Source: Chlamydoabsidia padenii (lineage: Eukaryota; Mucoromycota; Mucoromycetes; Mucorales; Cunninghamellaceae). Taken from it: a stretch of DNA of 64,000 nucleotides. Every line of letters starts with the position of its first letter. The stretch's first letter is position 1. The DNA is taken from NCBI GenBank assembly GCA_025330725.1, contig JAIWND010000002.1:1792501-1856500 (forward strand), written 5' to 3'. Made by a program: the position numbers and the translations under genes. Below, piece by piece: positions 1 to 64,000 of the stretch. The notes beneath the pieces are model-generated. The model was not told the DNA's origin. It saw nothing but the letters and a program-made list of their open reading frames with translations, and did no database searches.

Positions 1-1986
1 CGGTGGTGATGGTAGATCTAATAAAGAAAAAAAAAGTCGATGTTAGTAATGCAATCCTTTCATTCATTCATGCACTTTCTTTTTCCCTTACCAGGAGGTA
101 TCACCGATGATAACAGTTTGCTTCCAAAGTGATGACTGTAGTTATCAGTGGCCGAATTATTGCTGCTTGATCGAGTATTGATGACAGGTATGTCATTACT
201 AGCTTCTTTGTAAACCGGGACGTGATTTTCACGGAGATGACACACCAGAATATCCAAAGCAAAAGGCAAGTGATCCAAGTTGGTCTTGTTGAGTTGGAGA
301 GGAATCACACAGCTATTGGGGATGGAGCCTTCGAGATCGTTTCCACCATCATTACTTGAAGGCGACATTGGATGAGAAGTGGGAGAGGAAGAAACCGATT
401 CTTCAATGGATTTTTTTGCTTCGTTTCCTTTCATCTTTGTAGCTGCATTAGTCAATACTGTTTCCACGTCCACAGCGATATCCATTTCATGTTGAAGCCG
501 GTGCACCACTTGTTCTTTAAAAGCAGTAGATGACAATACAGTGATGAGTTGAGAGGAGAATGGGACCCGGAAGCAATAAACATCAGATACCATTTGACGA
601 ACCATTTGCGTAGCCGATTCCAGATTAGATTGAGGACCCACCAAAGTGACAACGTCATCGGCAAGTTCATGATTAGGCCAGATGATTTTCACAGCAGTCT
701 TCTTGGATACTTCTTGCAAGTAGGTTCGATAGTCGCAGAGTAAAGTACGGTGACGGCGGAAGGGGATCGAGATATGTTGAATTACAAAGTCCTTGTCCTT
801 GGGCGTGATCAGATCCATCACAGCATGCCGAAGATTGTCCAGGTTGATTTGGTTTTTCATCGGAGTTCGAGCCACCACATTATCTTCATTACCGTAATAG
901 CCACCCAGAGAAGCAAATTCTTCAGCGTTGGAAAACTTGACATAAACGCCATACTTCTTCATGATCCGTTGGATATTTTTGCCACCAACACCAATGATAC
1001 GCTTGTGATAGGTTTCAGGGACATAAAAGGAGATTTCGGCCGGTAATTCTTCTTGTAGTAGAGTCAATCCATCCAGAGCCTTGATAAAGTTTGAAGATTC
1101 TACCTCCAAAATAAAGTTGTATTCACCAAACGGAAGAAACTTGATTTTTGCGCCAGATGTTTTCATGATTTTGTTGATTTTGCCGTTCTTTTTCCCACTG
1201 ATAAATTCCCGTTGATCATTAGATAGTTCAACATTGAAGATGGTGTCTTGATGGAATATCTATAATAACAACAAAGAAGAAGAGCAATTAGTAAGAATAG
1301 GTTGTTCCGTTCACCCGCCGATTCTACTGCAAAAGTAACAAACTTACTTTTAAAAACGTTGTTTCATGCAAGCGTTGATAAACATTCCGGACCGCACGTT
1401 CGGTCCCAAAGACTTGAATACAACCAGGATCAGTTCGATAAGCAACTTCAGCACCAGAGACTTGGGACAAAGTAGTAGTCAAAGCAGCCAAATTATTGAT
1501 AGAATTGAAGAAGTTGGCATCAGCATAAAGATTATCTTGATCGTGGAAGTAAAAACATGCTTCATAGATGTAACAGGCCTATTATAAAAGAGAAAGATAG
1601 AAAGAGAAAGACATCATAATGTTATTGTCAACCCCATAAAAAGATACCAAAAGAAGTTGATTAACCAGAATATGCCTGCCTGCTTGTTTATTTGTTTACT
1701 TACCAAAAAGTTGATGGAGCGTAAGGTTCTTTCAGCATTAACCCTATTTTCGGCATAGACAGTGACGGTATTCAACTTGGAGCCAAGTGGTGGAAGCGCA
1801 ATAAAAGATCCATTGTCATGCATGATTTGACATAATTCGTCCCGCCGATGTAGTTGCATCCAGTCCAGTTTCCGAGCATCCAAATTGGTATCTTTATGGT
1901 ACATTGATTTAGCCTATAATGGTTTGTTGCCAAGAGAATAAAAGATGTATATGCATAAAGGGGGTGAGTTCATGTGATGTACCTTT

Positions 1987-2017
<31 letters not shown>

Positions 2018-2995
2018 GGTTGTTCCTTGTCATTTTCTTTTTCTTTTTACCTTTTGATTTGCCAATTTGGTCAACATGTCCTTGACTCTTGATACATTTG
2101 CAACATCACCAGTAATAAAGATTGGTGGTTCATCTTCTAGTGTGTCATTATCATTATCACCATCACCGTTGTTCGTTTGAGTTGTTGTGGTATCCATGGT
2201 AGGGAAAGGCGAAGGAAAGTAGATGTTGATTAAAGTTTCGTCCACAATAGGTTGCAATGTCGCACGCTTTCGACCACATATCAAATAATGAAGTTTTCTT
2301 GGGATATGCAAAACGTCACTATGTAGATTCATCTAGATAATACATAAATAGATTTAATAAGGTAGGTAGTAAGTAAAGGTGAACAGAGTAAGGACCCTTT
2401 TCATTTTCATTTTCTTTTGCCTTACCAATTCGTCCAAAGCCACTAGTAAACGAACTCTTGCTAGTTCAACACGGTGAGGAAGACCGACAATACAGAGAGT
2501 CAAGACATTTTCCGATTCAAAATAAGATAAAGGTTGTTGTTGGTTTATGACCGGAAGTATGAGAGAGACTTGAGCTTGAGTATCCAGTTTGACCTTTTCA
2601 AATATGGCTGTATGGCAAGTCGGGTCGGTGAAGATCATTGGCAAGTCCTTGATTGGTATTTTGAGTTTCAGTTGTACGGTGAGAGGACATTTCTGAAGCA
2701 AGTCGGTTCGTGCCGCCATGACAGTATCATGAGGACCAGTAAGAGTGATGTTATAGTTGGTAGGAGTATCCACAAGAGGCACCTTGATGACGTTAGGGAA
2801 TGCTGTAGTTGCTGTATCCTGTAAAGAAGTAGCTGAAATAGCAATATGACAAGATCCGTAAAGAGACTTTACATTGTTGCATGTTGTTTGAATACAAGAC
2901 AAGGTGGCATCGTTGTTGTTGGAGTAATCGTCGTTGGTATCGTATTGACAAGATTTGATTGGAGCGTAACATAAGGAAAAGGCCGTATGAGACAT
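1..2995 (-). CDS. Multi-KH-domain RNA-binding protein (Mug60/YLL032C-like), 3' end cut by window
   Basis: Probable RNA-binding protein built of repeated KH-type units; it resembles the S. pombe Mug60 / S. cerevisiae YLL032C family, whose molecular role is poorly known. Exons on the minus strand: 2995-2426, 2332-2051, 1913-1704, 1578-1348, 1259-92 and 17-1, the last continuing beyond the window. All joins keep frame, giving at least 820 residues. The best signatures lie in exon 5: GKKNGKINKIMK, then HKRIIGVGGKNIQRIMKKYG, a textbook KH GxxG loop. A Ser-rich linker (SSSPTSHPMSPSSND) follows. The start ATG at 2995 is preceded by an A/T-rich leader. The donor CCTG|GTAAGG at 91 and the acceptor at 19-18, with a branch site ACTAAC between, show that the stop at 60-62 lies in an intron and is not the real end. 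Family call fairly firm; function inferred. Confidence 0.8.
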
Positions 2996-3973
2996 GTTCT
3001 TTATTCTTCCTTTTGTTCCCTTTTTAATGCTGGTTGTGTTATAATAATAAAAAGAGTAAAGTGTGGTATCAAGTATAAAGGAATAATAAAAGAGAAGAAG
3101 GAAGAGGTAAAAAAAAAAAAAAAAAGGAATGGACAGAATAAGTAAAAAAGTGCTAAGAAGAGAGAGGTGAAGGAAAAGGGAAGAGAAGAATTTTTTTTTT
3201 TTTTTACCCTACGACTTTTTTATTTTTTGGGAGCCGACAATAATGTCATGAAACCGAGATTGAACGACGCCGCTGAATCGTTAAATACAGCAAAGTAAAC
3301 CATTCTCCTATTCCCCTTTTTCATGTTTATGTCAACCATACATATAATATATTAATGTACCACCTAACTTGATCATTTCATACATACATAGTTTGTTCTT
3401 TCTTTCTTCAAGTATGGCAGGTGTTTTACCTTCAGTTAGACTCGAGCTTTTTTTTATTTTTTATTTTTTTTTGTTTTGGGCAAAAAAGGCGTCCTCGTTT
3501 TCAGAACCGTACCTTATTTTTATTGGCTATGTTTCTAAACTGTTGGGCTAAGTGAAAAAAAAAACTTTTTCCTTGCAATGACGCGCGTCCGAAGGATCGC
3601 AATTGTCCCCCCTCTCCGAAAAAACGAAATTCCGCTTGACCCTGACCTGACCTGTCATTCTTGCATCTTCTTTTGATGTTGACATTGTTTTATCCAGTCT
3701 TTCCCCCATCATCGGGAACACATTCATAGTTTGTCTGTCACATGATATGTTAGGTCCCCCCCCTTTTTGACTCATTACATTGACTCCACTGCACTTTTTC
3801 GCTCCCAAGATCGGCGGGGTTTGAACATATCCAATCATTTTCAAGGACGGGAGAAGAATTTTTTCGGTTGTTTTTTTTTTTGTACCTTTTTTTCTTTCTC
3901 CTTCTCTTACCTTCTCTTCCACTTTTTCTCCTCCTTTTTTTTCCCCCCCTCGTCTTCTTCATCACACATCGAC
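2996..3973. promoter_or_regulatory. Divergent intergenic region (KH protein / Hsp40)
   Basis: No gene seen. It contains poly-A and poly-T runs (around 3110 and 3190), a C/T-rich stretch just before the Hsp40 start, and one copy of a variant of the recurrent intergenic word (GCGGGGTTTGAA, 3814-3825) about 150 bp before that start. I looked for a clear heat-shock element array (nGAAnnTTCn) and found none. Confidence 0.5.
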
Positions 3974-5278
3974 ATGCCTCGTGAAACCAAATACTACGAC
4001 ATCTTGGGTGTTGATCCCTCTGCATCTGAAGGCGAACTCAAGAAGGCTTATCGCAAGCTTGCTTTGAAGTATCATCCTGACAAGGTAAGAAGACGAAAAA
4101 AGATCTACATGACTAATAGTTGCTGCCCTCTAACACAAATCGTCCATCCTTTGATATAATGTATTATATAGAATCCTGATGCTGGAGACAAATTCAAGGA
4201 AATCTCTCACGCTTATGAAGTGCTATCTGATGCCGAAAAGCGACAAATGTATGATCAATACGGGGAAGAAGGATTGAATGGTCAAGGTGGCATGGGTGGT
4301 ATGGATGCTGAAGATCTCTTCTCCCAACTCTTTGGTGGTGGACTCTTTGGTGGTGGTGGTGGTGGCCGTTCCCGCGGTCCTCAAGGTCCTCGTCGTGGTA
4401 AAGACATGGTCCATCATCTCAAGGTCAGTCTCGAAGATCTCTACAAGGGCAAGACTACCAAGTTGGCACTTCAAAAGCATGTCCTTTGTGGCAAATGTGA
4501 AGGCAAAGGTGGAAAGGATGGTGCGGTGCGAACCTGTACTGGATGTAATGGTCAAGGTGTCCGTGTTACTATTCGCCAAATGGGTCCTATGATGCAACAA
4601 TTCCAACAAGCCTGTCCCGAATGCCGTGGTCAAGGTGAAATCGTCAACGAAAAGGATCGCTGCAAACAATGTATGGGCAAGAAGATCGTGGGTGAAAAGA
4701 AGATCTTGGAAGTCTTTATCGATAAGGGTATGAAGAATGGTCAAAACATTACTTTCTCTGGTGAAGGTGATCAAGCTCCTAACATTATTCCCGGTGATAT
4801 CATCATCACTTTGGATGAAAAACCTCACAGCACTTTCCAACGCAATGGTGATGATTTGGTGTACGAAGCCAAGATTGAATTATTAACTGCTCTCGCTGGT
4901 GGTCAATTTGTTATCCCTCACTTGGATGATCGTGCTCTCTTGGTCTCTGTCCTTCCTGGTGAAGCCATTCAACCTGGCATGGTCAAAGTTATTCCTAACG
5001 AAGGTATGCCCTCTTACCGCCATCAAACTCATGGTCATCTCTTTGTCAAGTTTACTATCGACTTCCCTCAATCCAACTGGGCCGACGAAGAAACTATTGC
5101 CAAGCTCAATGCCATCTTACCTGCTAGATCTCCTTTGCCTTCCTTTGGTAACAAGCACGTTGATGAAGTTGTCTTGGCTGATGCTACTGGTTATCAATCT
5201 CAACGATCTGGTCATGCTCACTATGAAGAAGAAGAAGAAGAAGAAGGTCAACCTGGTGTGCAATGCGCTCAAAGCTAA
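3974..5278 (+). CDS. YDJ1: Type I Hsp40/DnaJ co-chaperone, farnesylated (Ydj1/Mas5)
   Basis: Cytosolic J-protein that delivers unfolded clients to Hsp70 and stimulates its ATPase. Exons 3974-4084 and 4172-5278 give 405 residues, close to Ydj1 (409). J domain at residues 1-70 with HPD at 34-36; Gly/Phe-rich linker ([11 protein letters not shown]); four zinc-binding repeats around residues 140-210 ([32 protein letters not shown]); then the two C-terminal substrate-binding barrels. The protein ends in a run of seven Glu and CAQS, a CaaX box predicting farnesylation as in Ydj1 (CASQ). The intron falls straight after HPDK. The fourth zinc repeat ends GKK rather than GxG. A polyadenylation signal AATAAA lies near 5470. 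Assignment is secure. Confidence 0.97.
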
Positions 5279-6071
5279 ATGGATTAAAGGCTGATACCGA
5301 TGTGGCTTCCCTTTTTAGAACATGATTAGTCATCCCCCCTTCATTTTATTTATCTACATAGTCTATATCTCGTATTTATTGTTACTACACACACTTTTTA
5401 TTTTATTTGTCAATTGTACTGATGCATTATGTTGTACACTCTTTTTACTTTGTCTCTTTTTTATCATACAATAAAGTTTTAGATCTATTTTATATCCTTA
5501 CTTTTTCTTTTGTCCAACATGTCGTTGATTTAATGATGTAGAACCAATGTATGTTTGTCTTGTATGTAGGGCTTGGGTAGGTCAATAGATAAATGACCAA
5601 CTCTTCATTCATTAGTGAAGAATTGGTTGGATGGGTTAAATGTGTGGCTGGATAACTGACAGGTGGACCCTGATTACATAATATACTTTAACTCCGACAT
5701 TTTGGCAGGGCAGCTAATACCAAGGAAAAGAAATCAATCATTGATGGGGAAGTGACAGAATAGTAAAAATGGTGCTATAGGAGGGAAGTTCACAACCAAT
5801 TCATGCTGATCATCAACCCACGCATGTATGAAGCCAATTTACAACGGCGGTGGGGTTTGAATAAACTCCGATTAATGCAAAAAGAACCTTTTCATTATTT
5901 ACACTGTTTTATCATTTGTTTGTACAAATCATTTATTTCATGCCTGATACAACCATCATTCCGACTCCCAAATTGTTTATACTTTGGCGTTTAAAGAAAC
6001 ATTTTATTAGAGATACATATATGACTATAACTAAACAGGACCCATGTTATCCCACTATCTAGACACTAAGT
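5279..6071. other. Convergent intergenic region
   Basis: 3' ends of the Hsp40 gene (+) and RPN6 (-) face each other. An AATAAA signal near 5470 serves the Hsp40 gene. The short open frame at 5803-5994 has no splice context, no homology that I recognise and no promoter word, so I do not call it a gene. Confidence 0.5.
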
Positions 6072-7714
6072 TTATGATAATTTGGCCGCCTTTTGATATA
6101 AACTAGAGACCACCTTGTCCACTTGTTTGAGAGTATCGATCGCCGTTTCGTAGGTTTTCTATCAAAGAAAAAAAAAGAGAGAGAGAGAGTCAGTTTCCAC
6201 AAGAACTTTAGTCATACCCCAATACAATGTTTCTACTTACATCTTCTTCAGGTTCATCAAATACAATTAAACAACCAGCCCCTTGATCCAAAATGCCATG
6301 GAATGCTTTGTCCAAAATCATTTGTGATAGTTTCTGTTCGACTTGAGGTGCAGGAAGTTTCACCATGTCAGCAATATGAGAGATTTCGACACGAGAGAAA
6401 GGTTCAATGATTCGTACCAGATTTTGTTCCAACAAAGTATCGTATAATGCAGCTAGTTGAGCTCGAATGATGGGATCGTTATTGAGTTCATTGGTGTATC
6501 TTGCCAGTGCTGTTTCAAATTCTTGGAGGTTTCGATTTTGATGTGCTGTGGCCACTGCTTTCATTGCTTCAATGTCGAGTCCTGCATAACGTAACGCCAT
6601 CTTGCCATTGATGATCGAGTGGACATCTTCAGCCTACCAAATGAAAAGAGTCATTAGTCTACTCATTCATTTCTATAGCAATTAGTTGTATCTATGTATA
6701 TATTACCAGATTCAGCATGATTTTACATAATAGCATGTATTTCAATGCAAGTACAGCCTTGGTATCATCTTGACTGGAGTATCCTTCGAATGTTTCAAAA
6801 AAGTAAGAGTAGGCAGTCTTGTAATCCTTTTCTTCGGAATGGAGAATCCCTGATTGCATATCCAAAGAGGCTTGAAGCAAAGGAGGACAATAGATGGCAT
6901 TGGCAGAGGTTCGAGCAGATGTGAGAGCAGCCTATAATCATAAAAAAAAAAAACAAGTTAGATATCCCCCTCCCCTTTATATATATATATGCCTAATCCA
7001 CTTACTCTGGCCTTGGGCAAGTTCCTTAAAGCATGACAGACACGGCTTTCCAGTAATTGTACTTCGACCAACACCATTTTATCGTCCAGTCGTTTCAATT
7101 CCTTTAACAATTGTGAGATAAGTCCAAGAGATTCATGATACATTTTGTTATCCAGATAAAGTGCCACCAAACGTGTTTCCAAAGATTGTTTTAAAAAGAT
7201 ACGTTTGTCTTCGTTTGCCCAGTCGATGTTTTCCTTGCATACTTGAATCTGGAGTGGTAGACAATCAGGAATATCGTTAAACATGTCAATAAGACTACGA
7301 ACTAGAAAATAAAAGTCTTTAATATCCAGTTCAACACAAGTATTATGTTGGTGAGTCCAACTTACTAAGTTTGGCGGTTTTGGCTTTGGCGATGGAAGAC
7401 ATGAAACCACGAGAAGAGCGAATGAGGTCAGCCAGTTCTTGAGGTAAGCTATAAATAGAAAGTGAGTATCCAAGCCAATTCAAAGCATATATAATCTTTG
7501 TTAAGGAGAAAACTTACTTTAGTTTTTGATAGATTTCACCAAGATGTACCAAAGCAATTTCTTGTTCACGAAGAATGTCATCAGAGGTTGAGTTTTCATT
7601 GAGGATCGCTTTGTAAGCCAAGATGGCCTGTTCGGTGTTTTCAGCATCCTTCAGAGCCACCGCTTGGTTGATTCGATCAGAGTAGTTTGATTTAGTGTTT
7701 GTCGGTGCCACCAT
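6072..7714 (-). CDS. RPN6: 26S proteasome lid subunit Rpn6 (PSMD11)
   Basis: PCI-domain subunit that clamps the proteasome lid to the base and core. Exons (minus): 7714-7518, 7448-7366, 7301-7006, 6931-6707, 6633-6241, 6158-6072; five introns, all in frame. Diagnostic segments are [59 protein letters not shown] and the PCI end [20 protein letters not shown], closing with YQKAAKLS. The order and length match Rpn6 throughout. The start ATG at 7714 lies only 211 bp from the start of RPN7, which runs the other way, so the two lid genes very likely share a promoter. Confidence 0.97.
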
Positions 7715-7925
7715 GATGAGAAGATGTAGAAGAGAGAGTATTCGCGAAAGAAAAAAGGTGCAAAATTTAACTCTTGTCCCCCCTTTTCATACTCTTACGT
7801 GTATTGCCTTTCAAACCTAGTCACCGCCCAAAACAATTAAAATCCCGCCGCCCACTTTTTTCATGGCCTGAATGAACGCGTAGGCTTCCCTCTCCTTTTT
7901 TCTTTCCAGTCTTCATTCCACAACC
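7715..7925. promoter_or_regulatory. Shared bidirectional promoter of RPN6 and RPN7
   Basis: The 211 bp between the two divergent start codons must hold both promoters. It contains a variant of the recurrent intergenic word (TTAAAATCCCGCC, 7838-7850) near its centre, a second G/C-rich element GTCACCGCCC (7820-7829), and pyrimidine-rich leaders before the RPN7 start. I see no exact match to the yeast Rpn4 (PACE) site GGTGGCAAA. Confidence 0.7.
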
Positions 7926-9527
7926 ATGTCTCGTCCCTCTGATGAAAACGAACTAGCCAAAATCCCTGATCTTTATCTTGCAGTAAGTATATGCCTTTTG
8001 CTTTGACTTGCTTTACCTTCTCACTCTCTCTCTCTCTCTATTTATATTTATATAGCACCATCGATTTATTGCCAACCATGGTCCTGACAACTTGAAAGAC
8101 GACTCCAAACAACAATTACTCAAGGCCATTGAAGAAAAAAGTAGGTAAACGTATATGATTGAAAAATAACAACTCTGGATCTCACACTTTGCTTTTATCT
8201 TTTCATACAGATATGGCACCCTTTTACAAACAGTTAACAGAAGAGTGGAAGATGTCTTTGAATCAAGGATTGTTGGACAAGATGGAAGCTGCTAACAAGG
8301 ATGAACTACAAAAGTTTGATGACAAGGTATCGGATGCTGAACAAAACCAAGGGGAAACCGAAGTCAACGATGCCTTACTTGGGAAAGGGGACTATTATGC
8401 TATGATTGGTGATAGAGTAAGTAACAAACTCAACTTCTTTCGATTAAAGATGATGGACTAAACTTGAACTTTTTTATTTTTATTTTTATTTTATGATAAT
8501 AGGACAATGCACTCAAGACTTACGAAGCACTTTTGAAAAAGTCAATCACACTTGGCACACGAATCGATATTGTCTTTGCTATGGTACGAATTGGATTCTT
8601 CTTTGATGATAATGTGATGGTCCGCTCTAATATCGACAAACTCAAGGAATTGATCGAACAAGGTGGTGATTGGGATCGTCGTAACCGATTGAAGGCTTAT
8701 GAAGGTGTCTATTTGATGTCCATCCGTGACTTTAAGGGTGCCGCCAGTCAATTCATCGACACTCTCAGCACATTCACCAGCACCGAAATGATGTCTTATC
8801 AAGATTTTGTCAAGTATGCTGTCCTCACTAGTATTATCAGCATGAAGCGTGTTGATATCAAGAAAAAGGTAAATAAAGGAATTAAAAATGAATGATGGGG
8901 ATTTGTGTTGGGATCTAACTTGGTGTTATTGTCAAAGGTATTGGACTCACCGGAAATCTTGGAAGTCATTTCAGACATCCCTTATTTGGAAGACTATATG
9001 ACAAGCTTATACAACTGTAACTATGCTCAATTCTTCCGTGCTTTAGGTAAGTAAACTAACTTGATGATATGAATTGATGTCTAATTATATCCTCCTCCCT
9101 CCCCCTTTATCTTTACAGCACATATAGAACAAACTCACCTTCGAACCTCTCGATATCTTTACCCTCACATCCGCTACTATGTCCGTGAAATGCGTATTGT
9201 CGCCTACGCTCAGCTCTTGGAAAGTTATCGTTCTTTGACTATCACAAGTATGGCTCAAGCATTTGGCGTAACTGAAAGCTACATTGACAAGTAAGTTAGG
9301 ATGGCAATATATCTTGATAATCATTAACCTACTCTTTTTTCTTCTTCTTTAGGGAACTATATAAATTTGTGGCTGCTGGTCGCCTGAACTGTGTTATTGA
9401 CAAGGTGAACGGAATCATTGAAACCAATCGACCTGATGCCAAGAATGCCCAATACCAAACGGTGATCAAGCAAGGCGATTTGTTACTAAACAGGGTGCAG
9501 AAACTTAGTAGGGTGATTGATGTTTAA
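7926..9527 (+). CDS. RPN7: 26S proteasome lid subunit Rpn7 (PSMD6)
   Basis: PCI-domain lid subunit needed for assembly of the proteasome regulatory particle. Exons 7926-7982, 8056-8140, 8211-8416, 8503-8868, 8938-9046, 9119-9290, 9353-9527; all seven join in frame, about 389 residues, the family length. Key matches: [66 protein letters not shown] and the end [17 protein letters not shown]. Exon 2 must use the donor at GTAGGT (8141), not the stronger-looking GTAAAC four bases later, because only the former keeps frame. AATAAA lies just after the stop. It is divergent from RPN6. Confidence 0.97.
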
Positions 9528-9599
9528 CTAATTATATAATAAAGATGCTGTGTGTTTTTTTTTTTAAACTATCTTGTCTCCTTTTTGTGTGTGTGTATG

Positions 9600-9621
9600 T
9601 GATATGATATGATATGATATG
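9600..9621. repeat. GATAT tandem repeat
   Basis: About four tandem copies of GATAT just after the RPN7 terminator region. A short microsatellite with no visible function. Confidence 0.6.
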
Positions 9622-10288
9622 ACCAATAGGAAATGGAGGGGGGGGACAGCGGATTTGATTTTACCAAGGATCATCATCGGTTTACACTCCCATAGACTAT
9701 GTTTCGGACCAATTGGATTTATAATACTACTCGATGATCAAGTAAAGGGCCATGATCATCCATTCCATTTCCCATACCCGGCAATTCCTTTTTTGAACGA
9801 TGACATGAAAATATTTTTAAACTGGGGAATCCAGGGAACACGAATCAACCGATATCGGGAGTTGAATAATTAACGATCAAGTCAACTATCCGCATTGTCG
9901 CACGTGTGCATTGTGATTGGTTAAATCAATTGCCCTTCATTTGTTCCTCAGTTTCTCGTTTATCTATATCGGGGACGGAACTGGTAAAACCATCCTATTG
10001 TTTAGGCTATTATTATTGCAAATAAACTACCAGCAACGGACTGGACTGAGCAGTAACAAAATTTCATTATCATGTTTGGTATTTAGATGATCAGAGCAGA
10101 CCTAATACGCCCAAGAAAAGTAAGGGGGGGGGGAACAAAGGATCATCGCTGTTAAAGAAAAGGGTGACAAAAAAAAAGGGACCCCACTTGGCCTCACTTG
10201 ACCGCACGTGAGGTAGTGTGAGAACCTATTTAGGCGAATCTACGACTCAGTTATAGTTGTACAAGACCAACGGAGCTTTTTTTCCAGA

Positions 10289-10300
10289 GCGGGATTTGAA
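10289..10300 (+). promoter_or_regulatory. Recurrent word GCGGGATTTGAA, exact
   Basis: 150 bp before the SPX transporter start. Confidence 0.7.
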
Positions 10301-10449
10301 AAGTGAGTTTTACAAAAATATAAATAAATACCGATCCCTCTTTTTTTTTTTTTTTTTTTCTCTTTCTTTCCGTTTTCACACTTTTTGTCTTTTGGTGGTT
10401 TACCCGTACCCTTACATCTTTTATACCTTATCACTTTTAAACATCAAGT

Positions 10450-12867
10450 ATGAAATTCTCTCATTCTTTACAATTCAATGCGGTGCCAGATTGGATTGAC
10501 AAATATGTTGCGTAAGTAATGAATCCTTTTTTTTTTTTGATTATAACAAAATGAATAATGTTACTCACCTTTTCTTTTTATTATAGATACGACCATTTGA
10601 AAAAGATCATTTTCCAATTGGAGAAGGAACGAGTGGATGCGGTGAATCAACAAGAAAAAAGCAAGCATGATGAAGGTGAACAAGGGGGATCAGCAGTAAC
10701 TACCAATTTGGATGAAAATGTATTCTTGACTCAATTGGATCTTCAACTGGAAAAGGTATTTGATTTTTATACTCAAAAAGAATCAGAACTTTATTCTCTT
10801 TTGGATGAATTGGAAGCCTCAACCAAGTCGATGGAAACTGATCAAGACGGTATGCACTATCCCAACAACAATCCTATGTACACCTTGGAAACTTTGGACT
10901 CCACTTTAAATGTCAATGGCGGCGGTGCAACCAACAAGGATGAAAAACAACCAGCGGCAACAGCAGTAAAACGACGACCTTCTTTAGAATCACGCTTCTC
11001 TCTCCATTCTACTGCTCCTTCTCAATTACAAGGTATGATGGATTTGCGGTCTCAATTAATCAACCTGTATGTCACTCTCTCGGAACTGGAATCCTACATT
11101 GATCTGAACAAGTCCGCCTTCCAAAAGATTCTCAAGAAACACGACAAAGTCTTGGATGGTGATCTCCGCAACCAATACCTCAAGAAGATGGTGCTTGACT
11201 CGAGACCTTTTATGCCTCAAACTATTCAAGTACTCCAACAACAAATCGTCCGGGTGGAAAAGCTCTATGCTGATGCTTTCTGTCAAGGTGACACCAATCT
11301 TGCCTTGCGTCAAATGAAATCGCATCTCCGGGATCAGGTGACTTACGATCGCAATACGGTATGGCGGGACATGATCAGTCAAGAACGCAAGAAATTGGAT
11401 GCTCACGTGAAGGATCCTCTTCCTCCCAAGAAATACTCTATTGGTCCTATTCAACTAGAAGCCTCTCGACTACGCCAAATCGCCTTTTTTTTATTGTCCA
11501 TTGTCGCCTTTGCTGTCTTGCTAAATGTCCACATCTTTGAACACCAAGCCGAAAACTACTGCTTTGCTCTTCTCATCTTTGCTGCAGTCATGTGGGCTAC
11601 GGAAGCAGTGCCGCTTTATGCTACCTCTTTGTTGATCCCATTCCTGATCGTGCTTCTTGGTATTTTGCGAAACCCCGATGGATCAATCATGGAAGCCCAT
11701 GCTGCTTCAAAAGCCGTGTTTGCCTCAATGTTTAGTGGTACAATCATGATGTTGCTCGGTGGGTTTGCTCTGGCGGCCGCTCTGTCCAAGTATGGTATCG
11801 CCAAAGCGTTTGCTACTCATGTCTTGTCTCGGGCTGGTACTCGCCCTCGGTGGGTGTTGTTGGCAATCATGTTTGTGTCTACTTTCCTTAGTATGTGGAT
11901 CTCCAACGTGGCTACTCCTGTGCTCTGCTTCTCCTTGATTGATCCTATCCTCCGTACTTTACCCGATCATACACGTGTGGGGTCCTGCTTGATTCTTGGT
12001 ATTGCTCTGGCAAGTTGCATCGGTGGTATGACTTCTCCCATCTCTTCTCCTCAAAACATTGTTACTCTGCAGTATATGAACCCTAATCCTGGCTGGGGGA
12101 TCTGGTTTGGTGTGGCTCTTCCTATCGCCATCATCTGTGTATTTGTGTGCTGGGCAATCTTGTTACTTATTTACCGCCCTGATCGCGATGTGCCTCATCT
12201 CAACAAAATCAAGCCTACCACTGGAAAAGTCACTTGGACTCAAGTTTATGTCATGCTTATCACCATCATCACCATTGCTCTCTGGTGTGCCGAATCAAGT
12301 ATCCAATATGCTGTGGGTGACACTGGTGTGATTGCTGCTATTCCTCTCTTCATGTTCTTTGGTACAAACATTCTCAACAAGGACGATCTTAATGCCTTTT
12401 TATGGTCTGTCGTGGTGTTGGCTCAAGGTGGTATGGCTCTTGGTAACGCTGTCACCTCTTCTGGTCTTTTGCAAGACATTGCTCTTCAAATCAAGGATGG
12501 TATCCAACACTTGCCTGTCATTGCTATTCTTGCCGTGTTTGCTTTCTTGATCTTGGTTTTCTCTACTTTTGTCTCTCACACCGTGGCTGCTCTCATCATC
12601 GTCCCTATTGTGCAACAAGTCGGTCAAAACTTGCCCGTTCCTCATCCTAATTTGTTGGTCATGGGCGCTGGATTGGCGTGCTCAGCAGGAATGTGTCTTC
12701 CTGTGTCTGGTTATCCTAATATGTCGGCGGTGATGTTGGAAGATCGTTATGGTAAACCTTACTTGACCTCCAAGGACTTTATCATCACTGGTCTTCCCAC
12801 TAGTGTCATTTGTACTCTCCTGATCTTCACTCTTGGTTATGGTATCATGTCTGCTGTTGGCTACTAG
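10450..12867 (+). CDS. SPX-domain low-affinity phosphate/anion transporter (Pho87/90/91-like, SLC13-type)
   Basis: Membrane transporter coupling phosphate uptake or vacuolar export to inositol-pyrophosphate sensing by its SPX domain. Exons 10450-10511 and 10587-12867 give 780 residues, somewhat shorter than yeast Pho87/Pho90/Pho91 (about 880-920). SPX spans residues 1 to about 300, starting MKFSHSLQFNAVPDWIDKYV with the KIIFQLEKE helix and the later FQKILKKHDKVLDG helix. From about residue 340 there are 10-12 hydrophobic segments of the DASS/ArsB type, with conserved WISNVATPVLCFSL, GGMTSPISSPQNI and SGYPNMSAVMLED. Whether it sits in plasma membrane (Pho87/90) or vacuole (Pho91) cannot be told from sequence. 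Two CACGTG boxes lie upstream. Confidence 0.93.
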
Positions 12868-13154
12868 GTTATTCTCCACACACACCCTTGCATCATCCTT
12901 CACAAATACCCCCCTCTTTTTTTTTTCTTTTGTGCTATTGGACTTGTCCCTTGTTTTTATTATTGTATACTTTCACTTTCCATTCTTGTACATACTTTTG
13001 CTTATAGATTATTACTTACCCTGTCTTTTTTTTCATACTCTTGTTGCTCTTTACATTTAAAGTCACTAATAAAAAACAGTACTTTAAAACATATACATAC
13101 ATTGTTACTTGTCTTGTTGTCTTTGTCAAAAAGTAGGATATCGGGAGTATCCTG

Positions 13155-13166
13155 GCGGGATTTGAA
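13155..13166 (+). promoter_or_regulatory. Recurrent word, exact
   Basis: In the 2.3 kb gene-poor gap, upstream of the unresolved segment at 13449-13950. Confidence 0.6.
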
Positions 13167-13448
13167 GTTTGGACCACGTTTTGCATTAACGTACCTACTA
13201 CCCCGTTCCTAAAGTGATAGGGGTAATAATGCTATGTATTCAAACAATATGATGAAACTGTGTTTTATTTACTTTTTGCTATTGATAGCTTATTTAATCA
13301 GTGTCATCATGCCGAAGAAAAAAAAAAAACGAAACGAAACGGAAGGGAACGTCGTTTTCCAATCCCGCCAGGGCCCAAAATTACAAAATACGCCAAGAGG
13401 CCTTTTTTTTTTTCTTTTCTTTGTATCTCTTCCACTTTCTCACCTCCA

Positions 13449-13950
13449 ACATTAATCGACGCAGCCCACATTTCGAATCACAAGAATACGAAGTATAGCC
13501 AACAGGCACACTACCAACATACACTCCGATAATCTTTACTTTACTTCAACAAGCCTTCTCACATAGGAAATCACTCATCGTCAATGGGGACGGGAATCAT
13601 GATTCGAGCGGTACCGATATGGAAAAATTAAAGCAAACGATTTACATTATGTATGAACTTGGATGAATAACTTTTTATTTTATATCTCTTGGTTCATAAC
13701 CTCTAATCACAGTGAAGCAATTCCTTACGATGGGGTCGGAACATTAACTGGAAACAGTGGGACGGACAGTATTACAATCAAGGGATGACGGCAACGAAGA
13801 CCATTTTACCAGCAAAAGGAATCAACAATACAATCATGAAGAACACTTCAAATGACTTGGTAAACAATCACCATCGGATTGGAGCTACTAGGACCCACAA
13901 CTAAACGATGATCTTCTACTTCTAAATACAACTCCTACCTTCTAGTGTAA
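13449..13950 (+). other. Possible short transcript or decayed gene
   Basis: After two copies of the recurrent word there is a segment with gene-like texture: a candidate ATG (13582), an intron-like stretch with an acceptor near 13712, and then a frame reading INWKQWDGQYYNQGM that stays open to about 13900. I cannot join these pieces into one intact reading frame: a TGA lies at the start of the second piece. It may be a non-coding RNA, a pseudogene or chance. Confidence 0.15.
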
Positions 13951-14212
13951 TACTTTAGAGTAGATTATTCCCCCTCCCTCTTAGATTTGATTAATAAATA
14001 AAATAATGCTTTACAGTTTTTATAGTCAAAAGAGTAGGATGGGTTATCACTAATCATTTGATGGACCGATATACTGTTTATGTTGGGCTTGCCTTTTGAT
14101 TGATTGGAGTAGTATATTGTGTTTTTATGGGGGGGGGTTTCACTTTTGATCAAGATACCGTGAGTGTATGATGGTCGTCCATGTCAGAGTAAACCAGCGG
14201 ATTTTTTTGGAT

Positions 14213-14224
14213 TTCAAATCCCGC
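14213..14224 (-). promoter_or_regulatory. Recurrent word, exact, reverse
   Basis: In the gene-poor gap; no mapped start within 900 bp. Confidence 0.6.
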
Positions 14225-14556
14225 ACGCATGGAAATGATCATCAAAACCATGTGGAGGAACCCGATGTTATCTTCAGAGAAACAATCAATCCATGAGCTA
14301 TTTGCTTGAAAATGGGTAGACAGCTCATTTCATTGTTCTTCCTCCAACAAAGAAAAAGGCTCCGTTTTTGGATCGCCATTATGTTACCTCCCCCATCGTC
14401 ATTTTTAAGACTTGAAGGTACAGCGGGGTTTGGCTTATCTAGATACTGAAAATAAACCCTTCATTCCCTTAATAGATATGGCAAGATGTAAACATAGAAC
14501 CAATGTGTAATTATAGATTTGGAGGATGTTGGCACTCTACCCAAAAAATTGCATGA

Positions 14557-14568
14557 GCGGGATTTGAA
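14557..14568 (+). promoter_or_regulatory. Recurrent word, exact
   Basis: About 610 bp before the Ser/Gln-rich orphan; followed by a short inverted match (ATCCGGGG). Confidence 0.6.
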
Positions 14569-15174
14569 AATCCGGGGACGGTAGAGAAGATAAAACCAGG
14601 GCTAACATGAGATTTCAGGGACACGATGAACTACTGTGGGTTGGGTAAAAGAAACTCTTTCCTCCTTTTCTTTAGTGGCAAATCAATCAACTTGTCATTT
14701 GTGCACCAATACCAAATGAGTGGGTCTATCTCATGATGATTTTCTCTTTTGTGCTTTAAAGAAGCTTCTTTGTTCCGAAAAAGGATTTTGTACCTCCTTC
14801 TCACTATTACCTGCATCAACACTTGAGTGCAACTTTAGGTAATATCATTACTAAAGAACAATAATGGATCGAAGAAGGGCATACTGTATTATCTATACTG
14901 TGTTGATTTGACAAAAGGGAAGGAGGCTCTTTCGAAGAATAGATGATTTCACACGTGGCTGGGGATTAAGCTTTTGTGCGGGGATGGAAAAAATAAAAAC
15001 AAAAAAAAAATTGCGCCAGTTTCTTCTCCTTTCCCCTTCTTTTACCTTTTCCCTATATCCCCCCCTTCCCCCTTCTGTTTACCCATTCGTCTTTCTTTTA
15101 TTTTATTTTTGAACCCCCTTTCACCCCCTTCTTCTCTTTTTCTTATTCCCCCCTCTCTCTCCCCCCCACAATCC

Positions 15175-16904
15175 ATGGACGATGAATTCAATACAACAAA
15201 GAAACCTATTTATACACACAAAGATAAATCTCGACGATGGTCCAACTGTTTTGGTCTTGTCAACAAGTTTAAACGTTTAAAGAATCGACTCTCCACCATA
15301 CATACCAATGATACTTTACAACAACAGCCTATACCTTCTCAAAGAAAGTCAACACTTACTTTGAGTAACGGTAAGTGAAAAAAAAAAACCACCCCAGACA
15401 AGTTTGCCACTTTATTAACTTGTGCTCTTTATATTGTATAGTATATCCTCGACACTATTCAAGTCATTATTATCAACAGCGACATGCTCATTCAGCTTCA
15501 ACCATTGCAACCTTCAGTCCTCAACTCTCTAGTGTTGACACCCTCGAACAACAACAACAACAACAACAACAACATAAATCACTCACACCACCAGTAGCAG
15601 CAGCAGCAGCAGCAACATATCACTTGTCTTTATTATCTACAACACCAAGTCCCTCTCTATCACCACCTCCTCGACATGGTCAGATTGGAAGAAGCCATGC
15701 TTTTAGTGATACATCTTCTACTCAATATTGCAACGATTGGCGTCAATTCACAGCAACCTATCAGAAAATGACCTTACGGCTCTCTTTGGATACTGAATCA
15801 ATCAATCAACCAAACCATCATCAACGTAATAGCAACAATGTCCAAGACGATAACACCAACGATAGTAACTGTATGGCTGACAGTCCTGTGGATGCGGTAG
15901 CTTCTGTTAGGAACTCGATGCTCCTTTATCAAGAAGATGACGTCTCTACTTTACGCGCCAATTCCAACTACAGTACAATATCAAATTCCAGCTCACTGAC
16001 ACCTCAAGCTCCTCCTTTCCGTAGTGGTACTCTTGGCCATCCTCATACTCTCAAGAATCAAACCAAAGCTCCACCATTGCCATCGTCGCCTGTTACACAC
16101 CTACAACGACAACCACCATCATCAATGATATCTTCCAACATCACAACAACCTCGTCTTGTAATCATCGTTGGTCCATGGGCTCATCCTCTCGTGCATCCG
16201 ATCTGTCTTCCATCGACTTGCCTTTGAAAGAGCGCCGACGTCGAAGAAGTCCTCTCATGTTTGGTGAAAACGATCGACTCACTTTACCGATACCACGTAA
16301 CGAAATCACATACAGGCACTCGATCAATAGTAACGACAATGACACTAACAAGAGAAGAATGGATGGATCGATAGTGGGGATGGTGACAACAGTGACAACA
16401 AAACATGGCATGACAGCTTTTTCCAACGATGATCATGACACCAAATTGAAATCAAGGGAACAGGCAATGCAACAACTCGAAGGCGTATCACAATCAACTA
16501 TGGATGGAAAGGTGATCTCAATGAATAGGATCGCATCAACAAAATCACTGGATGAACAACTAGGGGATCCAACATTAATGATGAACAAGGCTCATTATGA
16601 TGCAGTGGTCTCTCAGACTATACGTCGACCTTCATCACCTATGGCCAACTCGCATCAATTGAAAACACCACCTTTACTGACTCAATCATCCTCGGCATCA
16701 ATGACTCCTCCTCCATCTTCTTCTGGTATTGGTAACTTGGAGAACAAGAATAGTATAGTCACTTTATCTTCTTCTTTTTTACCCACCCCTTCTTCTTCCT
16801 CTTCACCTCCCCCTCCTCCTTCAATTCCCCATTCTCAATACTTATCCCACTCACATCATCATCCATTCCCTTCCACTCCCAACTCTATGGATTCTTATTT
16901 GTAG
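15175..16904 (+). CDS. Ser/Pro/Gln-rich low-complexity protein, unknown function
   Basis: Not recognised. Exons 15175-15370 and 15442-16904 join in frame to 552 residues. The N-terminal 60 residues are basic and ordered-looking (SRRWSNCFGLVNKFKRLKNR), the only part likely to be conserved. The rest is disordered: a run of nine Gln, an alanine run, Ser/Pro/Thr stretches and several basophilic kinase or 14-3-3-like sites (RSHAFSD, RRPSSP, STKSLDE). The C-terminus is Ser/Pro/His-rich. Such composition suits a signalling or cytoskeletal scaffold, but that is a guess. A pyrimidine tract over 100 bp precedes the start. That it is a real gene rests on the clean GTAAGT...TATAG intron and the long frame. 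Confidence 0.75.
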
Positions 16905-17163
16905 CAATTGTTATATCTTTTTGATTCCCTCTTTATATATACTTTTTTTTTTTTTTTATCTTTTGAAAGAAGGTTGTTGTCACTGGTTGACCATCTTTCT
17001 TTCCTATCAAATTTTAATAAAAAAAAACTGCTTTACTGGCCTGGCATTGTCGGGATTTAATATCGACCAATCAAATTGTTTGATTCTTAACCTTTGTTTT
17101 TTTATAACGTATCAAAAGGTTTTACTCCGCCTTTTGTTTTTCTTTATCCTTTACAATTACAAC

Positions 17164-17598
17164 ATGAGTGACGCTCCCGAAAAAGTCGAAAAGAAGGAAG
17201 GTGCTACTTCAACTGAACACATTAATCTTAAAGTAGTTGGAAACGTAAGTACTATACGTGTTTTATGATCTTGATTCTTTTAAACTGATTCTTCCTCTTT
17301 GTAGGACAACAATGAAGTCTTCTTCAAAATCAAACGTACTACACCTCTCCGTAAATTGATGGATGCTTATTGTGAACGACAAGGTAAAAGTGCTGGATCT
17401 GTGCGCTTCTTATATGATGGTAACCGTTTACTACCAACCAACACACCTGATGAAGTAAGTCAAACACTTGAAAACACACTCCATATACTAACCATCTTTT
17501 TTTTTTTTTTTTTTTTTTTTAATTCTTTTATCTAGTTGGAAATGGAAGATGGAGACAGTATTGATGTAATGGTCGAACAAATTGGTGGTGCTTTGTAG
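17164..17598 (+). CDS. SMT3: SUMO (Smt3/Pmt3) precursor
   Basis: Small ubiquitin-like modifier, attached to lysines of nuclear proteins after processing. Exons 17164-17244, 17305-17454, 17536-17598 give 97 residues, the usual size. The ubiquitin fold runs from HINLKVVGNDNNEVFFKIKR to EMEDGDSIDVMVEQIGG; the di-glycine is followed by AL, the short tail removed by the SUMO protease. Typical SUMO motifs are KLMDAYCERQGK and VRFLYDGNRL. A variant of the recurrent word (CGGGATTTAA, 17051-17060) lies 110 bp before the start. Secure. Confidence 0.97.
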
Positions 17599-17949
17599 AT
17601 TAGTCTTATATACGTTACAATAACATAAAAATCTCTCCTACTCGTCTGTCATTACGATTTGCAGTTGTGTCCTTGGACTTGCGTTTAAATAAAATCACAC
17701 TTTTATTAAAATAAAGGTTGATGGTCTTCTATATCATTGCCATTTGTTGACTTGTTGTATGTCTTTTGTCTTACTTTTGGGGTGGAGTGCCTCTATTACG
17801 TTGATTGGGGGGGGGGTTTTTTTTCTGTGGCCAAGCTGCCTGGATCAACTATCTGGTTGGGTGGGGCGGGATTTTCTCTTCTCCTTTTTTTTTTTTATCT
17901 CCCTCTCTCTTTCTCTCTCGTCCTCCTTCCTTAATTATTAGTAAACGAA
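17599..17949. other. Tandem intergenic region (SUMO / MTH1)
   Basis: SUMO 3' end with AATAAA signals (near 17690-17715), then the MTH1 promoter with G run (17807-17817), a partial copy of the recurrent word (GCGGGATTTT, about 17867) and a pyrimidine-rich leader. No other gene. Confidence 0.5.
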
Positions 17950-18834
17950 ATGGTGCATATCGATTCAAAAAAACCTCTCACTTTGGTGTTTGCTATTGAT
18001 CAACAAAAGAACAAGGTAAATTTGGTCCTTGTGGGTACCTCTCTTAACACTTTCCTTTTGACAGATTCTCCTTGGTATGAAGAAACGTGGCTTTGGAATG
18101 AACAAGTATAACGGTAAACAACAATCAATAGTATCCTCATATGAAACGAATCTTGCCTGACTCACTTTTTTTTTTTTTATTACTTTCATTTGTATAGGTT
18201 TTGGTGGTAAACTCGAGCCTGGGGAAACCATTTTGGAGGCAGCTCACCGTGAACTTACAGTATGAACAACCCACCCCTACATAGATTTTAAAACCCCGCC
18301 AGATTTAACTTACACCACTTGCGATATATCACATAGGAAGAAGCAATGATTGAAGCTCAGGACATGGATAAAATTGGTCTCAATCTCTTCACCTTTGAAA
18401 ATGACCCTGTAGCTCTTGAAGTACATGTCTATAAAGTGACACGATTCACCGGCACGCCGACCGAGTAAGTGAAAATGATAGGTAGATAGCTGGTAGATGT
18501 ATTTACATGTTTAATTAATTGTATACTACTATAGGACAGAAGAAATGCGCCCTGAATGGTTTGATTACAACGAAATCCCTTACCCACAGATGTGGTCTGA
18601 TGATGAACAATGGTTGCCTTATGCCCTGGACAACAAATACTTCCTGGGCGAATTTCACTTTGCAAAAGTAAAAAAAAAAAAAAAAAAGATCATACAACAA
18701 CAAAAAAAAAAAAAGACTAATCACTCTTTTTACTCTTATGCATACAGGATCAAAAGACCATCCTGGGTCAGAAACTTGATGTAGTAGATAGTCCCCCTGT
18801 AGAATTTGACCTTGGTAAACGTAGCCTTCAATAA
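17950..18834 (+). CDS. MTH1: Nudix hydrolase, MTH1/NUDT1-type (oxidised purine nucleotide diphosphatase)
   Basis: Sanitises the nucleotide pool by hydrolysing oxidised purine triphosphates such as 8-oxo-dGTP. Exons 17950-18015, 18065-18113, 18198-18259, 18337-18464, 18535-18667, 18748-18834 give 174 residues (human MTH1 156). MTH1 signatures: ILLGMKKRGFG, then NGFGGKLEPGET, then EMRPEWFDYNEIP and the MWSDDEQWLPYAL substrate-pocket loop with its Asp pair and Trp. The Nudix box reads GGKLEPGETILEAAHRELTE followed by EAMI; the usual glycine of the EExGU end is Met, the one departure from consensus, while the catalytic RE..EE carboxylates are kept. The fifth intron has two long A runs. Assignment secure; activity probable. 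Confidence 0.93.
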
Positions 18835-19182
18835 AATCCAGTATTTATCATATAAAAGACTTTATCATCAAATGCAAAGACCGATGACCAACTTTGTTGA
18901 ACAGTTGCAAAGGTAACACAACTTGTTTGGTGTATTCTCGATTTGCCAAACCCACTTTTTCATGTAGCTGTGTGTATTCGATTCCCGAAATTTTAAATTC
19001 CGGCTGCTCTTCTTCTTTTGTGTTTTTCCCGCCGTGGTTTTTTTTCTTTTTCTTTTGCCTTCTTTTTTATATTGTACATGATCTAATTTATATACTTGTA
19101 TAACCTATTCTACTATATATATATATATATTATTTGTTTGTATCTTACATGACCCTTAGACCATTGTTTATCTAGTATCATC
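18835..19182. promoter_or_regulatory. Promoter region of the SSK1-type gene
   Basis: 348 bp holding the MTH1 3' end, an AAATTCCGGC element near 18995, TTTTTCCCGCCG near 19028 that partly matches the recurrent word, poly-T, and a (TA)n stretch at about 19115-19130. No gene seen. Confidence 0.4.
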
Positions 19183-22100
19183 ATGTCTGACTTTCTCCCT
19201 GCAATGCAACATCAACGGTCTTTGGATGACGAGGACCTACCACCATCAACAACAGCGTCTACAACGAGATCTTCACTCGATCAACTACTCAGTCGGACCT
19301 ACTCCTTTAACTCTGCCACTACTACGATAAAAAGAAACACACAATCTTCATTATCACAGTCAGGTGATTCAGAACTATCGGATACCATCAATTTCGACGA
19401 CGAAGATTCAATTGCACCACTGGTCTTGGCCTTATCCTTCCCTCACCTAAAAAACAACAAAACATTATCAGGGGAAGCAAGGTTTTTGATGTTGATAGCC
19501 TGTTGTCTTGGCCTTATCTCAAGTTACGAATCGTCCTGTTATCTGGTAATATCTCTTGGTTGGTTGGGGCTAACTGTATCAAGTATCTTTTTATGGGTTG
19601 ATCAGGCGCGTCTTCTTTGCCTACTTGGTCAGTGCGGTGTGGTCCTATCAGCTGGATCCATTGTATTATCTTCATCGATATCATCAACAACATTCTCGTT
19701 TATACCACGACTATTACCAACATTATCATCAACACTTGGATCATCTAGTATGTTTGAAGGTTTGGTGGCTACCATTACTGAACTAGGGTCAAATGGTTTT
19801 TATATTATTGATACACCAAGCACCGCTCTTCCTAGTGGCACAATGGACTTTACTTGGTCATGGTCTCATGGGGCCTTGTGGATCTGTTGCGTGGGGTTGT
19901 TTCACATGGCTCAACGTCTGTGCGACATTCAAGACCATGAAAACTCGGTGGCCGAACAACAACAATCCATCGCTCAACGTCAAGTCGATCAGTATCTGGG
20001 GAAGGTGGCTATTATCCGTGAACGATTTGTGGATACCCTGGCAAGAGAAATTCAAGAAGCAACATTGATGGTGATGACAACTCTCGAACAATTCGCGCCT
20101 ATTACGATTCTCAACAACACACACGAACTTCTCAGTCCTTGCAGTATGCCGGTACCTGTTACCAGTATATCCGCCATCAACACAACAGTCAATGAAGTCG
20201 GGCATATTGGCTCTCATCTCCACTTGGTGTCCAGACTCTTACGCCAAGAACAAACATGTGTCAGCCCTGAATGTCGTGACTTTGACATCGGTGAACTAAT
20301 TCAAACGGTGGGTGATGCTATTGGTGCCATGGCTTCCAAAATCGACGTCTCTATTATTCTTTATCATATGGATAATGGTCTTCACTGTATCAATGTACTG
20401 GGTGACGAAGATGCAATCAAACATGGTATTCTTTGTGTAAGTGATTTGTTGATATTCAAAAAAAGACTTTGTTACTAATTTATTTCTTTTTCTTTTTTTT
20501 TTTTTTCTTTAGCTTTTACGAAATATCATGGAAGGATGTACACCTGGTGCCTATATCGAAATCGGACTGAATGCCGAATCACATGGATCAGATCGACTGC
20601 AAATCACATTCGAGATCACACAAACAAGATCCCATGCCATTCCCCACGGTGTACCGATCTCAGAACTGTCCCTCTCCGTTTACACGACTGAATTGCTACG
20701 ATACTCGGGTGGAACATTGTCGGTGAACAAACTCAACGAAGCAAGTACTCGCTATTTGGTGCTTTACAACATGCAGGCTGGATCCGATAATGCGAAACGA
20801 CGACTCATCATGGAACGCTCGATTCACGACTTACGTAACAATGTTCAATATGCAAGTGAACCTACTCTGTTGGAATTGATCGACTTTGTTGGGAAACTCA
20901 AAGGGATGCGGATGATTCTCTACGCCACTGAAAAGAGTATCTTTGCCAAACACCTAACAAGCTGCCTGGCAAGCTGGAACGTCGACATTAGCCATATGCC
21001 TACAACTGCACCTATCACAATCACCACACCAAGCTCATTCTACAATCTACCTGTCAACAGTCCGATTTTACCTGGGAATCCGTCATCCGTTAATTCTGCG
21101 TCTTCAACAAGTACAACAGCATCCAACGCAACATCACACAAAGCACCAACTCCAGCCACTGAAGAAGATCATATACACTCGATTCCACCTGCGTTCTTGT
21201 TGATCGACAATGATTTACCTACTTTGGAACGACAATTACAAGATTTCAGGATTCAGCAACAACAATACTATCAGCAACAACAACAGCAGCAGCAACTAAA
21301 TACACCGACCACACCATCTTATTTTGCACCTGCATTAACAGGACAACAAGAAGGATCTGGAGCAATGACAACAAAGCGACACCGGCGTCAACAGCAAAGG
21401 ACAATTGCCATCATCTACTTCTCATACCTCAAGGATTATCGAAAAACCCGGGAAGTGGTTTTACAGTACTCATCTACAAGCGCATATCCAGCACGTGTCT
21501 TCATCGTGCCAAAACCTTGTGGACCTCGGCGGTTTTTGACAGCACTTCATACGGCTTGGCTGGATGCTATTGTGGATCCTCAGTTTGCACCTATGGCGAC
21601 ATCACCTTTGAACAATCCTCATCAACGACCGACAACTCCAAACAGCGCTCACACACCACCTACACCAAATACAATCACCATTGATTCGAAACGCATATCT
21701 CCGGCTCCTCGCAGCGAAGATGGTCTCGGAAACTACTTCTCACCACGACATGCATCCAACAGTATCAGTAACACAGGTGGTGCCAGCAATAAATCAGCAT
21801 CAGCATCAGCATCGGCGGCGAGCAACAATCGATCACCTTCTATCAATCGACGTCTACGATCTCCTTCAACTACCTTTCACCCTCCTAATGGCAACAACAG
21901 TCGACGTATGGTGGATTTATCCTTCTCCAGTCTTGGTCCTGATCAGTCATCAACACCAGAAGCCATTGATGGGGAAGTAAATGATGGAGGCTCACTCAAG
22001 ATATCTACTGGCTCACCTTTATCTGCAAGCCACATCTCTGACAATGAAGCCATCACGGAACACCAGTTACCAAGCAATGCCACACATGATCTCAACTCGA

Positions 22101-23547
22101 TACCATCACAATCACCTGTCATGTCACCACCAGCATCCGGGCCGATGAATCCAGCATTGGATGATCTTATACAGCCATCCGAACAACAACTTGGGAATAT
22201 CAAAAAAATTACATCTCCTCCTTTGCCGGTGGCTGGTCCATCTGTTATGGAGCATCCTGTCATTACATCTCTTGATGAAGCATCTGCTTCATCAAATGCT
22301 CCTACTTCGGCATCTTCGGCAACACCCCCGGCAGCAGCACCAAAGCGGAATCTGAAATTCAAAATTAGTAATCGGAAAAAGAAGGACAAGAACAAGCATA
22401 CCCCTTGGTGGAGCCCTCCTATTAAAGTGTTAATTGTAGAAGGTAAAAACAAAAAATAGATCTGGCATATATGTAGGAAGTATGATTAGTATTTAATAAT
22501 CAGCTTTATTTTTTAACTTTTAGATAATATGATTAATCAAGCTATTTTATCAACTTGGATGAAGAAACACGATATCAAGTATGAAGTGTCAAGTGACGGG
22601 AAACAGGCTGTTGAAAAATGGAAGAAAGGTGGCTTCCATCTTATTTTGGTAAGAAACAAAAAAAAATGGGGGGGGGCATAATTGATGTATTAACTCTCAA
22701 ATTTGTGTAGATGGATATCCAATTGCCTGTGATGAGCGGCATTGATGCGACCAAGATGATTCGTCAAATTGAAAAGGAAAAGAACATTGGTGTTTTACCT
22801 AGCAAATGGGACAACTCGAAGGTCATGACAAATGAAGACAAGGACAACGGCGACAACACTAGCTCACTGCCAAGTTCATCTCCAGAATCATTGACAGCAT
22901 CTACTTTAAATGATAACGACAATGGCAACAACAAGGACAAAACAGCATCGCAACGGTCTTCTCCAACCAAATCATCTTCAACAACAACATCGAATACCAC
23001 GACATTTCAATCTCCGGTGATCATTGTGGCCTTGACAGCATCTTCCCACGAATCGGATCGACAGGCGGCATTATCGGCCGGGTGTAATGACTTTTTGACT
23101 AAACCTGTCAGTTTAGAATGGCTGGAAAAGAAGATTATGGAATGGGGTTGTATGCAAGCACTGATCGACGTGGAAGGCTGGCGGCAATGGAAACGAACAG
23201 CACCATCAGGAAAATCGTCTTCTTTGACAACTAGCAGTGCGGCGGCGAAAACCACTACTTTGGACAAGACATTGGCTATTCTTAAATCGACCAAAAAAGG
23301 ATCAGCAACGCCGTCTTCACCCACATCACCAGTCTCTCAGACACTGCCTTCTGTTATGACGACTCGACCATCTATCTTACCAGATCAAGATCAGCAGCTT
23401 CATGATGGACCATCACTGTCCGCTTCGTCCTCCTCGTCCTCTCTATTTAACAAAACACATGGTATATTACTTCAAGGATCTTCCACCTCGGCTAACAAGC
23501 GTATGACAACAAAATCAAGACTGACCTCAAGGGAACCAGTGTCTTGA
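19183..23547 (+). CDS. SSK1: SSK1/Mcs4-type response regulator with membrane-spanning, degenerate histidine-kinase-like N-terminus
   Basis: Response regulator of the stress (HOG-type) pathway that passes phosphorelay state to a MAPKKK. Exons 19183-20436, 20513-22442, 22524-22648, 22711-23547 are one in-frame gene of about 1381 residues. The C-terminal receiver is clear: VLIVEDNMINQAILSTW, phospho-acceptor Asp in LILMDIQLPVMSG, VALTAS, LTKPVSLEWLEKKI and the SSK1 hallmark EWGCMQALID. An insert of about 80 disordered residues sits between the third helix and fourth strand. The N-terminal 420 residues hold about three hydrophobic segments, a long helix lacking a phospho-acceptor His, and an ATPase-like N-box (GDEDAIKHGILCLLRNIMEG) without a DxGxG motif. 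The middle is disordered with Gln runs. Receiver identity secure; the pseudo-kinase reading is inference. Confidence 0.9.
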
Positions 23548-24451
23548 TAGATTGGATCTTTTTTTTTTTTACTTGTATTATGGTAACATACTCTAGTATA
23601 TTTTTGTAGCCATTAGTTTAGTATACACCCGTTCTTTATTTTCATTCCCTTTTATATTTATTACTTTGTCAAATAAACATTTTATTTATCATACCAAATC
23701 ATTTGTTTAGGTCTATCTTCATTATATAAAAAAAAAAAGAGAGACTGGAACCAATCTAAATACAGGGGCAAATATGAGTTCATGCATGAAGATTATTATC
23801 TTTATAAACTCCGCTTTCTCCTCACCGTCCCTTTGAAGCATTCCCCTCCTTATCAAAATTATACGAGCACCATAACGTTGTATGTATCTTCGCCTCCAAC
23901 GTGTAACTAGCTGTAAAAGCGTCCGATTGTAAAGTCTCACCATGCAGACTGGCGGGATTTGAAAATAATTTTCTGGTTTCGACATCTTGAGTTTGACATG
24001 CCAAGAACGTGGAAGCTTGGTTTTTTAGTTAAAGTTGCTTGGAGATACACTATGAATTACATATAGCCACTTTAATCATCAGTACTGGTTGACAATTGGA
24101 CGAACAATGACCTGGTCAGCCCTACAGCAACATCTTGGCTGGACGGGGTTTGAAAATTGGAGATCATTCGGATCCCTAAATCCTATTGTCAAAAGCACGC
24201 TGTCAAACCATCTACTTTAAAAGGACCAAATTTGGTCACGTATGGATCTTGATGGCTATGAATAATAAAAGTCCAAGGCATCATTGGTATTTGAAAAAGT
24301 TCTTTATTTGTAAAAAAAAAAGGGGGGGTCGATATATAGAGACACTATAAGTAAATAAAATGTATGTAGTTATAACTAAGTGTATGGATTGTAAAGACAT
24401 ATAAACTAAAGTGAATGTATATATATATATATGCATCGACTAGAAGAGAAA
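23548..24451. other. Convergent intergenic region with two copies of the recurrent word
   Basis: Lies between two gene 3' ends, yet contains an exact GCGGGATTTGAA (23952-23963) and a variant (ACGGGGTTTGAA, about 24143-24154). AATAAA signals sit near 23672 and, for the minus-strand gene, near 24353. A (TA)n run at 24419-24431 borders the remodeler stop. No coding frame that I can support. Confidence 0.5.
23952..23963 (+). promoter_or_regulatory. Recurrent word, exact
   Basis: Between two convergent gene ends, so not an obvious promoter position. Confidence 0.6.
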
Positions 24452-27400
24452 TCATACCCGGGTGGCGAGAAGTTCGTTTTTCGTGTCCTTGATTTCTTCA
24501 GCATCTACTTGTTTAAATCCACCATTGCTGCTTGTGTTCTGAGCATTCATGACAGCGTCGCTACGATCCAATAGTTTTTCCAAGTCTTCATCAGAGATCA
24601 CCTTGTCACCTTCAGCCACGATTTGGATATGTTCCCCATCTTCTGAAGCCAAGATTTCAGCCAGTTCCCGCACACTATTTTCTTGCTCCTTCTTTCCAGA
24701 TCCACTGACCGATGAGATGGGTGTTTTGAATTTGCCTAAGAAAGTGAAGAAAGAAAAAGTCAATGTCAGTTATGCATAAAGGATTAGCCATTCCCTTTTC
24801 AAGTTTATTTGTATAATAGTTTACCTTTACTGATGACAAGTTTTTCCAATCTTCGTTTACCATTAGCACGTTCAAGAATCTTTGCTTCTACAGTATTAGC
24901 GGCAACAAGTCGGAAGACCAGAACAGGTTTGGTTTGTCCAATACGATGTACCCGATCTTGAGCTTGAAGATCCATTTGGGGATTCTACACAAAAAAAAAG
25001 GGGGGGAGGGGAAGGAATTAAGAATAGTGTCAGTAAAAGGTTATAGGTAGTATTCTAATTTATAACTTTCTTACCCAGTCACTGTCAAAAATAATCACAG
25101 TATCCGCCCCAGTCAAGTTGATACCCAACCCACCAGCACGTGTAGATAACAAGAAGAGCTTGATAGGAGAGTTAGGGTCATTGAATTCGTCTATCTGTTG
25201 TCGGCGAGATTCTTGAGATACATTTCCATCCAGTCGACAAATAGGCCAGTTTTTCACCTCGGTTGCCCAGTCCTCCAGAATATCCAGCATCTTTGTCATT
25301 TGTGAGAAGATCAGCACTTTGTGTCCTCGGTCGAATAGGGCGGTTAGTAATCTATCTAACAGCAGGACTTTTCCAGATTGGGCGGCCAAATCATTGTTGA
25401 GCACATAGCTGTTGGTGTAAGGATCAATAGGCCAGTCAAATAAGAAGGGATGGTTACATACTTTTCGGAGTTGCATAACAAGATTTTGAAGGTGAAGACT
25501 ATTGACGTGTTTGACTAGATAATGTAAAAAGTTAGTAATCATTTGTTATTTTTCGTTTGACTTTTTTTTTTTTTTTGATTATACTTACTTGCTGTTTGGA
25601 CTTTGTGTTTATTTCCAGCTTCAGTGATGCCATGTTCATTGATAGCTTCGTCGTTTTGTTGATCAAGAGAAGCAAAGTAAGCCCGATCAGATTTATCCTT
25701 GTAGCTGACAGATTTCAAAGCGCGTGATGATTTGCGTGATGCCATCGCTTTGTCACCAGTCTCGATGTTTGTGTTTTCTTGATCTTCATCTTTGTCGTTG
25801 TTGTTATCGTCGCCCAATTTTGCATCTACGTCTTGGAGAGCGTCATCACCGCGGGTCGTTTTGCGTTTGATGAGATAGTCTCGTACATCCCGTTTCAAGA
25901 TAGCGTCGTAAAGAGATTTCTGGGCCATGGTCAGAGGTGCGTATAACAAATATTCCTTCTTCTTGGGTAGTGAATGTTCCACTATTTCATAAAAAAAAGT
26001 CAAGTTAGGGTAATGTGGTTTTGTGGTTTGTTTGTTTTTTCAATCATAGACTGACCATCCGTTTTCAATCGTCGCAGTAAGAAGGGTTTTAAGATGGTAT
26101 GTAGACTGGTGATGATCTGGTCCTCTTGTTCTTCCTTCATAATGCGTTCTTGACCACTTTTCTTTTCGATATCAGAAAAGTCGAACCTAGTTTAAAGAGA
26201 ATCAGATTAGTTAATTAATCGTTTGTTTGTTGATCCACATCCACTTACCAAGATTGGAACATATCTAGACTATCAAAGATATCAGGCAGTAAAAAGTTGA
26301 GCAGACTCCAGAGTTCAGCCAAGTTGTTCTATAAGTGTACAAAAAAAAAAAAGATGATCTAGTGTTTTAGTTTTGTTTTTCAATGTAGCATTATGATAAA
26401 CTTACCTGTAAAGGAGTACCAGTCAGCAGGAGACGATTTGCACTGGAATAAGTCTTAAGTTCCCGGATTAGTCGACAGTTCATATTCTTGAGGCGATGTC
26501 CTTCATCCACAACAATATACTTCCAGCTGTATTTTTGCAGATGTTTCCGATCATTCATGACGATTTCATAGCTTGTAACCACAATAGGAAAGTCGTGAGC
26601 AGTTTGTTTCTTCTGGGGCATTTTGCGATTGATGGCATGTTGACGTTCTTCTTTGCTACCATGATAAAGAATGACGGGAATATCGGGAGTGAATCTATTG
26701 AAAAGTAAAGTGGATGAGTATATACAAAGAGAGACATTTCTAATTCCCAACTTGCCTTTTGAATTCATTCACCCAGTTGGCCAGAGTTGACAATGGTGTA
26801 ACAATCAAATAAGGCCCCGCGACTTTCATAGCCTTGAGATGTGCGATAAAACTGATGGTTTGTAAAGTTTTACCAAGACCCATTTCATCAGCGAGAATAC
26901 CATTCAATCCATTTTCCCACAGACTGATCAACCATTCCACACCCGCTAATTGGTAATCACGCAAGACACCACCTGTCACCAAAGAAGGTTGTCGTGCCGA
27001 CACAGTAGGTTTCACCAAAGTGGGCGAATCGGTATTGTTGGTGGTTTCTTGTTGAATAGCAGAGGCGATACTGTTGTTGTTTTTATGTCGCTTCACATCC
27101 TTTTCATCCAAATAGTCTTCCAGTTGATATTGTGCATCGGTTGTCTTTCGTCGTTTACTAGAAGCGTTGGCTTTACCGGCTGCACCACGACTGGATCGAC
27201 GTGTTGCTGCACCTTTAGACTTATCTTGATTAGCTTTGTCGTCCAAAGAGTCAGGTTCAGTAGAGTCAGAAGTAGTAGTAGCCTTGGCAGCATCCAGTTT
27301 GGCGGCCTTTTCCCGTGCTTCGTCTTGTTGCTTCGCTAATCGTTGACCCAAGATAGAAGCATAGGCACCTGACTTTTCCAATAAAAAGTGTAATCGTTTC

Positions 27401-27842
27401 ATGCGTTGTTCTTTCACCGTGCTGTCAAACTGTACTTGGGCCTATAGATCAGAGTTAAACACACACAATTAGAGTAAGTAAATACACAACACCTTTTCTT
27501 TTGAGTTTGGATTCTTTTTGTTTACCTCTTTTTGCATACGATCTTCATGTTCCCTTTGTGATTCTTTTTCCATGGCTTCTTCTTCTTCCAACATGGTTGC
27601 GGTGAGTTGAACAGAGTCCTTGTCGGCATCAGGAGAAGGAGTGACAGGGTCAGCAGTGTCATTCAAGGTTGATAAGGATTCCTGATCAGTAGCAATAGTG
27701 GTTTGCGAATCCTCCAGTTCAGGTGTCACGGTCGCCACCTATCAAGGTAAAAGCATCAAGTTGTTCAGTCATATTTCAGTTTTATGCTAGTTAGTATATC
27801 ACTTACCTGGGAGGTTGTAGAGGGGAGGGTTTCAGCAGGCAT
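24452..27842 (-). CDS. IRC5: SNF2-family chromatin remodeler, HELLS/LSH-DDM1-Irc5 type
   Basis: ATP-dependent nucleosome remodeler; animal and plant relatives (HELLS, DDM1) help DNA methylation, fungal ones (Irc5, MUS-30) act in genome stability. Ten exons (minus): 27842-27807, 27738-27526, 27441-26756, 26694-26406, 26328-26249, 26186-26056, 25981-25589, 25514-25075, 24984-24825, 24735-24452; 903 residues in frame. Motor motifs in order: [29 protein letters not shown] (Walker A), [10 protein letters not shown] (DEGH box), [41 protein letters not shown] and [15 protein letters not shown]. An acidic/basic insert (about residues 465-560) splits the helicase lobes. Intron 3 uses a GC donor (AAAAG|GCAAGT, 26755). 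The C-terminus is acidic. Confidence 0.94.
26695..26755 (-). other. GC-AG intron in the HELLS/Irc5 gene
   Basis: Joining NEFKR to FTPDIPV requires splicing at AAAAG|GCAAGT on the minus strand; no GT donor there keeps frame. The rest of the donor (AAGT) and the CAATAG acceptor are canonical. Confidence 0.85.
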
Positions 27843-28403
27843 GGTGTAATGACTTTTTTTGAAAGGAAAGAAAAGAGGAAGGGGCAAGAAAAAAAAAAAA
27901 AAAAAAAAAAAGTTTTACGACGCCCAGTGTCGGCATTTGAAATATTTTCAAGAAGGGTAAAAATGAAAAAAATGATACATAGACGCATACCTGCATGGAA
28001 GAACTCAATTTATCGATCATTCTTTTTTTTTTTTTCATCAATACATTCAAAAAGTAAATTTCAAGCAAAAGCAAACTAGATGATTACAAGTAAGAAGATA
28101 AAAACGAGCTTGATTGCCATAGAGATCTAAAGTTGAGAAGAACAGATCGATATAATGATTTAAAAGTGAAGGTAAAAAGTAGAAATCATCGATGATAATA
28201 GGATCTATTAACATTATTATCAGGTCCATAACTTGTTTTGATTGGAAATGACGAGAGTAGATCTGTATTTGACAGGTTGAAACTGTCATTGCTTTGTCAA
28301 ACCTGAGAGTCGGCGTTTGAAAATCGAAAAAATAAAAAAGGGATAAAAAGTGGCTGGGAAAAATCTTTCTTCTTTCCCCTTCACTGAAACATAATCATCG
28401 ATC
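27843..28403. promoter_or_regulatory. Divergent promoter region (HELLS/Irc5 and RIO2)
   Basis: 561 bp between two divergent start codons. Two variants of the recurrent word point the same way: CGGCATTTGAAA (27933-27944, about 90 bp from the remodeler start) and CGGCGTTTGAAA (28311-28322, about 80 bp from the RIO2 start). A run of about 24 A (27888-27911) adjoins the first. Short frames on both strands here look accidental. Confidence 0.55.
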
Positions 28404-30483
<2,080 letters not shown>

Positions 30484-30721
30484 ACAGAATAGATCTCCCC
30501 CCTTTTTTTTTATACATGCCATTGTCATTTTTACATTAGAATCATCATCCCACTCTTTGTCTCATTCTTTTTTTATTACCAACATATCAATAAAAGCATT
30601 AGTCGATCCTATTGTCGGTCTTTTAAAAAAAAAAGTAAACTCACACAACTTTAAAACTTTTCTTTTTTTTTTTTTTTTTGGAACTTTCCCCTTCTCTCTC
30701 TTTCTTTATCTTCATTTACTC

Positions 30722-33107
30722 ATGGCAAGTCCTTCTTCACTTGCTATTCAACATGGCCATATGTCTGGCTTCTTAGACCAGCGCGGATTATCGACCAAAC
30801 AACAACAAGCTATAGCCATGGCTCAGGCACATACTGCATTCCAATCTCAGCAACAGCAACGACGATCGTCCTCCTACAACTTTAATCAGGGTGAAGCAAC
30901 AACAACCTCTCTTTATGTTGGTGAACTTGATCTCTCTGTTGATGAAGCTACACTTCGGAATACATTTTGCCCATTAGCTCCTATGGGTAACATTCATCTT
31001 TGTCGTGATGCCATTACCAATAAAAGTCTTGGGTATGCTTACATTGACTTTGGTGGTGATACTAAAGGTAAGATATGAAACTATCTCTCCTGCCTCTCTC
31101 TCTCTCCTTACTTTTTATTTTATTTTTATTAATAGGTGCGCGGGCATTACAGCAACTTAGTCAAACCCTGATCAACGGAAAACCATGCCGGATTATGTGG
31201 GCAAGAAGGGACAATAACCAATCATCATCATCATTTAAACAACAACCTATTGCCACGGGTAACCTATTTATTAAAAACTTGGATCGGATGGTGACAACAA
31301 AGTCTTTATTGGATACATTCTCTCTTTATGGAAATATCACTTGTTGTAAAATAGTGACGGATGAACGGGGACGATCAAAAGGCTATGGGTTTATTCATTA
31401 TGATACGGTGGAATCTGCAGAACGTGCTATCAACAAAATCAATGGCATGACACTGTACGACCGAGAAATGTAAGTATAAAACCCACAGACACAACATGGA
31501 AATCTCATGATATCATTATTATTTGTTTATATTAGCTTTGTAGGTCATCATATTCCAAAACAAGAAAGAATACAAAGAATTGAAGAAGCAAAACAACGAT
31601 TCACCAATGTCTATGTCAAGAATCTCGTCACGGATATTACGGAAGAAGAACTCAAGGAGTTATTTGGTGGTTATGGTCCAATTGCTTCTGTCTTGATTCA
31701 AAGGGATGATCAAGGTGTCTCTCGTGGGTTTGGATTTGTCAACTTTGAACGACATGAAGATGCAGAAAAGGCGGTCACTCAAATGCATGATACGGAATAC
31801 ATTGGTAAACGACTCTTTGTCTCTCGGGCTCAGAAACGTTTGGAACGTGAAGAAGAATTACGGAAACAACATGATCATCTTTCTCGACATGATAAATCGG
31901 TCAAGTATCCTGGTGTCAATCTCTATGTGAAAAACCTCGCTAATAGTGTCGACGATACCGTACTCAGAGACTTGTTTGCCTCTTTTGGAACGATCACCAG
32001 TGCCAAAGTCATGCGGGATGAAAACGTAAATATGGGAAAGATACAAACACACATGCATACTCAACCTACTCTTTCTCTCTTATATAGACTCATCTGTCAA
32101 AAGGATTTGGCTTTGTATGCTTTACATCATCTGATGATGCTAATAAGGCGGTGGTAGAAATGAATGGCAAAACTATATATAACAAGACAATCTATGTGGC
32201 TCCGGCTCAGAAGAAGGAAGATCGGAAACATCAGTTGGAAAATCAACTATCACATCAACGCGCACAAGTGATGCATCTACAACAAGTAAGTGGTTAAAAA
32301 AAAAAAAAAAAGGAGGGGCACATCTGAACCATATTTAAACATATCCCTTCTTCTTTTTCTTATATGTAGCCTTTTGTTCCAATACCTATTAATGGTTATA
32401 TGAATGGCAGTCCAATCTACTATGATCCATACTCTCAGCACAGTTATCCTTCATCTTCATCACCACCACAGCCCAATATAATGACACCAAGGCCACTACG
32501 ATGGAATCATGCATCACCCTTCATCATGAAACAAAGTTACCCAGCAATCCCTCTACCGTATTCTGGCTATACAACAGTACATAATCATTCAAGACCACCA
32601 CCACCACCACCACCACACCATCATTCCGTGTACGATCCCACTCGATTCACTCCACCGCCTCCAACGATCTTATCGACCAAAACGGACAGTTTTCCTACAC
32701 CTCTTTCGCCAACCGCCTCTTATTCCTCGACTCCTATGCTCACCAATACCACGCCAGAACCAGAAGAACAGCAAAGTAACAACGATTGGACGATGGATAC
32801 CCTCGAAGGCTACTCATTGGAAACCCAGAAGCAAATCCTAGGTGAACGAATATACAAAGTAGTGTAAGTGTTGAATTATGATCGTAACAAAAAAAAAAAA
32901 GTATCAATAACCCATCACTTTTTTTTTTTTTTTAATAGGAATGCAAGATACCCTGATGTGGCCGGTAAAGTCACTGGCATGTTACTCGAGATGGAAATCT
33001 GTGACCTTATAGAACTGATCAAGAACAAGCATCTGCTAGAAGACCGCGCACAGGAAGCAATGGCTGTTTTGGAACAACATTGTGATGATTCGGTGGAAAC
33101 ATCTTGA
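30722..33107 (+). CDS. PAB1: Poly(A)-binding protein (Pab1/PABPC), four RRMs plus MLLE domain
   Basis: Binds mRNA poly(A) tails and recruits translation and decay factors. Exons 30722-31067, 31136-31469, 31536-32025, 32088-32285, 32370-32863, 32939-33107; 676 residues in frame. RRM1 starts SLYVGELDLSVDEATLRNTF, RRM2 NLFIKNLDRMV, RRM3 NVYVKNLVTDITEEELKELF, RRM4 NLYVKNLANSVDDTVLRDLF. A Pro/Ser/Tyr-rich linker follows, then the MLLE domain with VTGMLLEMEICDLIELIKN. The N-terminal 60 residues are Gln/Ser-rich. RRM1 is more diverged than usual (MWARRDNN for the common MWSQRD), so this may be a second, specialised PABP paralog rather than the main one; that needs the whole genome. Confidence 0.93.
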
Positions 33108-33927
33108 TTAGGTTAGAAATGGCTAGGTTGTTATCGAAAATAATAAAAAAAAGGATGGATGTTTTTAAAAACCAGCAGTGCCAAGTTGCATAAATTTATT
33201 CAAATCCCGCCTGGGGTAGTAATGTCATTTTTTCTTGTTTACTTGTTTATCTGTAATATCATAAAAATGACTTGATCTTGCATCTGTTGTAGTATGATAG
33301 CATAATGGTGGCAATGGCAGTAAACCCAAGGTTATCATTGTGGTCACTCTTTTTTTTTTTTTTTTTTTTTTTTTTTGATGAACCCATTAAGGCTTTATCA
33401 GATAAACATAATCTCCTTCAGTGATTTTATGTATATCTTTACATAGTACTTTTGAAGTGTAAGTTGGTTTATCGAGACTTTCACTTTTATTGTTGATGAT
33501 GATGATGATGTTTCGGTCTATCTTTAGTGATGGGGAACATACCTCATTTCGATGTCGGGATTTAAGTATTGTAAAAGGTTCAAGTAGTTCCTTCCTCTGC
33601 CTGGTATAATCCAAACGAGCTCGATTATCTTTACATCAGATAGATTTGCTTTGATTTTGACCTACCCCCCCTTGATGCATAACTTGATAAATAAAAATAA
33701 AACATGCTTGGCCGAACCATCAGCCGAATAAGATCAACACCAGCATAAAGTAAGGAGTGATGGACATCCCTCCGTGTAAACAAGACAAATAATAAAAAAG
33801 AAGATAAAAAGTTTATTATTATATGTTTCATAAAATAAAAAGAATGATATACTATACTAGACAAAGGGAAGAATACAGGACAAGAAGGAGACTATAGACT
33901 AAATCCAAACAAGAAGTTGATAGCCGA
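33108..33927. other. Convergent intergenic region
   Basis: Holds an exact reverse copy of GCGGGATTTGAA (33199-33210), a variant GTCGGGATTTAAG (about 33554-33566), a T run of about 25 (33351-33376) and AATAAA signals on both strands. No gene that I can support; a frame at 33387-33614 (-) has no context. Confidence 0.45.
33199..33210 (-). promoter_or_regulatory. Recurrent word, exact, reverse
   Basis: About 90 bp after the PABP stop, in a convergent region. Confidence 0.6.
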
Positions 33928-34592
33928 TTACTGAGCAGTGATATCTGTACCATTGTTTGAGTTGATGTGAATAGAGGTAGGAGGATCGGCACTGATGACA
34001 TGAGTAGGAGGTGGGGCATCACTAAACACATCGACGGTCTGCTGATAATACGACTTTGCTGGTTCATTCCAGTAAGTTTCCAAATCATCCACGATATCGC
34101 CCAAACGGGATCCACTGGTCACGATGGTACGACAAACAGATTCGATCATCGCATCTTTACTTTCAATCCTTGGCCTGACTTCCACCTTGACCCTCTCCAC
34201 ACTGTAATCACTGACAAAGAAGGACTTGTAATAGTTGTAATAGGATTGTTCGGCATCATAGCAGGCTTGCAGGTCGATCACAAGTTCAGTATGTTGAGGG
34301 TGGACAGTGTTGTTGTTAGTGGTGGAGAATAAGCCGTTTTCAAGTACCAAGTCACCATGTTGTCGTATCCAATGGACAATTTCTTGTCTCGTACCATAAA
34401 ACATCCATCGACTTGTATTGCTACCGCTGGTTAGAGTAATCTTTTTCGAGAGCATGGGTGGGACGACAAGATGGCCAACTGAGCCATTCGCTGATTCTAT
34501 ATAGACAAACAAGTGGTGGTTACCTATTAGTATAGCCAAACAACTGTTTAAATCTTTTTATTTACCCATTTCATATCCATAAGCAAGAGTCA

Positions 34593-34593
<1 letters not shown>
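33928..34593 (-). CDS. Hypothetical protein, 198 residues
   Basis: Not recognised. Exons (minus) 34593-34566 and 34496-33928 join in frame (MTLAYGYEMESANGSVG). The middle looks like a compact alpha/beta domain: SKKITLTSGSNTSRWMFYG, REEIVHWIR-like helix, then TELVIDLQACYDAEQSYYNY and RVKVEVRPRIESKDAMIES. The C-terminal 40 residues are Pro/Ser/Thr-rich and look disordered. No signal peptide or membrane segment. A variant of the recurrent word (TTCAAACCCCG, 34780-34790) lies about 185 bp before the start, as at many genes here, which supports a real promoter. Confidence 0.65.
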
Positions 34594-34623
<30 letters not shown>

Positions 34624-34974
34624 GAAAAGAAAGAAAAGTTAATTAAAAAAGGAAGAAGGGAGAGAAAGTATATGCACCAAAAAAAAAAAATCCTCTTTGA
34701 ACTTTTTCGATGAAGCGGTATTTACTTTTTTCCACCAATAGCATGTCTCGAATGATTCCCGCCTTTCCATAGCCCATTTTCAAACCCCGTCCGTTTTAGG
34801 AAGGACCCCTCTCCCTATTTACAAAGTGTCAAAGAAGAGTAAAAGGCAATAGTATAAAATAAAAGTATCGTCTTTATTTAGTTGAGATTATTATAATGAT
34901 GATGATGTTAATGATGCTATGCTAAAAGGTAAAAAAAAAAAAGGAGAGAGGGAATAAAATCATGCAAGGCTAAA
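34594..34974. other. Short intergenic region between two minus-strand genes
   Basis: Promoter of the 198-residue orphan: A run (34600-34623), GATTCCCGCC (about 34754) and TTCAAACCCCG (34780-34790). Terminator region of the DysF gene beyond 34860. Nothing else seen. Confidence 0.45.
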
Positions 34975-36338
34975 CTATAAACGAAGGATGGTATAAACAT
35001 CAGAGTAGAATGATAACACTTCAATAGCATTCCTTTCTACTTTAGATAAAGAAGATAAAGGAATAGGGTTCTTGCCGTGATTGTTATGGTTTCGATCTAT
35101 CAATGCCTAATAAAAGATAAAAGTTGATTATCAGTCAAATCCCCCATTTTCCAGTTTATATTATATTACCTGTAATATGATTCGTTTCGATTCTTCATAA
35201 TCAAATGTATCCAAATATGATTTCAACTAGAAAGAGATAATCGATAACCCTTTTTTATGAGTTGATCCATCATCAATATGTTTCTTTTACCTTTTGACTA
35301 TCCGCCAATAATGAGTTCAATTGAGAAGAAGAAAGGTCAGTCAACAAGGAATCAAAAACAGATCTACGTTCCCGATCCAATCGACATGTCTTTAATTTTT
35401 CTACCAGATCGATGTTATTTGTTGCTTGTGATGATGGTTCCCTATCGTTATCATCCACCTTGATTAATTGTCTCGTTTTGACAGTATCATCCACATCATC
35501 ATCCTGTCCATTAGAATTGAGTTGTTGTTGTTGTTGTTGTTGTTTATCCAGCTGATTTACATGATGTCGTAACCGAATCCATCTTCGTCGCCGTACAAAT
35601 GATCGGAAATGCTTGTAATTACCATGCCAAACAGCACCATGGAATTTGATCGAGTATTGCCATCCGGCTTCATCCACATCGTCCGTCATATCCACCATCC
35701 ATTCCTTACTTACCTATAAATGTAAAAAGTGAGTATAATACCCATGAATATTAATAATATATAGTCTCTTACCCATTCCCAGGTTGGATCAGGTAATTGA
35801 TAAGTTGTCGGATTCATAGGAGTATATCTATTATTTACCCCCCCCCCCAAAAAACCACCATCATTGTTAATAAATCAAGTCTTGTTATCTAGTAATAGTG
35901 GTAGTAGTTTTACTTACCTCATATGTACATCACACCATGGGTTCGGATCAAATTGTAATAAACTAAAATAGAAGGATAAAGTAAGTAAGATTCAATATAC
36001 AAGCAATTATTCAACATACGTTTTTGAGCTATATCCCACTAACCAAGACCTACAACAACCAGAGTAAAGGTATTAATATCAAAGAGTAAACTTGATTATC
36101 TTTTTTCTTTTCCTTTTTTTTTTTTTTTTTTTACTTACCCCCGTTGACATTCATACAATACATCATAAACGTAATTGTCTTTCGCGCTAAGGTGAGACGG
36201 TAAGGAAGGTAGAGGCAAGTCAATCTGGGAGTGTTTTTGTCGATGGTTAATCCGGGGTCGATGAGCAAGTTCTTTCAAGGATTTTCGAATATGGAAGGAG
36301 CGCTGTGCCAAAGGTAGTTGACCATTGTCGGTTGTCAT
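34975..36338 (-). CDS. Dysferlin (DysF) domain protein, peroxin/Spo73-like
   Basis: Contains both halves of a DysF domain, found in fungal Pex23/24/30-family peroxins and in Spo73, which act in membrane shaping. Exons (minus): 36338-36139, 36049-36020, 35962-35918, 35827-35773, 35713-35291, 35226-35170, 35106-34975; 313 residues in frame. DysF-N: YVYDVLYECQRGSWLVGYSS and LLQFDPNPWCD; DysF-C: WQYSIKFHGAVWHGNYKHF followed by RSFVRRRRWIR. A poly-Gln run lies after it. I see no transmembrane segment, so it is closer in plan to soluble Spo73 than to Pex30. Several exons are short (30, 45, 55, 57 nt). The frame is open further upstream, but the start at 36338 is favoured because a promoter-word variant lies at 36433-36444. 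Confidence 0.8.
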
Positions 36339-36956
36339 TATAATTGTAGTGGTGCGGAAAGAGAGAAAAAAGAATAAAGTGGAGGGAAATGGGAAATTGA
36401 CCTTGCAAAAATGAATGAGAAATGATTTAATATTCAAAACCCGCCACCATCGAGTCTCGAGAGTTCCCTCGCTTGCATAATACGTGGTGAGTCCAACTGA
36501 TGACATAATAAAAGTTTAGTATGGGGTCAATAGTACACAAGTCTAAAAAGTTGTCAAAAGACGGAAATTAATACCAAATGACCAGTATAGTTAAAATAGA
36601 CCATAAAAATTGACTATACTAAATGAGACAATGATCAAGAGGGGGATCTCTGTATATGATTTCTTCAAGCTCGACGATAGTCTGCAAGTAAGCTCCTTGG
36701 TGTAAATGGTGTTCAAGCAGGGTCTGTCAAGTGAAGCGGTGTTTAAATTTTGGCTTTTGAGAAATTCACAAGAGCATTTATATCCCAATCTCACTTTCCC
36801 CCCTTTGATCTCTCTTTCTCTCTCTTTCTCTTTATCAACAACATTACATATTGGTATAAAGTAAGTAATACAATGGGATGCATTTTGGAGGGAGGAAAAA
36901 AAAATATAAAAGAAAAGATAAAAGATGGTTAATTGCAAACAACATTATAAGGCCTT
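36339..36956. promoter_or_regulatory. Divergent promoter region
   Basis: 618 bp between the DysF gene (-) and the acidic orphan (+). Two variants of the recurrent word: TTCAAAACCCGCC (36433-36445, reverse) 95 bp from the DysF start and CGGTGTTTAAATTT (about 36737-36750) 210 bp from the other start. CT-rich leader at 36800-36835. No gene seen. Confidence 0.5.
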
Positions 36957-37905
36957 ATGACTTTTACCATGGTGGAAACTCCAACTAGCATTATAAAGTC
37001 AAACCAAAACCACTCCTCCAATATCGACACACAACAATTAAAAAAGAAGGTCAAACTGATCACCAAGGCACAATATATGAATGGCGACTCTGACGATGAT
37101 GAATCCATGGACTCGCCTGATTTGGATAAACTGGATGGGGATGGTGACTATATAGATTATGAAAGCGACAACGACGACGATAATAGTACTTGTGACAAAG
37201 ATACTATCAACAGTTTATACACTTACATGGACGACGATAGTGCGGATTCGGATTATGTGGAAGATGGGAATGAAGACCAAGACAACATGAACGATGAATC
37301 AAGAGACGAATTTGGTCCACTGCAATACCGTGATGCCTCTGATCATCGATTCCTCCTTGGGTTTGAACTACGCCATTTTGATTTGGATCATGAACCTGGT
37401 ACAGATACTATTAATCTTCGAATGGAGGAAACCACTCCTGATGAAACTATATTACAGTAAGTGGCGGGAATTGAATCATGTCATTCATGCCGGTCTCATC
37501 TCTCTCTCTCTTTGTATATAGTGATAATTTGGTAATGGCACTCGTCAATGCTTTACATAATAGCTCTACCAAATCGGATAAACTAAAAGGAAAACAATTG
37601 GAAGGTAAGTAAAAAGAGGGGCTTCTGACAAGAATACGATACTGATTACATTTTTATTATTACATACTATTTTTTGGATAGGTAAACTAAAGGAAATGAC
37701 GCCCAACAAGATCATCAAGGCAAAGAAAAAGGCACACAAGGAGAAGAAGGAACACAAAGAAAAGAAGGCACACAAGAAAAAATCCAAAAAGATACCAACA
37801 ACCAAGAAAGGTAGGGCATCAGCAAAAGCAAAGGACATCAAGAAACACCACCACTCGGAAACGCTCAAGCTTATCTTCCGATCAGCAGTAGATGATATGG
37901 GGTAA
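36957..37905 (+). CDS. Acidic/lysine-rich hypothetical protein
   Basis: Not recognised. Exons 36957-37456, 37522-37604, 37682-37905 join in frame to 268 residues. The N-terminal half is extremely Asp/Glu-rich (for example DGDGDYIDYESDNDDD), followed by a short ordered-looking piece (FGPLQYRDASDHRFLLGFEL, then NLVMALVNALHNS). The C-terminal 75 residues are a basic block of KKAHKEKKEHKEKK type that must be a strong nuclear/nucleolar signal, then HHSETLKLIFRSAVDDMG. The acidic plus basic plan is usual in nucleolar and histone-handling proteins; no specific role can be claimed. The real-gene call rests on three clean splice joins and the promoter word upstream. Confidence 0.68.
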
Positions 37906-38147
37906 AACAATAAAAGGGCGGAAAAACAAGCAAATGTAGATTTAGTATATAGTAGAATGATAGTTTGTTGTAGCTCTTTTATCCCCCTCCCCCCTTTTTT
38001 TTTGGCACATTTAGCAATGATATCCCCTTCTATCCTCTAGTTAGCACATATTAATACAATAAAAACACACCATTAGCTGTATAATTCATACCATCAAATG
38101 TTTGACTTTATTATTATAATATATATATTACAATAAACACATCTATA

Positions 38148-39597
38148 CTAACACAGTTGACCTTTGGCAAATGACCTAGCACCTACGTAACCTATAAATC
38201 CAATGTAGAGTAGGTCTATACTATCGCCTTCATGTTCAGATGGAAATAACTTGATCCATAGATATTGTCCAGACCTATGTTGTTGTTTTTACCACCATCA
38301 AAACAAGAATAAATCGCCCAATCTTTTAGTTGGTATCGTATTAGGGGATGTACGTGGTAAAAAAAAATGGGGGGGGGGAGACTTACCTATCACTCAAGTC
38401 CACCACCAAAGGTTGATCATCAGTTATCTGGAACCAGGCAGCTAATCGATCATCCCGATTGTTCTCGTCCCTTGATTCTTGGTATTGTTCATAGTCGAGT
38501 CTGGTGAAGTTATCAAATTGCCGTGTTTCTAATAGACCCACAAAAAAAAAAAAAAAAAAAAAAAAAGGTGAGGGCGATGCTTTTTTCTTTGTTTTCTTCC
38601 TTCTTACCTTTTTTATCAAAGGGATGATGCGAGATTAAAATCATTCCTTCCCGACCTAGTTTGATAGTAATAAAAAGTTAACATGTGGACTATTAGGCTT
38701 GTTTATATGTATTTCTACTTGCATGGCGGAGTATATCTGTTTGAGGAAGGAAAGCGGCGTTTAAATTAGACTAGTCAAATTCATGCAACACTCATCCTTA
38801 CCCAGTTTGAGGACACATTAGAATAACTTGTGATACAACACAACTATGCCTTCGCCCAGCGTACTCGAGAGCAAGATCCATCGTGTACTGATTATTGAAT
38901 ACCCTAAAAGGAAAAGAGAGAGAGAGGAGAGGAAAAAACGCCTAGGTGAATTAGTATGAGTTCTGTTTATCACTTTTATTGTTATTACCTGTATATAGCC
39001 CCGTGTTGATACGAGATGTACTTTTCTACATCAAATAAGGATCTATGAAAAAGTATAACAATGGAGTCAGTTGACAAGTAATGCAGAGATGATTGTGACT
39101 TGCCGTGTTGTCTTTTGCTGCATTAACCGGAAATCCAAATAGTCATAATTGTCGGTGTTTTGCTTTGTTGGGAAAGCATCATCTTGAATGGGTGTGAATA
39201 ATGCCGTGATATCCGCCGGATCCAAGCATTGCTCTTGTTGGAAAGAGTTGGCAGAAGTGGTGGATGAGATGGCGGAGCTGATGCTCATATGTTGTAAACT
39301 ATGTGAGTGTGATTCGATCTGGTTGGGTTCCGTTGAAACTGGTCGTCGTAGTCGAGGTATTCTTGGCACATGTCGAGTGTTATTAGATCGAATACGTACA
39401 ATGGACGAGGGTGCAGGATTAGGTGGTGTCCATTCTCCTATCGCTGATAACGTCCATCTTTCTTCTGCTGGTGGGGGAAGAGATGGTATTGGTGGTGTAG
39501 GTGGAGTGGTGTAGGTATGGAAGGTAGATGGTTCGTTGTAAAAGGTTGATGTTGTTGAAGTGGTGAAATCATAAGGGCGCCCATTTATTGTTGGCAT
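38148..39597 (-). CDS. Hypothetical protein with C-terminal beta-sandwich-like domain; 14-nt exon and two GC-AG introns
   Basis: Not firmly recognised. Exons (minus): 39597-39104, 39042-38989, 38903-38802, 38736-38723, 38655-38608, 38528-38387, 38274-38148; 326 residues in frame. The first 160 residues are Pro/Ser/Thr-rich and disordered. The rest reads like a compact jelly-roll (F5/8-C or DOC-like) domain: NNQYTMDLALEYAGRRHSC, VVSQVILMCPQTGYTPPC, REGMILISHHPFDKKE, LAAWFQITDDQPLVVDLSD, RSGQYLWIKLFPSEHEGD and LLYIGFIGYVGARSF. Two introns must use GCAAGT donors (39103 and 38722); with the GT donor available at 38718 the frame breaks into a stop. The domain label is tentative; the gene model is well supported by phase. 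Confidence 0.65.
38656..38722 (-). other. GC-AG intron following a 14-nt exon
   Basis: Donor CCAT|GCAAGTAG on the minus strand. A GT four bases further in gives the wrong phase and a TGA within 13 codons, so the GC donor is required. Confidence 0.75.
38723..38736 (-). other. 14-nt microexon
   Basis: Minus-strand exon ATATACTCCGCCAT, coding YTPP plus split codons, between an AAACAG acceptor and a GCAAGT donor. Its length (2 modulo 3) is exactly what is needed to link the flanking exons. Confidence 0.75.
39043..39103 (-). other. GC-AG intron, first intron of the same gene
   Basis: Minus-strand donor ACACG|GCAAGT and acceptor TCATAG join LMQQKTTR to SLFDVEKYI in frame. Confidence 0.8.
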
Positions 39598-40399
39598 TGT
39601 AAAAGTACGTTGAGGCAGAGAGAGAGAGAAAGAGAGAGAGAGAGAAGTCTATAAACATTAAAAAAAAAAAAAAAAATTGGCCGTTAAAAGATAAAAATTA
39701 GCGAGACAAAATAAGCGAGGCAAGTATCATACTGTACCTTTATCTAAAACAAGGTTTTCTTTATTGCTGTCGCAAGGATCATTACAATGATTCCTTGTTT
39801 TTTTTTTAGTTTGATCCACCGCTTGTCCATACACCAAAGGTTGCCGTACCTGTCATCATAATAAAGAATACCACAGTGGTTGCCTAATATAGAAGATTGA
39901 GTTTATACAGGTGCAATTAGAGTCAAGCAGACGTTACCTACTACAAAACGTACGAATGATTAATATTACATTGTACTTTATCTATTTAATTTACCTTTTA
40001 TCATATCCTATTATTTCTTGATTTGGTCAATAGCCATCATGGGCATGAGGTAGGACAAAGAAGTTGAAGCAATCCTTGTTGAATGAGCATTGATACTCAC
40101 CGCATTATAGTTTACCTTGGCACTGGCAGTCGCAGCAAATGTAGCCAAACATTTGTATCAAGTATGTAGGAAGTATTGTGTGTCTTGGTCTTGACTGCCT
40201 AGAGGAGCCAGAGTTTGTAAAAAGAAGAGCAAAAAAAGTATAGGATGAGGAGGTGTGTTTTATTAAAGGAATCTATAAAGTCTATGTGTTTGTATGAATA
40301 TAAAAGTTGACAAAGTTGTAGAGCATATGCAGTAGATGGGTTGTAGGAGATTAAAACAGGAGGGGGTCACCATTATTAAACGAGTCGAGGCTTATATAA
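39598..40399. other. Intergenic region, possible short minus-strand transcript
   Basis: Promoter of the preceding gene (GA repeat at 39615-39645, A run at 39660-39676). Between about 40330 and 39750 on the minus strand there is a candidate small spliced transcript: donor CCAAG|GTAAAC (about 40115), acceptor TATTAG (about 39886), an exon readable as VVFFIMMTGTATFGVWTSGG with stop, and an AATAAA near 39762. A start codon in the matching frame is missing, so I leave it unresolved. Confidence 0.3.
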
Positions 40400-41986
<1,587 letters not shown>

Positions 41987-42839
41987 TTAAGAAGAATAAA
42001 AATGAAAGAAAAAAGAAAAAAAAGAAAAAGGTAAGACGGAAAAAACTGGATGAGACCCAGAAAAAAAAATTTTAGCCTATAAACAGGAAAAAAGTCCGAC
42101 GGTTTTATTCATGCAAATGGGGGGTTAAAAATGAGAGGGTGTGTAAACTAATGATAAAGGTGGGTGATCTATATTGTCTATCTATAAACTAAATTTCCAC
42201 CCTATGAACCACATCTTACCCGATTTACCAGTCCAGTGAATTTCATTAGCCCATTTTTACAAGGGTAAAAGTAGACAACCGACTATAGTACCTGTTAAAA
42301 AGTGGGTTCAAATAAAAAACACAATAGTATATAGTGTCTTGTTTTTCCTTACCATGCATTCGCCCCATACGCCAAGATAAACAAGGTAAGTTTAATAGTA
42401 CTACGGTCATTGTTTTTCACTCCTATTTATCCATTACATGATAAAAAGTGATCAAAAGGAGATACACCAATCCATAAGCTATGGAGCCAATATTCATATA
42501 GTGGAAGTTTACAGGTAATAGTTTGCGTCATGGGCCGAATGAAGGAAAGAAAAAGAAGAGAGAAAAGGATGTCTGCCTTTTTCCTATTGTCGCAGTTCAA
42601 ACCCCGCTGAAAAAAGGGGTATCTGTACCGCCTAAAAAAAAGTGACAACCTGTCGGTTCCAAACATCGTTTCCATGTAAATATGATTTAATTTGTTATGT
42701 TGTCAGAGCCGTTATGGTTAATTTGGTGGAAAATGCAAACGACTGATCATTTTGGCGCGATAGACCAGTATCTGACCTGTTTTGGATTGCTCTTTAGTCT
42801 ATTTTTAACTCCCGACGGAGCGAACGATAGACGCCAGTT

Positions 42840-42871
<32 letters not shown>

Positions 42872-42916
42872 CTGTCCTTCTTTCTCAAAAGTTTTTTTTT
42901 TTTTTTTTTTTCAAAC
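41987..42916. promoter_or_regulatory. Divergent intergenic region (PFK-2 / KH-like protein)
   Basis: 930 bp. Reverse variant of the recurrent word (AGTTCAAACCCCGC, 42594-42607) in the middle. Very long T runs (42843-42870 and 42892-42911) lie immediately before the + start. The frames at 42427-42675 (-) and 42697-42924 (+) are not supported. Confidence 0.45.
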
Positions 42917-45842
42917 ATGGATAAACGTAAATAATTCGACTCGAAAACTAATAAAATGGCAATACTCAATCTATTCTTTTCACTATAGATCTTGTAGTGA
43001 GCACTAATGTTTTCCCATTAGTGTGTCTTTGTGAAGAAAATTTGCTGCAGTATGAAGCCTCCTTCGAGTAAGTCAAAACTGCTTAATCGACTAAACCAAA
43101 CTGACCAACTTTTTACACAATAGAAATCTCATGACCCAAACCAATACCAAGATTACTTTTGACTATGTAAAGCAGGTATGTTTAAAGGATTAATGGAAAT
43201 GAACGACACGGAATACTAATGGCGTTTAATAGTGCTTCCACATTCGAGCTCGATCTCAAAAGTCCTCTGACGTAGTGTAAGACAAAGAATCACTTTGGTC
43301 TCAAAAGCTACAGAAACTCACCACTCTTTTATAATCATCATATGATATAGTGCTGGGCTAATCATCAAACGCTTCCTTCCTGAATTTGTATGTAACACCT
43401 CTGGACCAAATCACTAAAAAAAAAAAAGTTTGACATCTGACACTTTTTTTTTTTTTTTTTTGTAATAGAATGCCATGTTAGAAGCTGATCCTTTTAAAAG
43501 TACATACCACAGCATGGAAAGAGGCTCAATCATCAGCAGCTCGGACACACCTGCTTCTCCTCTATCAGCAAGAACTGGAAACACTGGAAACAATAGCAAC
43601 ACGGGTTCGCCTCAACTGGTCCGCTTATCGGGACGACCTCCTTCATTGTCAGATAGCGACAAAGAAGACTCTTCACCACCTCAAAGTACACCCAACTCAT
43701 CTCCACAATCACAACAACCTCAAGGTCCTTCTCTAAAATACCGTGGCGATACTGAAAGCGAAGGTGAATCCGAAGATGAACAAGAATACTCTGGTCAGTT
43801 TGTCTTTGCCAAGAATGTTACACGACCTGAAGATATCTTGACTGGACCTCCTCTCAGCAATAAGCAACAATCTGACTATCTGAAACTAATCGAAGAAGCC
43901 ACTGGGACTGAATGTGCAAGAAAGCCCAAGTCTAATGTAAGTCAGAAAATCAGGCGGGGGGGGATAGAAATTTAACCTTTTTACTTCTTTTTAGATCATC
44001 AATGTAGTTGGACCTACCCAAGAAGCGGTGGATGATGCGCTGGCTCGCTTCAAGCAATTGCAAACATTATACGTAAGTTAAAAAATACAGTTGGGGACAC
44101 ATATAACCAAGTTAATCATGCTTCTGGCACATTTTATTATTATTATCCTCTTATAGAAAAGGCGAAACAAAAAAGCAGCCACTATACCATGTATCCATCC
44201 CAATCCAAAAGAATCTCGATCCTTCTCACTCTATTTTGCACCATTGGACCGCTATCGGTACAAGCACACGGTATTTGTGCCTCCTGAAATACCTCGACCT
44301 CTCTTCACTATCTTGCCTGTTTACAAGGATCCACATACTGGTCAGCCTATGAAACCGACTGATCTTATCGACAAACCTCCTTCAGGGGCGCCACCTACTC
44401 GAACTCAACCACCAGTCAATTATGGTCCACCTCCTAGTATGCAACAACCATATCGTGCAGCACCTCCAGCAACTCTACAACCAGCAACATCACCACAGGA
44501 TAGTATGCCAGCAGCTACATGGGGTAATCGAACCGTCACTCAAACAAGACAAACCGTCATTACACCCGAAGCTGAACATTGGAAATCAGGTCAACAAATC
44601 AAACCAGTCCAACCAGCCTCATCTTCCAGCTCACCAGCCGACGACTTTCCCTCTTTACCAACCAAGCCTGCCAAGAAACCAACAGTACAGTCACCAGGAA
44701 AAGGTATCCAACGTCGGGTCATTCGTATCAGTAATCAAAAGGCGGGACCAGCAGATACACCACCACCATCTATTTTTGAATTGTGTCGGGATTACAATCT
44801 TCATAATGCACAAACGGCTTTGGCAGAAGGATTGGAACATGTGCGTGGACACCGTGGTGATATTCGACTCGGTGTGAAATTGGGCAAGGTGCTCTGGGGG
44901 AACCTCACTCCGGCTGTGCAATCTAAAATGTGGCCATTCCAAGATATCAAGGACTTGGCAATGAAGGAAAACAAAGTGGTACCAATCTTCAACAATATGT
45001 AAGTAAAATGTTGAAATATGGGAGGGGGGGAAAGTGCAGGATCTAATTCTACTCTTTTTTTAAATAAATAGCACGACTAGGAGCCCTGATGTTATGGATG
45101 CTATCTTTAAAACCTTCCCTGAAAACTACAACAAAACAGCATGCTATGAAATCCATGCCATGGCCAGAAATCAACCTTCTTTGGACTATCAACCTATTAT
45201 TATGACTGTCAATCCTGGTGCTGTGGGTCTTCAAAAGGTCATTTTACGACAAGATCGAGTCACTGAAATTGACTGGGTGTCCTTGGATAGGTAAGGAAAA
45301 CATATATAAAGTTTTATTTTCGTCTGACCTTTTTATTGTTGTTGTGTAGAAAATTTGACTTTCAAATGTACCTGAATGCTGAAGTTCTCGGACGAACAGA
45401 CGTGAAACCTTACTCGACCTTCCTCAAGAAACTCTCAATCAACATCAACACTTGTCAAATGACTTACGAAAATGTACCCAACTTTATCAAGGTGACCGAT
45501 GTGTTTTATAAGGAAACCACTAAACATCGATTACATTTCCCCTTCGTGGTTGAAATCAGCAGCATTGAACGGCTTCCCTTGGTTCCTCAACCATCCATGG
45601 GCTTTGGTGTCGAAAAGATTTTGGCTGACACTGGGAAAGGGGATACCTGGTTCGATTGTGAAGTATTCTACACTTCTCACAATGAATTCTTCAAACGGAA
45701 CTTGGATTTGTCGGTTGGAAAATTGGCGACATGGGGTCTTACTGATATCCTTGGCAAAGACGGGCGACAGGTGTTGGAAGATTACATTCGTTGCATGATT
45801 TTGATTACCGAAAATCTTCAAATGGTGTTATCTTCTGAATGA
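42917..45842 (+). CDS. Large KH-like protein, unknown function
   Basis: Not assigned to a named gene. Ten exons: 42917-42926, 42989-43067, 43124-43175, 43233-43276, 43351-43387, 43469-43936, 43995-44072, 44157-44998, 45072-45290, 45350-45842; 773 residues with every join in frame. The first coding exon is only 10 nt (MDK plus one base). The N-terminal 85 residues (HLVVSTNVFPLVCLCEENLL) come from five tiny exons. A disordered Ser/Pro block follows, then a KH-like segment (IINVVGPTQEAVDDALARF), a Pro/Gln linker and a conserved-looking C-terminal 270 residues starting PPPSIFELCRDYNLHNAQTA with LGVKLGKVLWGN and FPFVVEISSIERLPLVPQ. It may be an RNA-binding protein confined to fungi; role unknown. 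Confidence 0.8.
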
Positions 45843-45965
45843 TGATCTTTTTTTAGTTATAGTCTTCTCCTCTCCCCTCCTCCATCAAAATAGGGTTGTT
45901 GTTTTTTATTTATCAATTAATTAATAAAATGGAAATGGTTCATGTTTATGTCTTGTTTGGTATTG

Positions 45966-45996
<31 letters not shown>

Positions 45997-46361
45997 CTAT
46001 AACGGTATTCTGAAAAAGAAGAGAACTGGTTTGGAATCTTTGGGTTTAAATAGGATGAAGCTACCACCTTTGTACACGTCGTATTCAAATATGATCAAGT
46101 TGTAGACTGATATTGTTAGCACTGGTGATCAGCTTATACTACGATGGCCATCTTCTACATTTTGACCAATACCGGGGTTTAAATAAATCAGACCTTGACA
46201 CCCACAATCCCACCGTATCATACATAACATGGACAGGTAACTGTCTTGTCAAGAGTAAAAAAAAAAAAGTCAATATCAATAAAAGAGAGAGGACAAGAAA
46301 GATTGTTTTATTTCACAAGTTAAATAAAGACATTCATGCTATGATATCTAAAATAATAATT
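45843..46361. other. Convergent intergenic region with TA microsatellite
   Basis: Holds a (TA)n tract at about 45971-45996, a variant of the recurrent word (ACCGGGGTTTAAA, about 46170-46182) and AATAAA signals for both flanking genes. No gene. Confidence 0.45.
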
Positions 46362-47194
46362 CTATACTTTATTAGCCTTGTGGACAGAGGAGGCCAAACG
46401 CTTCAAGAAGGGATCGGCATCCATAATACCCCGTTCCAAAGTAAACTTCTTTTTACCCCATTGCCAACGCATTGCCTTTTGATCCGAGATATCCACTAGT
46501 TGAGATAACCACATGTTGTGTTCCTTTTTCCGACCAAAGAATGTCCAGCTTTCAATACCGAGCCACATGTCCTTGGGAGGCAGGGTTCGTTGTTGTTTCC
46601 GTTGTCGTTCAATGGTTTTGATATCTTCATAAGCAATCAAGTTAGCCACATAGTCTTGTGTATACCAATGGATAAAGATAGAAGGAGCCACAGCAGATAC
46701 ACCAGCTTAAAAAAGGAAGTCAGTATCCTTTTACTCTACTTTGTTTTCATTTCTTTTGGTTACCTAATGCCACACTGAGAGCAGGTGCTTGACCGGTGCT
46801 TAATAAAGCAGGGACAGCACAAATACCACATATACCAAATAGAGAAGCTGTCATTTTGTATCGCTTTATTGTTTCAGAGAAGGGACCTGTTTTTATAATG
46901 ACAGAAAAAACGGAGGTGAGATGGCTAATAGACAAGCCTCTCCTTTTTTCAATTACCTATATACACCAATGTCTTGTTTATAACGTTGCTATTGTTAGGA
47001 TCATCGTTACCAGTCGTTGATGGAGGAGTGATATGTCTGTTGCTGGTAAAAGCGCCGGCAGCCTTCTTGGGTAATTGAGTAGAATAAAAGGATAGAGTCA
47101 AACGAACTCCATGAAAGGTAAGAGCAGGTCGTTGAGTTTGTCGTAAAAGTGATGCTTGGCTTTTAACCACTTGTCGTAAAAAAGTGGTGTTCAT
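46362..47194 (-). CDS. TMEM70-like mitochondrial inner-membrane protein
   Basis: Relatives (TMEM70/TMEM186/TMEM223 type) are assembly factors of mitochondrial respiratory complexes. Exons (minus): 47194-46957, 46886-46764, 46705-46362; 234 residues in frame. The N-terminus is a classic mitochondrial presequence, rich in Arg/Ser/Thr and free of acids (MNTTFLRQVVKSQASLLRQ). Then the family signature GPFSETIKRYKMTASLFGIC, two hydrophobic segments (GICGICAVPALL and AGVSAVAPSIFIHW) and a matrix-type basic tail with KDMWLGIESWTFFG. A copy of GCGGGATTTAAA lies at 47301-47312, about 107 bp before the start. The family call is from pattern memory, moderate. Confidence 0.7.
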
Positions 47195-47226
47195 TTTAGA
47201 CGAAGAATGACAAGAGGAAGAAGTTC

Positions 47227-47257
<31 letters not shown>

Positions 47258-47886
47258 GCCAGCCCCGCTTTTTCAAGTTTTTTTTTTTTTTTCTTTGCTT
47301 GCGGGATTTAAAATGTGCTTTTTATGCCCTGAGCTTGTCTCATTGTTAAAGAATCAGGTCTGTGCTAACAAGCTAAAAGATAACAATGATAGTATGTAAT
47401 ACAGGAGAAAGGGGTGAGGAGGGAGGAGAAAAGACTAGATGATGCATGGTTAAATCATTGGGGCGGTAAGGTGTACCAAAGGTAAGAAATTGAACTGCAC
47501 AATAAAGAATATCATCATCATCAATCCTATGTGCTACTGATTATCAGTATACTGAGTAATGACTTTGAGCGACTCTATTATGTTTAAAGGCAAAGGAGAT
47601 CAGGAACGTAGACTTGTGCAAACTACGACCAAGCTATTTTCAAATCCCGCTACATGTTTGAAGAATGAGCGGAAAACTCCAGAGTTGATTTTTTTCGTTT
47701 CTCTTTTACTTTTTGGTTTTATCCTCTACGTCATGCATATCCTTTATTCCCTATATTTATTTGTTGTTTATGTTTGCCTCCCACCTCTTCTTCTTCTTCT
47801 TCTTCTTCTTATTTGCCATTCTTATCTTTCTATAGTCTATTAACGTATATCCACCCTTTCCCCCCACCCAACTATACGACTTGCTC
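47195..47886. promoter_or_regulatory. Divergent promoter region (TMEM70-like / OSR1-like kinase)
   Basis: 692 bp with GCGGGATTTAAA (47301-47312) near the minus-strand start and an exact reverse GCGGGATTTGAA (47639-47650) about 240 bp from the plus-strand start. A run of about 28 A (47227-47254) and T runs. The frame at 47559-47843 is not supported. Confidence 0.55.
47639..47650 (-). promoter_or_regulatory. Recurrent word, exact, reverse
   Basis: About 240 bp before the OSR1-like kinase start. Confidence 0.65.
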
Positions 47887-50856
47887 ATGACAAAGGACAG
47901 TGAAACTATCCTTGCTCCTTCAACCTATGACTCTGTACGACATCAGACCGAAGAACGTGCCTATGATGCTTCATCTCTCCATGGCCAACAACGACAACGA
48001 TCCTCAAGTGGAAATGGAGTAGAACTTAACAGGACAACTACAACTACTCAAGGAAAGAACATTACTGGTGACTCTGCAATGAACTTTTATGCAACAAAAT
48101 CCATCGACGATTATGACCTTGGAGGGATAATTGGTAAATATAACAAAAAATATCTTTTTTTTTTTTTACCCACCTCTTTATTTTCATTTTAGGCTATGGA
48201 TCATCTGCGGTTGTTTATGGTGCATTTGATACTGTACAAAACATTCATGTGGCTATAAAAATGATTGATCTGGACTTGTTTGAAAGAAATCAAATTGATG
48301 AACTTCGTGTAAGTGAATCATGTGATATATTGGCTGGCTCACTTACTTTGTTTTTTTTTTTTTTTTAGCGTGAAACTGCATTGATGGTCTTGTCAAAACA
48401 TGAAAATATTCTATCCGTGTATAGCTCGTTTGTTACTGGATCTAAACTATGCATCGTAACTCCGTACCTTGGTGGTGGCTCTTGTTTGGATATTATGAAG
48501 ACGGCTTTTCCCGATGGTCTTGACGAAATCAGTATTGCTACCATCTTGAAACAAGCCTTGGAGGGAATAGGCTACTTGCACAAAAATGGTCATATTCATC
48601 GGGATGTGAAAGCGGGTAATCTGCTGGTGGACGATGATGGTTCGGTCTTGTTGGGTGACTTTGGTGTTTCAAGCTCTCTCATGGACACGGGTGAACGAGG
48701 TTTACGGAAAACATTTGTTGGAACGGTAAGTTGGTTGGATTCATGCCACATGATATCATACTAACTCTTCTTGATTGGATTCATTAGCCTTGTTGGATGG
48801 CCCCTGAAGTGATGGAACAAGCTGGGTATGATTACAAAGCTGACATTTGGAGCTTTGGTGTGACAGCAATTGAACTCGCTACTGGTCAGGCCCCTTTTGC
48901 AAAACTCCCTCCTTTAAAGGTAATGTTATGAAAAAGGAATTGGTCAAGTTTATTGTTCGATTAATCTTACATGTTTTGACTTCTTCTTTTAGGTACTTTT
49001 GATGACTTTATCGAATGATCCTCCGACACTGGTTCGGGAAACAGCCAAGCACAAGTATTCCAAGATATTCAAGGATATGGTTGATCTTTGTCTCTGTAAA
49101 GATCCAGCAAACAGGTAAGAATCATAAAAATAAAATAAAAAAGACAGCGAATGAACAATATACTAACTTGAGATTACAAGACCTACAGCAGAAAGATTGT
49201 TGCAGCATCCATTCTTCAAGCAAGCAAGAAAAAAGGATTATCTGATCAAGAGCATACTTTTGGATCTCCCGCCTTTGGAACGCCGACCTCGAAAAGGAAT
49301 CAATCGTCGACAACTCTCTTATACGACATCGGAGGAATGGGACTTTAATGACGACAATAGTGATTACAATAACAGTAGCAACATGGACAACAATTTTGGT
49401 GATTCTATCCATCCTTCTGCAGAACAATCCAACAATGATAGGAATATTAACACTAGTAAAACAAGCAACAACAAAAACTCACATAGCAATGGGAAGCCTC
49501 GATCTTTTACTGACCAGTCTGACCATCTACCATCAAAGGATTTTGCCGATCTACCAAAGCCAAAACGTCATATATCTTTTGGTCATGTGGTGGTACGGAA
49601 CCCTCCAGCACCTTCTACAGCATTATCAGCATCTCAACCTACTTGCTCATCAATATCTGACGAAAACCCGCCGATATCACAAGAACCACCAATTTCTTCG
49701 CCCAACTTTAATGGTGCGAGGTCTGATGTCAAGAAACCGAACAGTAACCCTCCTACTGGTGTGACAAGGTATCCAATCTATGATCAGAATTCGGTAAGAA
49801 TACAACACATAAACAGATCAACCTGTCAACCTCCTTTATCTTTTGAATTAGGAATGTCACACAAGGAATATTCGGGACAACTCCGAGCCGATCTGTATGA
49901 CAAAGTCCTCCAACAATGATGGCGCCTACCCAACCTTTCGTCTCACAAAGTCGGCAAGTAGTGATAGTGCAGGTAATCAAGAGGAAACATAAAAAGGGAA
50001 TCGGATTAACTTGTGCATAAACGTTCTATAGATGATCGAAGATCGAGGTTTGAAATCCATCATGGACAGGAACCTATTACGGCACCTTTCTCCTCATCCA
50101 CAAATGGTTTACAGCCGCCTGGTACAGCATCAACCACAACATCCTCACACAACAATACATTGATGTCATCCAACTCTGTTTCGATACCAGCAACGAGCGA
50201 CATATTATCACCCTCAGCATTTGTATCTTCATCCAAATGCCATACAACAGATCAAGGTGACTTGACGCCATATGAACCAACAAAGAAAGTAGGTCGATTT
50301 GAACTCACCTCCACAGTACCATCAAGTGATACTGTCTTGTCTGATCCTTCCTCTGCCATAAGAACCAGTCTCGACAATCACCAACTATCAGCAACATCCC
50401 TACCCTCTCCTACAATTACCTTACCTTGCGTGAATAATGACATTCATCCCATCTCTATTGCATCAGCAACTGGGCAATGTTACCAACCACACCACTATAA
50501 CAGCAATACTTCACTGTCGATCACACCACCTCACTCTTCGGCTCCCTTGGGTGGTGGCGGGTCAAAACCATCTACTGACTACCTCAAATACCAGATGAAG
50601 GAACTAATCAAAAGCAATGACGTACAAAGACACCTTATTGAAGAAATGATGGGGGCACTTCATCGACAGTAAGTTGGATGAAAAAAAAAGGGGGGAGGCG
50701 GCGATGGTTATAAGCATACTTACTTTTTTTTTTTTATAGACGATCTACTGCCTCTTCTTACCACAGACCGAACTCTACCTCTTCATCCTCTTCATCTTCT
50801 ATAAATGGTGATGATTTAGTATCCATCATTGTAAGTATTATAAACTTGTTACCTTG

Positions 50857-50901
<45 letters not shown>

Positions 50902-51030
50902 TTCACCTTATAGTACTTTTTGTAGGAATCACTTGAAAAACAACTTTGTCGGATCGGGAATGAAAATAGTGTCTTGCGAATGGAAAACAGGCTGCTACGA
51001 AAAGAGCTGGAATTGGAACGAATGATATAA
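47887..51030 (+). CDS. STE20-group protein kinase, SPAK/OSR1 (FRAY)-like, with C-terminal coiled coil
   Basis: Ser/Thr kinase of the germinal-centre group closest to SPAK/OSR1, regulators of ion transport and cell volume in animals. Ten exons: 47887-48133, 48193-48308, 48369-48725, 48788-48919, 48993-49114, 49181-49793, 49852-49972, 50032-50668, 50740-50830, 50926-51030; 846 residues in frame. Kinase motifs: [60 protein letters not shown]; just after it [20 protein letters not shown], the SPAK/OSR1-type end. A long Ser/Asn-rich disordered tail follows, then a coiled coil ([20 protein letters not shown] and [19 protein letters not shown]), where animal proteins carry a CCT domain. ATG 47887 is the first in frame. 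Confidence 0.88.
50857..50899. repeat. 43-base poly-A tract inside an intron
   Basis: Uninterrupted A run in the last intron of the OSR1-like kinase gene, the longest homopolymer in the window. Many introns here carry A or T runs of 12-25; length may include sequencing uncertainty. Confidence 0.85.
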
Positions 51031-51602
51031 TATAGTGTAGTAGTTTAGTATATATTTGGGATGAAGGTTTCTCTTCCCTGTCAGTTTTTTTAAACTAATA
51101 AAATATACTCCCTTTTTTGAAAACGTGTGTCTTCTTTTTTTTTTTTTTTTTGCTTTAGATGTGTTTATATCTGTTGATTACATATTTTTTACTATTCATA
51201 ATGAACTAGGTAGTGGGACTCGGTGGTCCTTTTATTGATCCATCATTACATTTTAGGACCAGAAATAGGCTAATTAAAGGAGAGCGGGATTTGAATTTCG
51301 TTTATGCCACCATCAAGTATGATATAAGAATGGTTTTCGATGATGATGATGATTGCAAATCAGTTTCTGAGATATTATTTATGGTGATCCATTAGACATG
51401 AAGTTTTTTGTTAATACAGGCATTCAGTGTTTTCAAGGGGGATGAAACAAAAGAGAGCGGAGTACACAAAATGAAAAGCTCGACTTTTTTTTTTTTTTTT
51501 CCTTCTTCTTTTGCTTCTTTTTTACTTTTTAACTTTGAATCGAATAGTGTGATTTCCCTTTTTATTATACACATACAACTATATTGAACTTACACTCTCG
51601 TC
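51031..51602. promoter_or_regulatory. Tandem intergenic region, PPZ promoter
   Basis: Kinase 3' end with AATAAA (about 51098), an exact GCGGGATTTGAA at 51284-51295 (about 310 bp before the PPZ start), a GATGATGATGAT stretch (51338-51353) and a T run (51485-51500). No gene. Confidence 0.5.
51284..51295 (+). promoter_or_regulatory. Recurrent word, exact
   Basis: About 310 bp before the PPZ start. Confidence 0.65.
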
Positions 51603-52284
51603 ATGGGCAATATACCTTTAAGGAAAAGAAACAAACGACCAAGTGTGATCAGAACCAGTGTCCCCGACAATGATCTTTGCAACAACACAATGACCACAAT
51701 AAACTCGATTCTAGCAACCTCCAACCTCCAACGTCAATCGACAACCAGCGACTCTCCTCCTCTTCCAGTACAGCCCAGTAATACAAGTGCTCGTAAAAGA
51801 TCTTCCATCACCATCTCAACAAGTCCTTCCACAAAACGTGATAGTGGTGACATGTGGCCACAGCAACAGGTTTCCTCCTCTCTAGACGACACGCACCAAC
51901 TCACTTTTACTTCACAGAATCAACTGACGGACACCTCATTACTATCCATTGGGCGGAATCTCGATATAGACGAATGTATCGACCGATTATTAAAAGTGGG
52001 ACGGAGTGCCAAAGTACACAAATCGATCTGCTTCAAGAATTCTGAAATCGTTGCCATCTGTCATGCCGCTCAAGAAGTGTTTACTCGTCAACCGGTAAAA
52101 ACAAGTCTATCTGTCTTTTTGAATATGTGCACCATGACTTATATATATATATATATATATAGAGTTTGCTGGAATTGAATCCTCCAGTGAAGATAATGGG
52201 TGATATTCATGGTCAGTATCATGATCTGATTCGACTCTTTGAAATGGTAAGTGGATGTATTAACTCTTTACTGGTTGAACTAAC

Positions 52285-52317
<33 letters not shown>

Positions 52318-53216
52318 AATAGGGTGGATTTCCTCCGGATACAAACTATTTATTCATGGGGGACTATGTGGATCGGGGCAAACAAAGTTTGGAAACCATT
52401 CTCTTGCTCTTCCTATACAAGATCAAGTTTCCGGAAACATTATTCTTGCTTCGGGGTAATCATGAAACTGGTAAGTAGATTACTACAAAGGAAACAGTAT
52501 TTATGAATATGTATACTGATTACTATGATTATTATTAACAATTATAGGATCTGTCACCAGAGGTAATAATGTTGATGATAGATTAACAACCCTCACTAAC
52601 TCTTTTGCTAATAGTATATGGGTTTTATGACGAATGTAAACGACGGACGAATGTCAAGATATGGAAAACGTTTGTGGATGTCTTTAACAACTTGCCGATT
52701 GCAGCACTAGTAGCGGAAAAGATCTTTTGTGTCCATGGCGGACTTTCACCCTCGATGAACTCGATGGAACAAGTCCGTAACATCATACGACCTACCGATG
52801 TACCCGAATACGGCCTATTAAACGATCTACTGTGGTCCGATCCATCCGACACGGTGATAAATTATGACGATAACGATAGAGGGGTATCTTTTATCTTTGG
52901 AAAGAAGATCGTGAATGAATTCCTCGCCAGGCATGATTTGGATCTGGTGTGCAGGGCGCATATGGTGGTGGAAGATGGCTACGAATTCTTCAACAACAGG
53001 TCACTCGTCACTGTCTTCTCGGCTCCGAATTATTGTGGTGAATTCGATAACTTTGGTGCCATCATGAGTGTCGATGATGAATTGGTCTGTAGTTTTGAAT
53101 TACTATCGCCGGTGAAGGATCAAACTACACCTGTAACAACCACACGAGGGTCCATGGATGGTATTAACAAAGATCCAACAATGATCGTCGATACGAATGA
53201 ACATTTAATCAGGTAA
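51603..53216 (+). CDS. PPZ1: PPZ-type Ser/Thr protein phosphatase
   Basis: PP1-related phosphatase; yeast Ppz1/2 govern K+ and Na+ homeostasis and wall integrity. Exons 51603-52094, 52163-52246, 52323-52470, 52548-52562, 52615-53216; 446 residues. The N-terminal 165 residues are basic/Ser-rich and begin MGN, a myristoylation site as in Ppz1. Catalytic motifs: [64 protein letters not shown], then the PPZ-like [20 protein letters not shown] and [11 protein letters not shown]. The usual GNHEC cysteine is Thr. The fourth exon is 15 nt. The stop at 53214 overlaps a good donor (CAG|GTAAAG); splicing to an acceptor at 53276-53277 would change the end to HLISPAVPS. Confidence 0.92.
52548..52562 (+). 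other. 15-nt microexon in the PPZ gene
   Basis: GATCTGTCACCAGAG between an ATTATAG acceptor and a GTAATA donor. It supplies GSVTR in [18 protein letters not shown], matching [18 protein letters not shown] of yeast PPZ. Without it the catalytic loop is broken. Confidence 0.9.
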
Positions 53217-53760
53217 AGAAAAGAAAAGAAAATGATCATGCAGTTGCTAAATCAATATTGTATTCTGATCAAACTAGTCCAGCTGTTCCATCATGATCAT
53301 CCTTTTGTTAAATTACATTTATCCTCTTATTTGACTTGACACCCCATTTACACAACTGTATAATTCTTTTCCCCCCCCCCTCCTTCCTTTTAGATATAGT
53401 GTCCATCTTTTTTATAATAAACGAATAGTAATAAAACCACTCGTATTCTACCCCGCTTTGCTCTCGGTGTTGGTCGGAGAAACAAGCAGTGGTGGTGTTA
53501 TTTGATCTTGCATAAAAGTGATTGTTGAAACCCCCCGCCAAAGCAAGTGATCTGTGTGGTCTATCGATCAGCTGGTGTGGGTATGATACTTTAGTACTTT
53601 TTTCATGTCTGTGTCAGTCAATGGGGAAAGCGGGATTTGAAATTCTAAACCGACTGTGATTGGATCTTTTCCATTTTTTTTGGAAAACGTGGAAATTTTT
53701 CTTCTTTACTCTTTCTTTCTCACACACTTGCTCATTCTCTTTGTATCAAGAATCAACGAT
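53217..53760. promoter_or_regulatory. Tandem intergenic region, promoter of the I9 inhibitor gene
   Basis: PPZ 3' end (possibly including a last short exon to 53296), a C run (53370-53380), and an exact GCGGGATTTGAA at 53630-53641, 120 bp before the next start. No other gene. Confidence 0.55.
53630..53641 (+). promoter_or_regulatory. Recurrent word, exact
   Basis: 120 bp before the I9 inhibitor start. Confidence 0.7.
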
Positions 53761-54306
53761 ATGCGATCTTTATTCCTATTATTTGGTCTATTATTACTCC
53801 TTGCGACTACTATTTATGCAGGTAATACTACATTTATATCTTTTTAAAAAGGGAATGGATGGAATGGGGTGGGGATAATGGACAAGAGGATAACCAAGAA
53901 GACAAAGTAAAAGACAAAGGCATATTCTAGTCCTGCCAATACACCTTTATTATGACAATAGAATTGATGTTTGATATGCGTTTTCACTCACCTATTTATT
54001 TACTTTTTTAGACTCTACCTATATTGTGGCGCTTAAAAAAGGCGTATCACCCAAAGATATTGAACAAGCAAAAACCGATGTGGAATCAGCAGGGGGAAAG
54101 GTCCTTCATCAATTCAAGGCCGGCAACAAGGGATTCATTGTCACTTTACCCGATCATCAATTCCAAACTATGGAAGACAAGGATTATGTTGACTTTGTGG
54201 AAGCCGATCATGAAAGTAAGGTTTATAGCATTATTATTTGACAAACAACACAAGGCGTATTGACAATTTTCTCTCTCTCTCTCTTATAGTGCACATCCAA
54301 AACTGA
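53761..54306 (+). CDS. Secreted I9-family peptidase inhibitor-like protein (Pbi2-like with signal peptide)
   Basis: Resembles inhibitor I9 / subtilisin propeptide-type proteins such as yeast protease B inhibitor Pbi2. Exons 53761-53821, 54012-54215, 54290-54306; 93 residues in frame. Exon 1 codes almost exactly a signal peptide (MRSLFLLFGLLLLLATTIYA, then D). The mature part has the I9 pattern: STYIVALKKGVSP, an amphipathic helix, AGGKVLHQFKAGNKGFIVTL, and YVDFVEADHEMHIQN, ending like Pbi2 (VHTN). Yeast Pbi2 has no signal peptide, so this form should enter the secretory route or vacuole lumen. It could guard or chaperone a subtilisin-like protease, but no protease gene lies nearby. Confidence 0.85.
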
Positions 54307-54757
54307 ACCAGACGATGCGGGGATTATTGAATGCAGACGACCACTCTTTTGATTGTATGTATTCTTTTGCTTAGTATAGTACTTTATTTAGTTTAATAGC
54401 CTTCTTTAAAAAAAAACCTTTTATATACATATATAAATGTGTATATATATATAATAAAATTACTGTGTTTGTTTGGTCCATCAACGTTATCACAATCAAC
54501 CCCTTGACCATCATCTCGCACTCCCCTTTTTTTTTTAACATCACCCTTCCTCGACTTCTTTTTGATTTTTTTTTTTTATCTATAAATCTGACTCCCTCTT
54601 TTTTTTATATAAAAATTCTCTTTCTTCGTCTTCTTTTTTTTTTTTTTTTTTTTTCTGCATCTTCTTTATCACATCGATAAATTCCATCTTATACCTTCCT
54701 TCTTTATATACCCATCCTTATATCTCAACTCTTTATAGAGCCAGTAAAGTAATAATA
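54307..54757. promoter_or_regulatory. Tandem intergenic region, promoter of the Ca2+/H+ exchanger
   Basis: 451 bp, extremely T-rich with runs up to 22 T (54635-54654), (TA)n at 54438-54452 and AATAAA at 54453. No copy of the recurrent word is seen here. The frame at 54465-54680 is low-complexity. Confidence 0.45.
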
Positions 54758-57078
54758 ATGGAATCTCGTTCTGACATATCCTCCTCCTTCACTTCCACCA
54801 CACAACAACAAAGTCATATCTTTGTGGGCGATTCAGCAATACCCAAGATGTTTGAAGAGAAGGTCCAACAGGATGATAGCGCATTGGATACAACTGATCA
54901 GCATGATCGTGATGTCAGTTCTACAAAATCAGCTACCACAACACAAAGAGATCTGCAACAGCGACAAGAAGCGCATGAACCACCTACACCAACTTACAAA
55001 GGCGGGTTTTATGCTATCATGACAGGTTCGTGGTTGAATGTGCTATTGATCTTTATTCCTTTTGGTATCATCTCTCATTTCTTTTGGGGTCCTACTGCTA
55101 CCTTTGTATTAAACTTTATCGCCATTATTCCTTTGGCTAAACTCTTGGGCGATGTGACTGAAGACATTGCATTGAGAACAGGAGAGGTAAGTTCTTTCTA
55201 TTCATGCATAATATGCTCGACTCCTATTTTCATTCCCCGATAACCGGAATATTCAATTCCCGGTTTTTGCCTCCTCTACAAACCTATTCCTTTTTGAAAC
55301 TCATCATTTGATTCTTTTTTTTTTTTCTTCTTCTTCCTATTATGCTCTAAAAAAAAAAGGTGGTTGGTGGATTACTAAATGCTACGTTTGGTAATGCTGT
55401 CGAACTTATTGTGTCAATCATTGCACTTAGTCAAAACTTGGTGGTGATTGTACAAAGTTCCATGTTGGGCTCTATTCTCTCTAATCTACTCTTGGTGCTG
55501 GGCATGTGCTTTTGGTTAGGTGGTTATCGATACAAAGAACAAGTGTTTAACGTTACAGTTGCTCAAACGTCGTCTGGTCTTCTGTTTATTGCCACTTCTT
55601 CTCTGTTGATGCCTGCTGCATTCTATGGATCTACTTTACAATCGGTATCGTCTGCTGCTGAAGTACACGACATTTTGGCTATCTCTCGGGCTACTTCTAT
55701 CTTGTTGTTGATTATCTATGCTTCCTATCTCTTCTTCCAGGTAAAAAAAAAAAAGTCTCATAATGTGCACTGAATTTTTATACTAAACTTGCATCTTTTA
55801 CATTTATGTATATGCACTCTGGTGGTTGATTCACTTTATGGATCTGGTTGGTACTCTAGCTTAGAACGCACAAACAATTAGTAAGTAAATACATTTAATT
55901 TATTCTATTCATCATTTGTATTGTATGCTCACATATGGTTGTTGTTATTTTTCTTCTCAACTCTAGTTTTTGGCGCCACCTCCTGAAGCGTTCCACTTCT
56001 CTCGACGTAATTCTCGAGGCCGGGTGAATGACGCTGAACGAAGCAGCACACTTACTGGAGCTGAAGGTGAAAATGATGATGACGAAGAAGAATATCCAGT
56101 GATGCCCGGGATGTTGGCTGGTCTCATGTAAGTACTAACTGAAAAGGAAATCAATGTCAAAACTAACATTCATGCTTTTTAGGTTATTCTTTATCACTGT
56201 GTTTGTAGCCATCTGCGCTGAATTCCTTGTCTCTGCTATCGAAGCTGTGGTTGAACAATGGAACATTAGTGAAACTTTTGTTGGTCTCATCCTGCTACCG
56301 ATCATTGGGGTAAGTACAATCATGGCGGGTGATGTGACAGGTTACTAACGCGACTCTTCTTCTTCATTTGATATCATTTTATAGAGTAAGTCATCAACCA
56401 CAAATATCTTGCACCTTTGTAACAATCTATACTAACTCTTCCTTTTCTTATCTATCTTGTGAACTCTATTGCTCCCTCGAACAGAGTAAGTGATTATCAA
56501 TGGCGATCATCTTTGGATTCTTTACTAACTTTAATGCTTTTCTATTTTTTATGTATAGTGCCGCTGAACATGTTACTGCAGTCTCTGTAGCATACAAGAA
56601 CAAGGTAAAAACGAGGGATGAATAAAGAGGATATGTGGTTACTAATCTAGAATCTCCGTTTATATTTTGAACCATATAGATGGATTTGGCTTTGGGCGTT
56701 GCGGTTGGAAGTAGTATGCAGATCGCACTTCTTGTTACTCCTATCATGGTGATCATTGGCTGGGGTATCGGTGTTAACATGAGTTTGTACTTTAACATGT
56801 ACGAAACCGCCACCATGTTCATCGCTGTAGTAATGGTCAACTATCTTATTATGGTAAGTTAACCGACTAAAAAAAAAAAACACCCAATCGACTAGCTAAC
56901 TCTTCTCTTTATTCCTCTGTAGGACGGACGAAGCAATTGGTTGGAAGGACTTATGCTGTGCAGTGTCTATTTGATTGTGGCCATTTCCTTCTTCTACTAC
57001 CCTGATGCTGCTGCTAATGATTTGGATACCGGTGTTAACTTGGGCACGAATCTATCTGTCACTCCTGTAGCTCATTAG
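54758..57078 (+). CDS. VCX1: Vacuolar Ca2+/H+ exchanger (CAX/Vcx1 family), spliced through two 1-nt exons
   Basis: Exchanges cytosolic Ca2+ for vacuolar protons. Exons 54758-55186, 55360-55740, 55860-55880, 55967-56127, 56183-56309, 56385, 56485, 56559-56604, 56680-56853, 56923-57078; 498 residues. The N-terminal 90 residues are polar; about 11 hydrophobic segments follow. Repeat c-1: [20 protein letters not shown]; repeat c-2: [20 protein letters not shown]. An acidic loop ([10 protein letters not shown]) separates the halves as in all CAX proteins. The c-2 Asn codon AAT is built from A (56385), A (56485) and T (56559). The 21-nt exon supplies LRTHKQL, matching the conserved FQLKTH segment. 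The family is secure; the one-base exons are inferred from frame, motif and splice signals. Confidence 0.95.
55860..55880 (+). other. 21-nt microexon in the exchanger gene
   Basis: CTTAGAACGCACAAACAATT plus A codes LRTHKQL, flanked by CTCTAG and GTAAGT. It restores LFFQLRTHKQLFLAPP, a conserved CAX segment. Confidence 0.92.
56385..56385 (+). other. Single-nucleotide exon (A), first of two
   Basis: Sequence context TTTTATAG-A-GTAAGTC. The preceding intron (56310-56384, 75 nt) has GTAAGT and branch site TTACTAAC at 56342-56349; the following intron (56386-56484, 99 nt) has GTAAGT and TACTAAC near 56430. The base is needed as position 1 of the Asn codon in GNAAEH. Confidence 0.82.
56485..56485 (+). 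other. Single-nucleotide exon (A), second of two
   Basis: Sequence context CGAACAG-A-GTAAGTG. The following intron (56486-56558, 73 nt) has GTAAGT, branch site TACTAAC near 56523 and a TATAG acceptor. It supplies position 2 of the same Asn codon. Retaining the intron between the two bases would bring an in-frame TAA. Confidence 0.82.
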
Positions 57079-57621
57079 TGTCCCCCCCTTGTCATGACAT
57101 TATATCTTCTTTTACTGTTACCATACTATTTTTTTTAATCACCCACCTTCATTTATCATTACCCCACCCTCTTTCTCCCTTTATTTTATAACTGGATGTA
57201 AAAATACAGGCAACCTTCACTTTATGAACAATAGCAATTTTGATCCCTTGAAGAATGCGTTTAATATGTAGACTTTTACCCCTTTTTTTCTTTTTTACAT
57301 AACAAATCAATAAAAATCTGGATCACCTTTTTTTTTTTGTATAAGGGTGGATTACATTCTTGTTTTACATTATGGCTGCTTGAATACAGAAGGTCTTTTG
57401 ATTTTTAAACCCCGTTAATAAAAATCGGATATTAAAAAATGACAAGAATGCATGAATTTTATTTGGTTTTGTAATTTGATAAAAAAAAAAAAGAGACTAT
57501 CTAAAAAGAATAAAGTATGAATGAAGGAATGATTGAATACAAAAAGGTAGTAAAACATATAAAAAAGATATTACTAACTATAAAAAGATGAGGGGTAGGG
57601 AGGTAAAGTGCTATATGTAAT
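57079..57621. other. Convergent intergenic region
   Basis: 3' ends of the exchanger (+) and NOP7 (-). AATAAA signals near 57310 and, reversed, near 57510. A reverse variant of the recurrent word (TTTAAACCCCG, about 57403-57413). No gene. Confidence 0.45.
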
Positions 57622-59468
57622 TTATTTTTTAGACTTGAGGGCCTTCTTCTTTTCCTCCAACTTGATAGCTTGATCAGACTTCTTCTTGTTGCTTTCAAGC
57701 ATACGGTTGTAGAGTTTGCGTTGCTTGTTGGACATCATTACAGTAGCCATTTCCTTTTGTTCGTCCTTTTCAATATCTTCGGCAGTACGTTTCTTGTTGG
57801 ACTTTTTCTTGGTGACATCCTTCTTCTTGTTGTTGTTGTCGTCATCATCACCATTCTTGAATTCGGAGAAGGACACACCAGCAGCTTCGGCCTTGAGTTC
57901 CTTTTCATAATCATCCACCGAGTCGACTTGTTCTTCCACATCCGATTGAGCTTCTTCATCATCCGATTCTTCCAGACCAGTAGAGGGCACATAATCACCT
58001 TCCTTGGCTTCGACAAAGGGACTGTGATGAGGAGGTAAGAGTTGACCAGGTTCATAGAGAGATGCCTTGATTAGTTTACGAGAGTTGACACAATCAGCGA
58101 TCCATTGAGGTTGGACATAGGAGCGAGAGAGCACACGATTGTTGACCTTGGGTCGATCACATACTTGAATAGTGATACGTTCGTCGGATTCAGGGAAAGG
58201 AGGTACACCACCCACCGAAGCATCCCAACTGACTTGACCACCACAGGCGCGGATCATGAATTCCAGAGCATATCGAGGTGTTTCCCGAGACAAAAAGAAG
58301 GTGTGGTTTTTGAATAATTGTTGTAAGGATTGTACTTGGTTTGATGCATCTTGAATTTGTTGTAAAGTGACGGTAGCACCTTGTTCGTCACCAGTGTTGG
58401 CAGCAGGATCGGTTGATTTGAATTCGTCCAAGGCAGTGGTTTCATCATCGTCTTCACCGATATCTACCTTCTTGTTGTTGATTGTAGGTTGATCCAATTT
58501 AAAAGAGTCCTTGTCCAAGGCAGGTGGGTAAGACAGGTTGAGTTCGTTATATAGTCGATAGTTCACGAATCCCATTAATGTAATATAAAAGTCCAAGAAG
58601 GTTGTCATGACACGGAAATCAACATCAGTAGGAATCTATTAATGTCATATTAGTTGCCTGTTCTTTTTTTTTTCTATTTCTCTTTTATTACATACGTCTG
58701 TTGAGAATTGATAAGGGACAATCCAAGTGATAGTTTGACCCTTGATTTCAGCTTGATAGTAGATCCCTTTGATGGAGAAGAAGACCTTTCGAAGACATTT
58801 GGCGTTCATCACATAGTTTTGGAATTCGGCAATAAGAGTTTGACATGACTTGACAGTTTTGGCCTTGATACGAGAATCCACAGGCATTTTGGAGAATAAG
58901 TACAACATGGAGATAGCATCATCCATATCCCGCAAAGCATCAACAAAAGTAGGGTATCTAAATAGAATCGGTCATGTCAGTAACTACATTCATATATCCC
59001 ATTCTTCCCATCCTCATCCCCCCTTCCACTTACCTTTCCTTGACAATATGATCCAAAGTATAGTTAGGTCGATTGTTTTCGTTGAGTGATTTAGCAGAGG
59101 AGATTTGACCTTTGTGGAGCACCTTGTTCAACTTTTTAGCAAAGGCCTTGTAAGCACGGAATTTGACTAACAATGGTTCGTGCAAGAGGTATTGAATATC
59201 TTTGGTGTAATAAAAGGTGACGGGTGCAGTTGATCCTTTGTTGGCCTTCTTCTTGTTGCGAGGTTCACGAGGATAGATTCCTTTGAGAATACAGATACGT
59301 CTATAGAGTAACAAGTAGTAGTAGTTAGATCTATTGTCCTTTTTCTTTTCCATTGATCTATTCTTACCTAAAGTCAGCAAGAGAGATTTGAAGTTTCTTC
59401 AAGGCTTGTTGTCTTGTGATAAAGTTGGACGCCGCCCCTCTGACACCTTTCTTTTGAATACGACCCAT
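57622..59468 (-). CDS. NOP7: Pescadillo homolog Nop7 (PES1), 60S ribosome biogenesis
   Basis: Nucleolar protein of the Nop7-Erb1-Ytm1 (PeBoW) complex, needed for 27S pre-rRNA processing. Exons (minus): 59468-59368, 59300-59034, 58957-58696, 58635-57622; 547 residues in frame. The N-terminus [20 protein letters not shown] is the family signature, then [41 protein letters not shown] and [19 protein letters not shown] domain covers [20 protein letters not shown] to [19 protein letters not shown]. The tail is acidic then Lys-rich ([20 protein letters not shown]). It is divergent from uS8, whose start is 380 bp away. Confidence 0.97.
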
Positions 59469-59848
59469 TTTAGCAAGTAGAGGTTAAAGTAAAGAAGAGA
59501 AGAAGAATAGAGATTTCCTTTTTTTTTTTTTTTTTTTTTTTTGGGTCTTCACTTTGTGGAAATTTCAAAACCCGCAAGTGGCTTTTATTTTTTTGCCATA
59601 CATCTTTGCTTTGTTGGTCAAATTTGTATTCACCACTCTCTTTTTCACTTTTAATCCACACCCTCCAGGTAAGTACCGTATAAAATCATTCATTCTATCT
59701 GTGTTATGGTATCCTTCTGCAAAGCCTATTTTGGCCACTTGCTAAAGGTCTGAACAGCTACTTTTATGAATCCACTTTACCTGGACACTCATAAGAAGTA
59801 GAACTGCTTCCATTAACCCACCCACTCTTCTTCTTGTAGTAACTCAAC
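59469..59848. promoter_or_regulatory. Shared NOP7/uS8 promoter and the uS8 5'UTR intron
   Basis: The 380 bp contain the promoters of both genes in about 200 bp: a T run (59519-59542), a reverse variant of the recurrent word (TTTCAAAACCCGC, 59563-59575, about 100 bp from the NOP7 start) and a uS8 leader. The leader is spliced: donor CCAG|GTAAGT at 59669 and acceptor CTTGTAG ending 59839, a 171-nt 5'UTR intron. I looked for C/D snoRNA boxes in it and found no convincing pair. Confidence 0.65.
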
Positions 59849-60238
59849 ATGCGTGTCTCTGTCTTGAACGATTGCTTGAACAATATTAACAATGCCGAAC
59901 GTCGTGGTAAACGTCAAGTCCTGGTCCGTCCTTCCTCCAAGGTAATTGTCAAATTCTTGTCTGTGATGCAAAAACATGGTTATATTGGTGAATTTGAAGA
60001 AATTGATGATCATCGATCGGGTAAGATTATCATCCAATTGGTGGGTCGCTTGAACAAATGTGGTGTGATCTCTCCTCGTTTCAACATTCGGGTGGCCGAA
60101 TTGGAAAAATGGACTCAAAACCTGCTACCTTCTCGCCAATTTGGTCATCTGGTGTTGACAACTTCTGCTGGTATTATGGATCATGAAGAAGCTCGCCGTA
60201 AACATGCTGGTGGTAAAATTCTTGGCTTTTTTTACTAG
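59849..60238 (+). CDS. RPS22: 40S ribosomal protein uS8 (S15a/Rps22)
   Basis: Small-subunit ribosomal protein contacting 18S rRNA helix 21. A single coding exon of 129 residues, the family length (130 in yeast), from [20 protein letters not shown] through [20 protein letters not shown] and [17 protein letters not shown] to GGKILGFFY. Codon use is biased towards C-ending and favoured codons, as expected for a highly expressed gene. The coding part is uninterrupted, but a 171-nt intron sits in the 5'UTR, ending 10 bases before the ATG. AATAAA near 60299. Secure. Confidence 0.98.
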
Positions 60239-61268
60239 TTTATACTTGGTTTTAGTTATATTGTTTATCCCCCCCCCTTAGTTTAGTTTACTGTACATAA
60301 TAAATCTATCACAACTTTTTTACATATACACATTTCATTGGGACCAATCATGTTATTTAAAATAATTGGTATGGCTTACATGACATTTACTTTTTACATC
60401 TACCATGTGGTTGACTATGTTGATAGTATAATATGGATGAAGATGTTCGTCTAATCTGTAAGTGGAGGATCAGTGTCACACACGATCTTCAGATTAAAAC
60501 GCCGATAGTAAATTCATGGTAGATTCATGCAAGAGTGGAAAAAGGATGATGGTACCAAGAAAATAGTATCTCATTCAATTTGATTGCTCTTTATGTGTTT
60601 ACCTTAATTCCCCACCACTTGATTATCATCGGGAAAAAGATATAATCCCTTTTCATATCCTGAAACACATTTGAGTGAAGTTGGTCATTTTCAAACACCG
60701 ACTTTTTAGAAGGTCTTCAGGGCCCAAGTTTCTGTAAACTATTCATCATGATCATATAAAGTATCTTCAAACAACATCAACAGTAAATGAAATAACGGTT
60801 TGACTGATAAACTTGGCTGACACTTTGGAAAGATAATCATCGACCCTCTCCTTCTCCTCCTGGTGATTTCAGATTCCGACAAACAGGGGACTTTGTATGG
60901 TAAAGTACTCTGGTTGATGGAGCATGTCTTTATACCTGATGGTTTTTCATTTTTCCAGAATCAGGTAACAAGTGGATTACTTGTCATTATCGGTGGTTGC
61001 TCAAAAGGGGTAAGAAAGGAGACGGCGCAGAAGATTTGCGCTCTTTTTTTTTTTCCAAGTATCGGGCTTTTCTCTTTTTTTTTTTTTTTTTTGGGCAAAA
61101 TCTCTTTTTTTTCTTCTTTTTCACTTTTACCATTTACTTTTGTTAACATTCTTCTTCCTGCCTTACGTCTGCTACCCATTATACGTTTTAAAAGGAACAG
61201 CAACTTTTATATCAACACCATAACAACAAGTCGTCATCCCCTCGCCTGTCACTTTTTATCTTGAACAA
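60239..61268. other. Intergenic region with kinesin promoter
   Basis: 1 kb without a supported gene. A C run at 60270-60278, a reverse variant of the recurrent word (TTTTCAAACACCGAC, about 60688-60702), T runs (61043-61054, 61075-61092) and a leader rich in C/T. The frame at 60863-61264 is low-complexity and lacks support. Confidence 0.45.
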
Positions 61269-64000
61269 ATGTCCCATACTGAAATACCTGTCTCACCTCC
61301 TTCTACGCCATTACTCTACTCATCCAATTCCTTGACACCTTCACCATCATCTTCATATGCTTCACTTACTTCATATACTTGCACAATGAATCCTCGACCA
61401 CGACCTTCCAAATCGACATCAAGTACAGGGGAAAATATTCAAGTCATGGTTCGGTGCCGGCCCTCTTCTGATATGGAAACGAAGGCTGATGAACCCGTTT
61501 GTTGGATGGTGCTACCTGAAGAAGGTCTTATCAAGCTCAATGAACCCACTGGTCCTGCTTTTGAATACGGTAAGCAAAAAGAAGAAGAATAAAAGGATGG
61601 TCTGTTTATGAACATATGCAAAACATGTATTACTGTTGAACTAACTAACCCTGATTACCCCCCCTTTTTTTTTTTTCTTAACTCTTTTAGACAAAGTCTT
61701 CAAAGGGATCAATAATACTGAAATCTATCAAGCTGGTATACAAAATTTGGTCAGGTAAGACTAGTAAATGATCACCTTTTAATAATATTGGCATACACAT
61801 AATGGGATATCAACATGACTTACAATGTACTTTACATAATAGATCTTCTATGGAAGGATACAATGGTAAATATGGATCACTTTTACTGTATATTGCTAAT
61901 CATATAAAAAACAAACACTTTTATTTATATAGGAACTGTATTTGCATATGGGCAAACTGCTAGTGGGAAGACCTACGTAAGTATCAAATACCACAATCAT
62001 ATATGACGATCATACTTAACTTTTTATATAATGTATATTACTAGACAATGGTAAGATAGGGATATCATAATACAGTATTGGAACCATAACTTGACTTTTT
62101 ATTCTATACCCTGTAAAATATTTAGACTGGTAAGCTCAACTAAAAGAGACAATGATCAATCATGTGCTAATTGTCGTTCTCTTACCATGTTTTATGCATA
62201 GGAACCAAACAAGAACCCGGGGTGATACCAAAGGCGATACAGGACGTATTTGCTTACATTGAAGAAGAGGTAAATGGAATAATCCCAATGTCGATTACTC
62301 AATGAAACTAATGGTGATTGGTTATTATAGGCACTCGATCGGGAATACCTGTTACAGATGTCATACATGGAAATATATAATGAAAAGATTAATGACCTAC
62401 TCGATTCCAAGCAACACTCTTCTGGTCTCAAAATTCGGACAGCAAATGAAAAGGTAAAAAGGTGATCATTGTTTAAGAAAAAGGGAGGAAGGATGGACTA
62501 TTCATCTAACTGTTTTATATTGATAGGATTACGTGGAAAACCTAACTACCGTCAATGTATCCACTCCTAAAGAAGTCCTCAACTATATCAAAATGGGTGA
62601 TGGTAAGAAGAAAAAGAAAAAGAAACGGGATGTTTATGTTTGCCTTTTTTTTTTTTTTTTTTTTTTTTTTACTTAGCACGAAGACATACAAGCGAAACAG
62701 ATTACAATGGAAAAAGTAGTCGATCCCATACAATCTTCCAATTGGCAAGTTGCTCACATATGCATAATAGTGGGATTTTAATCACTTTTGTCTTTTAAAC
62801 CAAATAGATTATCGAAAGCAAGTCTAGATCGTCACCCATAGATCCTGTACAAACATCTCGATTAGTAAGTACAAATCCAGGATACTGTAAAAATAATCTG
62901 ACTGATATCTTTTGATTCCATAGAACTTGATTGACTTGGCGGGGTCTGAAAAGGTGGCATCGAACAGTGACAGGCGGCAAGAAAGCTCATTCATAAACAA
63001 GAGGTAATAGTTGATGGATATGGATTAATGAAAATACTCACTATATCTATTCATTTAGCTTACTAACTTTGGGCAAGGTCATCATCCAATTGAATGACAG
63101 GTAAGTGGGATAAAACAAGAACGAAGACACAATTCTTAATTATAATTATTATTGGCTTATCCTTTAGATCCAAGCACATACCCTATCGTGACTCAAAACT
63201 GACAAGGATTTTAAGTACCTCACTCTCTGGAAACGACCGTGTAGCTGTTATCTGTACTATCAACCCTACCTGGAAATCAAAGGATGAATCCACAAACACC
63301 CTTCGTTTTGCACAAAGTGTCAAGAAGGTTCGTATCAACCCCAAGATTACCATGGTAAGTGTAAAAAAGAAAAAAAAATGTTATCAATCACTATCCTGAC
63401 CTTAATCCTCATAGGTGACTCCAAATTCATGCTTGCAGAACTACAAGGAACAAATTGCGGCGATTGAAATCCAGATGCAAAAGAAAACGGAGGTAAAAAA
63501 AAAAAAAAAAAAGATCACCTCCCTCACTTTCTCACACGACACCTTTTTTTTTTTTTTTTTTTAATCTTCCCCCAAACAATCGCTGCACTGACGACTTATG
63601 ACTAACGACACTGATAACATCTCGTTTTCTTCTTTGGACATACAGCAAGAAGCCGGAATCAAAGAAAGGCAAGTCCTTTTATAACACAATGATGAAACTA
63701 ATTCTCGTACCTATATAACCATTATGACTTATCATATATAGACTCTCTCAACTACTGGGTCTCATTCTAACCTACTCGAATACGTTTGCGACAGAGGTAT
63801 GTAAAAAAAAAAAAAAAAAAAAAAAAAGAAGAAGAAAAAGATAATAGTATTGCCTCCATTAACATTAAAAATAATAACACCTTTAATTGCTTAGACAACA
63901 CAACTTGATGGTGGTAGCGGTGGTGGTAGAATGATGGATAGTACTATTGACGACATAATCAAGGAATGCGAAGATAACCTGTCAGCCACTATCCAGAAGT
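61269..64000 (+). CDS. Kinesin motor protein (kinesin-7/CENP-E/Kip2-like), 3' end cut by window
   Basis: Microtubule motor. Eighteen exons in view: 61269-61569, 61691-61754, 61843-61865, 61933-61976, 62045-62050, 62126-62129, 62202-62269, 62331-62453, 62527-62602, 62677-62744, 62808-62864, 62924-63003, 63059-63100, 63168-63354, 63415-63492, 63646-63668, 63742-63796 and 63895 onward. Joined, they give a Ser/Thr/Pro-rich N-terminal extension, VMVRCRPSSD, the P-loop GTVFAYGQTASGKTYTMTG, switch I SSRSHTIFQL, switch II NLIDLAGSEK and HIPYRDSKLTRILSTSLSGN, then a neck and coiled coil. The P-loop is spread over exons of 44, 6, 4 and 68 nt. Two introns use GCAAGT donors (62745 and 63669). The subfamily is tentative; the motor is certain. 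Confidence 0.92.
62045..62050 (+). other. 6-nt microexon in the kinesin P-loop
   Basis: ACAATG (Thr-Met) between ATTACTAG and GTAAGA. Supplies TM of GKTYTMTG. The preceding intron is 68 nt. Confidence 0.9.
62126..62129 (+). other. 4-nt microexon in the kinesin P-loop
   Basis: ACTG between ATATTTAG and GTAAGC, directly following the 6-nt exon after a 75-nt intron and before a 72-nt intron. Supplies Thr and the first base of Gly in TMTGTKQEPG. Confidence 0.88.
62745..62807 (+). other. GC-AG intron in the kinesin gene
   Basis: Donor CAATTG|GCAAGT, acceptor CAAATAG. Joins SRSHTIFQL to IIESKS, the order seen in kinesins; no GT donor fits. Confidence 0.88.
63669..63741 (+). other. Second GC-AG intron in the kinesin gene
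   Basis: Donor GAAAG|GCAAGT, acceptor ATATAG. Joins QEAGIKER to LSQLLGLILTYSNTFATE; a GT five bases on shifts the frame and destroys this conserved-looking stretch. Confidence 0.75.

What the first reader, a model, noticed from the sequence alone, without database searches (positions are those of the whole stretch)
56310..56558. Two consecutive one-nucleotide exons in a Ca2+/H+ exchanger gene
Seen: after LILLPIIG (ending GGG at 56309) the next coding sequence is T-GCC-GCT-GAA (56559 on). The CAX family always has G-N-A-A-E-H here, so exactly two bases, AA, are missing. Between them lie two sites AG-A-GTAAGT, at 56385 and 56485. Each of the three introns (75, 99, 73 nt) has its own GTAAGT donor, its own ACTAAC branch site and an AG acceptor. 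Using both single A's restores AAT (Asn), a residue essential to the c-2 repeat. Skipping either or both shifts the frame; retaining the middle intron brings a TAA. Single-nucleotide exons are very rare (one is known in a plant APC11 gene); two in a row, in one codon, I know of nowhere else. Exon-definition cannot work on one base, so splicing must be intron-defined and perhaps stepwise.
Basis: partly seen in the sequence, partly recalled or inferred. Interest (0 to 1): 0.95.

Follow-up and report, generated by a model that had tools for sequence, protein, structure and literature searches.

The report
Consecutive one-nucleotide exons in fungal genes
In this mould, one codon of a calcium-transporter gene is spread over three introns so that two of its letters are each a whole exon, and the same arrangement turns up in two other gene families of the same genome, which would push the known limits of how RNA splicing can work.

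Summary
In a CAX-type Ca2+/H+ exchanger gene (54758-57078, +) of Chlamydoabsidia padenii (Mucorales), GGG is followed by three introns (75, 99, 73 nt) with two single A's between them; of 31 GT-AG parses only their joint use restores the family motif GNAAEH. A paralogue has the same layout, but its introns are 97-100% identical, so it is hardly independent. Stronger support lies elsewhere in the genome. Two alpha-tubulin paralogues assemble Ala-Cys from exons of 1, 1 and 2 nt, with introns alike only at random level and one synonymous change in a 1-nt exon; a third paralogue encodes the same residues without introns. Three Rho1-like paralogues assemble the P-loop lysine from two consecutive 1-nt exons (AAG, AAG, AAA). 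In each of the seven genes exactly one non-nested parse gives the motif; a nested path with a weak donor also does so in the exchanger genes only. Relatives' protein models look mis-spliced at the exchanger and tubulin sites. Single 1-nt exons are known (APC11, VPS55, CYP621A); runs of them did not show up in nine literature searches. Likely mechanism: intron-defined, sequential splicing. No RNA data could be examined.

The parts
54758..57078 (+). CAX-type Ca2+/H+ exchanger gene, ATG to stop, ten coding exons, 498 aa
   Evidence: joined reading frame; Pfam PF01699, 155 bits; best PDB match 4k1c, vacuolar calcium ion transporter, E 6.1e-113
56183..56309 (+). exon ending ...LLPIIG (GGG)
56310..56384 (+). 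intron 1 of the cluster, 75 nt, GTAAGT...TTATAG
56343..56349 (+). branch-site-like motif TACTAAC of intron 1
   Evidence: that this is the branch consensus is recalled
56385..56385 (+). first 1-nt exon, A (codon position 1 of Asn AAT)
56386..56484 (+). intron 2 of the cluster, 99 nt, GTAAGT...GAACAG
56430..56436 (+). branch-site-like motif TACTAAC of intron 2
56485..56485 (+). second 1-nt exon, A (codon position 2 of Asn AAT)
56486..56558 (+). intron 3 of the cluster, 73 nt, GTAAGT...GTATAG
56523..56529 (+). branch-site-like motif TACTAAC of intron 3
56559..56604 (+). exon starting T-GCC-GCT-GAA-CAT (third base of Asn, then AAEH)
55860..55880 (+). 21-nt exon CTTAGAACGCACAAACAATTA (LRTHKQL) of the same gene, absent from the NCBI model P0001

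Best explanation
The gene contains two genuine, consecutive single-nucleotide coding exons. Three complete, short introns interrupt one Asn codon (GGG|A|A|T), at phases 0, 1 and 2. Each intron is recognised on its own (intron definition). Because an acceptor and the next donor are one base apart, neighbouring spliceosomes are unlikely to assemble there at the same time, so the introns are removed one after another; each reaction leaves the next strong donor (N|GTAAGT) at the end of the growing exon, so the 1-nt exon acts as a ratchet that also leaves one coding base behind. Shown: sequence, frame, parse, and the same kind of layout in other gene families and paralogues. Inferred: actual splicing, its order, and repeated intron gain beside existing junctions as the origin.
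For: Only 1 of 31 non-nested GT-AG parses gives GNAAEH; strong-donor shuffles 0 of 3000. Recurrence in the same genome: alpha-tubulin on C51 has AGAG|C|T|TG|TTGTTTG -> RACCLLSN and on C15 AGAG|C|G|TG|TTGTCTG -> RACCLLSN, introns alike only at random level (z 0.9, 0.7, -0.4, -0.4), with a synonymous T/G difference in a 1-nt exon; paralogue C14 encodes RACCLLS with no intron there. Three Rho1-like paralogues read GGAA|A|G|ACT (C56), GGAA|A|A|ACT (C71), GGAA|A|G|ACT (C27), all giving GKT. One restoring parse each, of 363, 297, 1103, 64 and 104. Enumerating all sequential GT-AG excisions, nested or not, to depth 3 (tubulin 4), gives one motif product in each of these five genes. Relatives: CAX models without the motif are 5 of the 10 closest proteins and 0 of the other 110 listed (Fisher 1.3e-6, grouping chosen after seeing the list); four of the five oddities are what AG-A-GTAAGT or AG-A-GTATGT sites yield in models that avoid 1-nt exons. 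The NCBI models of this gene and its paralogue (P0001, P0004) read GNAAEH.
Against: No RNA evidence. P0001 and P0004 drop the 21-nt exon, so they may not be transcript-derived, and the NCBI model of the C51 tubulin (P0183) reads into intron sequence (VQRGKSVSFYVCLLSN). The CAX paralogue is nearly identical at the cluster. A nested path also gives GNAAEH in both exchanger genes. The Rho1-like copy on C71 has weak signals (acceptor AAAAAG, no CTAAC), and the C15 tubulin has regular branch motifs in only some introns. With any GT donor, shuffles restore the motif often in the Rho1 stretches (720, 276, 237 of 3000). Both tubulin genes allow in-frame products one residue shorter, such as RACLLSN. 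GSAAEH of A. repens P0003 is not explained.
Confidence: 0.93

Rival explanations
1. A single 5-nt exon, AGTAA, is used (56385-56389 or 56485-56489) with donor GTCATC or GTGATT, giving GSNAAEH.
For: In frame and open; the NCBI model of Halteromyces radiatus P0008 reads GSNAAEH.
Against: Puts Ser between the Gly (or Ala) and Asn that are adjacent in 115 of 120 listed homologues; needs GTCATC or GTGATT although GTAAGT lies four bases upstream; does not explain the two full intron units, nor the tubulin and Rho1-like clusters.
Confidence: 0.04
2. A nested complex intron (stwintron-like): intron 1 ends at TATAGAG, a new donor GG|GTAAGT forms across the junction, the next acceptor is ACAGAG, and a last intron starts at GTGATT; the product is GGT-AAT-GCC, the same protein.
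For: Found in the exchanger gene and its paralogue when all sequential GT-AG excisions were enumerated (the step order was worked out by hand from the product); stwintrons are well known in other fungi.
Against: Needs the second AG of AGAG twice and the weak donor GTGATT instead of GTAAGT. In the five tubulin and Rho1-like genes no nested path to depth 3 (tubulin 4) gives the motif; the one product is the nano-exon product.
Confidence: 0.02
3. Pseudogene or sequencing error: the gene is not productively spliced, or one site is an assembly artefact.
For: No expression data were seen (no call could give any).
Against: The 498-aa frame is intact; both sites recur in the paralogue about 400 kb away on the same contig; nano-exon runs in five further genes differ only synonymously between paralogues.
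Confidence: 0.01

Closest known systems
Single-nucleotide exons of plant APC11 (Guo and Liu 2015, PMC4674806) and VPS55 (Yu et al. 2022, PMC8831610)
   Same: One coding base between canonical AG and GT, needed for the frame, missed by annotation; GTRAGT donor in VPS55; [quoted passage not shown]
   Different: One 1-nt exon per gene there, shown by cDNA or reads. Here two (CAX, Rho1-like) or 1+1+2 nt (tubulin) in a row, several introns within one or two codons, in a Mucorales fungus, without cDNA yet.
One-nucleotide exon of Fusarium CYP621A (Nelson and Syed 2026, PMC12940212)
   Same: Fungal, in a conserved motif, found by frame and family alignment with an intronless relative as guide, supported by SRA reads.
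   Different: A single G exon in one P450 family of an ascomycete; the abstract and discussion, which I read, mention no consecutive ones.
Adjacent microexons of 5 and 12 nt in peptidase M1 of plants and Zygnema (PMC11096116; also PMC8831610)
   Same: Two very short consecutive exons in one gene (passages).
   Different: 5 and 12 nt, not 1 nt.
Zero-nucleotide exons (ratchet points) of recursive splicing in Drosophila
   Same: Acceptor followed at once by a donor, stepwise removal, donor regenerated at the growing exon.
   Different: Ratchet points leave no base and lie in long introns; here a coding base stays and the introns are 57-154 nt. Seen only in search listings (PMC8605326) and as references quoted; otherwise recalled.
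Spliceosomal twin introns (stwintrons) of fungi
   Same: Consecutive splicing reactions under intron definition, donor formed by an earlier reaction (starts of abstracts and passages).
   Different: There an internal intron splits a splice signal; here complete introns are separated by a coding base.

Membership tests
single-nucleotide exon | exactly one base between a canonical 3' splice site and a canonical 5' splice site | tested here: met
   AG|A|GTAAGT at 56385 and 56485
single-nucleotide exon | the base is required for reading frame and family sequence | tested here: met
   only this parse of 31 non-nested ones gives GNAAEH; the other 31 of 32 keep-or-drop combinations fail; one nested path is an exception
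single-nucleotide exon | inclusion shown in mature RNA | not testable with these tools
   no reads or cDNA available; NCBI models P0001 and P0004 read GNAAEH but their basis is unknown
single-nucleotide exon | architecture kept over evolution | tested here: inconclusive
   met for the other clusters: tubulin C51 and C15 and Rho1-like C56, C71 and C27 keep exon sizes with mostly diverged introns and only synonymous changes; for the CAX site itself only a near-identical paralogue and odd models in relatives
[quoted passage not shown]
   tubulin and Rho1-like genes: no nested path to depth 3-4 gives the motif, not met; exchanger: one nested path gives the same protein but needs two AGAG acceptors and donor GTGATT
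zero-nucleotide recursive splice site | AG directly abutting GT | tested here: not met
   one or two bases lie between in each of the 16 cases; it may work like one, but is not one
introner-derived introns | introns share recognisable sequence | tested here: inconclusive
   within-cluster comparisons z -1.7 to 3.3 against letter shuffles, no clear copies; no genome-wide intron comparison was made

The most novel reading that the evidence does not exclude
In this fungal lineage codons of essential proteins are assembled one base at a time: runs of 1- and 2-nt exons, each followed by a strong donor, work as coding ratchets in at least three unrelated gene families (Ca2+/H+ exchanger, alpha-tubulin, Rho1) and have outlived gene duplication. 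Such runs would arise because new introns are gained right beside existing splice junctions, stacking three or four introns within one or two codons.
Probability: 0.6. Interest if true: 0.92.

Novelty: new variant of a known kind. Interest (0 to 1): 0.87.

Why it matters
It would show that the spliceosome can build a codon from single bases in three or four successive reactions without losing the frame, in genes such as alpha-tubulin and Rho1. That makes the order of intron removal, the minimal exon, and the spacing between an acceptor and the next donor testable in one short construct, and it offers a genome in which to study how introns are gained next to existing junctions. It also warns that gene models in this group can be wrong at such sites, as the NCBI tubulin model of this species and several exchanger models of relatives appear to be.

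Tried and rejected
Genome-wide census. The pattern branch motif - AG - N - donor was searched in six forms for 1-nt exons, one for 2 nt and one for 3 nt. The backward control gave more hits than the pattern in 7 of these 8 searches (for example 15 against 4, 66 against 24); only one search had more real hits (19 against 11). So the raw counts show no enrichment, and hits had to be read in context. Cluster sites: 3 of 4, 1 of 2, 4 of 19, 3 of 24, 0 of 15, 3 of 11, 2 of 20. Real 3-nt exons: 2 of 3. Other hits read in context by eye without recognising a nano-exon: 1 of 1, 1 of 1 (after one search had looked at the wrong place), 14 of 15, 21 of 21, some in non-coding sequence where the eye decides little, 3 of 15, 3 of 8, 7 rows (6 places) of 18, 0 of 1. 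No isolated 1-nt exon was recognised, but sites with other branch motifs or donors would be missed, as the C15 tubulin and C71 Rho1-like sites were. The plain word AGAGTAAGT occurs 819 times against 496 for its backward control, which ordinary exon ends may explain.

RNA structure: the stretch 56290-56580 folds worse than its shuffles (200 of 200 fold at least as well, z +2.68), so no structure is invoked. A regulatory role of the nano-exons was considered and has no evidence here. A tandem-duplication origin was considered: introns within a cluster are not clearly alike.

Full report
What is there. The window lies at C12:1792501-1856500 of a 34.2-Mb genome in 95 contigs. It is very probably Chlamydoabsidia padenii (Mucorales, Cunninghamellaceae): contig lengths 2144956, 598234, 120022, 1318596 and 439900 equal those behind NCBI proteins of that species. 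The gene at 54758-57078 joins ten exons to a 498-aa protein, Pfam Na_Ca_ex; the best solved match is the vacuolar calcium ion transporter 4k1c, which also reads PIVGNAAEH.

The site. After GGG (56309) come an intron of 75 nt, an A, an intron of 99 nt, an A, an intron of 73 nt, then T-GCC-GCT-GAA-CAT. All three introns have GTAAGT and TACTAAC. Of 31 parses with GT-AG introns of at least 40 nt and up to three internal exons of at most 80 nt, one gives GNAAEH: the two single A's. Of the 32 combinations of keeping or dropping the five pieces, one stays open to the gene's own stop. In 3000 dinucleotide shuffles a restoring parse appeared 58 times with any GT donor and 0 times with donors GTA[AT]G[TG] (built after seeing the site). 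When introns may also be nested and removed in sequence, one further path yields the same protein by another mRNA, GGT-AAT.

Same thing elsewhere in the genome. The paralogue at C12:1449207-1451704 has both sites, with introns 97-100% identical. A pattern search led to an alpha-tubulin gene on C51: AAAGAG | C | T | TG | TTGTTTG..., introns of 107, 68, 108 and 57 nt, each with TACTAAC, giving RACCLLSN. Its paralogue on C15 has AAAGAG | C | G | TG | TTGTCTG..., introns of 107, 76, 97 and 59 nt. The introns of the two genes are no more alike than shuffles (z 0.9, 0.7, -0.4, -0.4), and the one change among the nano-exons is T to G, GCT to GCG, both Ala. Branch motifs on C15 are less regular: TACTAAC in the third intron, TGCTGAC in the second, weak in the first, none recognised in the last. 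The C14 paralogue encodes RACCLLS in one uninterrupted stretch, and the C29 paralogue has a single intron where the cluster's first intron lies. A further hit is a Rho1-like gene on C56, GGAA | A | G | ACTTG, so the P-loop lysine AAG is built from three exons; its paralogues on C27 (A, G) and C71 (A, A, giving AAA) do the same; the C56 protein matches Rho1 in the PDB along its whole length. GDGACGKT stands in 118 of 120 listed Rho homologues, GDGSCGKT in the other 2. Intron similarity among the Rho1-like copies runs from none to moderate (z -1.5 to 5.5); the C71 copy has weak signals. In each of the seven genes exactly one non-nested parse restores the motif. Shuffles with strong donors gave 0, 2, 1, 3, 14, 3 and 1 of 3000, with any GT donor 58, 62, 113, 100, 720, 276 and 237 (order: exchanger, its paralogue, tubulin C51 and C15, Rho1-like C56, C71, C27). 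With nested excision allowed to depth 3 (tubulin 4) and any GT donor, the five tubulin and Rho1-like genes still have a single motif product, the nano-exon one; the two exchanger genes have two.

Relatives. No DNA of relatives was available. Their protein models help indirectly. Of the 120 CAX homologues listed, 115 have the contiguous motif; the 5 without are from Absidia glauca, A. repens, A. cylindrospora, Hesseltinella and Halteromyces, all among the ten closest proteins. Four of the oddities, GSNAAEH, GSIAAEH, a model ending in GSK and EQSNAAEH, are what 5-nt or retained readings of AG-A-GTAAGT or AG-A-GTATGT would give; GSAAEH of A. repens is not explained. Gongronella, Cunninghamella and a second A. 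repens protein read GNAAEH. Tubulin models of C. padenii (C51), A. cylindrospora, Halteromyces and A. glauca are irregular at the cluster too; 5 of the 120 listed tubulins, from other groups, also fail the motif. The NCBI models of this gene and its paralogue read GNAAEH but lack the 21-nt exon LRTHKQL, so I do not count them as transcript evidence.

Mechanism. The cluster introns are short (57-154 nt) and the donors strong: of the 16 donors that follow a nano-exon, 14 are GTAAGT and 2 GTATGG (counted). Exon definition is hard to imagine over one base, and two spliceosomes are unlikely to share it, so removal should be sequential; after each step the next donor sits at the end of the grown exon. 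[quoted passage not shown] Which intron goes first is unknown. The exchanger paralogues L022 and L023 have one intron one base earlier (GG|N), and L024-L027 one intron at AA|T, the position of the last intron here; tubulin C29 has only the first position. This fits stepwise gain of introns beside existing junctions, or loss of some; it is inference.

Known or new. Single 1-nt exons: APC11 (PMC4674806, first third of the text and passages), VPS55 (PMC8831610, passages), CYP621A (PMC12940212, abstract and discussion); a mitochondrial case in placozoan cox1 was seen in search listings only. Adjacent microexons of 5 and 12 nt (PMC11096116, passages). Stwintrons (PMC5639578 and PMC6616335, passages). 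Nine full-text searches of open PMC papers showed, as far as listings and passages tell, no consecutive 1-nt exons; subscription papers were not covered.

Verdict. The missing piece is RNA.

Noticed in passing
L097 (C58:12500-13350): DIM1 gene (U5 snRNP 15-kD protein): ATG ends its exon, then a 3-nt exon TCG, then a 25-nt exon, giving MSYFLPHLTNGWQVDQ; the 71 residues joined align end to end with residues 1-71 of U5-15kD (hDim1) in the PDB. A core splicing factor itself seems to need a 3-nt exon.
   Followed up: partly
L098 (C12:747250-748100): A gene that reads like an MFS transporter (name recalled, not tested) with a 3-nt exon CTG followed by a 12-nt exon GTCCTGCATTGG, giving MIAGPALGG.
   Followed up: partly
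window 55860-55880: 21-nt exon (LRTHKQL) of the exchanger, absent from NCBI models P0001, P0002, P0004, P0006 and P0007, present in P0003, P0005, P0008 and P0010 and as LKTHKQL in P0009: skipped by annotation or truly alternative.
   Followed up: no
window 54914-54961: P0001 lacks 16 residues ([16 protein letters not shown]), as if an in-frame 48-nt intron GTCAGT...CAACAG inside the first exon were removed.
   Followed up: no
L059 (C14:291500-294000): Alpha-tubulin paralogue without introns in its 3' part, encoding contiguously what C51 and C15 assemble from nano-exons; could be intron loss by way of a spliced copy.
   Followed up: partly
L066 (C6:443486-443529), L050 (C89:548859-548914): Further very short exons by eye: 8 nt (CTATTAGT) and probably 14 nt (CAACCTACCACAGA).
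   Followed up: no
window 54758-57078 and L021: The two exchanger paralogues have nearly identical introns at the cluster but more diverged N-termini (77% in the first match), which could mean gene conversion of the 3' part.
   Followed up: no
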